From NCBI GenBank assembly GCA_001661515.1, contig LUVW01000030.1, positions 155,710-219,709 of the forward strand: a DNA stretch of 64,000 bases, given 5' to 3'. Position 1 is the stretch's first letter. The number at the start of each line of letters is the position of its first letter. This document shows positions 1-64,000 of the stretch, one piece after another. Source of the stretch: Capniomyces stellatus. Taxonomy: Eukaryota > Kickxellomycota > Harpellomycetes > Harpellales > Legeriomycetaceae. The position numbers and the translations under genes are program-made. The notes under the pieces were generated by a model that had not been told where the DNA came from, did no database searches, and was given only the letters and a program-made list of their open reading frames with translations.

Positions 1-17
1 GGGGGGGGGGGGGGGGG
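1..17. repeat. Poly-G run at the contig edge
   Basis: The window opens with 17 consecutive G. The run falls inside what should be a coding exon of the minus-strand TVP23 gene, where it would encode only prolines. It is therefore more likely a read-end or assembly artefact than genomic sequence. Confidence 0.7.
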
Positions 18-787
18 CTTCTGAAATGTAAACAGTACATCACTCACAGTTTTTTTAAAGTAGATTTAAAGAAAAATAGGGTATACTTACATCTCTGCTT
101 TCAAAAAGCCATACGTTGTTTCCTTGGTCATCTACTTCATTCCACCATCTCATCCCAACCAAATATCTGCCAGAAACATTCTTCACTGTCCAAAAGTCAA
201 AGGATAGAGTCAGGATGCAGAATACAAAAATAAGAATAAAGTTGCTCGTGATGAAATTCCCCAACAAGTAGAGAGATAGTGAGGATACTTTGAATATTAT
301 GTAGAACATCAAAGCGACGGGATGGCTAACAATAAAAAAAGCAGCACAGTTTGTGTTTATAACTTTATTGTTTCTTTATCTTTTTTTTTGGATTTAATTT
401 AAAAAGTTGGATAGACAAATAAGCTAGGGCAAACTGATTGCAAAGGTCGATAACAAAGTACTTGAACAAAAAAGTAATAATAATAGTAAAATCCAAGCCT
501 ATTTTCAAGATGTTGAAGTATTTTACCTTGATTTATCAAACATGTTCTCGGGCTGAGGAGCCGAACTGGTTGTCGCATTGGCATTGGAGCTTGGCTGATT
601 GAACATCGAGTTTGCTTCAGAATAATCTGGAACTATCCTTGCATCTGAATTCTAAAGAGTCCAAGAACAATAGTATAAGAATTGATTTAATGAGGTAGCT
701 CAAAGAACAATGTTAAAAGAATTGACTTAATAAAGCAGCCCATGTTGTGCATGTTCCGTAGAGTCTGTAATGTAGTCAGCTTACCAT
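1..787 (-). CDS. TVP23: TVP23/FAM18 family Golgi membrane protein, 3'-truncated
   Basis: TVP23 (FAM18, DUF846) is a small multi-pass membrane protein of late Golgi and endosomal vesicles. The main exon (325..91) encodes SHPVALMFY followed by a hydrophobic segment and the family signature DFWTVKNVSGRYLVGMRWWN ending in WLFESRD. An upstream exon (651..527) encodes an S/N/P-rich cytoplasmic N-terminus. I infer that the first coding exon is the bare start codon ATG at 787..785, directly followed by a GTAAG donor. All junctions keep phase (3 + 125 + 235 nt, donor GTAAG at 90). A last visible acceptor (TTTCAG) precedes position 20, after which the contig ends in poly-G, so the C-terminal part with the remaining membrane segments is missing. 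Family assignment is firm; the ATG-only first exon is less certain. Confidence 0.85.
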
Positions 788-1571
788 CCTTGCGTTGGTC
801 TGGCTAATTTATGTTTTAAACAAAGCTTTAAATTTACAATGCAATTTACAAAACCTGGGTTTAAGCTTGGTAGTTTGCTAATAGTATTCTTTATTGTTCA
901 ATTTCACTTTTTGTTGCTAGTGTTTATGTTTTTACATTCTGTTTAGTTTATTCGCTACTTTTTTTTCAAAAGAAAAAAGTTTATACAACTGATTTGTTTG
1001 AAAATAGGTGGATTGGCAAAAATTCAACTACTTGTCAATTGTTGTTGCCAATCGTATCATATTACTGGGGGAGTCCTAGAAAAACCTGGGTGATTTTCGG
1101 CTTTTTACAAACTGTTAATTTTATTAAATAAAGTGTAGGTTACCGAATGCGATTAATTTTATTGACCGACTTGGCAAAGTTTCTGGTTCATAAAGCGAGT
1201 GGAGTTTAGCAAAACCAGGTCGATAGTTAAACCAAGGCGAGTTTATATGAATGCTCCGCCTATAATTGCCCCAGTGCTGGTATTATGCCTTTTGCTCTTT
1301 TCACTTCTTGGTTCAATTTGTTTGTTTGCAAAAGACAGGGGGGGAGGGGGATTTCAGGTGATTCATTTTTGCAAAAATGATGAGTTGTATTATATTGGAA
1401 TAAATGGAAAAAATGATGGATTGTTTATTCAGGATTTTTGATTTAGCAAATACGAGATTAGTTTGCAAAGCATCAAATTTGGATTATTAATGATTAGTTT
1501 TTATTTAAAGGAAAAGTATTTAAAACCGCACATATTGCTCTAGCTAGTTATACTTTATTTAACTGTGAATT
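788..1571. other. Spacer with one doubtful membrane-type ORF
   Basis: AT-rich spacer with T and A homopolymers. One plus-strand frame (about 1199-1441) contains a leucine-rich hydrophobic stretch (about 1255-1325) followed by a G-rich run. It could be an exon of the next gene or chance; no phase-compatible junction to the downstream exons was found. Confidence 0.4.
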
Positions 1572-2167
1572 TTGTTGTATAAATATATCCCAATTTCTCT
1601 CAGTAAACTGTTCTTTAAAAGCAAAAGAATCGACACTTTTGCTGTCTATAACAAGCACCAAAACAGTGCCAAGTTCCAACTTAAATTTCAACCAAACGAA
1701 GTACAAGTAGATTTAATAAACCAAGGATTATATTCAGACATGAAGAGCGGAGTCGTGAACAAAACAAAAACCCGCTCAATAGAAGCCGAGGCGTCCTATA
1801 TAAGCAAACAGATAGAATTCGAGCTAAAGGTAGGGGTTGTTGACGGAGCCACCTTGGTCCACAAGCCTAGAAGATTATATTTTGCCAATCAAGGTTGAGG
1901 AATGAAAAAAGCAGTAGTAAAAGCATTTATGATAATAAATCAAAATAGAAAAAGGAATTGCTATCCAAAAGCTTGGACTCGACCAAGTCAAAGGTTTCCA
2001 GGGCACTAGTAGAACGAGAGTAAGCAATTTTAGCATTTAATATTGCCAAAGTACGCACCAAAGTGATTAAAGTAGATAATACAACTCTACAATTAAATGT
2101 TAATAGTCATTTACTGAATTTAATGATTGAGATCTCCAAGGACTTTGACAAGGATTTTTCAAGGTAA
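1572..2167 (+). CDS. Unrecognised protein, probable multi-exon gene, boundaries uncertain
   Basis: I do not recognise this protein. Two stretches read like real coding sequence. The first (about 1600-1830) is a lysine-rich segment with LSKLFFKSKRIDTFAV and SIEAEASYISKQIEFELK, ending at a GTAGGG donor. The second (about 2028-2167) reads FNIAKVRTKVIKVDNTTLQL and ends in DFDKDFSR followed by TAA. A further open segment between them (about 1952-2020) may be another exon. A TTTTAG acceptor lies at 2022-2027, but I could not find a set of junctions that keeps phase with strong donors throughout. The start codon is also unresolved. Low compositional complexity argues for a hypothetical rather than a known family. 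Confidence 0.35.
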
Positions 2168-2347
2168 CTTTTATTATTCCCAACACTGTTTTTGTTGTTA
2201 ATTGTGCCACTTTTATTATTGCTTGTTTATGTTGCTTTATTGCATTAAAAGTGAAAAGTGATCAAATAAAAAAAAGGTTATGTTCAACGGAATGATTGAA
2301 AATATCAAAATTCAAATTAAATTAGCTCCGATGAATCTTCAAATAAA

Positions 2348-4174
2348 ATGGCTGAAGGCAATGAAGCCAAGAGCACAAAGGGTACATATAGCGATGAGGA
2401 TGTTGCCGCTGGGAGAGGAGCTTTGCGAGTAGGAGGCAGGTTTGAAGGGGAATCCAAAAGAAGCAATCACGACAGCGACGGATCAGACGAAGCTAGAAGT
2501 AGTAAAAGAAACAAAGCCGAGGTAAGTATGTCAGCTAGATACACAGCTTTAGACATGTTGGTTTGGGTTGGCATGTTTCCGGGCCAATTTATTCATTGTA
2601 AAGGATACTAGTGTGATACCTTTACACGGAATCGGTGCTATTATTACTTTTTTGTTTTTATTTTTATTTTGCTTAAGCTCAAACTCTGAAAGCTTTCAAG
2701 AGCTAACTATCGATACTGGATTGATGGGGTTTTTTATAGGATGGAGTGGGTCAGCCAAGTGGTAAAAAAAGAAGACGCGTTGTAAGTAAAAAAAGAGAAA
2801 AACTTAAAATCAAACCTGCCATTATGTGAATAGATTCGAGTATACAAACTGTATTTTTTTTATAATTTTTCATTATTGTTGGAAAGACAAGGTTTTAATG
2901 TAAATGATGTGTGTGTAACTAAATACTTATAGCAAAACAAAGAGATCAGACAAACCCCAAAGAGAGTTGTTGTAAGGATATACAAGAGTTGATTTGGTGA
3001 AGGTGATTTAAATTGGTTCCAATTCATATTGAGTTGCCCTAATGACATAATTTTGTTATTTAGGTGCTTCCGGTTGATAGGAACAACGAGATAATATTCC
3101 CAGTGGTAATCGGGCAGGGTACAGATGAGGTTACAATCCATGGTTTAGGTAAATAGACAATTGTGAGATAACACGTATTTATTGGGCCTATGATAATATT
3201 TGTTGGTGATTTGTCTATAAGGAGAGGGGCGAGTCGATTGTAGTATTTTTCCAAGCTGACGTTTTTGTCTGAAAAAAAAAACATTTAGGCAAAGTTGTCC
3301 ATGACCGCGAAGGATTCCACACTTCTAGATATGTATTCCCTGTTGGATTTATGTCCTCACGGTTGTATCCCAGTATAGCCTACCCAAACACACGAACTAT
3401 ATATACATCAAGAATTCTGGATGGAGACGATGGCCCGATAGTAAGTGTTTAAATATCTGTTTGTAATGATGTGGTGTATGAAACGTGTTTTATATGAGAC
3501 TGATGGAGGGCAGGAAGAAATAAAAAAAGAAGGCCAGAAGTGGGGGGATGGTTGTGCACATCTAACTTGGAGAGGGGGGGGGATTTACATGGAATTTTTA
3601 GTTTCAAGTTACGGCGGAAGACGATCCTAAAGTCGAATACATTGCTAGCTCAGCGAGTGCAGTGTGGAAGCTGATCCTGGACAAGGTTCTGGAGCTTGGG
3701 ATCAATGTGAAAATACATTCCAGCGGTCCTTATATGTACGGACTTAGCAACTTAAGCGTCACGAAGGCTATCCAGGTACTGTATTTGGAATAATGAGTTA
3801 TCAGTGTGGTTTGTGGTTAGTGTTTCTAACAGTAACTTGATTGTTTGTCGTCTGGTAATTTAGGATCTTCCTGATTCAGAGAAATGCACAAAGTACATTA
3901 TGATGAATTGGATTCCTGAAACAAAGTCCGATCCAAATAAAGTTTCTGATAATGAGAATGAGAATGAGAATGATAATGAAAATGATAATGATAATGAGAG
4001 TGGAAAAGAGAATGAAAATGATAATGATAATGAAAATGAGAGTGGAAAAGAACATGAAAATGATTCCGATGCTGGTTTAGAAAATCAAAACGATGTGGAT
4101 GTTAAGGTTAAAGTTGAGGATGAGACTGATGATATCGACGAGGGTGAAGGTGATATTGATATTGATGTTGATGT

Positions 4175-4207
<33 letters not shown>

Positions 4208-4454
4208 TGTTGAAATCAAAGTAGAAACTGATATTCTAGTTGAGGGCCAGGTCACAGATCATGTCAATTCAGACGACGAACGTAAAACACACGGCTCTGT
4301 TTCTGTAGGTAGCCAACACGAAATAGCCAATGGCAACAATATTAAAACAGAGAACGGTACTAGCAGTCAGGCCGATGGCGGTCCAGGCAGAAGCAACAGT
4401 GTTTCAAGTGCCGATATATTACCCGATGCTGGCCAGACAGCTGGTGAAGAGTAA
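2348..4454 (+). CDS. FYRN/FYRC domain nuclear protein with acidic tail (TBRG1-like)
   Basis: Six exons (2348-2521, 2740-2781, 3064-3148, 3289-3440, 3602-3775, 3864-4454) join in phase to give 405 aa. The charged N-terminus (1-58) is followed by a basic GKKRRR nuclear-localisation-like motif. An FYRN-like block comes next (about 102-150: KVVHDREGFHTSRYVFPVGF and YPSIAYPNTR), then an FYRC block (about 148-210: ILDGDDGPIFQVTAED and ASSASAVWKLIL). Paired FYR domains occur in MLL/KMT2 methyltransferases and TBRG1, where they mediate chromatin-protein contacts. No SET, PHD or JmjC domain is present, so TBRG1 is the closest architecture. From about residue 225 the protein is an extreme D/E/N tail encoded by GAT/GAN repeats, probably disordered. 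Domain call firm; precise partner unknown. Confidence 0.85.
3945..4210 (+). repeat. GAT/GAN codon repeat encoding the acidic tail
   Basis: Imperfect triplet and hexamer repeats inside the last exon of the FYR-domain gene: GATAATGAGAATGAG-type units at 3945-4066 and a nearly pure GATGAC run at about 4150-4210. They encode N/E and D runs and are likely length-polymorphic. Confidence 0.85.
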
Positions 4455-4708
4455 GCCAAATTGGCTGATTTACATTCTGTTGGTTAGATTCTTACCACAA
4501 CACATTATGAAGCATACTTCTTACCCTTGCATGGTGTAAATTTATTTTTATTTTTTATATCTAGTCCTGCTAATTTCTGTAACCACTATAAACAAATCTT
4601 GTCTTGCTGTCATTTTAATACGTTTTTATAATTATATATCTATATTTTTACAGCTTTTATTGAAATTCAATACGTGTTGTTTTTACACATTTAAAAAGCC
4701 CAAGTTTG

Positions 4709-7372
4709 CTAGTAGTTTTTGTGTGTTTCAAACAAACAAAAGAAAAGTAGCACGATTTCTTTTCTCAATTTGTTAATAAAAACGTTTCTAACTTCAATGC
4801 TGTTTAAAGCATATTGCCACCCCACCCTGTATGTAAACATGTAGCTGATTTTAATTCGTGCTTTGTCGCTTATCAACTCTACTTGCTGCGAGAGTCCTGG
4901 CTTGTAGTAATGCTGGTGTTCGTTGATGTGTATCTCCAATCTCGTAAATAGCTCATCAAGATCATTTTCTTGGACTTTATAATCCAGCTCTATTTCTGCA
5001 TCAATAAATTCTCAAATCAGTATACCTGGTGTTTGTTCACCCATATTTTTTTTCTTTTTTTTAATTTTTTGCTTTTAGCCAAGTCCCACGTCATTTACAG
5101 TATCTCCACCAACTTGAACTAAAAGTTACCTATTGTTTCTTTTTGGTCGTCTGATCTGTTGAGATTTTTGATTTTGCTTTTAGACAGCACCGAATTTGAT
5201 ATCATCACATAGTCCCCGTTCAGCTTGCAAAAAATCGTCGTCAAAAAAAACACCTGCTTTACTTTTAGCCTCTGTTCGTCAACTACTACAATATCTCCTG
5301 AAATGGCACATAAAGATTCCATGCATTTATTTCAAATTTAGTCTAACCGGATCAATCAGTTTGGCTTTGCTGGATCAATTGCTTTGGGTATCCAAACACA
5401 AAAAAAAAACCCCCCCCTTCGGCTCTTACCATTATTGTAAGGATGCGTAAAGATCAGGAATATAAAGCACTCAAACAATGTGCTTAATTCGTTTCCAATA
5501 ACAAACTTCAGACCTATAAAAATATCAAAAGCCAGAATCAAGTCAGGTTCAAGTTTGAGCTCACCAATATTCTACTGAGAGTGTAGGATATATTGTTAGC
5601 ACTCGCATATGGCCCGCACCCAACAAGTTTACCTAAAATCGTGGTTGCTAGCATAGTTATGTATTTTATCGGATTAAAGGCGAACAGTATTATAATTATA
5701 ATTCCAATAGCCAGGATTGAGGTGGCAGTCAACAATCGATCAATATTTATCAGGATCTCAAAGTTCGAATTCAGCCCACATATTATTTTGTGTTTCTCTG
5801 TAAAGCAAACATGAAACACCAGCTCAAGCTCGTCAAGTGTAATGTTTTCGTTCTTGTTTATGTCAATGATTCCAAACAACCGACCAGCTCTCTCCTTGTC
5901 ATCCAAGTATAACTCCAAGTCACTCATGTTAACAAAGTATCCAGGCTTATCCAGCAATATCTTGTTAAATAGTTTTTTTGCCTCCAGTTTTATTGCTGCT
6001 TGCAGTTCGTTTGAAAGCTGGAACTGCGACTTGAAGTCTAGACTAATACTTTGGTAGTAGCTAGCCATATATCCACTACTGCCCGACAGCTCCGAGTCAT
6101 TGTCTCTATTCACGCTGCCATTCAGGGTATACACTTCCAACAGCACCTGTAACAGCTCTTTGTGTCTTTTAATCCTACCACTAAACTCGTTTTCCGAATT
6201 TCCTAATGTTTTATGCATTCACTGTGTCAAAGTTCTGTATGCAGCTATTATAATTATCTTTTTTTCCAGTGCCACTTGCCTTGCGAGAATATCAGGGATC
6301 TATCTAAACCGAGTTTGTTTAATTGTTTATTTGTATCAATTTTAGTTTACAGTTTTTGGTTACTAAACCTACCAACTTTTTAATCTTATCCCCTCCCTCC
6401 TCCCCTCAGCACTTTTCAGCATACTTGTTTTATGCCTTGCCAACTTTGTTTCAACAAAATGTTGTTGGTTGGTTATTTAGTTAACTTACTTGCTAAAAAT
6501 ATCACCGACGAGTAGAAAAACAGGATTGTGCCCTTGTAGGTCAGGTTAAACCAAACTATATCCAAAACCGATTCACCAACTTTCGAGTACTTTTCGTTTA
6601 ACACATAAATTATAAACTGCCAAGCCAAAAGCGCCAACACGGACAGCCCCGTTGATTTAATATGCCATCTTATTTTATCAAAAAACTAATATTTAAATCA
6701 CCAGTAGCGTACATTGAATATGTTAGCATTCACAAAGTCAGACATGATTAACTTTTCTAAATGTATTTGATCAAACCACATTTCATAATAGTTCAAATTC
6801 AGCAGTTTCAAAATCTCCAATTTCAGGGTTGGAAGCCGTATTTAGTCGCAGTTAGTTACCCTGTGCTTTGTCTTTACTGAGTGAACACAGTCTTCATACT
6901 CTGGGGTCCGGGGGTCCTTGAAAAAATCATCAATAATCTCCAGCGTTCCTGGAACCATATCCACAAAACACGATATGCAAAACGAAGCTGGACATAAAAA
7001 GCTACAGAATAGTAAAAAAACCGCTACAAACTGGAGAAAAATTTTCTTGTGATACTCTGGATCTTGTTTAAGAACAGGCTCACCAATGTTGAAATCGGGA
7101 TATGCCAGCACCAAAAACACCGGCAGCGATGCTAAAACTGCTGCACCTACCACCATAAACACCGCTTTGACAATAAACTTGGTACCCGATTTGTATCTCT
7201 CAGACTTATAGCTATTGAAGTGGTGGTAGATCTCAGAACTGTAATATGTTTTGACATTTTTTATAAACCTTTTATCTTCAATCTTGTTCATGAACAAGTA
7301 CTTTTTGTAGTCTCCTTGTAACATCAAGACCCTTTGAAAGTCGGCTGTATCTAACGTACAATAGCAGCACAA
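4709..7372 (-). CDS. MscS-type mechanosensitive channel with EF-hand (Msy1/Msy2-like)
   Basis: A membrane channel that opens under membrane tension. In S. pombe, Msy1/Msy2 of this type sit in the ER and shape calcium responses to hypo-osmotic shock. Six exons read in phase: about 7372-6860, 6685-6490, 6202-5565, 5505-5430, 5297-5130, 4995-4709. The N-terminal part has at least four hydrophobic segments, including SVLALLAWQFIIYVL. A canonical EF-hand loop follows (DINKNENITLDE, near 5830). The pore-type helix includes LLTATSILAIGIIIIILF, and the MscS core has FECFIFLIFTHPYNNGDIVV and VMISNSVLS. The 5' end is unresolved. The frame is open only back to an in-frame TAG that forms the AG of an apparent acceptor at about 7391, and the candidate ATG at about 7443 does not join in phase. 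The protein is therefore probably missing a short N-terminal segment here. Confidence 0.85.
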
Positions 7373-8161
7373 AATCGTTGATCGTATATTCTAATTGAAC
7401 AAATAATTGATGGTTATCTTTATATTTACCTCTGGCCATTTTATTCTTTTTTTGTTTATTATGTTCAGTTTATATCCTGTCGAGTAATATATATATATCC
7501 CCGCTATAGCACCTGTGTTTTTGGTTTTCTCACGTCTTGACTAGTAAACCCAAAATACTTTGAAAAAAGAAAACAGAGAGATATTATTCTGGCCCTGTTC
7601 TAAAAGCCATATGTTATTTCAGATCCCAAAAAATGAAAATAAAATAAAAATCAACAACTACATTTATGATTTTTATCGTTGATTTTATTACATCTTTGCT
7701 TTTAACAAGTTGTTCGTCAATATTTTTATTAGAAGAATAATGTAAAGTAGATGTCTTGTTTTGTTTATGTTGTGTTTTGCTATGTTGTTTTTTTGGATCA
7801 GGTCGTTTAAAATCAAGTAAAAAGTAAGCTGTTATAAATGTTGCATATGGGCTTTTGACAATTTCAATTTAAAAATGCAGTGCCGATGCACCAAAGCAAC
7901 ATAACTTTCACTCTAACTTTACCAATCATACTGGATCAATTTGTACGCACCTGCTTTTCTTCTTTATTGCTCTATAGAAGCTTTTGTTCATGAATATTTC
8001 AATGGATCCTTTAATACCTAGGCTGATTTACAAATACAACACAGTATACTGATTGTATGAATGTACAGAAGTTGAAAGATAATTATAAAGCTTGCATTTA
8101 GTATTAGATGAATCTTATTAACAATAATCAAAAATAATCAAAACTCGACTAGCTAGACAAA
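7373..8161. other. Spacer
   Basis: AT-rich sequence with short TA runs near 7487. It probably holds the unresolved 5' end of the channel gene. No further gene is recognised. Confidence 0.5.
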
Positions 8162-8779
8162 TTAGCTACAGTACCGCGAAACAATCCTGGCAAAATCTTC
8201 GCCTTGGCCATGAGCTATCTCAAGCTCCTTTACTGACGGGGTACGTAGGCCATCAGCACCAGATACTGTACCTGAGCCAAACGGCGATCCTCCAATAACC
8301 TCATCCAAACTATTAAAATATTTGTATTTGTGGCCCATGGGTACATATATCATTCCATGGTGGGTAAGCGTGGTAAGAAGCGTGAGAGCGGTGGTTTCAA
8401 CACCACCGTTTTGGCAGCTTGTGCTGACAAACACACCTGCCATTTTCCCAGCAAGAGAGCCCTCCTGCCAAAGCAAGCCTGTAGAATCCCAGAACGATTT
8501 TACTTGCGAGCTCATTACACCAAACCTGGTAGGAAGTCCGAACATAAATGCATCGCCTACTTTCATGTCCTCGGTTGTTAGAATCGGTGTATTGTCGTCC
8601 TTTTTTGCCGCATGCATCAAGTCTAACACTGTCTGTGGTAACGTTTCTCTGAACTGAAATAGCTTGCATTCCACTAGTCCTGTGCTTTCAAGCCCTTCAA
8701 ATATTTTTTCAGCCATTGTTTTTGTATGGCCGTATGTCGAATAGTAACAGACGTAGACTTTTGGCAGCATTTTCGTCAA
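8162..8779 (-). CDS. WrbA/Pst2-family NAD(P)H:quinone oxidoreductase
   Basis: An FMN-dependent flavodoxin-fold enzyme that reduces benzoquinones by two electrons, protecting against redox cycling. Yeast relatives (Pst2, Ycp4, Rfs1) are peripheral plasma-membrane (eisosome) proteins. The 205-aa intronless ORF has the FMN phosphate loop near the N-terminus (YYSTYGHTKTMAE, residues 12-24) and the conserved FGLPTRFGVMSSQVKSFWD block (about 100-118). It also has the STSCQNGGVETT segment (about 138-149) and a glycine-rich GSPFGSGTVSGADG loop near the C-terminus. Length matches the family (about 200 aa). The first Met precedes MLPKVYV by three residues, so either Met could start the protein. Single gene with no neighbours of related function. 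Confidence 0.93.
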   Translation of the reverse strand: MTKMLPKVYVCYYSTYGHTKTMAEKIFEGLESTGLVECKLFQFRETLPQTVLDLMHAAKKDDNTPILTTEDMKVGDAFMFGLPTRFGVMSSQVKSFWDSTGLLWQEGSLAGKMAGVFVSTSCQNGGVETTALTLLTTLTHHGMIYVPMGHKYKYFNSLDEVIGGSPFGSGTVSGADGLRTPSVKELEIAHGQGEDFARIVSRYCS

Positions 8780-10398
8780 TTATTTCTTCCTGGTTTGTTT
8801 ACCGACTCGGTATATCTTGTTTGGTTTTTATTTTATTTTTACAGCTATTAGTTGTTATTTGGTGAACTCGATGAAGACTATTAGTTTTTAAATTTGTAGT
8901 AAAGAAAAGCAGGAAAACATGGAAGGCCAAGTGATGTGTGATGAGGTTTAATACCTTTCCTTTTATGTATTAATCTTCAAATTTGTTTTTCATTATACAT
9001 CAACAGTCGCAAGTTGGTTATTTAAATATCAATCCATAATATTCTAATAGCTTATTTTTATTGCAAGAGCTTGCTATTCTGTTAAAACTTGGTTGGGAGA
9101 TACGCACATCAAGTTAAAAGTCAATTGAAATAAGCATAAATATATCAACGATTTAAACCAAAAATCTGTGCATTAATCCAATATACTCATGTATAAAAGT
9201 TAATTGGGCTTTGCCATTTGTAGCATAAAATAAAGCCAGCATTTCCTCATATTCTCTTTTTCGTATTGAAATATACACGAATCTCGTGTTTCTAGAAAGC
9301 CCACACTATATATTTAGAATTAGTTGCTTGGTACTTTTATTGGCTGCACAAAGATCAGAGCTACAATTTAAGCTTAGCCATCAAGAAAACAGAGTTCTGG
9401 AACTTTATAGTCTCAGTAATCCAAGCTCAAAATAAAGAATGGAGCCAATAGTGTAATCCAGCAATAATAATAATTGTAAGGCTGGGAATGTACTATATAA
9501 ATGTATTACTAAGGAAGGTGTTGCTACTGTGCTGCTATATTGAGGTGAAACGCGTGTTTTAAAGTGATGGCATTACTTGAACTAAATCCGCCTTTACCAA
9601 ACGGCAAACGTAACTATTCACTTTATTTTATTTGATACCCAGATCCATTAGCAATGTAAAACTCAAAACCAGTATAGACGGTTTGGCTCGAGTAAAATTA
9701 ACGTCGCCAGTAGGTTAAGCTAAGGGAGGGGATTTTTTGAGCGAAATAGCATTTTTAATGGTTCCTGCATAAACACATAGCACTCTTAGCTTTATAACAT
9801 TCAATTTACAGCAAAAGTAGTAGGAGTAAAAAAGCGAACAAGGCTTTAATGGTCAATATGATCAAGGGATAAATAGGGTGCTGCAGTGCACATATATATT
9901 TTTAAACATAATGGCCAGGTAATATAGTTCGCCTTAATCTAATTTTAAGTTTCCATCAAGGGTAGAAGTGCGGATCTAAAACATGTCTGTATAATGCTAA
10001 TCGGATGGTGTGTATTCCAATCCAAAGCCACGAGCCGTTTTATCGGCACTTGAGCATGACTTTTGCTTTGCCCCAACAGTTGGAGAATTGAAAGTTGAGA
10101 GGGAGGAAAAAAACCCCCATTGATTATTGCAAAAAAAAGAAGGCGTTTGATTGGTTATACGAAATTCGTCAAGTTACGAAATTCGACATTTAGTTTGGCG
10201 TTTTAAAGGCTAGCAAGCTGAGAGCTAGAGTGGGTTGATAGTGATCAAGTGAATCAACATTGATGCTTGCTTGCTTGGCTGATTGGTATAAACCGATTTT
10301 TCAAGGATCTGAGTGTATAAAGTCAAGACACACACCAAAGTGTATATATACCTTTCTTTTTGGGATCTTACTAGCTCAGCTTGTATAATAAGGGTAGA
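8780..10398. other. Long spacer without recognised genes
   Basis: About 1.6 kb of AT-rich sequence between the divergent quinone reductase and Arp6 genes. No frame resembles a known protein and no tRNA-like box pair was seen. It should hold the promoters of both flanking genes; TATATATA-type stretches occur near 10340, just before the Arp6 start. Confidence 0.5.
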
Positions 10399-12858
10399 AT
10401 GAGTCGGACATTGGTGCTAGACAATGGCTCATTTTCTATCAAAGCGGGTTACATTGAGGATAACGATTGCAAGTAAGATTTGTAAAAATAAATAAGAAGT
10501 CAACCTGTGAATTTAAAAACAATTTAGAACCAAGTGCAATAAAAAAAGAGACATAAAAAAAGTATAGAAAAAAAAGGTCTGGAATGAGCGTACTGTTTAG
10601 ATTTGTAAAGCCAAAAGTACTAAATAAAGATGCAATCAATAAAATAAAACAGGTCGATTCCCAACTATGTAATGAGAACAAAACAAACGAAAATGGTCTA
10701 CGTAGGCGATTTGGTCGACATAGCCTCTGATGTGTCCGGACTTTACTTTAGATCACCGTTTGATAAAGGGTACTTGGTAAATTGGGATGTTCAATTGTCA
10801 GTTTGGGATAGAGTCTTTGAGAATAGTGTTACAGGGGTAAGGAATTAATCTAAATTTGTTAGATATATTTTTATTCAAGAGTGTTAGCGTTTGTTGATTT
10901 TGATTTGTGTTCATGGGCTTAACTTTACTAATTCCAAATTAATCGCTTTACAATATCAGTGCGAGCCGCCAGAAACGAATCTAGTTATCACTGAGCCAGT
11001 ACTAAACTTGCCTAAAATACAAAAAGTATACGACGAAATTCTATTCGAGGAATATGGATTTCAAAATCTTTTTAGAAGCTCAGGTACGTGTATACAAACT
11101 GCCATGTTGCTATTGTTGCTATTGTTGCTATTGTTGTTGTTGCAAAAATAGTCTTTTTTTGTGTATAAAATCTATAAAGTTAGTGTTGGGTTAAAGTAAT
11201 AGTTGGAATGGGAATAATAATCATTAGCTTGGGGTTTGGTCAAATAGGAGCAGATATTATAGCCAACTCGGGGCTAATAGGTACATACGAGGATAACAAA
11301 TTACGGACTCCAGAGTGTATAGTGGTTGTGGATATTGGGCAGTCGTTCACTTATATTGTGCCCTTTTGCCGAGGGTTACCACTTAAGGAGGCTATCAGGA
11401 GGTAACTGTGACATGATAATGAATACGTTTTTCAACAATACTTATTAACAAAGCCGCCTAAACAACTTTTGTTTATATATTTAATGAATTTATTTTAACA
11501 GGGTTGATATCGGTGGGCTACATTTGACGAACTTGCTTAAAGAAACTATTTCGTTTCGATCCTGGGACATGATGGATGAAAATATTATAATTAACGATGT
11601 AAAGGAGAGCTGTTGCTTTGTCTCTAACGATTTCTCGGGAGATTTGAAAAAAGCCAAGTAAGACATATTTATTATCTATAAGATGCAACCTATTTACTGT
11701 TCCGCATCTGATCTTCCGGTGTACCCAATACTAATAGTCGGTTTTAAATGTTCAACACGCTATTAGGTTTGACCGCTCTGGAAAGGGTATATCGCTAAAT
11801 TATGTTTTACCAGATTTTACAACAACAAAGAAGGGGTTTGTCCTAGTAAGTACCCAATCCACGTAGTTTATTTTTTGTTTGTACTTTTATGCTTTTTTTT
11901 TGTTTTTATTTAAAAAAAGCAAGCAGGCGCTGATTGCTTTGCAACTGGATTACAAGTAGGACTCTGAAACTAAGGCATCCTCAATAGACCAAGGACAGGT
12001 AAGCATTTATTATTAGTGTTCGAAGGATTCAATGGCTAATGTGGCTACGTATCCATTTACAACTTTGTTGGCTGTGGCGTTTCAAATAGATATTGACGCT
12101 TAAAAATGAGAGATTTACTATACCCGAAGTGCTGTTTCATCCATCTGACATCGGTAAGTAGCCATGGTTTAGGTTCTGTCAGTTTGGTTACCAATAAAAG
12201 AAAATTGCAGCTCAAGGCCCGGTTTGCTCTATATCTCTAGCTAACCGGGTATATATCTAGTTTGGCTGTTCTGAAATAAACAAGAATGCTAATTGAAATC
12301 TAGGGTTGGACCAAGGAGGTATCCACGAAGCAATATGGGAATCAATATCAGCCTGTCCAAAGAGTAAGCAATTAGCCCGCCATTGGTGCATTATTTTATA
12401 TAGATCAAAGTCGATATATGCGATCCAGCTACATAATACTCTACATTGCAAATCATTGTAGGCTTTAGGAGTCTTTTGACACAGAATATCGTGCTGGTTG
12501 GTGGATCATCAAGCCTGAAGGGACTGAAAGAACGAGTATCGCACGAATTAAGGTCATTGGTCCCCACCGATTACTTGGTAAATGTAACTATTCCTGAAGG
12601 GTAAGTTGAGTTTGGTTTAGCTTATTGCGTTCGCTTGTGTAGTAGTATCACTAATTAAACCGATGTATATATATTCGCAAATGGTGTATACTAAATAGTC
12701 CACTGTCTTACTCGTGGATGTGCGGCAAGGCCTTGGCTACAGATATGGTAAACCAGAGTTCAGATTCGAGTAGCGGCAGACGGTTTCTTTCCAAAAAGGA
12801 TTACTTGGAGCATGGGGCTGATAGAGCAGTGGCATTTTTTTCCAATAGTTACGTATAG
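10399..12858 (+). CDS. ARP6: Actin-related protein Arp6
   Basis: Arp6 is a nuclear actin-related subunit of the SWR1/SRCAP complex, which deposits histone H2A.Z. Eleven exons join in phase to give 405 aa: 10399-10472, 10653-10836, 10960-11083, 11248-11401, 11502-11657, 11767-11845, 11975-11998, 12090-12153, 12304-12363, 12462-12600, 12699-12858. The actin phosphate-1 region reads LVLDNGSFSIKAGY. Typical Arp6 segments follow: IPNYVMRTKQTKMVYVGD, YLVNWDVQLSVWD, ECIVVVDIGQSFTYIVPF and NIVLVGGSSSLKGLKER. The C-terminus contains the actin-like SYSWMCGKALA. Length is close to human ARP6 (396 aa) and yeast Arp6 (438 aa). Exon 7 is only 24 nt. The third intron carries a TTGCTATTG repeat. This is the most intron-rich gene in the window. 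Confidence 0.95.
11100..11144 (+). repeat. TTGCTATTG microsatellite in Arp6 intron 3
   Basis: Nine-base units TTGCTATTG repeated about four times, then TTG triplets, inside the intron between exons 3 and 4 of Arp6. Confidence 0.85.
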
Positions 12859-13335
12859 CTACACCAATTCACTCACCCCGTGCTTCCACAACTTTTTCTT
12901 TCTTTTTTTTAAGAAAAAGGGGTGGCTACGAGTTGTTTTGGTTATATACTTGGTCCATATTTGAAATGACCAACGTTTAAAGTCTCGACCAGTCATGAAA
13001 TCTAGATTTTATAAAAATAATAAAAGTGAAAAAGCAGAATTTCAATTTAAAAAAAGTGAAAAACAACAGAAATGACGCCTAGACAGACTAATTCGGCCAA
13101 ACCTTCACAAAAAAAATCAATCTTTAAACCAGAGTTATAGTCATATAAAAGTAAAATCGTTATTGTTTTGATGTTTATTTTTGGAGGATCAAGTATCGAG
13201 CTGACATTTAGTGTACAAATATATATATTAAGCATAAAATAGAATAAAAAATGTACAAGGGTTTGCAATAGTAGCAAAATTAAAAACAAACAAGAGTAAA
13301 AAACAGTCTTAAGAGTATGGCAAAGAGCCTGTGGA
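12859..13335. other. Spacer between convergent genes
   Basis: 3' ends of Arp6 (+) and the Oca1-like gene (-) face each other. The sequence is A/T homopolymer-rich with nothing else recognisable. An open frame across it on the minus strand runs past the real stop of the Oca1-like gene and is hydrophobic noise. Confidence 0.5.
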
Positions 13336-14415
13336 TTAAACCTGAGGCTGCTTGTTGAATGTAAGAAGATTCTTGTCGGTCCGGTAGGTGTCTTTGCTCT
13401 ACATTCAAACATTATACAATTAATAATCAGATCAATACCGCCAAGTCGCTCAGAGTTGTAAACAGAGTAACTTACATATACGTCCTGAACCAACTTAAAC
13501 CAGTTTGGTAGATCGAGTGGCAAAGTCACCAAGTCAATGTCAAACAGCTCGATAAATAGCTCAACAGCGTACCGTCTCTTGGTCATTGCATATCGTCTAT
13601 ACTGTTTAAGCATATTTTGCGTTGAGTTTTCAATATTTATCTCCAAATTTTATAGACACAATAGACGCATGCCCAAGTAATAGGCTAGAACTTGAAGCAA
13701 ATCGACAATTCTTACCTCAAAAACAATTGAATTGAAGTTCCAGTTTTGCAGTTTCCTTAGACACCCAACAACAACGCTGGTTTCTCGAACCCCCGACCTG
13801 TATTTATCGTTATTCGTTTATTTTTGCATAAAGTGTAGGTTAGAATCATAATTCTACAACTAATTTTTTTCTCTTCTTTTTCTTTTATTTATTCATTGAT
13901 TTTGCCAAGTGAAATGCTTTGTTTAGCTGTTAATATGGTCTTACGAACACACAAGCATTACGGGATGGTGATTTTTGCTTAGCATAATCTCGGTAGCTTC
14001 TTTTACCAGCTCCTCGCTTACTGGCTTCCAGTCTAAATCGGGTTGCCATATTTTTAGGCCCAGATGAATCTATTGTAGTTGTTTTCAATTGTAGTTATTG
14101 TCGCTATCCTTATCTTTATCGCTGCCTATTTAACTTCAAATACTGGCATGTAAATGATTCTTTTATTGTTGTTATATGGCGAGTAGGGTTCAACCATTTT
14201 TGAGTACTTGCCACATTGATTTTGTTTTTTTTAACAAATCTCTGCAATTCAACCGAGGGATTTTCAATAGACAACAACAGCAGCGTCTTGATATTCAATG
14301 GCTCAAAGTACTTTACTTGTGCCTCCGAAAGTCCACCGTTACTTCGATATATCCCTTCTTCAACAATGCCAAATACCTCTGGTGGCTCCAACAGCTCGCT
14401 ATTTACAGCCTTCAT
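13336..14415 (-). CDS. Oca1-like atypical tyrosine phosphatase, catalytic Arg replaced by Glu
   Basis: Oca1/Siw14-family proteins are cysteine-based phosphatases of fungi, plants and amoebae; Siw14 cleaves inositol pyrophosphates. Five exons (14415-14212, 14069-13945, 13797-13716, 13601-13476, 13398-13336) give 199 aa in phase. Family blocks are clear: EPPEVFGIVEEGIYRSNG at the start, HLGLKIWQPDLDWKPVSEEL, then VVVGCLRKLQNWNFNSI and EYRRYAMTKRRY with ELFDIDLVTLP. The P-loop reads V-C-S-S-G-V-R-E-T where active members have HCxxGxHRT. The Cys is kept, but Glu sits at the catalytic Arg position. Loss of activity is inferred. The first intron uses a GC donor (GCAAGT, 14211) and fits no GT donor. 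I favour Oca1 over Siw14 because of the WKPVSEE block. Confidence 0.88.
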
Positions 14416-15504
14416 TTGGTTGCTATTCCCAGTCTAATCGTTGTTGATTTCTACTAACCTAAATAGTAATGGCCGGTGTATATTAATAGTAATTTTACTG
14501 AATACAAGTTGAACTAGCTGAGTTTGGAATTTAAAGCTGATCTAGTTGAGGTAAGAATTTAAAGCTGATCTAACTGAGTTTGGAATTTAAAACGAAAAAG
14601 TCTGAACAGTTCTCGCAAGTATTTAGAACCCAAACAATAAATCAGTTCAAACTATTTTTTTTTTTTTGCTTTTTAAATGATAAATATCCCATTAATAAAC
14701 TTTTTTTATTTTCCCGACTGTACTTTTAGCTGAGGGTTTATAAATAGTGCCATTGTGTTGCTAGAAAATAGTTGTTCAATTAACCAGTAACCAAGTTAAC
14801 CAAATAGAGTCAGTCAAGCGGTCAACCAAACAGTTAGTTAGCCAAATAGTTAAATAGCAATAAATAAATTATAAACATAGACGCTCGACGTTTTAGACAT
14901 GGATCCTGGATTCTAGAAATGTGTTCCAAGTTATTGTTTGCTATGCGGGGCTGGTGGCTATATTACAGCTTAAGCTGCCATGATTAATATGGATACACAC
15001 ACTCATTCACACAATTTTGCTGCTGGGCTATGTTTAATAATACCACATATAGCTCACCAAGTGATAAACTTTGATTTTGTCTGCTAGTGTTAAACTCGGA
15101 TCTAAGGACTTGGTTTGGACGCCATGATGTTTAACTTTGTTTATCATTATTGATATGACCCTTTTCTTTTTATATTCTATCATATTGATCTTCTTACCAG
15201 GTCAAATGTGTAGCTAATTTGTATCAGACAGACCAACCTTTTGAGGGGAGATATGTAGACTTTGGTAATTCTGTCCTCTGAGTTTTTATTCTTTTTTCAA
15301 AATAAACCTAATAATACTGAATAAAAAAAACAACGTCTTTAGACTGAGATATTCAGTTCTATGGGAATTGTGGCCGCTGCCATTTACCATTACTATACAT
15401 TTCAAGTTAGTTTCATTTTAACTAGCATATATTTTTATTTCCACTTTTTATTTTTGCGAAACAAGCCAATCTTTGTTCTTTGTTTGGTAACTTGACCTGA
15501 GAAT
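14416..15504. other. Spacer between divergent genes
   Basis: About 1.1 kb with a short tandem repeat (see 14518-14593) and a degenerate AACCAANTAG-rich stretch at about 14780-14860. No gene recognised. Confidence 0.5.
14518..14593. repeat. Tandem repeat, about 28-bp unit, 2.7 copies
   Basis: Units centred on GAATTTAAAGCTGATCTA recur at about 14528, 14554 and (partly) 14583, alternating CTGAGTTTG and GAGGTAA leaders. It lies upstream of the Oca1-like start. Confidence 0.8.
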
Positions 15505-18500
15505 ATGGACAATATAGATTGTTGTGGCGAAGCACACATAGGGTACGGCGATGGCATACGATGTTGTCGCACAAAAAACCCGAGTAGTAAAACACACCAC
15601 CGATATAGAGACGAATCAGAGCTCAAACTAAGAAAAAGGTTGCATGAAAAACTAGACAAGGTGCTGAGGTGCGAGGATATTTTAAAGGAACTAGGGTTGG
15701 CAAAACCTAGCAGCGAGGAAATGTATAACCCGGATAATATATGTATGGGTATAGAAAAGTTTAGTATTTCTGATGCCTCCATCAACCAAAAAAAGACAAA
15801 TAACAAAGGATTGAGGACCAACAACTTCAAAAGCCACCAAACGGCGGAAAATAACAACAACAGCAGACGCGTGGTGGATTTTGGAAAAGTATGTGGTTGT
15901 ATGTCAGAGAGAGAGGACCATAAAGTAGATAGAAATGGGTTTATACGTCCTCAAAAGGTATATTCTGACTTTGGCCGTGTTGGCGCGCCAGAATGTGTAA
16001 ATAGGGACTGTTTTGATCAGTGGGCCAGAGCAGATATATACAGTGGGGTTAAAGCGGGCAGCAGTAGGCGTGCAGTAGACATTTATACTGACAGAGGATG
16101 TGTGACATGCAACAACGTTGGTGTGTCTGAAAATCCCAACAATAGTAACGGTTACTTCAATAACAAAGGCATTGTGGTAGGAGACACTTTTTGTGATTGT
16201 AACCATAACAAAAGCAAGAGAGTAAGGAAATCAAAAGATATAATATCGAATACACTTTACTACATCTACTATATACAGTCTAATATTGCAAATAATGAGT
16301 TTACCGTATACGTCTTTGTACTTATTAGAGAAATGGTCATTTTGGGGAGGTTGAAAGCATTTTCACAAAAGAATCTAGAAGGCTAGAGTCATGCATAAGA
16401 TCAGCAAGCAGCTCAGTGTCGGATGAGCTGATACACAATCAAAACTTCACAGGGGGTGGTGCTGTCTTACCAAGCTATCAACAACAAAAGAAAGGCGAAA
16501 GGTTGAGAACAAACAGGGAGGGATGTATATATGAAAACTTGCATGTGGCAGACACAGTATGCGCTTTTGGCCAGTGTTCACATACAAAGTCTAAAAATGG
16601 AAAAATTCAATTGCGCACCAAAAAAGCCAACAGCAGCTGTAAACATGATGTGGTACAAGAAAGAAAACCCAATTGTGGAAACTTGAATAAAAGGAATTTA
16701 TACAAAAAAAAAAGCAAAAGCAAAGGCAAAACCAAAAGTAAAACCAAAGTATGTTCTTTGGCGAGCAGCAACAGTGGAAATAACAGCGGTAAAGATGTAG
16801 AGTTTGGTATTGAAAATAGCATAGATATACAAGAAACTGGGAGTCTTGTAGGCTTAAGTAGTGGTGACTTGGGGTTGGTGGCAAGAAAGGTTCAGAATGG
16901 GACGCCTCAAATGACGGCCATTGGTACTAAGGGGCCTGTATCAAGTATCAAAGCCAGCCGCGAATCTGCGCTCAGGAATATGGAAGGAGCCCGAGCGACA
17001 CACATTTCAAGCAAGAACCAATTGGCAGCCAAAAGACTCAACGGCCTTGATGATTTTAAAAAGATCTACATTGATGGCTACACGAGTCCGGGCGTTAAAG
17101 ACCTTGCAATAAATCAGTATGACCCATACGGCGCGGTCAAGTTGTTTTTGGAGGATCCAAATGAAAAGAGGAACGAACTAGTGGATGACTTTGGTGGAAA
17201 TAGAAGCGATTTTTCTTTAAAAAAACAGCACAGTTTTGAAAACAGATACGTATTTGGTAATTACAACCACGATGACTATAATAGAAATAGTGAAATTGGT
17301 ACCAGTAGTAGTAGAAAAAGTACACACAGCAAATTAAAAGGCAGCGAGGGTTCAAAAGGAGATCAGTCAAGTCCAAAATCCAAGTCAAATGGCGTTAGGT
17401 CGCTGTTTAAAAGACGTATTGAGTTGTGGGTTTCCAACAAAAACTTAAAAACCACTGCACCAATAAATGAAAAAAGTAAAAAGACAAACAAGATAGTCCG
17501 GAAATCAAAACGAGAAAAGAAGGAAAGGGCAGATAATGATATATTTGACGAAAATATTGGCCCAAACTTTTGGGGAAACATGGGAAATTATGTCGAGTCT
17601 AGTTCTGGCTCTGGTTCCGACTCTGACTCTGACACTGGTTCTGAAATTGATGCTAATGCCGATATTGACCCTTATGCAAGTTTAGAACTAGGAGATATCT
17701 CGAATATAGAGTCAAAGTTTAGTACGAACCAGACAACCGAATCACAATTTATTTATGGTAAAATAAACGAAGAGGACCTTGATTATACAGAAACTGGCGG
17801 TAGAACGCATAAAGCTGACAAAAAGATCAGTCTGCCCACGATCCCATACATACACATATCGTCATTGATAGCAGCGTCCGAGGAAAAACACACTGCAAGT
17901 ATGCATTTGCGACTAGAGGACTACTCAAACGCAAATCTGTACTACACACGGGCAATAGGTATAATGGAAACATCGCCAACTCATCCATACTTGATAATTT
18001 TATACAACAGCAGGGCGTACTCTCTTTCAAAGCTGTCCAAATACGACAAGGCCAAAGAAGACTTGGACAAAGTGCTTGAAATTTCGCCTCTGTATCTGGA
18101 AAACGGTCAAATACTGCTAAACGTTTCGGGTCAAAACAGCAGAAACAGCAAAAAAAAACTTGGCCAGAACGCTGACAGGCTTAAAATAGACTCGATATTT
18201 GAGCTTTCTGATCTAACTGTTGATGTAGTTTCTCAGCACCTGAAGGCACTTTTAAGGAGGGGTATTATTTACGAAGCAATTAAAAAATACCCCGAGGCTC
18301 TAAAGGACTACGAAGACCTGGTGTTGTGCACAAAGAACTCCAGCTATACTTCGAAGGCTACTTTTGGGATGAATAGATGTAAATTGGTGCTGTTCCAGCT
18401 GAGCAAAATGGGTGGAGCGGTTGAAAGTGATTCAATAAAGCCAAAATCGTCTACGAGCGCTTGTCAGACCCAAAAGTCAATAAGGTTTGTCCCATCAAAA

Positions 18501-19058
18501 AAGGAGTCCAGCCGCGAAAATGGTAGTTTAAAAGTTGCGATCAAGAAAGGGCTAGAGCATACAGTTTCCGACTCGCTTATTTCGTTTCAGCCAATGCTTT
18601 TCAATGGAATTGAAGATGTGGATCATAAGAACAACAAGTCAAATAGCCACTCGCGCTTTAAGAACAATGTGGTTTTGAAAGCCAAGGCCAAAGAAGTGAA
18701 AACTGTGCCAACCAATCAGCCTGGCAGCAAAAAGGCACCATATCCAGAGTCTGAGGAAACCAGTGCAGAGCTGGTAGCTAAAATAAACAACTGGAAGTTC
18801 AATAGAGAGAGCAATTTGGTTACGCTGCTATGCAGTCTACACACGATATACCCCAAACTGCGTGCTATTGAGCAGTCGAATCTATCCAGCCCATCTGCGG
18901 TTAAAAACGTATACTTTCGAACAACAAAAAGCATAAGCAGTGACATATGCGTGGATTCGAATGGTGTTGGTGACACAAGGTCAAAGGTGCTAATTCCTGG
19001 GATCTTGATAACTTTGAATACTGCTTGGAAAAAGTACAAAATGCTGTATGGAATATAG
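15505..19058 (+). CDS. Large TPR protein with Cys-rich N-terminus, family unknown
   Basis: Two exons (15505-16221 and 16329-19058) join in phase across a 107-nt intron (GTAAGG...TTATTAG) to give about 1148 aa. The first third is rich in Asn/Ser with scattered cysteine pairs (DCCGEA, RCCRTK, CGCMS, CVTCNN, CDCNHN, CAFGQCSH), which could bind metal. A Lys/Ser-rich basic region and an S/D repeat (SSSGSGSDSDSDTGSE) follow. Around residues 740-930 are tetratricopeptide repeats: ASMHLRLEDYSNANLYYTRAI, a YNSRAYSLSKLSKYDKAKED unit and LLRRGIIYEAIKKYPEAL. TPRs of this spacing are found in Hsp90/Hsp70 co-chaperones such as Sti1 and Tom70. No J domain or other catalytic domain is visible, and the remainder is unlike anything I recognise. 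The gene model is sound; function unknown. Confidence 0.8.
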
Positions 19059-20923
19059 AATACACTAAAACGCTTGTATTGTCATTAGCATAACGAATGT
19101 TTTAAAGAGCTAGCCAATCCAGTCCATGCTGTATATTTTCACGTTTTGGGAAATTGAAAATTTTCAACAAAAACAACACCGGGAGTCACTATTTCAAACC
19201 AGTAAAAAAAAAAAGAGGGAGAAAAGGGCAATGTGATTACATGGTGTATCACCACACAATAGGTAGGATACTAACGGCTGTCGTGTGGGTATCTTGGGTA
19301 TACAGTGCCGACTAAAACTGGCTAAAAGCTTATCCAGCGCCTTTTTGTTGGTGTTTTGAGGTGTAAACTGGCATAAATGCGATGATTTTTTTTCGTATTG
19401 AGGTTCAAGTGAACCTAATCAAGTAATAGCAGTTGAATAACGCAATATTTAATAAAGCGGGTATGTATTATATAATCAATGCGTCTTTGAGACTTGATAC
19501 CACTCACTGTAAACACCCTGGCAATCCAAATACGCTTGATATATCCCGAAGGGAATAACCATGGGAAGTGACTGGAGGCATGTGTTTTATTCACTGTTGA
19601 GTATCCAAGTTGGCCGTTTCCTAGAAAACAGGTGTTTTTTATTTTCTCACAAAAAGCTATATATAATTAACTAGTTAATGAGGTGAAGGGGGTGGTAAGT
19701 TTACAGCTAGAGTACGCCGAAGAAGTTTCAAGCTAAAGTATCCCCAAAGTTTACCCTTTTTTTTTCTTTCGAGGTTTTTATACTTTTTTATCTTTTGGCT
19801 GAAAGTATGCTACAATCAAATGGTTTACCCGGTTTGCCTCGAAATAAAAGAGCTGAATTACGCATACATCAGTCCTAGCAAAATTACTTGAAGTACAAAG
19901 CGAGAAAAAGCAGGATGTACTTTTTGAATTCTGAAACAAATGTTGCTGTATGGCTTGTTGACAAATAGGGTTTAAAAAAAACCAAATATGTCGTAAGTAG
20001 ACATAATAGCCAGGATTTTAACCATCATTTAAATCTGCCCAACCCTCCTATTATTAGTGAGAACAGTTTAACCACAGATCAATTCAAATCGTATATATCA
20101 ACATTAGTAAAGACACCAAGTGCTTAAAGGTAATCCAAACAAAATGGACTTGATGGTTGAACGAACAGCCTTGAAAGCGAGTGGATAAACAAAAGCTTAA
20201 AGCAAAAGCAAAAGCGATTGTGATAAATGTGCTAATTAAGTTACAAAAGCCTGTTATATAAGCATTGCTTTGATAAAGCGACTAATTACTAATGCTGGGA
20301 CTTTCAGGCGCTGGGATAAAGGCGTAAAACGTTATAAAAATACATTTACTTCACTGGTTACATAATTAGATGTATAAACTGTAAAAATCAGTTAATAATT
20401 CTGCTAAAATATTGAGCTAAAAAACCTGTTCTTATAAAAAAAAAGTCTATATTTTATATAATCGAGAATCTTAAATATAATCAAACACTCTGTTTGAATT
20501 ATGTAATTGTCAAAAGTTGTTAAGTAATAACTTAACCTAGTCGTCCAGTGTAAAATCGTTGCATTTCTATTAATAAACAATAATTTTATTCACCTTTGAA
20601 AAAAAAAACAGTCAACAAGTAAAAAAAAACATCAGTGATTTCTAAAGTGCATCTAAATTAAGAATAAAAAGACCATGAAAAATATACATATATTAGCTGA
20701 ATTAATTTTTAGCGTCAAATAAAAAAAAAACAGAGCAAAAGAAAAGTAAAACAAGGAAACAAGTTGAAAATGAAAAACGTTATAATAGTAGCAAAAAGGA
20801 CCTCACTGACTCGATTCTTTTAATCATAAACAATTCCAAAGTATATCACCAATTTTTTTAAAAAAAATAATTATATTCAAGAATAGAGCAAGCACAAATA
20901 TCAATCAACACAGTACACTCATA
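19059..20923. other. Long spacer without recognised genes
   Basis: About 1.9 kb of AT-rich DNA with poly-A/T tracts. No frame longer than about 60 codons resembles a protein. It presumably contains the terminator of the TPR gene and the promoter of the SH3-like gene. Confidence 0.5.
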
Positions 20924-21631
20924 ATGTTTTGTTTAAACGCGTTTCAATCATGCTTATCAACATCACAAAGCAAAACTTCACGGGCTAACAACGAGTCAAA
21001 AAGATCATTAAGGGTGCTGGACGGACCAGTGAGGTTGCAGCTCAAAGAATCGAGAAAACCACGACCACTTAGCATTATATCTCAATATGGAGTAGACACA
21101 ATCCATCAGGTAAACTCCAGAAATACAAAAGACCTGTTTTCAGTACGCGCGATGGCGGATAATGTTGACAGCGAGGAGCATTTGGCCAAAAGTGGAATAA
21201 GCCATCTTTACCAACCACTCCCATTTAAGCGAGGGGATAAAATCAACATTGTTGACAAAGTGTCAAGCGGACTCTTTATCGGATACATCGACAACCCTAA
21301 AATCGACGAAAGCTCAGAGTCTGATAGACTAAACGAGTCTGTTTTGCTTAGCTTTAAGGAGCTAGGATTTGTTCCACGAAACTTGGTAAAGAAGATTTCA
21401 TCAAACAAAACAACCAAAAACGCATCAAGCTCGACACTGAACATCAATAACAGCATCGGTAGCATTAAGGGAGAAGGCAGAAAAGACAGAAGCAACAGCA
21501 TTTTAAGCTTCTCCGACAGCTCAACCATCCACGGATCAAACAACAACCTTGAACTAACAAACAAAGTCTCAAGAAACATGAGCAATGGTAGAGGACCTGC
21601 TATTGGGATCAACAGTCAATTAATTGTATAA
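20924..21631 (+). CDS. Small SH3-like domain protein
   Basis: Intronless ORF of 235 aa. Residues about 90-156 fit a divergent SH3 fold: HLYQPLPFKRGDKINIVDK corresponds to the ALYD...F.kGD.I.v part, SGLFIGYI to the W-G strand with Trp replaced by Phe, and LGFVPRNLVKKI to the closing G.vP.nyV motif. The insertion between the G-Y-I strand and the G-F-V-P strand is acidic and Ser-rich. Both flanks are low-complexity, Ser/Asn-rich and basic, so a scaffold or adaptor role is possible. No catalytic domain. The SH3 call is by pattern only; the conserved aromatic binding residues are partly missing, so peptide binding is uncertain. Confidence 0.65.
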   Translation: MFCLNAFQSCLSTSQSKTSRANNESKRSLRVLDGPVRLQLKESRKPRPLSIISQYGVDTIHQVNSRNTKDLFSVRAMADNVDSEEHLAKSGISHLYQPLPFKRGDKINIVDKVSSGLFIGYIDNPKIDESSESDRLNESVLLSFKELGFVPRNLVKKISSNKTTKNASSSTLNINNSIGSIKGEGRKDRSNSILSFSDSSTIHGSNNNLELTNKVSRNMSNGRGPAIGINSQLIV

Positions 21632-22161
21632 GCTAAATACTTTTGAACCCTCCTCAGAACTCTCGCATAATGGCAAGTCCCAAGCATAACAAGTCTAGAA
21701 TCCAAATTCACCTAGCTTTAATAAATAAAACAACATTTTGTTGAAAAAGAGGGTGGGGGAAGATCATAAAGTTGTACAATTGGTTTGCTCTTATTTTTAT
21801 CAGGTATATTTTAGTTTTAAATTTCATTCCCAGCGTTAAAATCATTATATATATAAAAAAAAGCTTAAAAACCAGTTTTGAGTTTGCGTGTATTTTCTAC
21901 CAAATTGTATATTTACAAAATTTGCAGCTATTAAAACGATTTTCTTTAGTTGGCCTTGCCTTGTGTGTACAGTTTTATAAATAAAACACGAGTACGGCTT
22001 GGGGGGAACTAACCTCATTTTTACTAAATCTATTACTCTTGTAGTATAAAATTAAAACTAGCTGGTGGTGTTTTGTGTCTGGATGTTGAGAGATTTGAAG
22101 TTTGGGGGCTCCAAACTTATACGTTATATTTACATGTGTGTATGTGGTATTCTCGACTAAC
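21632..22161. other. Spacer between convergent genes
   Basis: 3' regions of the SH3-like (+) and MAPEG (-) genes. A T-rich open frame at 21772-21984 is hydrophobic by composition only. Nothing else seen. Confidence 0.5.
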
Positions 22162-22941
22162 TCAGCTCCAGACTATAGAGTTGTAGACGCCAATAAAGCT
22201 TAACACTATCATCATGCCCAGCGAAGTATCTATTAAGAGCTTTCCTATGGAAGCAACTCCAGCATAACTTCTATTAATTCCTACACCATACAAGGAGTGC
22301 CCAAAGATGTAAAAGAATCCCAGATTTGAAGTGTCGTAGTCGTACAGCAGACCGCTAGTTAGACAAGCCAAAATCGCAAATAGCAGTTTCTCGTAGCATT
22401 TTTTGTGCAGGTAAATATAGTTGTTGAACTCTTTCCATTCCAAATCGCTTAGTTTGACTGAAAACCTTCCATCCCCCATATCAGGGTACTATTAAAAAAA
22501 AATTGTATTAAAGTCAAGGTTTAAACCAAACACAACTGGATAGCTACGGCTATATCACAACTTTTGCTACCGCACTCTACACTTAATAACTCCAACGGCT
22601 TCGCCCTGCTTTAGCGAACTTTAGCCCGTGTGGCTATAGTATTACCGCTTTATACATATATATATATATACACTCAACACTGCTGTTTATTCTTACCGGA
22701 ATACCGTACCTTGTGCGAGCGCCAAAACATGCCATTCCAATCATATGGCACTGTACTCCCATAAGAACACAGGCCAATATATACTAAATCAGAGTTCAGC
22801 AAGTCAAGGTACATGTTGTTATACCAATTAGAGCAAAGAGCTGCTTGTTGACTGATAACTTAAATTTTAAATTACTTTATTTTTTCTCTCTATATATATT
22901 TTGCAACTTACCCAAGAAAAAGTATCCTCAATAGCGACCAT
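22162..22941 (-). CDS. MAPEG protein, microsomal glutathione S-transferase 3-like
   Basis: Membrane enzyme of the MAPEG superfamily; MGST3-type members conjugate or reduce lipid hydroperoxides with glutathione in the ER or outer mitochondrial membrane. Three exons (22941-22912, 22783-22697, 22488-22162) join in phase to give 147 aa, against 152 aa for human MGST3. There are four hydrophobic segments: YILACVLMGVQCHMIGM, KLLFAILACLTSGLLYD, a GFFYIFGHSLYGVGIN region and LIDTSLGMMIVLSFIGVY. The loop RTRYGIPYPDMG after the first segment and FNNYIYLHKKCYEKL in the second correspond to the MGST3 K-Y-P and FN-x-x-Q-R-x-H-x-N-x-x-E region. The usual N-x-x-E core is changed to K-x-x-E, so substrate use may differ. 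Confidence 0.75.
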
Positions 22942-24043
22942 TATACTAAGCTCAATCCCTTGGCCCGGTTGTGTGCGATAGCTTTTAGGAAACTTTGGCT
23001 TGTGGCTGAAGCAATGGGTACTGAAATGTATGATCTCTAACAAGCCACGAGTGTATTAATCAACATTTGTTTTCAAGCCAACTAATATAAGTATAGTTAG
23101 AGCAATTACAGCACATGGTCGTTTATTATCAAGACGGTGGTAAAAAGACCAAGTAAAAAAAAATAACATTGGGTTTGGAATATATATATGTCTAACATAA
23201 TTACCGAGTATTATGCCAGGCTTGGAAATGCTGATGGATTTCAAGGTTTAAGCAGTCTATTTAAACAATATCAGTTTGTATTTATATGAATAATTGAAGT
23301 GCAGAATGGAAGCCAGATATTATTACCGCAGAATGAATAAATAATATAGCCAACCAGTTTTATCGTTTATTAATTTATGTTCATTTCGTTGTTGGCTTGA
23401 AAAGAAGCGAAGTGGGTTATAAATAGATTTGAGGTTTTATTGAACAGAAGATACAAATCGGGATTAGTTTAATTAGGGTTAAAGTATTATATTTTAATAT
23501 ATAAATGTGCAGAAAAGTCCAACAATAAAATCAAAATATGGTGCCAAAACCAACACCAATTGATGAGTTGTACAATAAAGTTATTCGCGTTGAATAATTA
23601 GTAAATCCGTGTATCGGTTGGGAATAAAGCAGGCCAATACATTCAATCCTATTTTTAGACAACTAATTGAAATTAATGACACTTTTTTAATTGGTGAAAT
23701 AACATTATGCCAATTAAATTAAAGAAAAATAAACACCAATTAACCATTAGAATTCACCAGTGAGCGGCGTTACAGAATAGAAGATGTAGGGTCAAGTGCT
23801 GCAATGTTGTCAGGTAAATGCTATTATAGCCAAGATAAATGTGAACACTAGTGACACACGCACTCTATACACGCTATGTATAGCCTGAAGCCGTTGTACA
23901 CGAATCAGCCAACTCCGAATGTTTACCAAACAACAGTAAACAATGTATTATGAGACTATTTTATTTAAAAAAATAAAAATAATGGTGTAAACAAATATGT
24001 TAAATTAGGTGATAAAGAGAGCTAAAGCTAAAGCATTGAATGT
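22942..24043. other. Spacer
   Basis: AT-rich, no recognised gene. A minus-strand frame at 23056-23244 is short and hydrophobic and was not accepted. Confidence 0.5.
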
Positions 24044-25595
24044 CTAGTTGTCGTTTTGTAAGTGGTGTTTGATCGAGTCAGCCATTTCTTGTGGAGTTCG
24101 GTCTTTTCCATAAACATCGACAAATTGGCCGCTTGGGTCCATCAAGTAAGAGAAGATTGAGTGGTCGACCAAATAGTCTTGGGTTTCGGTTACTGCTGGT
24201 GGTTTGCTAAAGTAGACTCTGAACGCTTTGCAAGCACGGTGGACTTGGTCGATAGTACCGGTTAGACCAATAAACTTTGGGTGGAATTCTATAGTTGGCA
24301 TGTAGTTATTACAAACACAGTGGTACAGAGTTAGGAGGTAAACAAACAACTTTCAATAAAAAATTATAAATTAAAAAAAAAGAGTAAACAAATGTTGATT
24401 TATGATCAATCGAAATTGCACAATGAAGGAAAATAAAAAAAAATACTAGTGTATAGTGATGCATAATTTATACCTTCCAAGTAGTCTTTGATGGTAGCTG
24501 GATCGTCTCTTTGAGGGTCACAGGTGATAAAAACAGGCGTTATTTTGTCTTTGGTTTTTGGATCGGCATCTATTTTAGGTTGTATAATACTTGTGCTATT
24601 ATGATATGCAATTTTGGGGTAGCGTAAACAGTAGGAGTGTATATTTATTGATCAGTTACCCAAGATATCAAGAGATTCGCCAATCTTGTCAAGCTCGTCG
24701 GGACAGATGTCGGGGCAATGGCAGAACCCAAAGTAGATCAAGGAGAATTTTCCTTGTAAGTTGACATTGGTGAATGGGTTGTTGTTGTGGTCAACCAAAT
24801 CAAATGGGCCACCGATTTTTGGTTTTCCAACTTTTTTGTCAGCTTGAGACTCTAGCTTTTCTATAATTACAAGATTTAAATTAAAGTTGTAGCAATGATG
24901 TTGATTTGATAAGCAGTGCAGAGAAATAGAATAGTGATAGAGAAAATGTTAAGTAGAAATGGGAGGGGGGAGTGAAACTGGTTGAAAATTTAAGTACTAG
25001 GATTGGGGGGGAGGGGTGGACTTACTTTGTTTCATAACCTTTTCCTTTTCGGTGGTGAAGAAATAGTAGATCGAGCCACTGACTAGTACGAACAGCGCAA
25101 TTCCAATGGGAGAAAGAGGCTATATAAAAGGTAAATTGTGCAGTAATTCATGTTGGGGCGATTAGTGAAAGTAGCAATGAAGTCATGAGAACAAAAATAG
25201 AATAAGGGGAGTAAACTTGCGCCGGTTTTAGGCAGGCCTAGTATGTTGTCGTTTTTCTTTTTAAAGTTTTCTTTGTTGAAGTTGGGATCGGAGCCATTGT
25301 TATTATCTTTATTAGTGTTGTGAGTTTTCTGGTCGGAGCTAGATTTCTGGTCAGTTTTTTGATCGGATTGCTGATCCTTTGACGAACTGCTGTCGTTGTT
25401 TTGGTGTTCGGGCTTGGCGCTTTTGTTTTCAGTTGAATAATGTCGATACTTTGGCAAGCTGTTGCTGGCTGAAAATGAGTGTGTGTTTGGGAGGTTGTTC
25501 AAAGAAAAAGTTCTGAGGGATTTGAAGCGATAAAGTTGCTGGCTTGAAGCTGCAAGAGTTTTGATTTTGGTAGCTGAAGTTTTTAAGGCATTCAT
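24044..25595 (-). CDS. SCO1: SCO1/SCO2 mitochondrial copper chaperone
   Basis: Inner-membrane thioredoxin-fold protein that delivers copper to the CuA site of cytochrome c oxidase subunit 2. Five exons (25595-25221, 25119-25026, 24860-24660, 24569-24474, 24288-24044) give 336 aa in phase. The N-terminus is a typical basic, Ser-rich mitochondrial presequence (MNALKTSATKIKTLAASSQQ). A long K/D/N/S-rich stretch precedes one transmembrane helix (PIGIALFVLVSGSIYYFF). The copper-binding Cys pair is intact (CHCPDICPDE) and so is the distal His (YLVDHSIFSYL); the FITCDPQRDDP and LTGT blocks also match. The first intron requires a GC donor (GCAAGT at 25220); a GT donor one codon later breaks the frame. 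Confidence 0.95.
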
Positions 25596-26212
25596 TCTAA
25601 CTGATTTTGCTGAATTGAAACGGCAGCTTGTTGTGATTGATAGTAGAGTTATAATTATAAATAGAAATATAGTAGTATTGAGAATGTAAATAGATGAATA
25701 TATACAACCGTACTTGGATGCTTGGATTGGAAGAAGCAGGGGTTTCACTTGTATTTGGTTATCACAAACCAATTAAAACAAAAGTTGCAAAAAAAAACAA
25801 AAAAAACAAAAAAAAGAAAAAAAAGCAAAAGAAAAAAAATCTGGTGATTAATTTAAACGGACGCAGCCAGAAATCGGAAATTTTGAATAAAACAGGGTAA
25901 AAAAAAAAGATGGAAAAAGATAGTGAGATTCAGAAAGTCTATTGGTCAAATAAATCAAACAGCATTGGCAAAGAATTGAGCGTCCCAATCTTGGATGGCT
26001 TCAAACGGAAGAAGAAAAAGATGCACAGAAAGGAATATGGACAGTGAAATGAAACCGATTTTTTTTTTTGTATTTACTTGATCGAGTTTAAGAGTATAAA
26101 GAGGGAATTAGGGATTAAACCCAGCTTTGATAAAAGAAGTGTATTTAAACCAAGTGAAAATAAAAAAGACAAACTTTTAAGTAGAAAGGAGAAAATAGTA
26201 AAAATAGAAAAA
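25596..26212. other. Spacer, A-rich
   Basis: Contains a run of AAAAAC/AAAAG units at 25785-25850 and the 3' flank of the ABCF gene. No gene recognised. Confidence 0.5.
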
Positions 26213-29065
26213 CTAGGACTCAAGTGGGGGGCAAATAGAGTTTTTGTATTCTTTGATGCCATTTCCAGTGAACTTGGAAACAACACCACCGCTGCAAACC
26301 CACAGCTCGGTGCAAACAGCGTCGATAAACCTTTCATCGTGAGAAACAACAACAACACCACCGCTAAACTTCTTCAAGGCCTCGGTCAAAGCATCAATGG
26401 ACTCCATATCCAAGTGATTGGTAGGTTCATCAAGAACAATAAAGTGGGGGGCTTGGACAGCAAGGCAGGCAAAGGCGACACGACTCTTTTGTCCTCCAGA
26501 CAAAGTAGCGATTTTCTGGAGACCGGTCATTCCAGAAATACCAAAAGAACCCAAGTGGCGGCGGTACTCCTCCTCGTTCTTGCCAGGGTAATGCTTCATC
26601 ATATGGCCAACAGCAGTCAGACTCAGGTCAAGCTGGTCAACGTGATGCTGGGAAAAGTAGGCAATTCTCAAACGTCCGTGACGATGAACAAGACCAGAGA
26701 TAGGAGACAATCTGGCTATCAGCAGCTTAAGCAGCGTGGTTTTACCAGCACCATTAGGCCCAACAATAGCTACACGCGTATCCATCTGCATATCGATGTT
26801 AACGGTCTTGAGAATGAGGGTTTCCTTTGTGTACCCAAAAGTAACCTCGTCCATGTACAGTAGAGGTGGCGTCAAATGCTCTGAGTCTGGGAAGCTGAAG
26901 GTAACCACCTTCTCAATCTCTGGCAGTTCAAGTTCAGGTAGTTTCTCCAGCACCTTGAGTTTACTCTGAGCCTGAGGCGCACGTTTCGCGTTGTACCGCC
27001 AACGGTCAATGTAATCCTGCAAATGCGCTCGTAGCTTCTGCTGAGCCTCATACTCGCGTCTTTGATTCTTTTTGCGTTCGTCCATTGTTGACCAGAACGA
27101 CGTGAAGTTTCCTTTGTACTGATCCAGTCTTTCTGAATGTTGATGGATGATATCCGTTGCCACCGCATCAAGGAACTCTACATAATTTTCGTTCATTAAA
27201 CTATGGCTCAATATCTGCACTTTATAAACACAATATAACAATGCACACATACTTGCTCTCTTTTCTTTATCCTCTCATTCCCCTTATTCACTATATATTG
27301 ACCAAAAAGAAAAAGAAAAAAAAAGGAAATATCCTCGTCCCCCTCCTCCTATTGCTATTTACCTCTGTCGTGAGAAACTACCAACAACGTATTTGGCCAT
27401 GTCTGCAAGTACCTCTCCAACCAGACCACCGCTGGAATCTATGTAAATATATTCAAGTAAGTTACGCTAAATAAACATGCCAACAAATCGCATCTCGCAC
27501 TCTAATCCACAACCAAGAGTCCAGCTCAAAACTATACAAGGGGCTTTGCTTTTTGTTTAGTTACTAGCCCACCTCATCTCATCTTATAAACAGATATACA
27601 ATCATATTCTTACATCCAACATATTAGTAGGTTCATCAAGCAATAGCAAATCAGGCTTGCAAAACAAGGCTCTGGCAAGCGACAATCGCATTCTCCATCC
27701 TCCTGAAAAGCTTCGTGTTGGTCTTGAAAAATCTGTTGCTGAAAATCCCAACCCACTAAGAATTTCTCCTGCCCTATTAGTACACAAGTACACCATTTTT
27801 TATTAGTACTGCATTTTTAGTCTTTCTTTTCTTTTCTTTTCTTTTCATCTCTTATTTTTGTATGACCATCACTTTTATAGTAGAATTGTACTTACTTTGA
27901 CTCGGCCTTATCTGCCTCGATTTCTTGCAACTTCTTGTGGATTTCGTTTAATCTTTCTCCCGCTTCGTTCTTTGTCTTTTCCAGAGCATCCTTGTCTTCT
28001 TGCGACAGTTCCTCGCTGGTAGAACCAGTCTCAATTTCTTGGACTGTGGCGTTCAGCTCTGCCTCCTCTCTAAGCAGCATTCCGCGGAAGAAATCTGCTT
28101 TCAATACCGACTCTATAGCTGACGTATCGTCTCCTGCCATCTATTATATATATATATATATATTTAAATCACACCAAACACATACCCCACCACTCTTTTC
28201 TTTTTAGCAACTCCGTTTAAAACACTACCAGGTATTCTCTTTGTTATTCACTTCTACACATTCTACTAAATCCCTGCCTATACTTTACCTCTTGCTCTAC
28301 GTGCAGAATACTAATATATGTAGGAATAGGCAATTCTCTTCTCGATATGTTTCGCAAAAGCGTCGACTTTCCTATTCCGTTTCTTCCTATCAATCCGTAT
28401 CGACGACCAAACGCCATCTGCAAGTTTGCACTACCCAAAATCCTCTTCCCACTAAACGAAATGTCAAAGTTCTCAACAATAACATCTTTGATTTTACCCT
28501 TCGACTCGGTGTAATCAAGAATCGGATTCACCTTCATCAAGAACTCGTCTGAATCCTCAACATCGTCAATCAACTTACTGGCCTCGTAGTTGGCCTTCAG
28601 CTCTCTCTTCTCAAGCTTCGCTGCAATCTTCGCCTCCGCCTTTCTCAACTTTTTGGTATCCACCTGTGACACCACACTTCTGCCCTTTGCATGTCCCAAC
28701 TCCATCCCACCTCCTTGCACCATTCGTGTTGCTTTGTTAATTAAGGCTTGATCAAAATTCATATTTACTGGTTTTTCCAACTTGGTCAAGCCCGCCGTCT
28801 TTTTCCCTTTCGCCTCTATGATTCTATCTGTCTCTTTTATAATCATACTCGCAATCTCCTTGCAGATCATTTCCACTTTGTTTTCTTTCTCTCCCGATTC
28901 TTCTAAAATCGGCCTAATCATTTCCTCAACCATCTCTGAATCTTCAAACCCATTCTGGATCTCCTTTAACACATCTATTACATATCCACTAACATATTCT
29001 AGCAATGTAGCATCTACCCCCGCCATCAATGTCTCTAGCTTTTCCTTTTCCTCTTGAAACTCCAT
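26213..29065 (-). CDS. GCN20: ABCF3/Gcn20-type ATPase
   Basis: Cytosolic twin-ATPase that works with Gcn1 on ribosomes to activate the Gcn2 kinase under amino-acid starvation. Five exons (29065-28289, 28140-27896, 27773-27614, 27438-27363, 27177-26213) give 740 aa in phase. The first about 200 residues form the helical Gcn1-binding domain typical of Gcn20. Cassette 1 has Walker [10 protein letters not shown], signature [16 protein letters not shown] and Walker [13 protein letters not shown]. Cassette 2 has [21 protein letters not shown] and [12 protein letters not shown]; each ends with a switch His (VVSHDR, VVSHDE). The linker [15 protein letters not shown] is the ABCF signature region. There are no membrane segments. 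It shares a roughly 1-kb intergenic region with the divergent alanine aminotransferase gene. Confidence 0.95.
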
Positions 29066-30085
29066 TGTGTTTCTTTTCTTTTCTTTCTTTTTTCTCTTTT
29101 AATCAATTATAGCCAAGTTTAATCTGCTCTAGAAATAAACAAATAAAAAAGCAAAAGTTATATATCTGTATTTATATTGTCTAGTGTTGTTGTTGAACTT
29201 GTCTGCACTATGATAAAATTACTCTTTGTTGATTTCAAGATTGTTAGTCTTTACCCGGTTTGATTGATTCGTATTCCAAAATTATGCTTTCTCTTTGTAA
29301 AAAAAAAAGTATAAACTTCAATTTTTTTTTAAAAAAAACCTACTAATTAACCTTCGCAAATTATATTCAACAAAAAAAAATCGTTTTTTATTCAGCAGTC
29401 CATTTTACTTTTCCAGCAATTATTTTCCAGTCTCCAGTTTTACTATTTCCGTCGTTGGACCAACCTTTTGAACTCCAAAACGTGTGGAGTTACTCTCTTA
29501 CCATGTTTTTACAGCCCTGGTCAAGCTTCGTAACAGCTATCAATCTTTAGCATTGCTATTTTAGTATTATTATACTTGAGCCCTTCCCCCCACAAGCGTT
29601 TAAAGTAAAAAAAAGAGAAACTCAATGTCTTACGCTCTTACTAAATGCATTTTGACACCAATTCTCAGCCATAAAACATCCGAAAAATCAATAATAATAT
29701 TAAAACATCTGAAAAGGTATTTGATTTATCGATTTGGTTTTGGTGACTAACTACGCTAATTACTGATTAACTGAAAGGGCGAAAATGCCCTGACTTGTTA
29801 AAATATTCAATGCAACATTACCTTACTTTGGGCGATTTTATATCATTTAACACAACTTTTATTTTTACGATTGAAATAAATACCACCCCCAAAGTCCACT
29901 GAAACTGAGAAAATGTTGGTCTTTTTTTTTGCACGTTTGAATATCCAGCTCTATTATATTACTGAATTAATAACAGCTTAAAGTAAAATCGAGTTTACAT
30001 AGCTTGACACAAACACCAGAAATTGGAATAACACCCTTTTACAAGTACAATTTTAAACATCCTAGTTGGTTGAGGGCTTGGCATA
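29066..30085. other. Divergent promoter region
   Basis: About 1 kb between the starts of ABCF3 (-) and alanine aminotransferase (+). Pyrimidine-rich close to the ABCF3 start. No gene recognised. Confidence 0.5.
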
Positions 30086-31895
30086 ATGGGTAAGTCAATA
30101 ATGCAACACGCTTTGCCGCGCTAGTCATATTTTAGAGTACTGGATTTTACTCGCACAAACTCATTAACCTCGTTTTTCTTTTCTTACTTTTCCTACTTTT
30201 TTATTATTACTTGTCTCGAATCCAATTCCAAACTGATAAATCCATTGTTTTTCGTGAATAACGAATATGCAAATAAATAAATATTAGGAAGCGGTGAGAA
30301 TAAGAACACTAAAAATGTATTGACTATCGACACAATGAACCAGAGGGTTAGGAAAATGGAGTATGCTGTGCGTGGAAAGCTGTCTGTCCGCGCAACAGAG
30401 TTGGTTGGACAATTGGCGAATCCATCTGCGGACAAGTTGCCCTTCGACAATGTATTATTTTGCAGCGTTGGAAATCCGCAGCAACTTGGACAAAAGCCAC
30501 TCACTTTTATGAGACAGGTTTTGGCTCTTGTTGAGCTTCCTGAACTTTTAGAGGGTAGCAAGCTTGAAATAGTCAGACAGTTGTTTCCTGAGGATGCTAT
30601 CCAAAGAGCCAAGCAAGTCCTCAAATCTGTTGGAAAATCGGTAGGCGCATACACCGACTCTATTGGTAAGTTCACAAGCCACTTGGTGCAAAGCAAAGCA
30701 AAACCTAAGGCTGGGTGCTATGTTAAATTGTTTTTAATGTGTATGCCGAGTTTGGATTGTTGGTGGTATCTGATTAGTTGGTGGAATTGGCGACTTTGTA
30801 GGCATCAGGGCAATCAGACAGCATGTTGCGGAATATATCGAGAGAAGAGACGGCTTCCCATCAAACCTGGACAACATCCATTTGACCAACGGTGCATCGT
30901 TGGCTGTGGAGCGGGCTATTGAGATAATAACAGCGAATGATAAGGTCGGGTTCATGATTCCTATTCCACAGTACCCGCTGTATTCAGCTTGCTTGACAAG
31001 GTTTGGAGCGAATGCAGTTCCGTACTACCTGGTGGAGGATGAGGATTGGGGTCTGAACACAAGCGGGTTGAAAACATCGATTGATAACGCCAGGTCAAAT
31101 GGGATTGATGTTAGAGCCATTGTAGTCATAAATCCAGGAAATCCTACTGGTGGCGTGCTGACCCGCGAAAATATGGTAGATATTGTCAAGTTTTGCGAAA
31201 GCGAGAGGCTGTTTTTGATTGCCGACGAGGTTTACCAAGCAAACGTGTACTACAAAGAGCGGCCATTCACATCGTTCAAAAACGTTGTGTGTAGCCTTGA
31301 CTCAAAGGTGGAGCTAGTTTCAATAAACTCTATCTCCAAAGGCATGACGGGGGAGTGTGGACGTCGTGGAGGGTATTACGAAATGCACAACATTGATGAT
31401 GCGGTGAAAAAAGAGATTTTCAAGATGGCATCAGCTTCGCTGTGTGCAAATGTAATGGGCCAAATAGCAATGGATATTATGGTAAAGCCACCGCAGCCAG
31501 GCGACGAATCACACGACATGTATTACAAGGAGATAGATGACATTTACCAAAGCTTGATCAGACGCAGCAAAATCCTGCAAAACACATTCAACACACAGGA
31601 GGGTATGAGCTGCAGAGTTGCCCAGGGCTCCATGTACTTGTTTCCACAGATCAGATTCTCCAAGAAATTCATTGACTTTTGCAAAGCTAATGGCAACAAG
31701 TCACCTGACCTTGTCTACTGCATGAGAATGCTAGAACATTGCGGCGTCTGTGTTGTCAATGGAAGCGGATTTGGACAGGTCGAGGGTACTTTTCACTTCA
31801 GGTGCACGTTCTTGCCTCCAGAGAACCACTTTGACTCCTTTGTGAATACATTCACCGAGTTTCATTCAAAATTTATGGATGAGTACAGAGATTAA
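30086..31895 (+). CDS. ALT1: Alanine aminotransferase
   Basis: PLP enzyme interconverting alanine + 2-oxoglutarate and pyruvate + glutamate. Three exons (30086-30089, 30288-30665, 30802-31895) give 491 aa in phase. The first coding exon is only ATGG. The N-terminal VLTIDTMNQRVRKMEYAVRG and the FDNVLFCSVGNPQQLGQKP block are specific to eukaryotic ALT. HLTNGASLAVERAIE, VVINPGNPTGG, LIADEVYQANVY and NSISKGMTGECGRRGGYYE follow; the last contains the PLP-binding Lys and the ALT-specific GECGxRGGY. The start MGSGENKN shows no clear mitochondrial presequence, so the product is probably cytosolic (inference). Confidence 0.96.
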
Positions 31896-32319
31896 GTCCA
31901 GATCGTCAACCACCCAAACAAACTAGCTGCATTTTTCTGAACCACGTATTTTGATTATACTGCATTTGCTTTGTTTATCAATTTTTCTAGCATTTTTTTT
32001 CTCTAATTGAATTATGGCTGGTATTTTTGAATCTTGAACTGCCCGCTTTTTCTAGAGTAATTGAATAATAAAAGTGATTTATCCTTGTTGCCGAAATATG
32101 TCAACATGTCATGCCTTCTTGTTTTAATTTAAAAATATTGCAAAACTTTGAAAATATATTATTAAAAATAAAACATTGAATTGGACAATTAAAAGATTAA
32201 AGCTAATGCCAAAACTAAATAGGCGAAAATCAAATGGGCAAAAACCAAATAGTCAAAAACCAAATGGGCGAAAACACAAAAACCAACAGTATCAACAACT
32301 GCTATGGTGTAAGACTAGC
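31896..32319. other. Spacer between convergent genes with a tandem repeat
   Basis: 3' ends of alanine aminotransferase (+) and the SPX-SerB gene (-). Contains the short tandem repeat at 32210-32282. Confidence 0.6.
32210..32282. repeat. Tandem repeat, about 15-bp unit, about 4.5 copies
   Basis: Imperfect units of the form AACCAAATGGGCGAAA (variants CTAAATAGGC, TCAAATGGGC, CCAAATAGTC, CCAAATGGGC) in the 3' intergenic region. Confidence 0.85.
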
Positions 32320-34527
32320 TTAAAGTGATTCGTGAAGCTGGGCTGCTTCCTCGTCTGAATAGCCCATGAGGTACAGGACATTCGCCAAACTGGTTTGGTT
32401 GATTCGTACGCTTGCCTGGGCCTGTACCTTGGGTTTGGCATTAAATGCAATTCCTAAACTGGCACGGCCCAGCATAAGGAGATCGTTTGCACCGTCACCA
32501 ACAGCCGCCACTTGGTTAATAGCAATGCCCTCTGCCTGGGCAATAACCTCAAGCAGCTCAGCCTTACGCTCAGCATCGACTATTGGGCCAATCGTTCTCC
32601 CAGTCAGGAACTTGCCATCGGGCGTGGTTTCAAGCTGGTTGGCGAAGGCGTAGTCCAAACCCAGCTCTGACTTTACGTATTTAGCAAGCGGGATAAATCC
32701 TCCCGAGATTACCGCCAACTTGAATCCCGCAGACTTGAGCGCACGGCACAAGAAATGAGCGCCCTCAGTAAACTCAAGCCTCTTGCGCACCTTTTCCAAA
32801 ACCTCGACTGGTGTGCCTTTCAGCAAACCAACGCGTCTAGCCAAAGACTCCTTAAACTCGATCTGCCCTCTCATGGCCAGCTCGGTTATCTCCGAGACCT
32901 GGTCTACTATGCCTGCATGCCGGGCAATTTCGTCAATAACCTCCTGCTGGATCAGTGTAGAGTCCATATCAAACACAACCAGTCGCTTCTGCTTTCTGTA
33001 CACATTGTCTGGCTGGAGTGCCACATCGGTGTAGTGCTCTGTTGATAGCTGGAAAATCTCTTTTCGAAGATTGTCGGTATCCAGGTCGCTTGGAACACTC
33101 AGAATAAACTCAATCGATTTGAGCTGGTTGCTTGAATCCAACCGCTTCATCTTGAGAACCGAGATCTTGCGCAAAAGCAGCCACTTTACAAACAGATCCA
33201 AAAAGTCGGACTTCAGCCCCGTTTGCCTTAACAACGTTGCCACAAACTTGTTCCTGTCCGCATATGGCGCCTCCTCCAGCCTATACTCCAGCCCGTTTGC
33301 TATCTGCTTTGCCTGCAGCCGGGCGTTCTGCACATCAAACGTCAAGGCCCCGTCCCACTGCCTCGCTGTCTTTGCCAGCGCGTTGAACAGGTCCACAGAC
33401 GACCCCGTTATTTGGATCAAAACACCAAACACCACATTGTGGTGCAGTCGCGATAGTGAAAAGTCCAGAATCTTGCATTTATAGCGAGCACAACAATCCA
33501 ACAATCCCCCAATAATGTCTGTACCGTGTGGCCCTCGCAGCGAAACAGTAACGTTCTGCATCCCCTCAACATGTTTCATCGTCTTTTCTACCAGCAGATC
33601 CTCGCCGCTGGCTCCAGCAGCCTTTTCTGGCTGGCTAGTCCCACTGAGCGAAGATTCTGGCACTAGTATGCCCTCTTCCTGCAGCTGCAACCTGATCTTT
33701 TCAACCAAACTTATTCCATCAATATTGATGTCCACGTTGTTGCTACTCGACTCTAATCCCCCATCCAACGACTGTTCAGATTGCTTCTTGCCAAGCTGCT
33801 TCTTTGCATACACTTTGTTTGACACCTGCACCAATGCGTTCATTACTTTTTCTTTGATTTCCAAAAGCCCTGTGCTAATAGGAATCATTAGCTGGGTCAT
33901 CCTCATGATATAAGGCTCTTTGATTTTAAGCCCACTGTGCTTATCAAACCTCTTCAGTATCTTTACAATACACGTAAAGTTGATGAAAACAAACTGCTCA
34001 AGCATTAACAAGGACTCCAATGTAGTGTTTAAGCATCTCAACTGCTCTGAAAGCGACAACGGCTCGCCCTTATCTACAGCCCCCTCTACATCTTCAGAGC
34101 CACAATTTAGCAATACCCTTGTCGCAAATTCAATTTTCTGCTCAGCAGTTTGATTTAGCCAAACATCCATCTCCTCAACGTTTCTGTCAAGCTGCCCTAT
34201 AAATATTGGTACATTGGTGGATAATAGCTGCAGCCTTTCGCCCAACACGTCCTTGAAGCCCTTTTTGGTCTGCTGCTCAATTGTTTGTGCTGAAAGTGCG
34301 CTTTGTGTTGGTGAGTCCAAGGAACTCAGAATCGTGTATGAGCTTACATGCTTCCAAACAAAATTGTGTCCCTTTGGAAAAGATTTGAGTAAATCAACTG
34401 AGTTTTCCTGAATGTTTGCCTCCAAGTACCCGCGTAGATCTGAATATGAAATGAAATGTGTGCGCCATTCGGCTGGGAACTCTGTTTTGCGTTCTTCGTA
34501 GTATGAACTGAACTTCATTTTTCCCAA
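32320..34527 (-). CDS. SPX-ACT-ACT-phosphoserine phosphatase fusion (SerB type)
   Basis: The C-terminal half is phosphoserine phosphatase, the last step of serine synthesis. The HAD motif I is VVFDMDSTLIQQEVIDEIA (518-536), motif II Ser lies in KLAVISGGF (603-611), and motif III/IV is AAVGDGANDLLM (674-685). Two ACT-like modules precede it at about 324-400 (VTVSLRGPHGTDIIGGLL) and 428-505, as in bacterial SerB2. Residues 4-200 read as an SPX domain: MKFSSYYEERKTEFPAEWR and ISYSDLRGYL at the start, and FVFINFTCIVKILKRFDKHS (180-199), which carries the lysine cluster that binds inositol pyrophosphates. The whole 735-aa protein is one uninterrupted ORF, so the fusion is not a splicing or prediction artefact. 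Allosteric control by phosphate status is inferred. Confidence 0.9.
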   Translation of the reverse strand: MGKMKFSSYYEERKTEFPAEWRTHFISYSDLRGYLEANIQENSVDLLKSFPKGHNFVWKHVSSYTILSSLDSPTQSALSAQTIEQQTKKGFKDVLGERLQLLSTNVPIFIGQLDRNVEEMDVWLNQTAEQKIEFATRVLLNCGSEDVEGAVDKGEPLSLSEQLRCLNTTLESLLMLEQFVFINFTCIVKILKRFDKHSGLKIKEPYIMRMTQLMIPISTGLLEIKEKVMNALVQVSNKVYAKKQLGKKQSEQSLDGGLESSSNNVDINIDGISLVEKIRLQLQEEGILVPESSLSGTSQPEKAAGASGEDLLVEKTMKHVEGMQNVTVSLRGPHGTDIIGGLLDCCARYKCKILDFSLSRLHHNVVFGVLIQITGSSVDLFNALAKTARQWDGALTFDVQNARLQAKQIANGLEYRLEEAPYADRNKFVATLLRQTGLKSDFLDLFVKWLLLRKISVLKMKRLDSSNQLKSIEFILSVPSDLDTDNLRKEIFQLSTEHYTDVALQPDNVYRKQKRLVVFDMDSTLIQQEVIDEIARHAGIVDQVSEITELAMRGQIEFKESLARRVGLLKGTPVEVLEKVRKRLEFTEGAHFLCRALKSAGFKLAVISGGFIPLAKYVKSELGLDYAFANQLETTPDGKFLTGRTIGPIVDAERKAELLEVIAQAEGIAINQVAAVGDGANDLLMLGRASLGIAFNAKPKVQAQASVRINQTSLANVLYLMGYSDEEAAQLHESL

Positions 34528-35376
34528 GTTTATATTTCAACAATTACAATGTCAAGTATAAGCACTAATTCTGTTTAAATATTCTCAAAGCCAATAAATC
34601 CTCTTAATACACGTCCTGTTTGCTGTGAATTAGAAATAACGATAAAAGGCCGGTGATATTCTTTAAACTTGGTTAAAAATGGTGAAACTTTCTTGCAACT
34701 TTATACTATTTCACACTCTTGCTCTTCAATCAGCCTTTTCTTGGGATTTTGAGGAAAAGTGTCATCAAAAAAAATAGTTATTACTCTTATTTTCGATTTC
34801 CACTATTCTGCGAATTAAGTCGATGAAAACTGATTGTTTTTTTAATTGATTTTATTATTCGGTTATAAATTAGTCAGACTGAATAATCAATCAATCAGAG
34901 TAGATCTATTGGGCAGTAACAAAGTTACTTTTCCAAAATCATAAATATTGTCAGTGGCAATCAAATGTTACTGCGATTAAATTGCAAGCCAAGAACAAAA
35001 ACCAAATCAGTTTATTCAACCTTGTGTACTCCACATTTGATTTCCAGTTTTTACGAATACCCATTTCCATATTGGGTCACATATTTACACCCTAACCTAC
35101 TACACTCTAACAACCTACTACACTGTAGGAACCTATTTCACCCTATAAACTTATTACACTCTAGGAACGCACACTATAGAAACGTCTATCTTAGAAGCAT
35201 ATATTATAGGAGTACCCTGCCTCTAAACCAACCTAAAAAATCTGAAAGCAGTGATTCCAATCTATTTAATCGAATTATTTTCCTTGTGGAAAAAAAAAAA
35301 GAAAAAGAAAAGCTGGTTGACTGTACTATACAAAATAATCTATTCCCGAGTAGCCTAGGGCGTAACGTTCATTAAA
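34528..35376. other. Divergent promoter region with a repeat
   Basis: Shared upstream region of the SPX-SerB gene (-) and mitochondrial GluRS (+). It holds the roughly 21-bp repeat at 35085-35184. An in-frame open stretch (34965-35375) encodes the repeat as LLHSxN units and ends just before the GluRS start; it is not accepted as a gene. Confidence 0.55.
35085..35184. repeat. Degenerate tandem repeat, about 20-21 bp, five units
   Basis: Units resemble ACCTACTACACTCTAACA, then CCTACTACACTGTAGGAA, CCTATTTCACCCTATAAA, CTTATTACACTCTAGGAA and a shortened CACACTATAGAAAC. It sits about 200 bp upstream of the GluRS start codon. Confidence 0.75.
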
Positions 35377-37218
35377 ATGAATTTCGCAATGATTCTTGGG
35401 CATATTAAGCACAGAAACAGTGGTTTGTTTACAAAAGCTTTGAGGCGACAACAAATTGAAAAGATATGTATAAGAAGTTTGTCGGATCTTGGCAGCGAGC
35501 AGCAAATCGATACTTGCGATAGAAATCCCAAAAAGGAGAGTAAATCCATTCGTGTTAGATTCGCACCCAGTCCAACGGGCCAGCTTCATTTAGGCGGTTT
35601 AAGGACTGCGTTGCTCAACTATCTGTTTGCGCGTGGAAGGAATGGAAAATTTATACTTCGGATTGAGGATACGGATAGAAAAAGATTTGTTCCTGGTGCC
35701 GCAGATAACATAGTTAAAACCCTCAAGTGGGCTGGCTTGGATATTGATGAAAGCTACGAGAAGAATGGTGCGTTTGGTCCTTACATTCAGTCCGAAAGAA
35801 ATCACATTTACCAAAAATACGCCAAAATAATGTTAGAAGAAGGTAGCGCATACGAGTGTTTTTGTAAACCTGAGACTATTGAGGGAATGAGGAAGCTCGC
35901 TATAAACGAAGGTAGAATACCAGTGTATGACCGCAGATGCCTAAAGTTAGACAAAGGCCAAGTTGAAAAGAAAAAAGCGGATGGCGAACAGTATGTTATT
36001 CGTTTAAAGTGTCCAACAGATACATCGCTGGTGGATGACATGGTATACGGAAAGGTGCAGATGGGCCTGGCACAGCAAGACGATGCAGTTTTGGTCAAGT
36101 CGGATGGCACGCCAACCTACCACTTGGCGCACCCAGTTGACGACCATTTAATGGAAATTTCGCATGTTTTTAGAGGCGAAGAATGGCTTGCGTCAACACC
36201 CAAGCACCTGGCTATTTTTAGAGCACTGGGGTGGAACCCACCAAAGTACGTGCATCTGCCGCTGTTGTTTAATACCGACGGCACCAAGCTGAGCAAAAGG
36301 AGCGGAAACACCGATGTGCAGAGCTATATAGACAAAGGGTATCTGCCTGAGGCACTTGTAAATTTTGTTTCTTTTCTTGGATGGACGCCTAAAAATGTCA
36401 AAAGCGAAGTCATGGATTTGGACTCTCTAGTTGAGCAGGTAAAGCTTTTAATTTAATACAAATATTATGCTTATTGGATACCTGTAGCGGCTCGTGTGTT
36501 CTTGGTTGACTGTGTTGTAGCTGATTTATTGCTGAAACCGATGATTTTGATATAGTTTTCCATCAAGGATTTGAACAAGTCTAACTCGGTCGTGAATCTA
36601 GACAAATTAAGCTGGCTGAATAAACAGTACATTCAGAAATCCATCGACGACAAAAAAAAGTTGGCCGAAATTTCGAAAAACACTGCACCCAAAATAAAAG
36701 AACTACTGGGCTTGAGTGAAACGCCCTCAACGCTGCTAGTGGAGTCGTCTTTGGTGATATGTAAAGAACGCCTTTTATTTTACAGCGACATAGCCAAAGT
36801 TGGCTCCTATTTTTTTATTGATCCGGATTATAACTCTACAGATGCAAAAAAGATGTTGGATAAAGTCCCGGTTGAACTGAGAGAGAAAATCGCTCGCTCT
36901 ATTGTCAGCTATCTGCTTGTATCAATACCCAAAGAACTTTTGAATAAAGAGTCCATGGACATATTCCAATCAATCAAAAACAAAGATGTTGGTGATATTG
37001 TCGGTGCTGGGGAAGCAGGGCATGGCAATTGGGCGGACTTTTCAAAAGCCATTTCCAAAAACTTGGCAACACCAGTCAAATACGTAAACATGACCACCCG
37101 GTACATAATCACAGGGCAGTTGAGTGGACCAAGTCTTAAAGAAATAATGGAAGCCATCGGCCCTAATAAAGTCGTGTCCTTGTTCTACAAAGCTCTAAGG
37201 GGGTTTGAAGGGGTATAA
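35377..37218 (+). CDS. MSE1: Mitochondrial glutamyl-tRNA synthetase
   Basis: Class I synthetase charging mitochondrial tRNA-Glu (EARS2/MSE1 group). Two exons (35377-36438, 36556-37218) give 574 aa in phase. A basic N-terminal extension of about 55 residues (HIKHRNSGLFTKALRRQQ) looks like a mitochondrial presequence. The catalytic domain starts at VRFAPSPTGQLHLGGLRTA with the HIGH-type HLGG, followed by LRIEDTDRKR and GPYIQSER. YHLAHPVDDHLMEISHVFRG and WLASTPKHL are present, and the KMSKS-type loop is GTKLSKRSG. The C-terminal alpha-helical anticodon-binding part is bacterial-type. No N-terminal GST-like domain is present, which excludes the cytosolic enzyme. Confidence 0.95.
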
Positions 37219-37539
37219 CATCAGTAGCTTGAACTTCCCATACTAGAAACCAAACAACTCGACGCTTTTTCATTATCAACTTATTGTTTAGTTTCTAGCT
37301 CAATTGCTTTTACGACGAAGAATAGAATAGTTAGAGAACGCGTATTTCTTGTTTTTCATTTATTCAAATGTATACCCGTATATAAATTATGGCTGGTGGA
37401 TCATACTGTTAACAATAACTATTCAATTCCAGTTGTTTAAAAAAGTATGGCTTTGTCAAACTAACCGTAAGCACGGGAAATTGGAAATAATAAAAATAAA
37501 TAAATGAGCAAATAGTGAAAAAGTGCGGCTGATGGTTAG
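37219..37539. other. Spacer between convergent genes
   Basis: 3' flanks of GluRS (+) and the first secreted paralogue (-). Nothing recognised. Confidence 0.5.
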
Positions 37540-38154
37540 CTAGATTGCTCGGATAGGCGAGAATAATGAAAATGCACAGTTTTTCTCTTTAGGCATATCC
37601 AGCGTGTTACTATTTTCAAGAGACTTGAAGACATATTCTATTGAATACTGATCATCCGTTACACATAACTTGATCATGATAAACCGCGTCTCATCGGTAT
37701 ATTCTGCGAATTTTACGGTTCGGTTTTTTGATTTAAAGTACGGGTAATCACACGTGTATTTCCCTTGGGTATTTTCTATTATTCCCGAGCCAGGATACCA
37801 GATCTCGCTACCTACAACTGACTTGTAGCCAATTTTACATATCTCCTTTATTGCGTGCAAGTTGTAGCCATTTTCTGGAATATAGACACTTCTTGCAAAC
37901 TGTATCTGTCTGTATCCAACTATACTGTTATCAGTGAAATATGGATCCAGTACATTTATTGCCTTCAGCAGTAGCAGACTGCTGTTATACAGCCCGTAGT
38001 CTGGTGAAATCTTTCTTGATGATGAAAGTCCATAAATCTCGTCATATCCAGCATAACTTCCTAAAGATGCTGATTCAGCGGTATTCCCCTTTGCACACGT
38101 AAGCAGCGACACCCCAAGAACCATAAAACCAAACTGTGACTTTACCAAGCGCAT
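37540..38154 (-). CDS. Secreted protein of unknown family, paralogue A
   Basis: Intronless ORF of 204 aa. The N-terminus MRLVKSQFGFMVLGVSLLTC is a signal peptide with a likely cleavage after the AKG region. The mature part has four conserved cysteines shared with paralogue B, in the contexts KEIC, YTCDYPYF, KLCV and NCAFSLF, suggesting two disulphides. Other shared blocks are KISPDYGLYNSSLLLLKAIN, LDPYFTDNSIVGY and NLHAIKEIC. YNSS is a possible N-glycosylation site. I do not recognise the family and see no catalytic signature. Paralogue B lies about 1.5 kb away on the same strand, so the two arose by local duplication. Roles at the cell surface or toward a host or substrate are guesses. Confidence 0.8.
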   Translation of the reverse strand: MRLVKSQFGFMVLGVSLLTCAKGNTAESASLGSYAGYDEIYGLSSSRKISPDYGLYNSSLLLLKAINVLDPYFTDNSIVGYRQIQFARSVYIPENGYNLHAIKEICKIGYKSVVGSEIWYPGSGIIENTQGKYTCDYPYFKSKNRTVKFAEYTDETRFIMIKLCVTDDQYSIEYVFKSLENSNTLDMPKEKNCAFSLFSPIRAI

Positions 38155-39624
38155 TTCGAAGCAATTGTACCGATTGAAGATTTAATTTGTGACAAACAGA
38201 GGTTAATTGAGATGTAATTTATACAAAACTGTGCCTTTTATACCAAAAAAAAAAGTGGGCGGCATTTATATGCTATTTCTTTCTGATTTGATGTTGATGT
38301 TGATAGAACTGAAAGAGTAAAGTGAAACAATAGTACCTATATGGTCTACCGATTTACATTAGTACCGGTTCTAACGGCCCCCCCCCTCCCCCCTATCTAT
38401 TACTAAAGAAGCTGCTTTATTATAATTTTGGGAGTTTGGACATGAAGAAATTATCAAAAGCATGAATCTTTGTGAAAACAATTACATAGCCCATGCACCA
38501 AACATTTACATGTCTAAAGTTGCTTTTTTAATCAAACCCTGTTGACACCTTTTTTTATGGGTTTGTTGTTGAATTCAGCTGGATTTTTAATTATATTAAC
38601 GCAAAGTGACAGGAAATTTCCAAGTTTACGAAACATGAAAACTCTAAAAGCGGTCTAAACAATATTTACTCTGAGGATTGTAAATTGGAGTGTATATTGG
38701 CTAAGGCGCTTGAAAATCTTGCTGGTTTCCTGTATTATTATTTTTTCTTCTGAAGCACTTCAAGTGTTGACTAGAAGTTGACAGTGTAACTAATCGAACG
38801 GACACGTAAATGGTGAACTAACAGCTCTCGTTATCTGATTTACTCAGTATGGCTTCAACTACAGGTGCTCTAAACGCATATCTCCTTCGTCACAAAAAAG
38901 TTGAACTCGTCAATTGGTATATAAAAATCATTCAAAAAATGTATTTGCTAATATCCAGCTATGCCGCTATTGACGATATTGACGATATTGTGGCTCCAAC
39001 TTGTGGACGGCTTTTATCAATAGCAATGTGCTGTTGTAAACATGATAACCCGATGGTGTTATTTTTTTTGATTCTGATGGCACGTAGATCTCAACACGGC
39101 CCGTGTACTCGCAACAATTAGTGCCGTTGCTTATATTGACTTCATTGCCACCAAAAGTAAAACCAAGTTACAAACAACACAAGTAGAAAGTAGGAGAACA
39201 ATTTCAATTAAAAAATGAATGTAGGAGATCGTTCTATTTATTATATCTATCGCTGATGCCGAAAACTCTTTGACTTTCCTGTTCTATAATTTCAGCTTGA
39301 GATAACTGCTTTTCGCTGTATATTTGTGGTAAATGATAATAAATTACTGCTCACAACGGAAAGCCGCCCTGTTTATTTTGGTTGTTTTTAATATTTTCTT
39401 ATTCGAGTAAACAGCCTTGCTAAATATATACTACTACTTTTATCCAGCAAACATTCGAGTTAAAATAGCCTAGTTAGAAAGACTAAAGTGAGGAACAGTG
39501 ATGGTAAATCAAGAAGTGGTAAAAGTAATAACAGGCTCTTTTGGAATATAGAAAACTGGTTAGAATGTCAAGGTATAATTTTAAGCTTTGATTATTTACT
39601 GTAAAGACCTAGTAAATCAAAATT
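38155..39624. other. Spacer between the secreted paralogues
   Basis: AT-rich, with a C-rich run CCCCCCCCTCCCCCC at about 38380-38395. A plus-strand frame at 38849-39121 (90 codons) has no recognised similarity and is not accepted. No trace of a third paralogue was found. Confidence 0.5.
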
Positions 39625-40239
39625 CTACAACTTGCGAATCGGTGCGTAAAGAGAGTAAGCACAGCTATTGTCGCTAGGCCTACTCATTACCCCATTGATA
39701 CCTGGGGACTCAAAGCTATAATCAATAATATATTGATTATTTGAAATGCACAACTTTATAACGATAAAGTGTTTTTCGTGAGAGAAAACAGGGTGATACA
39801 TCCTTCTGCTTGATGCTGCAAAGTATGGATACTTGCAATTATAGTTCACTTGCGAGTTATCGACAGCTTCTGTTCCTAAATGCCAAATCGCACTATTGAC
39901 AGACTCCAATCCTTGGATATTACAAATTTCTTTGAGAGCATACAGATTGTAATTGTCGTTGAGTGTGTGTGAATAGTTTGGGAAGTTTATCTGCTTGTAC
40001 CCAACTATATAGTTGTCGGCACCATATGGATCTAATGCGTTTATAGCTCTTATTAGCAGCAAACTGCTGTTGTAGACTGCATAATCTGGAGATATCTGTT
40101 TTGACACAGAAAAAGCGTACAGCTCATCCAGGCCAGTGTACTCGGCAAAATCAAGAGATTTGGCAACTTTGGCATCTCCTAGACAGAAACTAAATGCCTC
40201 GAGTATAAAAACACAAATACTGAATACCACGGGTCTCAT
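39625..40239 (-). CDS. Secreted protein of unknown family, paralogue B
   Basis: Intronless 204-aa ORF, exactly the same length as paralogue A and alignable throughout. The signal peptide is MRPVVFSICVFILEAFSFCL. Shared blocks are KQISPDYAVYNSSLLLIRAIN, LDPYGADNYIVGY and NLYALKEICN. All four cysteines are kept (KEIC, YNCKYPYF, KLCI, SCAYSLY), as is the C-terminal PIRK. The middle of the protein (between IVGY and NLYALKE, and after the second Cys) is the most diverged part. Family and function unknown. Conservation of the Cys frame and of length, with drift between them, suggests both copies are under selection. Confidence 0.8.
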   Translation of the reverse strand: MRPVVFSICVFILEAFSFCLGDAKVAKSLDFAEYTGLDELYAFSVSKQISPDYAVYNSSLLLIRAINALDPYGADNYIVGYKQINFPNYSHTLNDNYNLYALKEICNIQGLESVNSAIWHLGTEAVDNSQVNYNCKYPYFAASSRRMYHPVFSHEKHFIVIKLCISNNQYIIDYSFESPGINGVMSRPSDNSCAYSLYAPIRKL

Positions 40240-41188
40240 ACTGGCGTTATTTGTGGCTCTGGTGATATAAAAATATTTTAGTAGTTAGTACTTGACTGCA
40301 GCGTAGTCAGTTTGACTTGGTTTGAGCAATAATTAAAGAGTCAAAAAAAAAAACGTAGATTTGTATTTGCTTTTTTAAAAAGTAACAAGAGTAATAATAG
40401 CTCTAGTTGATGGTGTGGGATGTGGGATGTGCGCTTTCAAGTATATAAATAAGTAAGAGAGTGTGTTTTTATGAGTGTAGTTTGATGCCGTTGGTTAAAA
40501 CCAGCACCTTTTACTCCAACAATAAGATGTATGATATGATATGGTTGCTAAGGCGAGTAAAAGCTGTAATTACACTATTTGTGGTTCTAAAATAGCAAAA
40601 ATCCCCCTTACAATTAGTGTTGCTCCTGTTTTTTTAAATTTACTCCTAGATTATTTTTTGTATTATTTGCGTTGGGGAATAAACTGGTCTACTTTCTTTA
40701 TATATATCAGTATGTTTTATATTCGCAGCCTTCCTGCTTTTCCGAGCTTGGTGTACATTTCACTATTTTGGCCATCCAACTTGATTGAACTATTGTGTTG
40801 GGGAAAAAAATGTCTGGTTTAAAATGTTGGCGTAAATAACAAAACACGATATAGTTGGTTAATTTGGGAAATGAAACTGAGCCCAGCCAAAATAAAAATT
40901 GTTGCTGTCCTTATTAAATTGGAGCTTGATTCTGGTGTTAATAGAAGTGGAAAGTATATATTAAAAATAACAAAACCCTGAAAGTTTCCAAATAAAATAG
41001 AACCATTTCTTGATTTATTTGTTTTAGCTTTTTTTTAAAAAAATTCACTTTTATCGACTTTGCCTTTTGTTACTCACTTGGCCAAGCACGCGATCTTTCA
41101 ACTAGAGAATTAACTGTCCGAGCTTTGAAGAAAACGGTAGAAACTTTTGGATTGATAAATTCGGGTTTAGGGGTTTAGTTGGGCAAAT
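40240..41188. other. Spacer
   Basis: Upstream of paralogue B (-) and the INTS9 homologue (+). A plus-strand frame at 40541-40822 is hydrophobic by T-richness and not accepted. Confidence 0.5.
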
Positions 41189-44012
41189 ATGAGCAACTTC
41201 CAAACGATAAGCTACTGTTTTGGGGAAAAGTACAATTTTTTTGTTTGTAGCACGGATGAATTTACGTTTGTCTATGATGTTGGGTTTCCGCAGGAGTCTG
41301 AATTCAGGTTTGAGTTTGAGCTGGAGGAGGGGATAGGAGGCGGCAGTAGATCGAACTCCTTTGATAACGCAGGCGCCGAGGCGACTCGGACTGATACGAC
41401 ACGAGGCAAAAAGGGGGAAACTATCCAAAGAAAGCTATTTATTGATTGGATGTACAAAACACTTGATATGATTGACTGGGCGGTGGTCGATTTTGTTCTG
41501 GTTTCTGGGTATTCACAAATTACCTTGCTGCCATTAATAACCGAGAGAACGAGGTTCTGTGGATTAGTTTATATGACTGAAGCTGCAAAAGAATATGCAA
41601 GGTATGGAATTGAGCTGAGCTGAGCTGAGATATAGTACGTTTGCTATTCTGGGCAGAATGAAATAAGAAAAGATTGTTTAAAAAAAATAATAATGGGTTT
41701 GGATTATTTGGGAATATAGATGTGTTTTGGAGGAAAGGATACTGATTAAAGAAAACGAGTCGCTAAATCAAATAGTGAGCTTGAAGAACGGGGCTGGAAA
41801 GGATGGGGACGTGGATTGGATTACGATTGATGAAATTTCGAGTTGTTTGGACAAGTGTACATTAGTGAGGTATAATCAAATAATGGAGCCGGCAGGGTGT
41901 GTGTCGGTGACAGCGAAATCGGCGGGGTTTGCGATAGGAGCAGCAAACTGGGTGGTGTCGTATAAAACACAGAATGTAAGCAGTGTAGGACTTTGGTTGA
42001 ATAAAGGGGGGCAGCTGATGGCCAAATAGTGTGAGACTGAGACCAACTGTATGTTGCTGATATACTATAATTTTGATTTTACGTTTGCTGAGGTTAGGTA
42101 GTACTGATTGGTGCTTCATCAATTTCAGCTAATGGACTGCACCCGATGGAGTTTGATTATACGGTGTTTAAAACCCCAAGTTTGGTTCTGTTTTCAGATG
42201 TTCAGGTGCCAGGAGTAGCCAGCCAGGCTGGGCCAGTATCGACACAGCTTGAGCAGCTGACATCACAAATAGGTAAGGCTGAATACAAACAGAAGATTAT
42301 AGATAAATTAAGGAAACGAGATTAAGGTGTAGACAGCAAATAGAAAAGGGAAAAGGGAAAAGGGAAAAGGGAAGATTTCAATAAAAAAAATAGAAAAAGG
42401 AAAAGAGGAAATTTTGCAGGTGCGTAAATTTGCAAATGGACTAAAGTTTATGTTGGTATACGTGGACTGATATGTAGTGTCGTGTTTGAGGAGTAAAGCC
42501 ACAGCAATTGTGGTGGCAGATATGCACGGTTTGACATATGACCTGTTGGAGAAGGTTTATAGACATGCTAAGGGGTTGAACGTTCTTGGGTCGCAGTACT
42601 GGTTTGTTTCACCAATAGCCGAGAAGACGATGCAATACGGAAACATTATGGGAGAATGGTAATGATTTTAATTGAATATAAGAGTGACTGATGGCGTGTT
42701 GGATGTTTGTATTTAATGTAAATATACTTGCTTTATTTGGTGGGAAACAGGCTGTGCAAATCAAAGAGAGATGCGTTGTTTATACCAGAGTACCCGTTTT
42801 TGGACAAGGAGTTGGCAGAGCTGGGCTTGATAAGATACTTTAACAGTGTTGATAAGTTGGCACAGCAGCCGCCGGTTTCAAACGGATCGGTTGTGTTTGT
42901 ATCTCCAAACGATGTTTCGTCCATATCGTTTTTGGCAGCAATGTACGGTCGTTCGATGAACAATATTATAGTGTTTACAGGTAACTAGATTAGAGATATA
43001 ATAACCAGTGTGGAATTGGGTTGGTTTGATTGGATTAGATTGAATTAGGTTGGATTGAATTGGATTAGGTTTGGTTGAATTTGATTGGATTGGATTGAAA
43101 GTAAAGGGATTGTTAATGGAATATAGACGAAAGAAAGAGGGATATGTTATTAGAAAAAATAAATATTCCAAGCAAGCTGGAAGTGGTGTCGTATAACCTG
43201 GACAGCAGGATGATACCGCAGGAGGTGGTGCACTTGATGTCAACAATGGAGGACAACACGCATTTTTTGCTGCCAAAAGCGATTGAGAGGCAGGCGATTG
43301 AGATTAGGGGGATAGAAAGGATGCAGTTTTACGGGCATTTGGAGATAATGGAGACCGACCTGGTCAAGTATGGAGAGGTTTTGATGGTTCCTTGCTATTT
43401 GGATAAGAGGCTGGTGAGGATGGTGAATAACCCGGCATTAATCGTGTATGGGGGCGGGGATAGGGGCAAAGCGGATATGACGATAAAAGGAACTTTGGAA
43501 ATTGGAATGAACAGTTGTGTTTTTGTTAGCGGGGACGCGGAAGACGAATTGTTATTGACTGGTCGAAAAGGTAAACAAGGGATATAATATATAGATGTAG
43601 AGGAAAGGTGGCAGGGTGAAAGTTGGAGTAAACAAGAATTGATGGTGTGGTTGTTGTAGATTCAAATGGCGACGAGGAACAGGTGGGTCAGCTGACCAAA
43701 CAGCCTGCGTTGAAAGGCGTGGGCGGCGGAGATAGGTTGGTAAGTCCAAGAGAGCAGTTTGAGAAGCTGATAACGATGCTTGAAGAGCTGGACTTTGAAG
43801 CGAAAAGCAGTGGCGGCAAAGAAGAGGCAATTGAGCAGTCAGGCGAGATGGTGAAGGCGGAGGAGGGCGATTATGGGGACACTCGTGTGGTTAGGATGGA
43901 CAATGGTTGTGGGTATGTTGAGATAAGGCTGGTTGGTGGAAAGGATTTCAGTTATGTGTGCAGTAATGAGATGTCGCTGCGGTGTGTAATGGGATGTTTG
44001 ATGGCACTTTGA
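41189..44012 (+). CDS. INTS9: Integrator complex subunit 9 homologue (inactive MBL/beta-CASP)
   Basis: INTS9 is the inactive partner of the endonuclease INTS11 in Integrator, which cleaves nascent snRNA and other RNA polymerase II transcripts. Seven exons (41189-41601, 41720-41975, 42098-42272, 42478-42658, 42751-42980, 43127-43570, 43660-44012) join in phase to give 683 aa; human INTS9 has 658. Parallels run the full length: VDFVLVSGYSQITLLPLIT replaces the HxHxDH motif, as in INTS9. SAGFAIGAANWVVSYKTQN, ASSISANGLHPMEF, GEWLCKSKRDALFIPEYPF and NNIIVFTG follow, and the C-terminal domain ends with SNEMSLRCVMGCL. The metal ligands are missing, so the protein is catalytically dead. CPSF100/Cft2 is the alternative but fits less well. 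Introns contain short tandem repeats. Confidence 0.85.
42343..42373 (+). repeat. (AAAAGGG)n repeat in INTS9 intron 3
   Basis: Four perfect to near-perfect AAAAGGG units inside the intron between exons 3 and 4. Confidence 0.85.
43012..43100 (+). repeat. GGATTGAATT-type repeat in INTS9 intron 5
   Basis: About 90 bp of degenerate 5- and 10-bp units (TTGGATT, GGATTGAATT, GGTTGGATT) fill most of the 146-nt intron between exons 5 and 6. Confidence 0.8.
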
Positions 44013-44345
44013 TTTAAATGACGGCATTTATTACTTTTGTTTTGTATGTCAAGTAGCTTTAGTTTTTGGTTTTTGGTTTTTGGTCAAGGGCCTGTCAATG
44101 TTAAATAAATAGCATAATAAAATGACAAAGAGAGAGTAAAAGAAAAAAAAAGAGGAATGTGATGTAGCTTTATTCAAAAAAGTGGAAAAATAAAAAAAAG
44201 AGGAATAAAGTAAATAAAGAAATAAAGTGTTGAACTGGAGATTAGCTAGGATAAATAAAATAAAAGTAAAACAGAAAAAGAAACAAAAACAAAAAAGTTT
44301 GGATCAGATTTACTGTTTGGTTTTTGTTTAAATATATATTTCACT
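44013..44345. other. Spacer between convergent genes
   Basis: 3' flanks of INTS9 (+) and NDUFB7 (-); TTTTTGG repeats at about 44062-44080 and an A-rich stretch. No gene. Confidence 0.5.
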
Positions 44346-44960
44346 TTACTGATCTTGTTCGTTCATCTTGGCTTTGAGTTTAGTCATGATTCGGGAGCGC
44401 CTTAAAAAGCTAGAGTAAAAGAACAAGAGTATAGCAGAATGGGGGGGGGGGGCAAATTAAAGCAAGTGTTGTAATCAAAGTTATAAATGGCGATTGGAAG
44501 AGGGGAGAGAAAACAAGATATAAGCGAGTATAAAGTAAAGATAATGGGTAAATAAAGTGAAAATTACTCTTCATATTCGCATTTTTCATGGGCGTGTCGT
44601 TCAGATTCACATTTCCAAGGCATCCACAAGGACTTGACACGGCATCTGTTGAGAGGGATGAGGAGATGTGCGCAGTAATCACGGTAGGCTAGTGGTAATC
44701 TGGCCTCTTTCATTTCTTGCTGGGTAGCCTTCATGACTAAAAGTAAAAAAAATGTGTATTATGGTGTTAAAGGATGTGTTGTAAATGAGAGTGCGTGTGC
44801 AAGCACATTTTGGTTGTGGCGGGAAGTTTATTGTTTATTAGCAATTCAGTCCATTGGATTGACGATTACAAGAAGGTTGTCCTAGTTTTTTTTTAAAAAA
44901 TTGTTGTTGATGTTATTTCTTACCTGGCTCTTTAAAATCAGGATCATTTTCAAAGTTCAT
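44346..44960 (-). CDS. NDUFB7: NADH dehydrogenase (complex I) subunit NDUFB7/B18
   Basis: Accessory subunit of mitochondrial complex I located in the intermembrane space, imported and oxidised through Mia40. Three short exons (44960-44924, 44736-44568, 44409-44346) join in phase to give 89 aa. The diagnostic core is MKATQQEMKEARLPLAYRDY directly followed by a twin CX9C arrangement: YCAHLL... to RCRV, then KCESERHAHEKCEYEDFL. The start MNFENDPDFKEP is short, and the C-terminus (RSRIMTKLKAKMNEQDQ) is basic and helical. The protein is shorter than human NDUFB7 (137 aa), mostly at both ends. All exons are under 60 codons. Its presence means the organism keeps complex I. Confidence 0.93.
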
Positions 44961-45620
44961 GGTGAATGAATTTACACTTTACAGCCTTTGGTTTGGTTTT
45001 GGGGATTTAGTTTAGTTTTTGAATCTTTTGATATTCTTTTGTGGTGGTGTTAAATCTCGATTAATCTTTGATATTTATTATTATTAGAAGGAAATAATAG
45101 TAAATACAGAGCTTCAAGATCTAGTCAAGTTATGAAGAATAAATAAAGAAAAGGAATCGCGGAAAATTGGAATATAAAATCAAGAAAAAAAAACAAGCTG
45201 AATGTACTGATATATTGTTGAATAAATAACAATACTCCTCCAGTAAACAATTTTTTTTTAATGTCTTTTTTTCTTATTTAATCGAGTAACTTTTTCAATT
45301 TATAAAAAGCAAAGATAATAAATAATAATCTTAATTTGGGTTTGTTATTATCAACATCAAGACAAAAATGATCAACAAATTGAAAATTTAATAACTGAAA
45401 GAGGGGAGGGGAAGCGAAGGAATTAAAACTCGGTCTTGCCCCCCCTGTTATTCCGGGAGATTATTGATGAAATAAAGAGCAAATGTGCGAGATTGGAGAT
45501 AAAGTTAAAGAAAATGGTTTAATTGATTATGTAAATGGAGAAAAGTAAATGTAAATGTAAAAAATAAATAAACAAATAAATAATAATAAATAGGGGATAT
45601 AAATAGCAAAATAAAAAGAA
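44961..45620. other. Spacer
   Basis: A/T-rich flank between NDUFB7 and the 3' end of the myosin gene, with AAATA repeats near 45560-45600. No gene recognised. Confidence 0.5.
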
Positions 45621-48600
45621 CTACAAATCATCGTCTCTTCCTACATCCAAAACAGAATTAGAAGCAGAGTCAGAAAGAGGCTTGGGTTTAGACTGTGGAG
45701 AAACAGAAGCGAGTTTGGCGGAGCTGTCAGAATGTAGAACGCCCAAGCCCGCAACAACAGGAACAGGAGTGTTGGGGACATCAACAGAGTGGGGAAGGTT
45801 GGGGCTGGTTGAGAGGAGTTGGGGGGCGATTTGGTCATAGTCCTGGTGTTGGACCTGGTCTTGGTCTTGGTCTTGGTCTTGGTCTTGGTCTTGATAAACG
45901 TCGTCTTGGCCATCCTCGTTGTCAAAGTAGTAGTGTTCGGTTTGGCATTCAACCAATGCTCTCAACCTAACAAGGCGCATTTCAGGGGGAATAAGGGTTT
46001 CAATAATTGTGACTTTGCGGGCAGTGAGGTAGAGGACCTGGTCGTTCATATCGTTAGTGTCGAGGAGAACGTTGTCGCTTCTTTCAGTAATCTCAGCACG
46101 CTTTGCGATTTCAGGCAGGATAGGACCGAGAATGGGGTTTTCATAGTCGGAAACAGCGTAGATGGACAGAATTTTTTTGATCTGGGCGGGGTTGAGCAGG
46201 TCGCAGACTTCAAACATGATGTCGATATCCTGTTCAGTGGACTTTTGGAGCTGGAGCAGTTTGACGAGCTGGAGCAAGCGGTCTAGGTTTTTGGTGTTGT
46301 CGCTAACCAAGTGGACCTTGCACCATTCCTCAATCCTAGTGAGATTGTACTGGATCTGCATGCCACGCTTCCAGGAACAAAAGTTTCTGCGCATGATGAT
46401 GTTGTTGAACGCGGTGACACCAATAGTGCACAGCAGTTCAGAAAAGATCTGCTGCATAATAGCCATGTCGACGTAGTAAAACTCCATAATCTTCCAAACA
46501 TTATTGAAAAAGTTGAGAATGTTTTCGATTTTAACTGGAGACTCCTTATTAACAGACCCCATGATCCGGTTGAAGAAGGACGAGTCTGATGCAGTGAACC
46601 CCGGTAACGCCTCGCTCTCAACAACAGCCGGAATAATCAGCTTGATAAACCGCCTTTGCAGGTTCTTGACCCACCCAAAATAAATGTCACTCAACAACGA
46701 CTCGAGAAACTGCATGCTCTCATTCATCGCCTGCTCAGAGTGGATGTACTCGTGCGAGTTTGACTGTCGCTCAGTCATCGACGTCTTGACAATCGAAAGC
46801 AGCTCAAACACGTTGGACAGCCAAAAGGCAGCGGAAAAGTCAGACTCAAACGTCATTGTCTTCTTCTGGATCAGACCTATACACGCCATCAGCAGCTTTT
46901 CAATCCGATTGGCCAGGTTGAACTGGAACATCTTGATTACGCACAGGCCAATTAGATGCGAGGGAAACAGCACTTCTGACGGCGAGTACTCGGCATCCAG
47001 GTTGGGAATCGGAACAATCAGGTTGCCTATCAGCTCGTTCAGCACCTCGGACAGCAGCCCGTCGTCCAGCTCCAGCATTGTGTACACCTCCTCCTCATCG
47101 CGCAAAACAAACTCGTGCACAAGCTCGTTCGAGTACCTCTGACCGCCACTTCCATTATGGCTGCCTGGCCCATATCCAGCATTGTTGTACTGAATATAGT
47201 TGATGTTTTCTTGTTGTAGAGAGTACTGCGTGTAGTCGTGCATGTCTGGACTTCCCGAACTGCCTCCACCACCACTGTTGTTGGTGTTCCGCCGCATCTC
47301 GTTTCTCACCTGGTCAACAAAGTTCTGCGACTTGTACTGAGGGTGTGCATAGCCTTGGGCTTGGGCTGATTCGGCCAGCATCATCTGCCTCTGCAGGTCC
47401 TCGCCCCCAACCGTTGATCCGCTTGCCAACGACCGGCCATTCGACAGCGACCCACTGCTCGTCTCACCGTCAAACACCATGTCACCGTGCTCAAATCCGG
47501 CTGCCATGTACGAGTTGGGCGAGTCCCACCTGCGCTGCTCGTTTCTCTTCATCGAAGACGGCGGCACAAGAACTCGCGACTTTTGCAACTGCGCGTCCAT
47601 CGCCCGACTGTTCATCCGCTCTCTCTCCACTGCCTCCTCCGCTACTTGCAATTTTGTCCGCATTGACTCCAGCTCGGTTGTCAGCTCGTTCCGCTCCCTC
47701 TCCAGCCGCTCCGTCAGCTCCGCCATCTGCTTGCGTAGTTCTTCCGTCTCGCCCGCAGAGTCTGCCAGTCTGCGGTTTTCCGACTCCAACTCGGCCGCAA
47801 GACTGTCCCTGGCCCTGTTTGAGTCGGCCAGATCTTGCGCCAGCTTGGTGTTTGCGTCGCCCAGCTCGGCCCTGAGCTGTGTCTGCGCAGCTGAGTTTTC
47901 CTTCCGGGTCTCCTCGATCTTTGCCAGAGTCTCCTCGTGCTTCAGCTTCCACTTGCTGAGTTCAGTCTCCAGGTCCTGACACCGTTTGGCCAGTCTTGAC
48001 GTCTCGATCTCCTGCGACTGCAGCTGCCTGGTACAGTCCACCAGTCTGCTCTCCAGCTTGTACGACACCGACTTGAAGTGCTCCGCAGACTTGGCCTCCA
48101 ACTTTAGCACCTTCAGCTGTTTCTTGGCCCCCTTCATGCGCAGAATCGCTTGCATGCGCACCACCGTGTTATGCTCGTTTCTCCACAGCTTCTTTCCAAA
48201 GTACCCGCGAACAATCCTTTGGATATTTGTTGCTGCAATGTTCTTGCGCATCAGATCCACCCTCTTGCGGCTCAAGTACCCCTTCGCCAACGACACCAGC
48301 TTGATCCTAGCCTTCAACTGCGACTGCACCAGTCTGCGTGCCAAGAACCGCCGCGCCAGCTGTTGGATCAGTGAAACCGCCCGGCTCTTCCTCAAGGCCT
48401 GCACCTGCTTCTTGGCAATAACTCCCCGGATTGCCCGCACCACCACGGCTGAGGCTGCGCGCATCTTATTGTACTCTATCCGCCGCACGCTCCTCTTGAA
48501 GTTCCTCTGGATCATTAGCGCCGAGTCGCGCAGCTTATCCGTTCTCCTGCGCTCAAGGTTGGCCAGAACACTTGCCCTGAAAAACACCTTTGTCAGTCCA

Positions 48601-50999
48601 ACCTGGTACTTGTTCTCGTCCGGCAGCAAACTCTCCACCAACACCCTCACCGCCGTCTCCAGGCTACTCTGCCCCCGCGACTCCACCGCCAGCATGTCGT
48701 ACCGCGCTAAAAAGTCCCTCTTGCTGATCCTTGATGGGTACCCCGCACAACTGATCCGGATCGTCTCCAGTACCCCGCACGCCCTCAGCTGCGCCAGCAC
48801 CATCTGCGAGTCCAATTCCCACGCCGCCTTGGCCTCGTTTGGCTTGATGCACCTAATGTAATGCGCTTCCGTTGACCCGATTGTCGATATCAGCTGGATC
48901 AGCGATTGCCTGAACACCGCTCCCAGCGTCGAGTTTTTCCCCCCAGCATCCGGCCGCTTAATCCCCGCCACTGGCTCTGACACCAACGACAGGTCAATGT
49001 TCAGCCTCGATGCCTTTGGCGACTTGGCGTCCACCTCCGCCTGCTCACTCTCCGGCTTCCTGACCAATTCCCGCAAAAACTCAAACCGACTCTCCCTCAG
49101 CACCATCTGCACCTCCTCTGGCACTGTGTCTCTGTTTTTCTCCAAGAACCCGTCTATCGTGTACGTCACGTCGTTTGCATAATGCCGGATTGTAAACTGC
49201 GGCTGCTGGAACCGCGGCTTGATAAAGTAGTCGCTCGCCTTGCTGCCCCCTCCTTCGCCCCCGCCTCCCGCTACTGTCACGTCCACTATCGACCGCCTCT
49301 TTGACACCACCGGCACTCCCCCGCCTGCAAACTGCGAGTACATCTTTTCAAGCGCCGTCTGGTCCGTGCCCTGCTTCAGTCTCGACTCCTCGTCCAGAAT
49401 CGACAGGATCCCCATCTTCCCCTCAATCAGCTCAATGCACGGCTGGTTGTCATTGAAGTCTATAAACGTCCAGTTGCTCAGCTGCTCCCGCTGGTACTCG
49501 TCCTGCTCCAGCTTGAACACGTGTCTGTTGAAGTGCTGCTGCAACTTCTCATTTGCATAGTTGATGCAGAACTGCTCAAATGAGTTCTTCTCAAAGTGCT
49601 CAAACCCGTATATGTCCAGCACCCCAATAAAGTTTGCCACCGTTCCTGTCCCGTCCTGGATCGCATTGTTTATCTCCGTCACTATCCAATCAAACAGGTG
49701 CGCGTATATGTACTTTGTAATCGAGTCTCGAACCACCACCGCACTCGCCATGTCCAGGTTCGACTCTATCTTCTCTGACTTCATCCGTATCTGCTTCTTT
49801 GTCATCCACTTTCTAAACCTACCCTTATCCACCCCCAGCAACTCCACTGCTTTCCCAAACGACTCGTCATCCTCCTTCACATTCGCCCCACTCCGCCCCA
49901 CCTCCCCAATCTTCACGTTCCCCATGTGCAAAATCCCCGCCAACACCTTAAATATCCCCCACTGCTTCTCCTCCCCTATCCCAATCACCCCCAGCGCTGA
50001 GCACGTACTCTCAAACTCTTTCCCGTCATCCACCCCCGCTATCTTCCCGCTATCCTCCCCCCCTTGGTTTGTGTAAAAAAATTCCTTACACCCCTCCCCA
50101 AGCCCCAGCTCCCCCCTCTCCTTCTCCCCAATTCCCGCTAAAAACTGGTAGAATATGTGGTAATTCCTCTCTTTCTCCGGCTGATACACCAACCGCGACC
50201 TCTCCAGCAGATACGTCCTTATAAACGCTCCCACTATACTGTGCTTCTTGTTGAACTGAATCTCCAAGTACTTTCCAAACCTTGACGAGTTGTCATTTCT
50301 CGTTGTCTTTGCATTTCCAAACGACTCCAATATCGGGTTTGTTGCCAGTATCATCTCCTCAATTGGACTTATCTTCTCCCCCCTCGCACTGTTGTCCCGC
50401 ATGTCCTCGTGCGCCGATGCAAAGTACCGCATTATATACTTTGCACTCACCGTCTTCCCCGCCCCCGACTCTCCCGACACTATTATCGTCTGGTTCTTTT
50501 CCTCCCGAACCATCCCCTGGTACGCATCCTCCGCTATCGCAAACAAGTGCGGCTCCAGCTCCCCCCTCATCCGCCCCGCATACGCCTCCAGTATATCCTG
50601 CGAATACATCTGAACCCGCGCAAACGGATTCATTGCCACCAACACTATCCCCGAGTACGTGTATATATTGCGCATATTGTACCGCACCTTCAGATTGTGC
50701 AGCACTGCTGGCTCGTGCAGATGCGACAGACTCGTCAAGTCATCTATCCCCTCCAAAACTGGCGGGTTACATGGCGGCGGCAAATACTTTGTCTTGTCAA
50801 TAAACACCTCTGTAAATGTCGCTGTAAACTCCTTCCGCGTTTCCTCTCCCACCAAAAGCTCAAGGTATATACTTTGGTCCCTCACTTCGATTCTACTAGC
50901 CACAATCGTCGCTTGCACCCAGGCTTCTATTTCATCCTGAACATATACTTTTGCCCCCCTGTTGTAGTTGTTTAAAACTTCATTCTTGTCCAGTGTCAT
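45621..50999 (-). CDS. MYO2: Class V myosin heavy chain
   Basis: Actin-based motor carrying secretory vesicles, vacuole, mitochondria and other cargo to growth sites. The 1792-aa protein is encoded by one intronless ORF. An SH3-like N-terminal module (GAKVYVQDEIEAWVQATIV) precedes the motor (about 90-830) with P-loop GESGAGKT (176-183), switch region NDNSSRFGKYLEIQF and DIYGFEHFEKNSFEQFCIN. The converter/neck follows with six IQ-like motifs (about 865-1010: MIQRNFKRSVRR, LIQQLARRFLARR, NIQRIVRGYFGKK). A coiled coil covers about 1020-1190 and a Ser/Gly-rich linker 1190-1390. The cargo-binding dilute domain (about 1400-1720) includes LEQFDELE-type helices and NNIIMRRNFCSWKRGMQIQY. The tail ends with a QD hexamer-repeat stretch. 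Codon use in the motor is richer in C on the plus strand than its neighbours. Confidence 0.96.
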   Translation of the reverse strand: MTLDKNEVLNNYNRGAKVYVQDEIEAWVQATIVASRIEVRDQSIYLELLVGEETRKEFTATFTEVFIDKTKYLPPPCNPPVLEGIDDLTSLSHLHEPAVLHNLKVRYNMRNIYTYSGIVLVAMNPFARVQMYSQDILEAYAGRMRGELEPHLFAIAEDAYQGMVREEKNQTIIVSGESGAGKTVSAKYIMRYFASAHEDMRDNSARGEKISPIEEMILATNPILESFGNAKTTRNDNSSRFGKYLEIQFNKKHSIVGAFIRTYLLERSRLVYQPEKERNYHIFYQFLAGIGEKERGELGLGEGCKEFFYTNQGGEDSGKIAGVDDGKEFESTCSALGVIGIGEEKQWGIFKVLAGILHMGNVKIGEVGRSGANVKEDDESFGKAVELLGVDKGRFRKWMTKKQIRMKSEKIESNLDMASAVVVRDSITKYIYAHLFDWIVTEINNAIQDGTGTVANFIGVLDIYGFEHFEKNSFEQFCINYANEKLQQHFNRHVFKLEQDEYQREQLSNWTFIDFNDNQPCIELIEGKMGILSILDEESRLKQGTDQTALEKMYSQFAGGGVPVVSKRRSIVDVTVAGGGGEGGGSKASDYFIKPRFQQPQFTIRHYANDVTYTIDGFLEKNRDTVPEEVQMVLRESRFEFLRELVRKPESEQAEVDAKSPKASRLNIDLSLVSEPVAGIKRPDAGGKNSTLGAVFRQSLIQLISTIGSTEAHYIRCIKPNEAKAAWELDSQMVLAQLRACGVLETIRISCAGYPSRISKRDFLARYDMLAVESRGQSSLETAVRVLVESLLPDENKYQVGLTKVFFRASVLANLERRRTDKLRDSALMIQRNFKRSVRRIEYNKMRAASAVVVRAIRGVIAKKQVQALRKSRAVSLIQQLARRFLARRLVQSQLKARIKLVSLAKGYLSRKRVDLMRKNIAATNIQRIVRGYFGKKLWRNEHNTVVRMQAILRMKGAKKQLKVLKLEAKSAEHFKSVSYKLESRLVDCTRQLQSQEIETSRLAKRCQDLETELSKWKLKHEETLAKIEETRKENSAAQTQLRAELGDANTKLAQDLADSNRARDSLAAELESENRRLADSAGETEELRKQMAELTERLERERNELTTELESMRTKLQVAEEAVERERMNSRAMDAQLQKSRVLVPPSSMKRNEQRRWDSPNSYMAAGFEHGDMVFDGETSSGSLSNGRSLASGSTVGGEDLQRQMMLAESAQAQGYAHPQYKSQNFVDQVRNEMRRNTNNSGGGGSSGSPDMHDYTQYSLQQENINYIQYNNAGYGPGSHNGSGGQRYSNELVHEFVLRDEEEVYTMLELDDGLLSEVLNELIGNLIVPIPNLDAEYSPSEVLFPSHLIGLCVIKMFQFNLANRIEKLLMACIGLIQKKTMTFESDFSAAFWLSNVFELLSIVKTSMTERQSNSHEYIHSEQAMNESMQFLESLLSDIYFGWVKNLQRRFIKLIIPAVVESEALPGFTASDSSFFNRIMGSVNKESPVKIENILNFFNNVWKIMEFYYVDMAIMQQIFSELLCTIGVTAFNNIIMRRNFCSWKRGMQIQYNLTRIEEWCKVHLVSDNTKNLDRLLQLVKLLQLQKSTEQDIDIMFEVCDLLNPAQIKKILSIYAVSDYENPILGPILPEIAKRAEITERSDNVLLDTNDMNDQVLYLTARKVTIIETLIPPEMRLVRLRALVECQTEHYYFDNEDGQDDVYQDQDQDQDQDQDQVQHQDYDQIAPQLLSTSPNLPHSVDVPNTPVPVVAGLGVLHSDSSAKLASVSPQSKPKPLSDSASNSVLDVGRDDDL
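45852..45896 (-). repeat. Hexamer repeat encoding (QD)n in the myosin tail
   Basis: On the plus strand TCTTGG is repeated about seven times; on the coding strand it gives alternating Gln-Asp codons near the C-terminus of myosin V, outside the dilute domain. Confidence 0.9.
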
Positions 51000-53675
51000 C
51001 CCTATTTACTCATTTACCGTGTGGTTGTGCGTGCGTGTGTGTGTGCTTCTTTTTCCCCCTTCTTCTGCGTTTTGCTAAAATGTTTCTTTATCTATGCCTT
51101 GCGTCGCTCTACCTTTATTTGCCTTTTACTTTTCCTCTTTCTCTTTCAGTACTTTGCTGATCAAGTTTCTTGTCTTTGCCTTTTATGCTGATGAATAAGT
51201 TTATATTGCTTTTATAGTAAATCCGTTCTTATTTTACTCTTTTTTTTTGTAATACTAAACGTGATGGTTATTTGCTATGGCTATATTCTTGCTCTTGTAG
51301 CCTTACTACTGCCTGCTTGCTTGCTTTTGGATAATGCCACTTTTCTTTTATGTGTTGTGTTTTCTTTTTGATTGCTCTAATGCACCCTATGCTCATGAAA
51401 ATCCTAATATTTACGATTACACTCTTTTTCAAGTATACTAGCAACAGCAGTATACCACTAAATATGTCTTGGTATGCTCTTTCTCTTCTCTGCTTCACAA
51501 AGTCACTGATGCGTCCTTTGCTTTTTTTTATCTCGTAATCACTTCTTTGCCCTCCTTTTACTGCTCCAGTATATCCAAGAGTCGGTATAGGGTATAAAAT
51601 AGCAAGTTTGGAAAGATGGCCAATTTATTGTTCAAATGTATGTTTGGAATACTGAGAGTTCAACTTTTTCTTTTCTTTTTTTTTCTTTTTCTATTTTTCT
51701 TTGTTTTGTTAACTTGAAATACCCAAATACCTTTTTAACATAAACATTTAGAAATTACAAATCATTATTATATAATTAATACGTTGAAACTCAGATTCTA
51801 TCAAATTGTAATCATTTGCTTTTACAATTTCAGTCTAAAACAACTCCTCATTACATCTCTTTTTTCCTTTTTCTTTTCTTTTTTCTACCTTTTAGTTTCG
51901 CGGTCGATAAACACCCTTATAACTTAACCTTACTAAACATAAAAAAAAATGGTGTGCAATCCTTTCTTGCTTTTAATTTAAATCTGTTTTACTTTTTTGA
52001 CTTGCAACAACCTGTGCTTTAGCCTATTAAATCCAACTACACTATGAAATATTTTCCTTAAAAACACTCGAATTAAACGTTAATGTAAATTAATCGCCCA
52101 AATCTACAGCTTCAACAATAGCAAATCCCCAAACATCATCGCCGCCGTTGGCAATTCAAGTAAAACGATCTACCTTTTTTCACTACTAACTCTACTTGGT
52201 AATATATCACCCGCTATACATCCCACACACATTCATCCTCTCCTCCTCTCCTCTTCCCTCCCTATCACTCCTATCTCACGTTTATCATATTCTTTATAAA
52301 AAACTTTTTCCCTTACCTTAATGCGTTCTGCTCATTTGCAAATCTCTTGTAGCTATACTTGCTCTATTTTTTCTATTTATCTATTCTCTCGATTTTTATT
52401 AAATAGCCTTTCTGATACTATCAATAATTACTAGTAATTTTAAATCAAAAGAAAAAGTTGGTTTAGCAACTCAATTTTGCCAAATTGGGCGCTAATCTAC
52501 TTAATTTTCCTTATCAACAGCCACTAGCGCTCCAATTGTTATTTATCGCTAGCGCCCCTCTTTATTTTACCCAAATACAGCATCTTAGCAAGTTTCGGCA
52601 GTTCACTCCCGGGTCACAAAACCAAGTTTCACTTCCCTCCTATACCTTTAAAACTTACCTTTACCTTCACTGCCTTTTTACTATTACAAGAGTTTTTTCC
52701 TTATCAAAAATGGTTGTACTTCCTCTAATTTGACTAAAACCCAACACCTTTACGTTGGTTCATTTTTCTTGATTTAATCTGCTCAATATTATCTAAACCT
52801 CATACGTTTATATTGAAACTCTACAATATTAACCTGCAAATTCAACGTATTACCAATCTATATCTCCACTTTTGTTTACTTCAACTCTTTATTGCTACTC
52901 TGGTTTATTAACATTTAAACTTCTTTTTGTCAACATTATATAACCAAGTCCAGCATGATTGATCACTTTTGTTATTAATGTCTACATCTTTGGCACAATT
53001 GCTGGAGTTTATTTATTCTTTTCTCTATTTGTCTAAATTGTTTTTGTTTTTGTATTTGTTTATTTTATTGTTTACTCTACAAGGTTTTGTTACAAATCCG
53101 CTTATAGTCGCGTATACCTCGAGTAAATAAAGAACAAATGCCCTTCCCAGTAAAAGCTAAAAAAAAGTTATGTGAATGTTTGTATCAAGCTGATGCTTTG
53201 CTACCTTGGTAGTCACAAACAAACAACAACAAAAGCAATAGTGCAATACAGTTCAAGTAGAACGGACTTGTCCTTTTTTTTAAACTAAAGTGTTCAGCTG
53301 GCTCTAGTGAATACCCAATGCTGATATAAAGCCACCAACAGCTATTTGATACTATTGACTAATGTTGATATCGCAGGTATATTATAGAAAGTAATAACAT
53401 CAGCTACACAATATATCATCAGCAATACCAATACCAATACCAATATCAACCGGGCTATATAAAGTGTACCAACCGTCATTAATAGAGATTGTAGTGCGGC
53501 TTTAAGACCATAACCTCACATCCAACTCTGAAATAGAGGGTGAAAACTCGAAGCTTACTTGTATACGACTCCAAACATAGAACATGCGCTATATTTATGG
53601 ATCCGCAGCAGTAAGACACGGCAAACCTAAGTCACATTCTATAAAATTGACACAATGCGTGGTTAATTCGATATA
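51000..53675. other. Longest spacer, strand-biased pyrimidine-rich DNA
   Basis: About 2.7 kb without a recognised gene. From about 51040 to 52920 the plus strand is strongly pyrimidine-rich (TTTTCTTTT and CCTCTCC runs), and an (AATACC)n repeat lies at 53425-53452. It includes the myosin promoter. No open frame resembles a protein family. Confidence 0.55.
53425..53452. repeat. (CAATAC)n short tandem repeat
   Basis: Four CAATAC/CAATAT units about 220 bp upstream of the first of the paired unknown genes. Confidence 0.8.
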
Positions 53676-54344
53676 ATGACTGGTGCAAATTCCGCCAACC
53701 GTATTCACACCAACACTGAAATCGAAGACATAAATAAAAAGAGTTTCAACATTGTTACCGAAATTGATACTAGTACCAATATCGGGATTGTTGCTAGTAA
53801 AAATACAGAAACTAATAATAATGGCAGTGTCAGAATTGATAAGAGCGTTGGCAATGAAAATGTAGGCACCGTGGCTAGTGTTGGTAATAAAAAAAACGAT
53901 TCCAGTTTTCAAACATTCAAAAACAGGCCAAAATCTACTAAAAGCAAAACTGCTAGTGAGGTGCTGGATCTGGCCACAAAGCTTACCAATGACAACCCGC
54001 ACGATTTGTTCGATTATTTGATATTTAGATCAGAAAAGGGCAAAATAATCGGTTCAAAATTGCTAGCAGAAAGGTCAAATATTCTACTCGATAAGATTAT
54101 GTGCAACATTCTAGCAATTCATAATTCATGCGCCCAGGGTATTGGATTAAGAGCCAAGGTGTTGGGTCTTGTTGTAAACGAAATTAATGCCGCACAATTG
54201 ACTAATCTTGGATTCAAAATTTCACATTACCAGCTTGAAAACGCAAAATATAATGCAAGAAATAACGACTTCAGCTTGGCTTCATATAAACGCGTTGTAC
54301 CCTCACCCTCCAACATCAACACTGACATTTTGGATTGCTCGTGA
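53676..54344 (+). CDS. Unknown protein, paralogue 1 (shorter copy)
   Basis: ORF of 222 aa. The first about 95 residues are Thr/Asn/Ile-rich and low in complexity. Residues about 96-215 align with the gene at 55552: NPHDLFDYLIFRSEKGKIIG matches SPVELFDYLLFRSNLGRSIG, and KVLGLVVNEINAAQL matches NVLALVANELSSKQL. LGFKISHYQLENAKYNARNN and YKRVVPS also match. It stops just where the paralogue continues for another roughly 75 residues. The stop codon overlaps a GTGAGA sequence, so a donor and a 3' exon farther on are possible; open sequence follows near 54490-54600, but no phase-consistent join was proven. Family unknown. Confidence 0.6.
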   Translation: MTGANSANRIHTNTEIEDINKKSFNIVTEIDTSTNIGIVASKNTETNNNGSVRIDKSVGNENVGTVASVGNKKNDSSFQTFKNRPKSTKSKTASEVLDLATKLTNDNPHDLFDYLIFRSEKGKIIGSKLLAERSNILLDKIMCNILAIHNSCAQGIGLRAKVLGLVVNEINAAQLTNLGFKISHYQLENAKYNARNNDFSLASYKRVVPSPSNINTDILDCS

Positions 54345-55551
54345 GACCAGCTACTTTAAGGCTCGGTGACAAGGTGCATAGTCCAGTACTTTTGGTTCAA
54401 AATATTACTTTCACATTATCTACTCAATTCATGTATATCTCTACCCGGTGTGGTTTTTTTTTTAATCACAGCCCACTTGCAACTCTATCTTTCAGGAAAC
54501 AGCTTGTGTGACTCAGTTTCCAACAGCAAAAGTCAAAACCCGAGCCCAAGCCCAACCTACGTTTGTAAACACCAAGCCCCTAGTTTCAAACTATATTTGA
54601 ATATTTATCTGGACATTGTAAAATATACCTTGACAGTGAATCTCTTCAAAAATTTGATCCAAGATAAATTGTCTCGTGCACTTGGAGACGTTAAAGCCGA
54701 ATTATAAATTGTAAAGAAAAAAAAATGGAGATGTGATTCCCGGGTATAACGGTCCATAACAAGGTGCATGGCAAATACCAAGGTATTCGCCGGAACATTA
54801 AATCGCATATTGGAGCAGAGCAGCTGTGTGTGGATAGCCTCAGTACCCCTTTATAGTGTATATTTCTGTTATAACAGCTTGGTTATTTTATTCGGTGTAA
54901 CTTATTCGCAGATTTGTTAAACGGAGTTAACAATTATGTTTGGGTTTATGACTGTCTGATTGGCCTCTTGAAAAGCTGGGAATTAATTTTCTTTTAAAAT
55001 ATTATTATTTAAAATAGCGGAGTTGTGAGAAAAATAATCATCGAACTAATTCATTTTCTGTAACACTTTAAACGGACGGTTTTAGTAGAGAACAAAAAGA
55101 ACTGAATTCCACACTTTTACTAATAGTAGTTGGAACAAACGTTAATTTAGCGTTTCACTTTCCAAGTGTCCAACTTATTATTTAGCGCGAAACGTTAATA
55201 AACTGCAATATACGAGTAAAACAAAACAAACTATCTTATACCAGCCTAATATTACAACAAATTGCACTAACCAATGCCTTACTTAAACTTTTTTTTTCTT
55301 CTTATTTTCTGCAATCTAGTGAATTAATTTGTAGCAAATTATCTGGGAAATTCGATTTTTTTTAGGGAAGAGCGACTTAATTAGGGATTTGCAACCCTTC
55401 AAACATATATATATATAGTCAGCTTTTAATTATCGTTTAACACCAATCAATCCAACGTGGAAGAAAAATCGCGGAAGAATAATCTATCATTAAACGACAA
55501 ACGCCGACAAAAAAGGAAAAACGAGAAATAGAAAAGAAACATTGGGGCGAG
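54345..55551. other. Spacer between the unknown paralogues
   Basis: Holds open plus-strand frames at 54366-54707 that could be a 3' exon or decayed end of paralogue 1; otherwise AT-rich. No other gene recognised. Confidence 0.45.
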
Positions 55552-56409
55552 ATGTCTGAATTTGGTGTTTTTGGCACTGCTGGTGTCGATACCAATGCTA
55601 AAGTTAAAACTGGAGTTGAGGCCAATTCAATTAATAGTACTGGAATTGAGGCTAATGTTGATTCTGCAGAAAGGACGAATGCTAGTACCGAAGTTGTGGC
55701 TGGGAACTTAACAGGCACTAGCGCTGAGACCAAGGATGATAAACCTATACCAAGAACGATTTTCAACACTTCGTCAAAATCGTTCCAAAGCAAAGCGGCT
55801 AAAAAGCTACTGACAGTGGCTGTTGAGAACTCGTTCAACTCGCCAGTCGAGTTATTTGACTACCTGCTTTTCAGGTCAAATTTAGGAAGGTCTATCGGTT
55901 CAGAACTAATGAAGACCAGAGCAAATGTCACATTTCACAAGGTGCTGAAGAACATAGCAGCCATGCATCGAACCTGCATTGAAAAGAACGAAGATAAAGC
56001 CAACGTTCTGGCACTTGTCGCAAACGAACTGAGTTCCAAACAACTAAAGGAACACGGGTTTAAATTTTCCGAATCACAATTATCAACAGCGAGAGGGTAT
56101 GCTAGAAACAACCGTTTTACGTTGGGAGGGTATAAGCGTGTCATGCCAAAAGCCACGGCCAAAGTAGACGAATCCACCATAGCAACCATAAAAGAGTACC
56201 TGGACGCAAACTCTGTGGTATCTCCCTCGTTCAGAAAACGTAAAAAGGGCGTTTTAACAGACGTCACAAAGGTCACTAGGCATCTTAGCAAAACAAGGAA
56301 GGAGATCTACCAAGAGATAAAAGAGGCAAATCCAAACATAAAGCTGGGACTAAGTACGTTTTACAAGAACATTCCCAAAAACTACAAAGTAGTTCCGGAC
56401 AAAAAGTAG
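55552..56409 (+). CDS. Unknown protein, paralogue 2 (full-length copy)
   Basis: Intronless ORF of 285 aa. The N-terminal about 90 residues are Thr/Ala/Val-rich and of low complexity. A conserved helical core (about 95-200) is shared with paralogue 1. The C-terminus (about 205-285) is basic and reads TIATIKEYLDANSVVSPSFR, then KVTRHLSKTRKEIYQEIKE and IKLGLSTFYKNIPKNYK. That tail has the arrangement K..I..fL..nS..S - TR.L..t..eiY...K...P.ikl..STFyk..P, which resembles helical DNA-binding-type regions of some transposon-derived eukaryotic proteins (weak inference, from memory of pattern only). No catalytic residues seen. It could be a domesticated-element derivative or a lineage-specific nuclear protein. 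Confidence 0.65.
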   Translation: MSEFGVFGTAGVDTNAKVKTGVEANSINSTGIEANVDSAERTNASTEVVAGNLTGTSAETKDDKPIPRTIFNTSSKSFQSKAAKKLLTVAVENSFNSPVELFDYLLFRSNLGRSIGSELMKTRANVTFHKVLKNIAAMHRTCIEKNEDKANVLALVANELSSKQLKEHGFKFSESQLSTARGYARNNRFTLGGYKRVMPKATAKVDESTIATIKEYLDANSVVSPSFRKRKKGVLTDVTKVTRHLSKTRKEIYQEIKEANPNIKLGLSTFYKNIPKNYKVVPDKK

Positions 56410-58999
56410 GTGTGAGGAAGCATTTATTGTGGATATAGAGAGATATAGAGATATAGGGAGAAGATGTATGATAACAATCACATATCAGTCAGAAGCACAC
56501 AGTGTTAGGATTGAGATTATATCATGATTGTATTGCGGCCATGCTGGTTGTAGTGGTGAGTGGTTGGGACTTGTAACGCCAAGTTTGGCATTTGTAGTTT
56601 GGCTTCAGGGCGAATGGGTTGTGTGCGTTGGTGTACACGAGCTGCAAGCTAGTATTTTTTTTTTGTATAACACCTTTTTTTTGAAATTTAGAATTTTTCA
56701 AATAACTATTATTTTTTTTACCTTGGTTTGACTGGATTGCTTTATTCGTTAAATCATTACTAATTTATTTATTTTTCTCTTGGTTAAACTAAAAACAGAG
56801 CACAGTTTCTGGGCTAAATAAAACCACACTTTTACGGTGTGTTGGTTGGATAATTGAAATGATGACAATAATAATAATACATGTGCTATTGGAATAGTGC
56901 TTTTTTGAGGGCAACCGGATCAAATCCCAAAAACAACCAAACCAACGGCATAAAACTATATGCTTTTTTAAATCACAAGGTTGTCAATAGTAACGCCTAT
57001 GCGAAGCATTGCGTTGTGTGTGTTGCAAATACTGTTGATGTTCTTGTGTATTATTATGTGATGTTAATGTGTGCGTTGTAATGGTGAATACGTTTTTGTG
57101 TGTTATAAAGCAGTTTTGCCCGATTTGGTGAAAAGGTTGTGGTTTGGTGGTAAAGCGCGGCTATATATTTTTTTATTTTGAATCAACTTCAAGTTTAATA
57201 TCCATAATAACACTATTTTTTTTTTTTGTAATTTGGAAATTGTGATGGTAAACTACCTTACGGGCTTTATATAATAATACCTTTGATAATTGTGATTGCA
57301 AACGAGATCGATTTATCGTCTCTTATTCTTCGGTTTTCTTTCTTTTTCTTTGGATTAATAGGTTTAATGTAAGGATTTGGGTGTACCGGGGTTTGTTGCT
57401 ATTATTTGGGAGCGTTGAGCGAGAAAGTCGGATGATTAAGGCTTACGAAGATGTGATGATGGCAAAGAGCGTGGAAAAGTTTAATTTGTGATTAAATAGA
57501 AGAGCGAAAAAAGAAAAAAAAAAAGAATCGGTTATTTGTTGTATTGAGATTAGCTAGTACTAAAAATAGATTTTTTTCGATTACAAAACCATTACTTTTT
57601 TTTAATTTATAATTCTATATTTAAACCAAAAAAAAAGTAATGCGGTTTAAAAATATGGAACGGTTATAAGGACTGTTGTGTCAAATCGGCGTTAAAGCTT
57701 TAGGGACTTGATTTTGCTTTGACAATCGAAAAAGAATGTGTTGCTAAAACAAAGGCTTTCTTAAGTAAAATATTTAGACAAACATAAGCGGTGAAATGAG
57801 GATTAGTCTACTAATAAACTGAATGGAGTCAAAGAAAAGAAACTAAATTAAAGAGTGGGAAATGCGACGGAAAGAGCATGCTTGGTAAGTAGACAAAATT
57901 GCCATTTTTTTATTATTGTTATGTAAAAGAAGAGTATAAAAATAACCAAGAGTATTAATTACTTTAATTAAATATAGCCGAGAGTGCCAATCATAAACTC
58001 AAAAGGGATCTAGAGACAAGAATAAGCCATGCTTGATTATTAAATCAGTCAAAAAAGAAAAAAGAAGAAAAAAAGAGCAAGCTAGCCTTAAACCTTTTGC
58101 TAAAAGTAATTTTTAGGAACTTTTATAATTTCTGCGTTGTAATGGCGCAGTTACTCGGCGTTCTGGAAAGAAAAAAGGATGATATTAAGAACAAACTGCA
58201 TTACGAATACTTTTTTATTTTACGGAAAATAAGACGTGTAGAAAGTTGACGGGTAATTGAGAAATAAAAGTAAAATCTAGACAAATTTAAAGTGGTTAGG
58301 GACTAGAGTAAAAGAATATTAAAGAATCATGGGTGTATTGGTCAGGATGATTTGAAAAACTACGGCTTGTGGTTATACTTTACAAGTTTTAATAGCAATG
58401 CTAGTAGTGGTGTTTGGTAGTAGAATAACAGATAGTAGTGGTTGTAATGGGTATAACGCATTAAAATCGTACAAGTTCAGCATAAATTACAAGGATAAAG
58501 AGGTTGGGGGTAGGGAAAAAAGTATAAATGAAGCAGAAGGATTACAGAATTAAAAACGAAAAATGAAAAACTCGATTTAATTGGAATTAGAGTTTTATAA
58601 AATTATACCTTTAAAATTATAATATTTTATTTTTAGACATTTTCCTGTTTCACACAATTCTAGTTCCAGAACCACCTAAAAATATTGCTTTGTTCTGAAA
58701 GAAAAAAAAAAACAACAACGAACCAAAGCAATAAAAAAATAAGTTCGATACTATTTTGATTATTGTTGAATTAGATAAATAGCTTTGGATAGTTCATTAA
58801 TCTACAACTTTACTTTATTATTATTATTTATTATTATTACCATTAGAACTTTTATTCTTAATACAACAACTTTTATCTAGTTATTTTGTTAGGAATATAT
58901 AAATATATATAAAAGAAGGCGGAAAGGGAATAAGAGAAAAGTTTTTGTAAAAACAAAAAGATATAGAGCAAGGTGTAAAAGAAAGAAAGAAAGAAAAAA
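56410..58999. other. Long spacer without recognised genes
   Basis: About 2.6 kb of A/T-rich DNA. GATATAGA repeats lie at about 56437-56460, and GAAAGAAAGAAA at 58980-58996 directly precedes the next start codon. Short frames at 56528 and 56881 look like chance. Confidence 0.5.
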
Positions 59000-60070
59000 A
59001 TGTCAAAACAACTGGAACAAACTTTGAAAGGAATAAACTATGCGGTTGCGTCGATAAGAGAAACGCTTACGTTTGAGGTATACGACCCAATAGTGCGAAA
59101 TGAGCGGTACCATGCAACGTGTGAGGAGCGATTGGCGAAGCAAAAGGAGGATATTGCGAGTTTGCCAACAGACGGTTCAGTGCTAGCGATACAAAAGCGA
59201 AAGTTTTATGAGATGATTTATATTTCAATGTTGGCAAATTTTATTGGGCACACGTTGATATACTCGGTAGTGTATGCGGTGCTTCAGGTGGTGTACGGGG
59301 GTTGTTTGTACTTTATGACGGGAACAAGAATCACTAACCTCCACACGGTTGCGCTGTCTCAGATAACAAAAGACGTGATTGACTACTTGCTGCCGTTTAT
59401 TCCGTTTGCTCCAATTGAAATAATCAGTCGGATTGTACCAAGCATCTTTGAACCCGTGTTCTTCAACAACCTTGAACTCCTCAACATTGACTTTTTCAAC
59501 GTAATTTCGATCCGCAATGAAAACCACTTTGTGTTTGATGAAATCAAGTACTGTATCATTTCGTCCATCAAACGCGCACTGCTGCTCCAAACCATCAACA
59601 TCTTTTCGTCACTGCCCAAGTTCGGGTTTGCATTTGCCCCAATCGCCCTGTTTCTAATCTCGTACTCGGCAATTGGGTTTGTTGTGCCATCGGTTATCTT
59701 GCTTGCTAGCGTTGCCTTCCCCCAAATCGACAAACAGGTGTTTGCTCTGTTGGTGTTTGCGTGCAACATTAGAGAGTTCACACTGAATCTCATGAGACCC
59801 TACTTTAGACGAACAACACTTAAACCTTACCAACAAACCGCATTTATCAGAAAACACCTTACCCTGCTCCTTGGGTTTGGATCCGTCTACTATGTCCTGT
59901 CACTCATTCCTTACTTTGGAATTGTATTTTACACTTTTGGCTACGGTGGCATGGCGTATATCGTCAGCAAGTACGCTAGAGTCGCAGAGCTGGAATACAA
60001 AGAAAAGGATTTGGCAAACCTAGAGGCAACAAAAAAAGCTGAATCCACAGAAAAGGCAATACAAAACTGA
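59000..60070 (+). CDS. Multi-pass membrane protein, EI24/Rrt8-like
   Basis: Intronless ORF of 356 aa. The N-terminal about 75 residues are charged and helical. Hydrophobic segments follow at about 77-105 (NFIGHTLIYSVVYAVLQVVYG), about 125-155, about 195-245 (FAFAPIALFLISYSAIGFVV then VILLASVAFP) and about 285-325 (LLLGFGSVYYVLSLIPYFGI then VFYTFGYGGMAY). The last hairpin, P-Y-F-G-I then G-G-M-A-Y-I-V, followed by a charged helical tail, resembles the EI24/CysZ-like fold of fungal outer-spore-wall (Rrt8/Lds) proteins. The assignment is by topology and one motif only, so family is tentative; DUF-type ER membrane proteins are alternatives. The C-terminal tail (ELEYKEKDLANLEATKKAES) is cytosolic-looking. 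Confidence 0.55.
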   Translation: MSKQLEQTLKGINYAVASIRETLTFEVYDPIVRNERYHATCEERLAKQKEDIASLPTDGSVLAIQKRKFYEMIYISMLANFIGHTLIYSVVYAVLQVVYGGCLYFMTGTRITNLHTVALSQITKDVIDYLLPFIPFAPIEIISRIVPSIFEPVFFNNLELLNIDFFNVISIRNENHFVFDEIKYCIISSIKRALLLQTINIFSSLPKFGFAFAPIALFLISYSAIGFVVPSVILLASVAFPQIDKQVFALLVFACNIREFTLNLMRPYFRRTTLKPYQQTAFIRKHLTLLLGFGSVYYVLSLIPYFGIVFYTFGYGGMAYIVSKYARVAELEYKEKDLANLEATKKAESTEKAIQN

Positions 60071-60350
60071 GTCATTCAGTCGTAAATATAAAAAAAAAAA
60101 CATTAAATACGAATATATATATATTTTCCAAATACACACATAAATTACACTTATTCTTGACACTAGACAACATTATACTCGTTACACTTTTAAACGAATA
60201 AATAAACAAATAAAAATAAATAAATAAATTATAAATCATAATTGGCGGTTTGATATTAATGAGAGTTTATAATTAACGATATGGAATTTTATAAAATAAA
60301 AGCAACTAGAGAAGAAAAAGTTAAAAAAGATTAGTAAAAGATAGGAATGA

Positions 60351-63300
60351 TTATTGTTGGGATGCGATAATAGACTCGACCTTGGTTCTTGCAGCCAAAA
60401 CCTCGTCTTTAGAGCCAGTCAGGACGATATAGTTGGCAGGTTTAGAGTTGGGGCTGGACTTGGGAATATCGATGTTTGCACCAGTTTCAGCGCGGATAGA
60501 CTGGATAACAGACCCGGCTCTTCCGATAATAAAGCGGTGGTACTTTTGGTCGACTTTCAAGGTGAGAGAAAAGCCAGCCTGCTTGGCAAGAGCGATTTTT
60601 TGATTGATGTAGTCGGTGGCTTGAACAAGAGCATCAGACTTGCCTCTAATCAGCCACTGGGCAGTTGGACCGTCAGGGTTGTTGAGCTCGGCACTCAAGT
60701 CAACAAGAACAGCATCGGTGTCGGCATCAATGGCGGATGGAGAGGAGGAAGATTCATCATCGTCGATTCTCTTGATTGGACCAGTTGGCTTGTCGACTCT
60801 TGAAGCCTCAACAGTAACGTTGAACTGCGAGCTGACGTTTCTCCACAGCTGAGATTCACGGCCGCCAAGCTTTCTGTGCAGGGGCAGTGGAACAGTGATG
60901 GAAGATTCCTCGCGAACCAGAGCGAGCAGGGCAGTCTTGGCAGCCTCGCAGTTCTCGGGCAAGCCAGAGATCGAAACCAATGATGGGTCAGCAGAGGCAG
61001 GGGTAGAGGTAGAGGTAGAGGTAGAGGTGGAGCGGGATCTTTGGTTAGAGTTGGGGAAATCGATTTGGACTTTGTGGGTGTTTTGGATGAGTTTGAGGTT
61101 GGAGCCGCTGCGACCAATGACAAAGGGATGTTGGGCAGGAGGAATAGACACAGTGATAGTTTGAACTCTGTCAAAGGCATCGACGCGGGACTGGAGCTCA
61201 GCAATGACGTTGTTAACAATAGATTTATCGCCAACAAGTCTGACGGCAGAGGCGTTTACACCCGAAGAGTTGGCTCTTGGGAAGAAGACTCTGCAGGAGA
61301 GCGGACCGGAATTCAACTCAGGGTTTCCGCCACACTGGCGAACAATGTCACGTGAAATGGATCCGCCAGGACCAATGAGGCTGCGGTGGTGTTTAGGGTC
61401 AATTTGGATCTGGGACTCGACAGTCAGTTCCTGTTCAGAAACAATGGCAGTCAGAGTTTTGATGGCGGCGTTGACGTTTTCGACGGTTCCAGTGACCTTG
61501 ATTTCAACAGACGAGTCGGGGCTGGATGTGGAAGTTTGGTCAGCCGAGCCGTTGACGTCGATTTTGGCGTCGTTGATGTCGATTTTGGTGGAGGTTTCGG
61601 CTCTGATTTCCGAAATGCGGGAACCTTGGCGACCAACAATGTACCTCAGGTGCTTGGCCGGAACGCTGATAGTTTGCGAGTAGTTGTTGGTGGTTTCGTA
61701 GGCAGCGAGCTCAATAAATTCCTGGCATGCTGCAGCAACACCCTTGCTTCCTCCGCGAACAAGAACCTCATCAGGCTTGAGCTGTACAGCGTGGTACTTG
61801 TCGTTGCCAGACGCGTCTTTTGGCTGGGCAGCACTGGATGCGTCTGCACCTGCACCTGTACCCTCGGCCTTTTCGGCGGTGTTGCTGGTGGGGAAGCGGA
61901 CGGTGACGCCGTACCTTTCTTCCAGGCGGCGGACAAACTTGCCCTTGGCACCAATGAGGGTTCTGTGGAGTTCAGGCTTGACCTTGATGATGGTGGAGGT
62001 TTGGTCAGCCAAGTCTTCAACCAGACTTTCGATCTCGGCCTTGGAGGACTCAACGCCCTTCTTGGTTCCCTTGATCTTGATTGAGGCAAACTTCTGGTCA
62101 GCACCCTCAGATTTTTCGGAAACAGAAATCTGAACATCGTGGATTGAACTGAGTCTGTTGAGCCCTGACCCGCCCTTTCCAATCACTCTTGAAAGCAGCT
62201 CTGTTGGGCACTTGATGGTTTCCTCAAAGGCATACATGATTTCGCGATGTTTGATGTCTGAGACCTTCTTGTTGATTGCGGCCGATACTAGCGCAACAAT
62301 TTTCTTGGGGCCCTTGAGCGAGATTTGGTCAGCTTCCAGGGTCTTTTTACCCAGCTTGGGCGATTGTTTCTCCTTGTTCTCCTTATTGTCCTTTTTGTCG
62401 TCCTGTGAGTGGCCAAAGTCTACGTACACTCTGGTCTCGTCGTCGTTGGCGCCTGTCTGCTCAAGAATCTCTCGCAATGCTGCTCCTCTTGCGCCAATCA
62501 GTGCACTGTGGAACTTGGCTGGAACATTCAGAACCTCAACGGTGTACTCGGAGGCCTCCTGCACGTGTTTAACCAGCTCAGCCTTGACGAGGCTCAGTAG
62601 TGATTTGATGGCCTTGTTCTTCTCCTTGACTTCAGTTATTCTCTCAATGTCTGGGTTGTGTCCCTCGTACACAAGAATCACTTCACTTGACCTTGCTGGC
62701 TTCAGGTTACCCAGATTTTCTGGCTCAACAGGTGTCAGAATCATCACGCTTGACTTGTTTCTGATTCTTGTTGCGTTTGCCCCGTTTCGCCCTACCAGGT
62801 GCCCGTGCAGATGTGGTTCTACCTCCATTACGTCAAAGTATGTTTGCGACATTCTCCCCACAATCCCCACCAGCTCTGCCCGTGCCGCTGCCACTGATCC
62901 CGCTGACTTACCCACCAGCTCAACCACCAGATCTTCCTGGCATGTTGGCTTCATTGACCCTTTTGCCTTGCTCATGTACACGTTGATGCTGTGGTCCTGC
63001 TCAAGTCTTCTTATGATCCTCTGCACCTGGATGTATCGCAGTATACGCCATCCCAACTCCATGTTTGGTGTGTTGCTATTCAAAGTCGACAAGTCAACCG
63101 TGTCAATGCTAACCGAGTTGGCCTTCTCAATCACCTTGCTCATTCCCTCCGTCAATCTGTCCTGCTGCCCCCTCACTGTAATCGTTGTTGACTCGTCTTT
63201 GCCCCCCGGAACCTCAACACTGCACCCTGTTGCCTCCAGAATCTCATGGATCCCTGACCCCTTTGTCCCAATAATAAACCGGTGTTGTCTTTTTGGCAGG

Positions 63301-64000
63301 TTTACTTGCATCGTTCTCAGCGTTCTTGACAGTTGCCCTGAAATCTCCTCAATTCTGCTAATCACCTGACCCACCGCATCTCTTTCTCCCGACACCGTTA
63401 TTGTACTGTTCTCTATCTTGCTACCTGCCTCCTCTGCCCCAACCTCCTCTCCAAACACCATTGGCACTCTGATTCTCATTCCACCAAACTCCTTCACCCA
63501 CTCATTGATCTGCTTGTTATTTGGCCCCGCAATAAATGCAAAGTGTTCTCTAGGAATATTCGATAATCTTGCCCCACGCTTCGATGTCTATTTCCATTAT
63601 TATTAGTTTTTTTTTTTTTTTTTTTTTTTTTTNNTTTTTTTTTTTTTTTTTTTTTTTGTTAGTATTTGTATATCTATACATTTTTATATCTATATATATT
63701 TATCAATCTTCTTACCCTCTTTTGCACAATATCTTCAATCGCTGCTCTAGCCAATCCAACTCCTTGCACATCTCCAACAATACTAACATCAACCACCTCA
63801 ACTAGATCATCGTCATTGAACTCTCCACTAGCCCTATCCCCTTGTCTACCCCCCTCCTGCTCGTTTTCTGAACGTGGTGGCAACGTTATTCTTGTTCCCG
63901 TTTGTGTCTGGATTGTTGCCAATGTCTGTCCCTTAACTCCAACAATAAATCTACGAACCACGTTTGGAATCTGGATTACCAGTGTGATTTGTGGCGATAA
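60351..64000 (-). CDS. SCP160: Vigilin/Scp160 multi-KH RNA-binding protein, 5'-truncated
   Basis: Polysome- and ER-associated RNA-binding protein built of many KH domains. Two exons are visible: an upstream exon from the window edge to 63716, and 63587-60351; AGG|GTAAG to TAG|ACA joins in phase. At least eleven KH GxxG loops can be read, among them GVKGQT, GTKGSG, GRNGAN, GARGAA, GKGGSG, GAKGKF, GRQGSR, GPGGSI, GRSGSN and GRAGSV. One module (GPNNKQ) and one near the C-terminus (GGRESQ) are degenerate. The protein ends shortly after the last KH. More KH modules are expected upstream outside the window; vigilin has 14. The intron contains a poly-A tract (poly-T on plus) interrupted by NN. Confidence 0.93.
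61001..61032 (-). repeat. (GAGGTA)n hexamer encoding Ser-Thr repeat in vigilin
   Basis: GAGGTA units repeat about five times on the plus strand; on the coding strand they give a Ser-Thr run in a loop inside a KH module of vigilin. Confidence 0.85.
63607..63657. repeat. Poly-T tract with NN inside the vigilin intron
   Basis: A run of about 50 T with two undetermined bases at 63633-63634. It is intronic (poly-A on the coding strand), and its true length is unknown. Confidence 0.9.

Follow-up and report, generated by a model that had tools for sequence, protein, structure and literature searches.

In Capniomyces stellatus, a single gene joins an N-terminal SPX domain to a tandem pair of ACT modules and a SerB-type HAD phosphatase, and its product is probably, judging by domain content and conserved residues, a phosphoserine phosphatase with two regulatory inputs: inositol pyrophosphates (PP-InsPs) through SPX and serine through the tandem ACT. 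By the same kind of evidence this architecture, SPX-SerB, is composed of known domains and is shared by a conserved family in early-diverging fungi. It is apparently undescribed, and it suggests a connection, itself undescribed, between the sensing of phosphate and the making of serine. Throughout, “the window” denotes the whole stretch of DNA analysed, 64,000 nucleotides in length, and residues are numbered from the likely initiator methionine.

Gene structure and domain layout

The SPX-SerB open reading frame (ORF) lies at 32320..34527 on the minus strand, where the preliminary description had placed it, and is continuous as stated there. The 735 codons counted in that description run from a TTG, whereas a eukaryotic cell would more likely start at the ATG at 34518, from which the gene (32320..34518, minus strand; stop codon 32322-32320) encodes 732 aa in a single ORF that has full-length relatives. 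The protein then begins MKFSSYY, and the MKF start, found also in SPX proteins, is as had been reported. Because of the change of start codon the earlier residue numbers are 3 too high; the lysine cluster K-I-L-K-R-F-D-K is present as described, at K186-K193. The whole arrangement recurs in relatives with 99-100% query coverage and 48-58% identity and so is not due to chance. Five neighboring ORFs were annotated: a class I/II aminotransferase (30882-31895, plus strand), a glutamyl/glutaminyl-tRNA synthetase catalytic domain (35377-36456, plus strand), an ABC ATPase (26213-27250, minus strand), a 1792-aa myosin with a DIL domain (45621-50999, minus strand) and a multi-KH protein (60351-63497, minus strand); no functional cluster around SPX-SerB is evident among them.

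The SPX domain spans residues 1-228 (33835..34518, minus strand), with lower confidence at about 50-85, and is supported by Pfam, PDB profile comparison, the structural model and fold search. Pfam PF03105 matches at 5e-9 (37.1 bits against a gathering cut-off of 27.8) and the predicted structure contains the N-terminal helical hairpin and long-helix bundle of SPX, bearing out the SPX-like N-terminus first proposed. A Pfam scan at E up to 0.001 matched SPX in 65 of the 66 full-length members in alignment A1 (65 of the 105 long relatives plus the window). In the full-length fold search no SPX chain stood among the 50 matches listed, and SerB, HAD and ACT structures filled the list; for this reason SPX was modelled alone (pLDDT 88.4). 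With Foldseek alone the best SPX match had an E of 1.2e-3, and none passed the 0.001 threshold. In the PDB profile comparison the SPX-SerB profile is nearest in sequence to rice SPX2 and SPX1, ahead of Vtc4 and XPR1. The domain evolves much faster than the enzyme, identity between the window and Spizellomyces proteins being 27% in SPX, 53% in ACT and 73% in HAD. A protein search with residues 1-220 alone returned just five Harpellales relatives (722 candidates), a poor yield that may reflect SPX divergence or the word limit of the search. Between SPX and ACT1, residues 254-265 and 278-317 are modelled with pLDDT <50.

The tandem ACT region covers residues ~319-506 (33001..33564, minus strand), with ACT1 at 321-397 and ACT2 at 422-503. 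Pfam ACT_6 matches the first module (residues 325-389, 5.4e-7); the second goes unmatched in Pfam and is supported by the model, in which both modules are beta-alpha-beta-beta-alpha-beta, and by Mycobacterium avium SerB2 (5is2), which matches residues 319-732. Two ACT-like modules are thus present, as had been read from the letters alone. Directly compared, the ACT1 sequence matches M. avium ACT1 at an insignificant 3.8 bits, the fungal motif GPHGTDIIG replacing the M. avium SerB2 sequence. Another M. avium structure, 5jlp, is titled “in complex with serine at ACT domain”, and it is solely from this title that we infer a possible serine feedback through ACT. Several TALE-repeat chains matching a 21-residue stretch were rejected as a composition artefact.

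The SerB HAD domain occupies residues 507-732 (32323..33000, minus strand). It is matched by Pfam Hydrolase (2.9e-21) and by the NCBIfam SerB equivalog TIGR00338 (3.9e-80; 268.6 bits against a cut-off of 144.15), and carries DMDST (517-521), SGG (605-607), RK (651-652) and GDGAND (674-679), whose catalytic roles we take to be those of HAD motifs I-IV. D517, D519, S605, K652, D675 and N678 are invariant in 66 of 66 rows, in agreement with the earlier view that the domain is complete; by Pfam scan HAD is found in all 66 aligned full-length members and ACT_6 in 65. As part of the whole explanation that we prefer, the protein is best regarded as a probable phosphoserine phosphatase, which would convert O-phosphoserine to serine and Pi in the last step of the phosphorylated serine pathway.

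Family distribution and origin of the fusion

A whole-protein search returned 38 relatives, the nearest from Furculomyces boomerangus (58% identity, full length) followed by Smittium; with the best 120 of 7939 matches to an ACT-SerB query, 122 proteins were retrieved over all searches. In 102 of these, drawn from many named species, precomputed Pfam annotation finds SPX within the same polypeptide. The 20 others are five Smittium proteins, in which the N-terminus still aligns, and 15 shorter than 600 aa. The named SPX-bearing sources belong to eight phyla, namely Kickxellomycota, Chytridiomycota, Neocallimastigomycota, Zoopagomycota, Basidiobolomycota, Glomeromycota, Mortierellomycota and Mucoromycota; the lineage was checked for one species per phylum (Spizellomyces via a sister species of the one listed), and the remaining genera presumably fall in the phyla to which we assign them. 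Mycorrhizal and gut lifestyles occur among these fungi. A fusion unique to this genome is rejected, since related fungal genomes, a check that the preliminary description had proposed, hold the same architecture in eight phyla of early-diverging fungi. No Dikarya occur among the named rows of the 38 relatives and the best 120 of 7939 matches, some rows being nameless.

Some SerB models, 417-450 aa long, begin just ahead of ACT1 and have no SPX. They come from Gigaspora, Racocetra, Dentiscutata and Entrophospora (the Glomeromycota rows without SPX being P0058, P0059, P0061, P0066, which is labelled partial, P0113, P0115 and P0116), and SPX is also absent from one Podila (P0093) and one Cunninghamella (P0117) model, relatives of both of which carry it. 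Either the sensor may have been lost in these lineages or the models may be truncated; unless they are truncated, the Glomeromycota models indicate that SPX is possibly dispensable.

The ACT-SerB tree comprises 39 fungal rows, 7 of which fall short of 600 aa, together with 13 of the 54 prokaryotic loci, and carries a long-branch warning. Full support unites the fungal rows, and wherever a phylum has at least two named rows these group together, the deep order being unsupported. The window groups with Furculomyces and Smittium (100/99), which places it in Harpellales. Read from aligned sequences, the tree fits one ancient fusion followed by vertical descent, and the fusion probably had a single origin that predates the split among the early-diverging fungal phyla. 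That the fusion as a whole came from prokaryotes was rejected: in 54 of 54 loci, collected by a non-exhaustive scan of genome contigs with two HAD-part peptide patterns, the match begins at residue 307 or later. Because a diverged SPX could escape that comparison, upstream frames were examined in 13 of the 54 loci. At most 85 open codons precede the match in 11 of the 13, and the long upstream frames of L017 and L066 contain no Pfam SPX at E 0.01.

The putative ligand site and readings of its function

PMC9911596 gives the Vtc4 ligand residues as Y22, K26 and K133 (PBC) and K129, K132 and K136 (KSC), and reports that mutating either set in Vtc4 lowers InsP6-stimulated synthesis; within the VTC complex, according to the same text, mutating the same residues in Vtc3 has little effect and Vtc5 apparently works without sensing PP-InsPs. 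Alignment with ScVtc4 places Y22, K26 and K133 at Y25, R29 and R190, and K129, K132 and K136 at K186, K189 and K193. Y25 and R29 are the first and last residues of Y-S-D-L-R (residues 25-29; 34432..34446, minus strand), and K186, K189, R190 and K193 lie in the lysine cluster (residues 186-193; 33940..33963, minus strand), so that the window keeps the tyrosine and five basic residues, with R instead of the Vtc4 K at R29 and R190. We scored these positions in a 106-row alignment of the relatives of at least 600 aa (105 of 122) plus the window. Y25 is found in all 103 rows with a residue there, and K186 and K189 in 106 of 106 each; at position 29, K occurs in 96 rows, R in 6, C in 1 and a gap in 3; at 190, 99 rows have K and 7 have R; and at 193, 59 have R and 47 have K. 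When K and R are counted as one, the six PBC/KSC positions all rank within the top 16 of 187 columns for conservation, which, as SPX domains in general conserve this core, amounts to retention and leaves sensing unproven. Most likely, to judge from these residues, the window SPX binds inositol pyrophosphates.

The host genome (24.5 Mb in 59 contigs, searched exon by exon) has only this gene above the SerB cut-off, with ten other, weaker HAD matches below it. One IPK-family kinase match, a PPIP5K N-terminal domain and a SerC-like gene (432.6 bits, just below the cut-off of 443.6) make the PP-InsP ligand and the rest of the serine pathway likely, though unproven, in the host. SerA is represented by piecewise matches below cut-off, and the best SerA/PGDH-like match (G000:C3:418610-419690) contains one in-frame TAG in six-frame reading, perhaps an intron. 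Two host SPX genes, L001 (G000:C7:797350-798861) and L003 (G000:C28:60849-62378), have open frames of 736 and 742 aa and are 96.4% identical over 2556 DNA alignment columns; either one gene was duplicated recently or these are its two haplotypes.

In the explanation that we prefer, inositol pyrophosphates, as a phosphate/energy signal, would bind the N-terminal SPX and thereby change phosphatase activity, an effect suggested by conservation of the binding site, while the tandem ACT pair, as in mycobacterial SerB2, may sense L-serine and exert feedback. The favoured sign is that the ligand would activate or release the enzyme, so that serine would be made when phosphate and ATP are plentiful. 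Our lean towards activation over restraint is slight and follows precedent: the ligand activates VTC (PMC9911596) and activates or releases the attached effector domain in PHO1;H1 and SPX-MFS (PMC13153306). Against this sign, the latter source describes the ligand as strengthening PHR binding by plant SPX-only proteins, and hence PHR repression. Counting against the explanation as a whole are the drift of the ligand site in Harpellales, the fast evolution of SPX and the SPX-less Glomeromycota models. We also entertain, at somewhat short of an even chance, a broader view in which SPX-SerB is an ancestral fungal dual sensor: PP-InsP (via SPX) and serine (via ACT) would jointly set the last serine step, and an enzyme of primary metabolism would itself be a PP-InsP effector and act as a valve that releases Pi. 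The sensor would predate the split of the early-diverging phyla, with SPX later lost or weakened in some Glomeromycota, partly in Harpellales and perhaps in Dikarya.

The opposite sign, in which PP-InsP would restrain the phosphatase and low phosphate would free it as an internal Pi source, is a sub-case of the preferred explanation, with which its probability overlaps; we consider it unlikely, yet the strongest of the alternatives. The residue evidence is compatible with either sign, and the plant SPX-only proteins would be a parallel. Also in its favour, PMC7864628 treats serine synthesis as a phosphate source and predicts that serine should rise under phosphate limitation because the last step frees Pi. 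The VTC, PHO1;H1 and SPX-MFS precedents speak for activation instead.

A less probable reading makes SPX a docking or oligomerisation module, engaging a second SPX protein or bringing the enzyme to the vacuole, with no direct control of catalysis. SPX-SPX contacts are reported in the VTC complex (PMC12653687), sequence divergence is far quicker in SPX than in the enzyme, and the low-pLDDT segments ahead of ACT1 are consistent with a flexible tether. Pure docking would not, however, need the ligand-site residues, which are among the best conserved of SPX.

More doubtful still is that SPX in Harpellales is a relic that keeps its fold without a present function. Position 29 is R or C and position 190 is R in each of the 7 Harpellales rows, the window's among them, as in no other row with a residue there, and the usual K33 is E or R in the same 7 (residues 25-33, window 34420-34446, and P0001-P0006). 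The five Smittium rows without precomputed Pfam SPX and the SPX-less Glomeromycota models point the same way. These 7 rows nevertheless retain Y25, K186, K189 and a basic residue at both 190 and 193, and the window's own SPX fold is predicted with high confidence. The substitutions indicate that the Harpellales sensor may be changing specificity or decaying.

That two adjacent genes were misread as one has a negligible probability: the ORF is single and intronless and SPX recurs on the same protein in so many species that a gene-model artefact is rejected, as the preliminary description had argued from the missing intron.

Comparison with known systems

In searches of the open-access literature we found no description of SPX-SerB (subscription papers may differ), nor is it mentioned in the available portions of PMC7864628, PMC12653687, PMC13153306, PMC8401276, PMC8298701, PMC7614388, PMC9403785 and PMC9657601. 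The earlier statement that no such enzyme is described holds to this extent; the family itself is already in public databases under bare names, mostly phosphoserine phosphatase, HAD-like or hypothetical protein. The SPX effectors covered by the accessible parts of two reviews act in phosphate transport, storage or signalling (PMC12653687, PMC13153306). If our explanation is true, PP-InsP control would extend to amino-acid synthesis in several fungal phyla, and SPX-SerB offers a definite protein on which to test the proposal of PMC7864628 that serine synthesis is a phosphate source linked to phosphate balance.

Mycobacterial SerB2 (M. avium 3p96, 5is2 and 5jlp) is likewise a tandem-ACT phosphoserine phosphatase, but its 415-residue chain is without SPX. 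Human PSPH and yeast Ser2 belong to the HAD family and catalyse the same reaction; the human chains, of 220-225 residues, match the HAD part of SPX-SerB only, and Ser2, of about 309 aa, is not known to carry an SPX domain. To our knowledge there is no SerB or ACT in XPR1/PHO1 (SPX-EXS), SPX-MFS, plant SPX1/SPX2, SPX-RING, GDE1, Pho81 or Pho87/90/91. Vtc4 resembles SPX-SerB in carrying SPX ahead of a catalytic domain, and at each of its six PBC/KSC positions SPX-SerB has the same residue or a conservative substitute. The two differ in what follows SPX: in Vtc4 a triphosphate tunnel catalytic domain and then a transmembrane domain (PMC9911596), in SPX-SerB the ACT modules and a HAD phosphatase.
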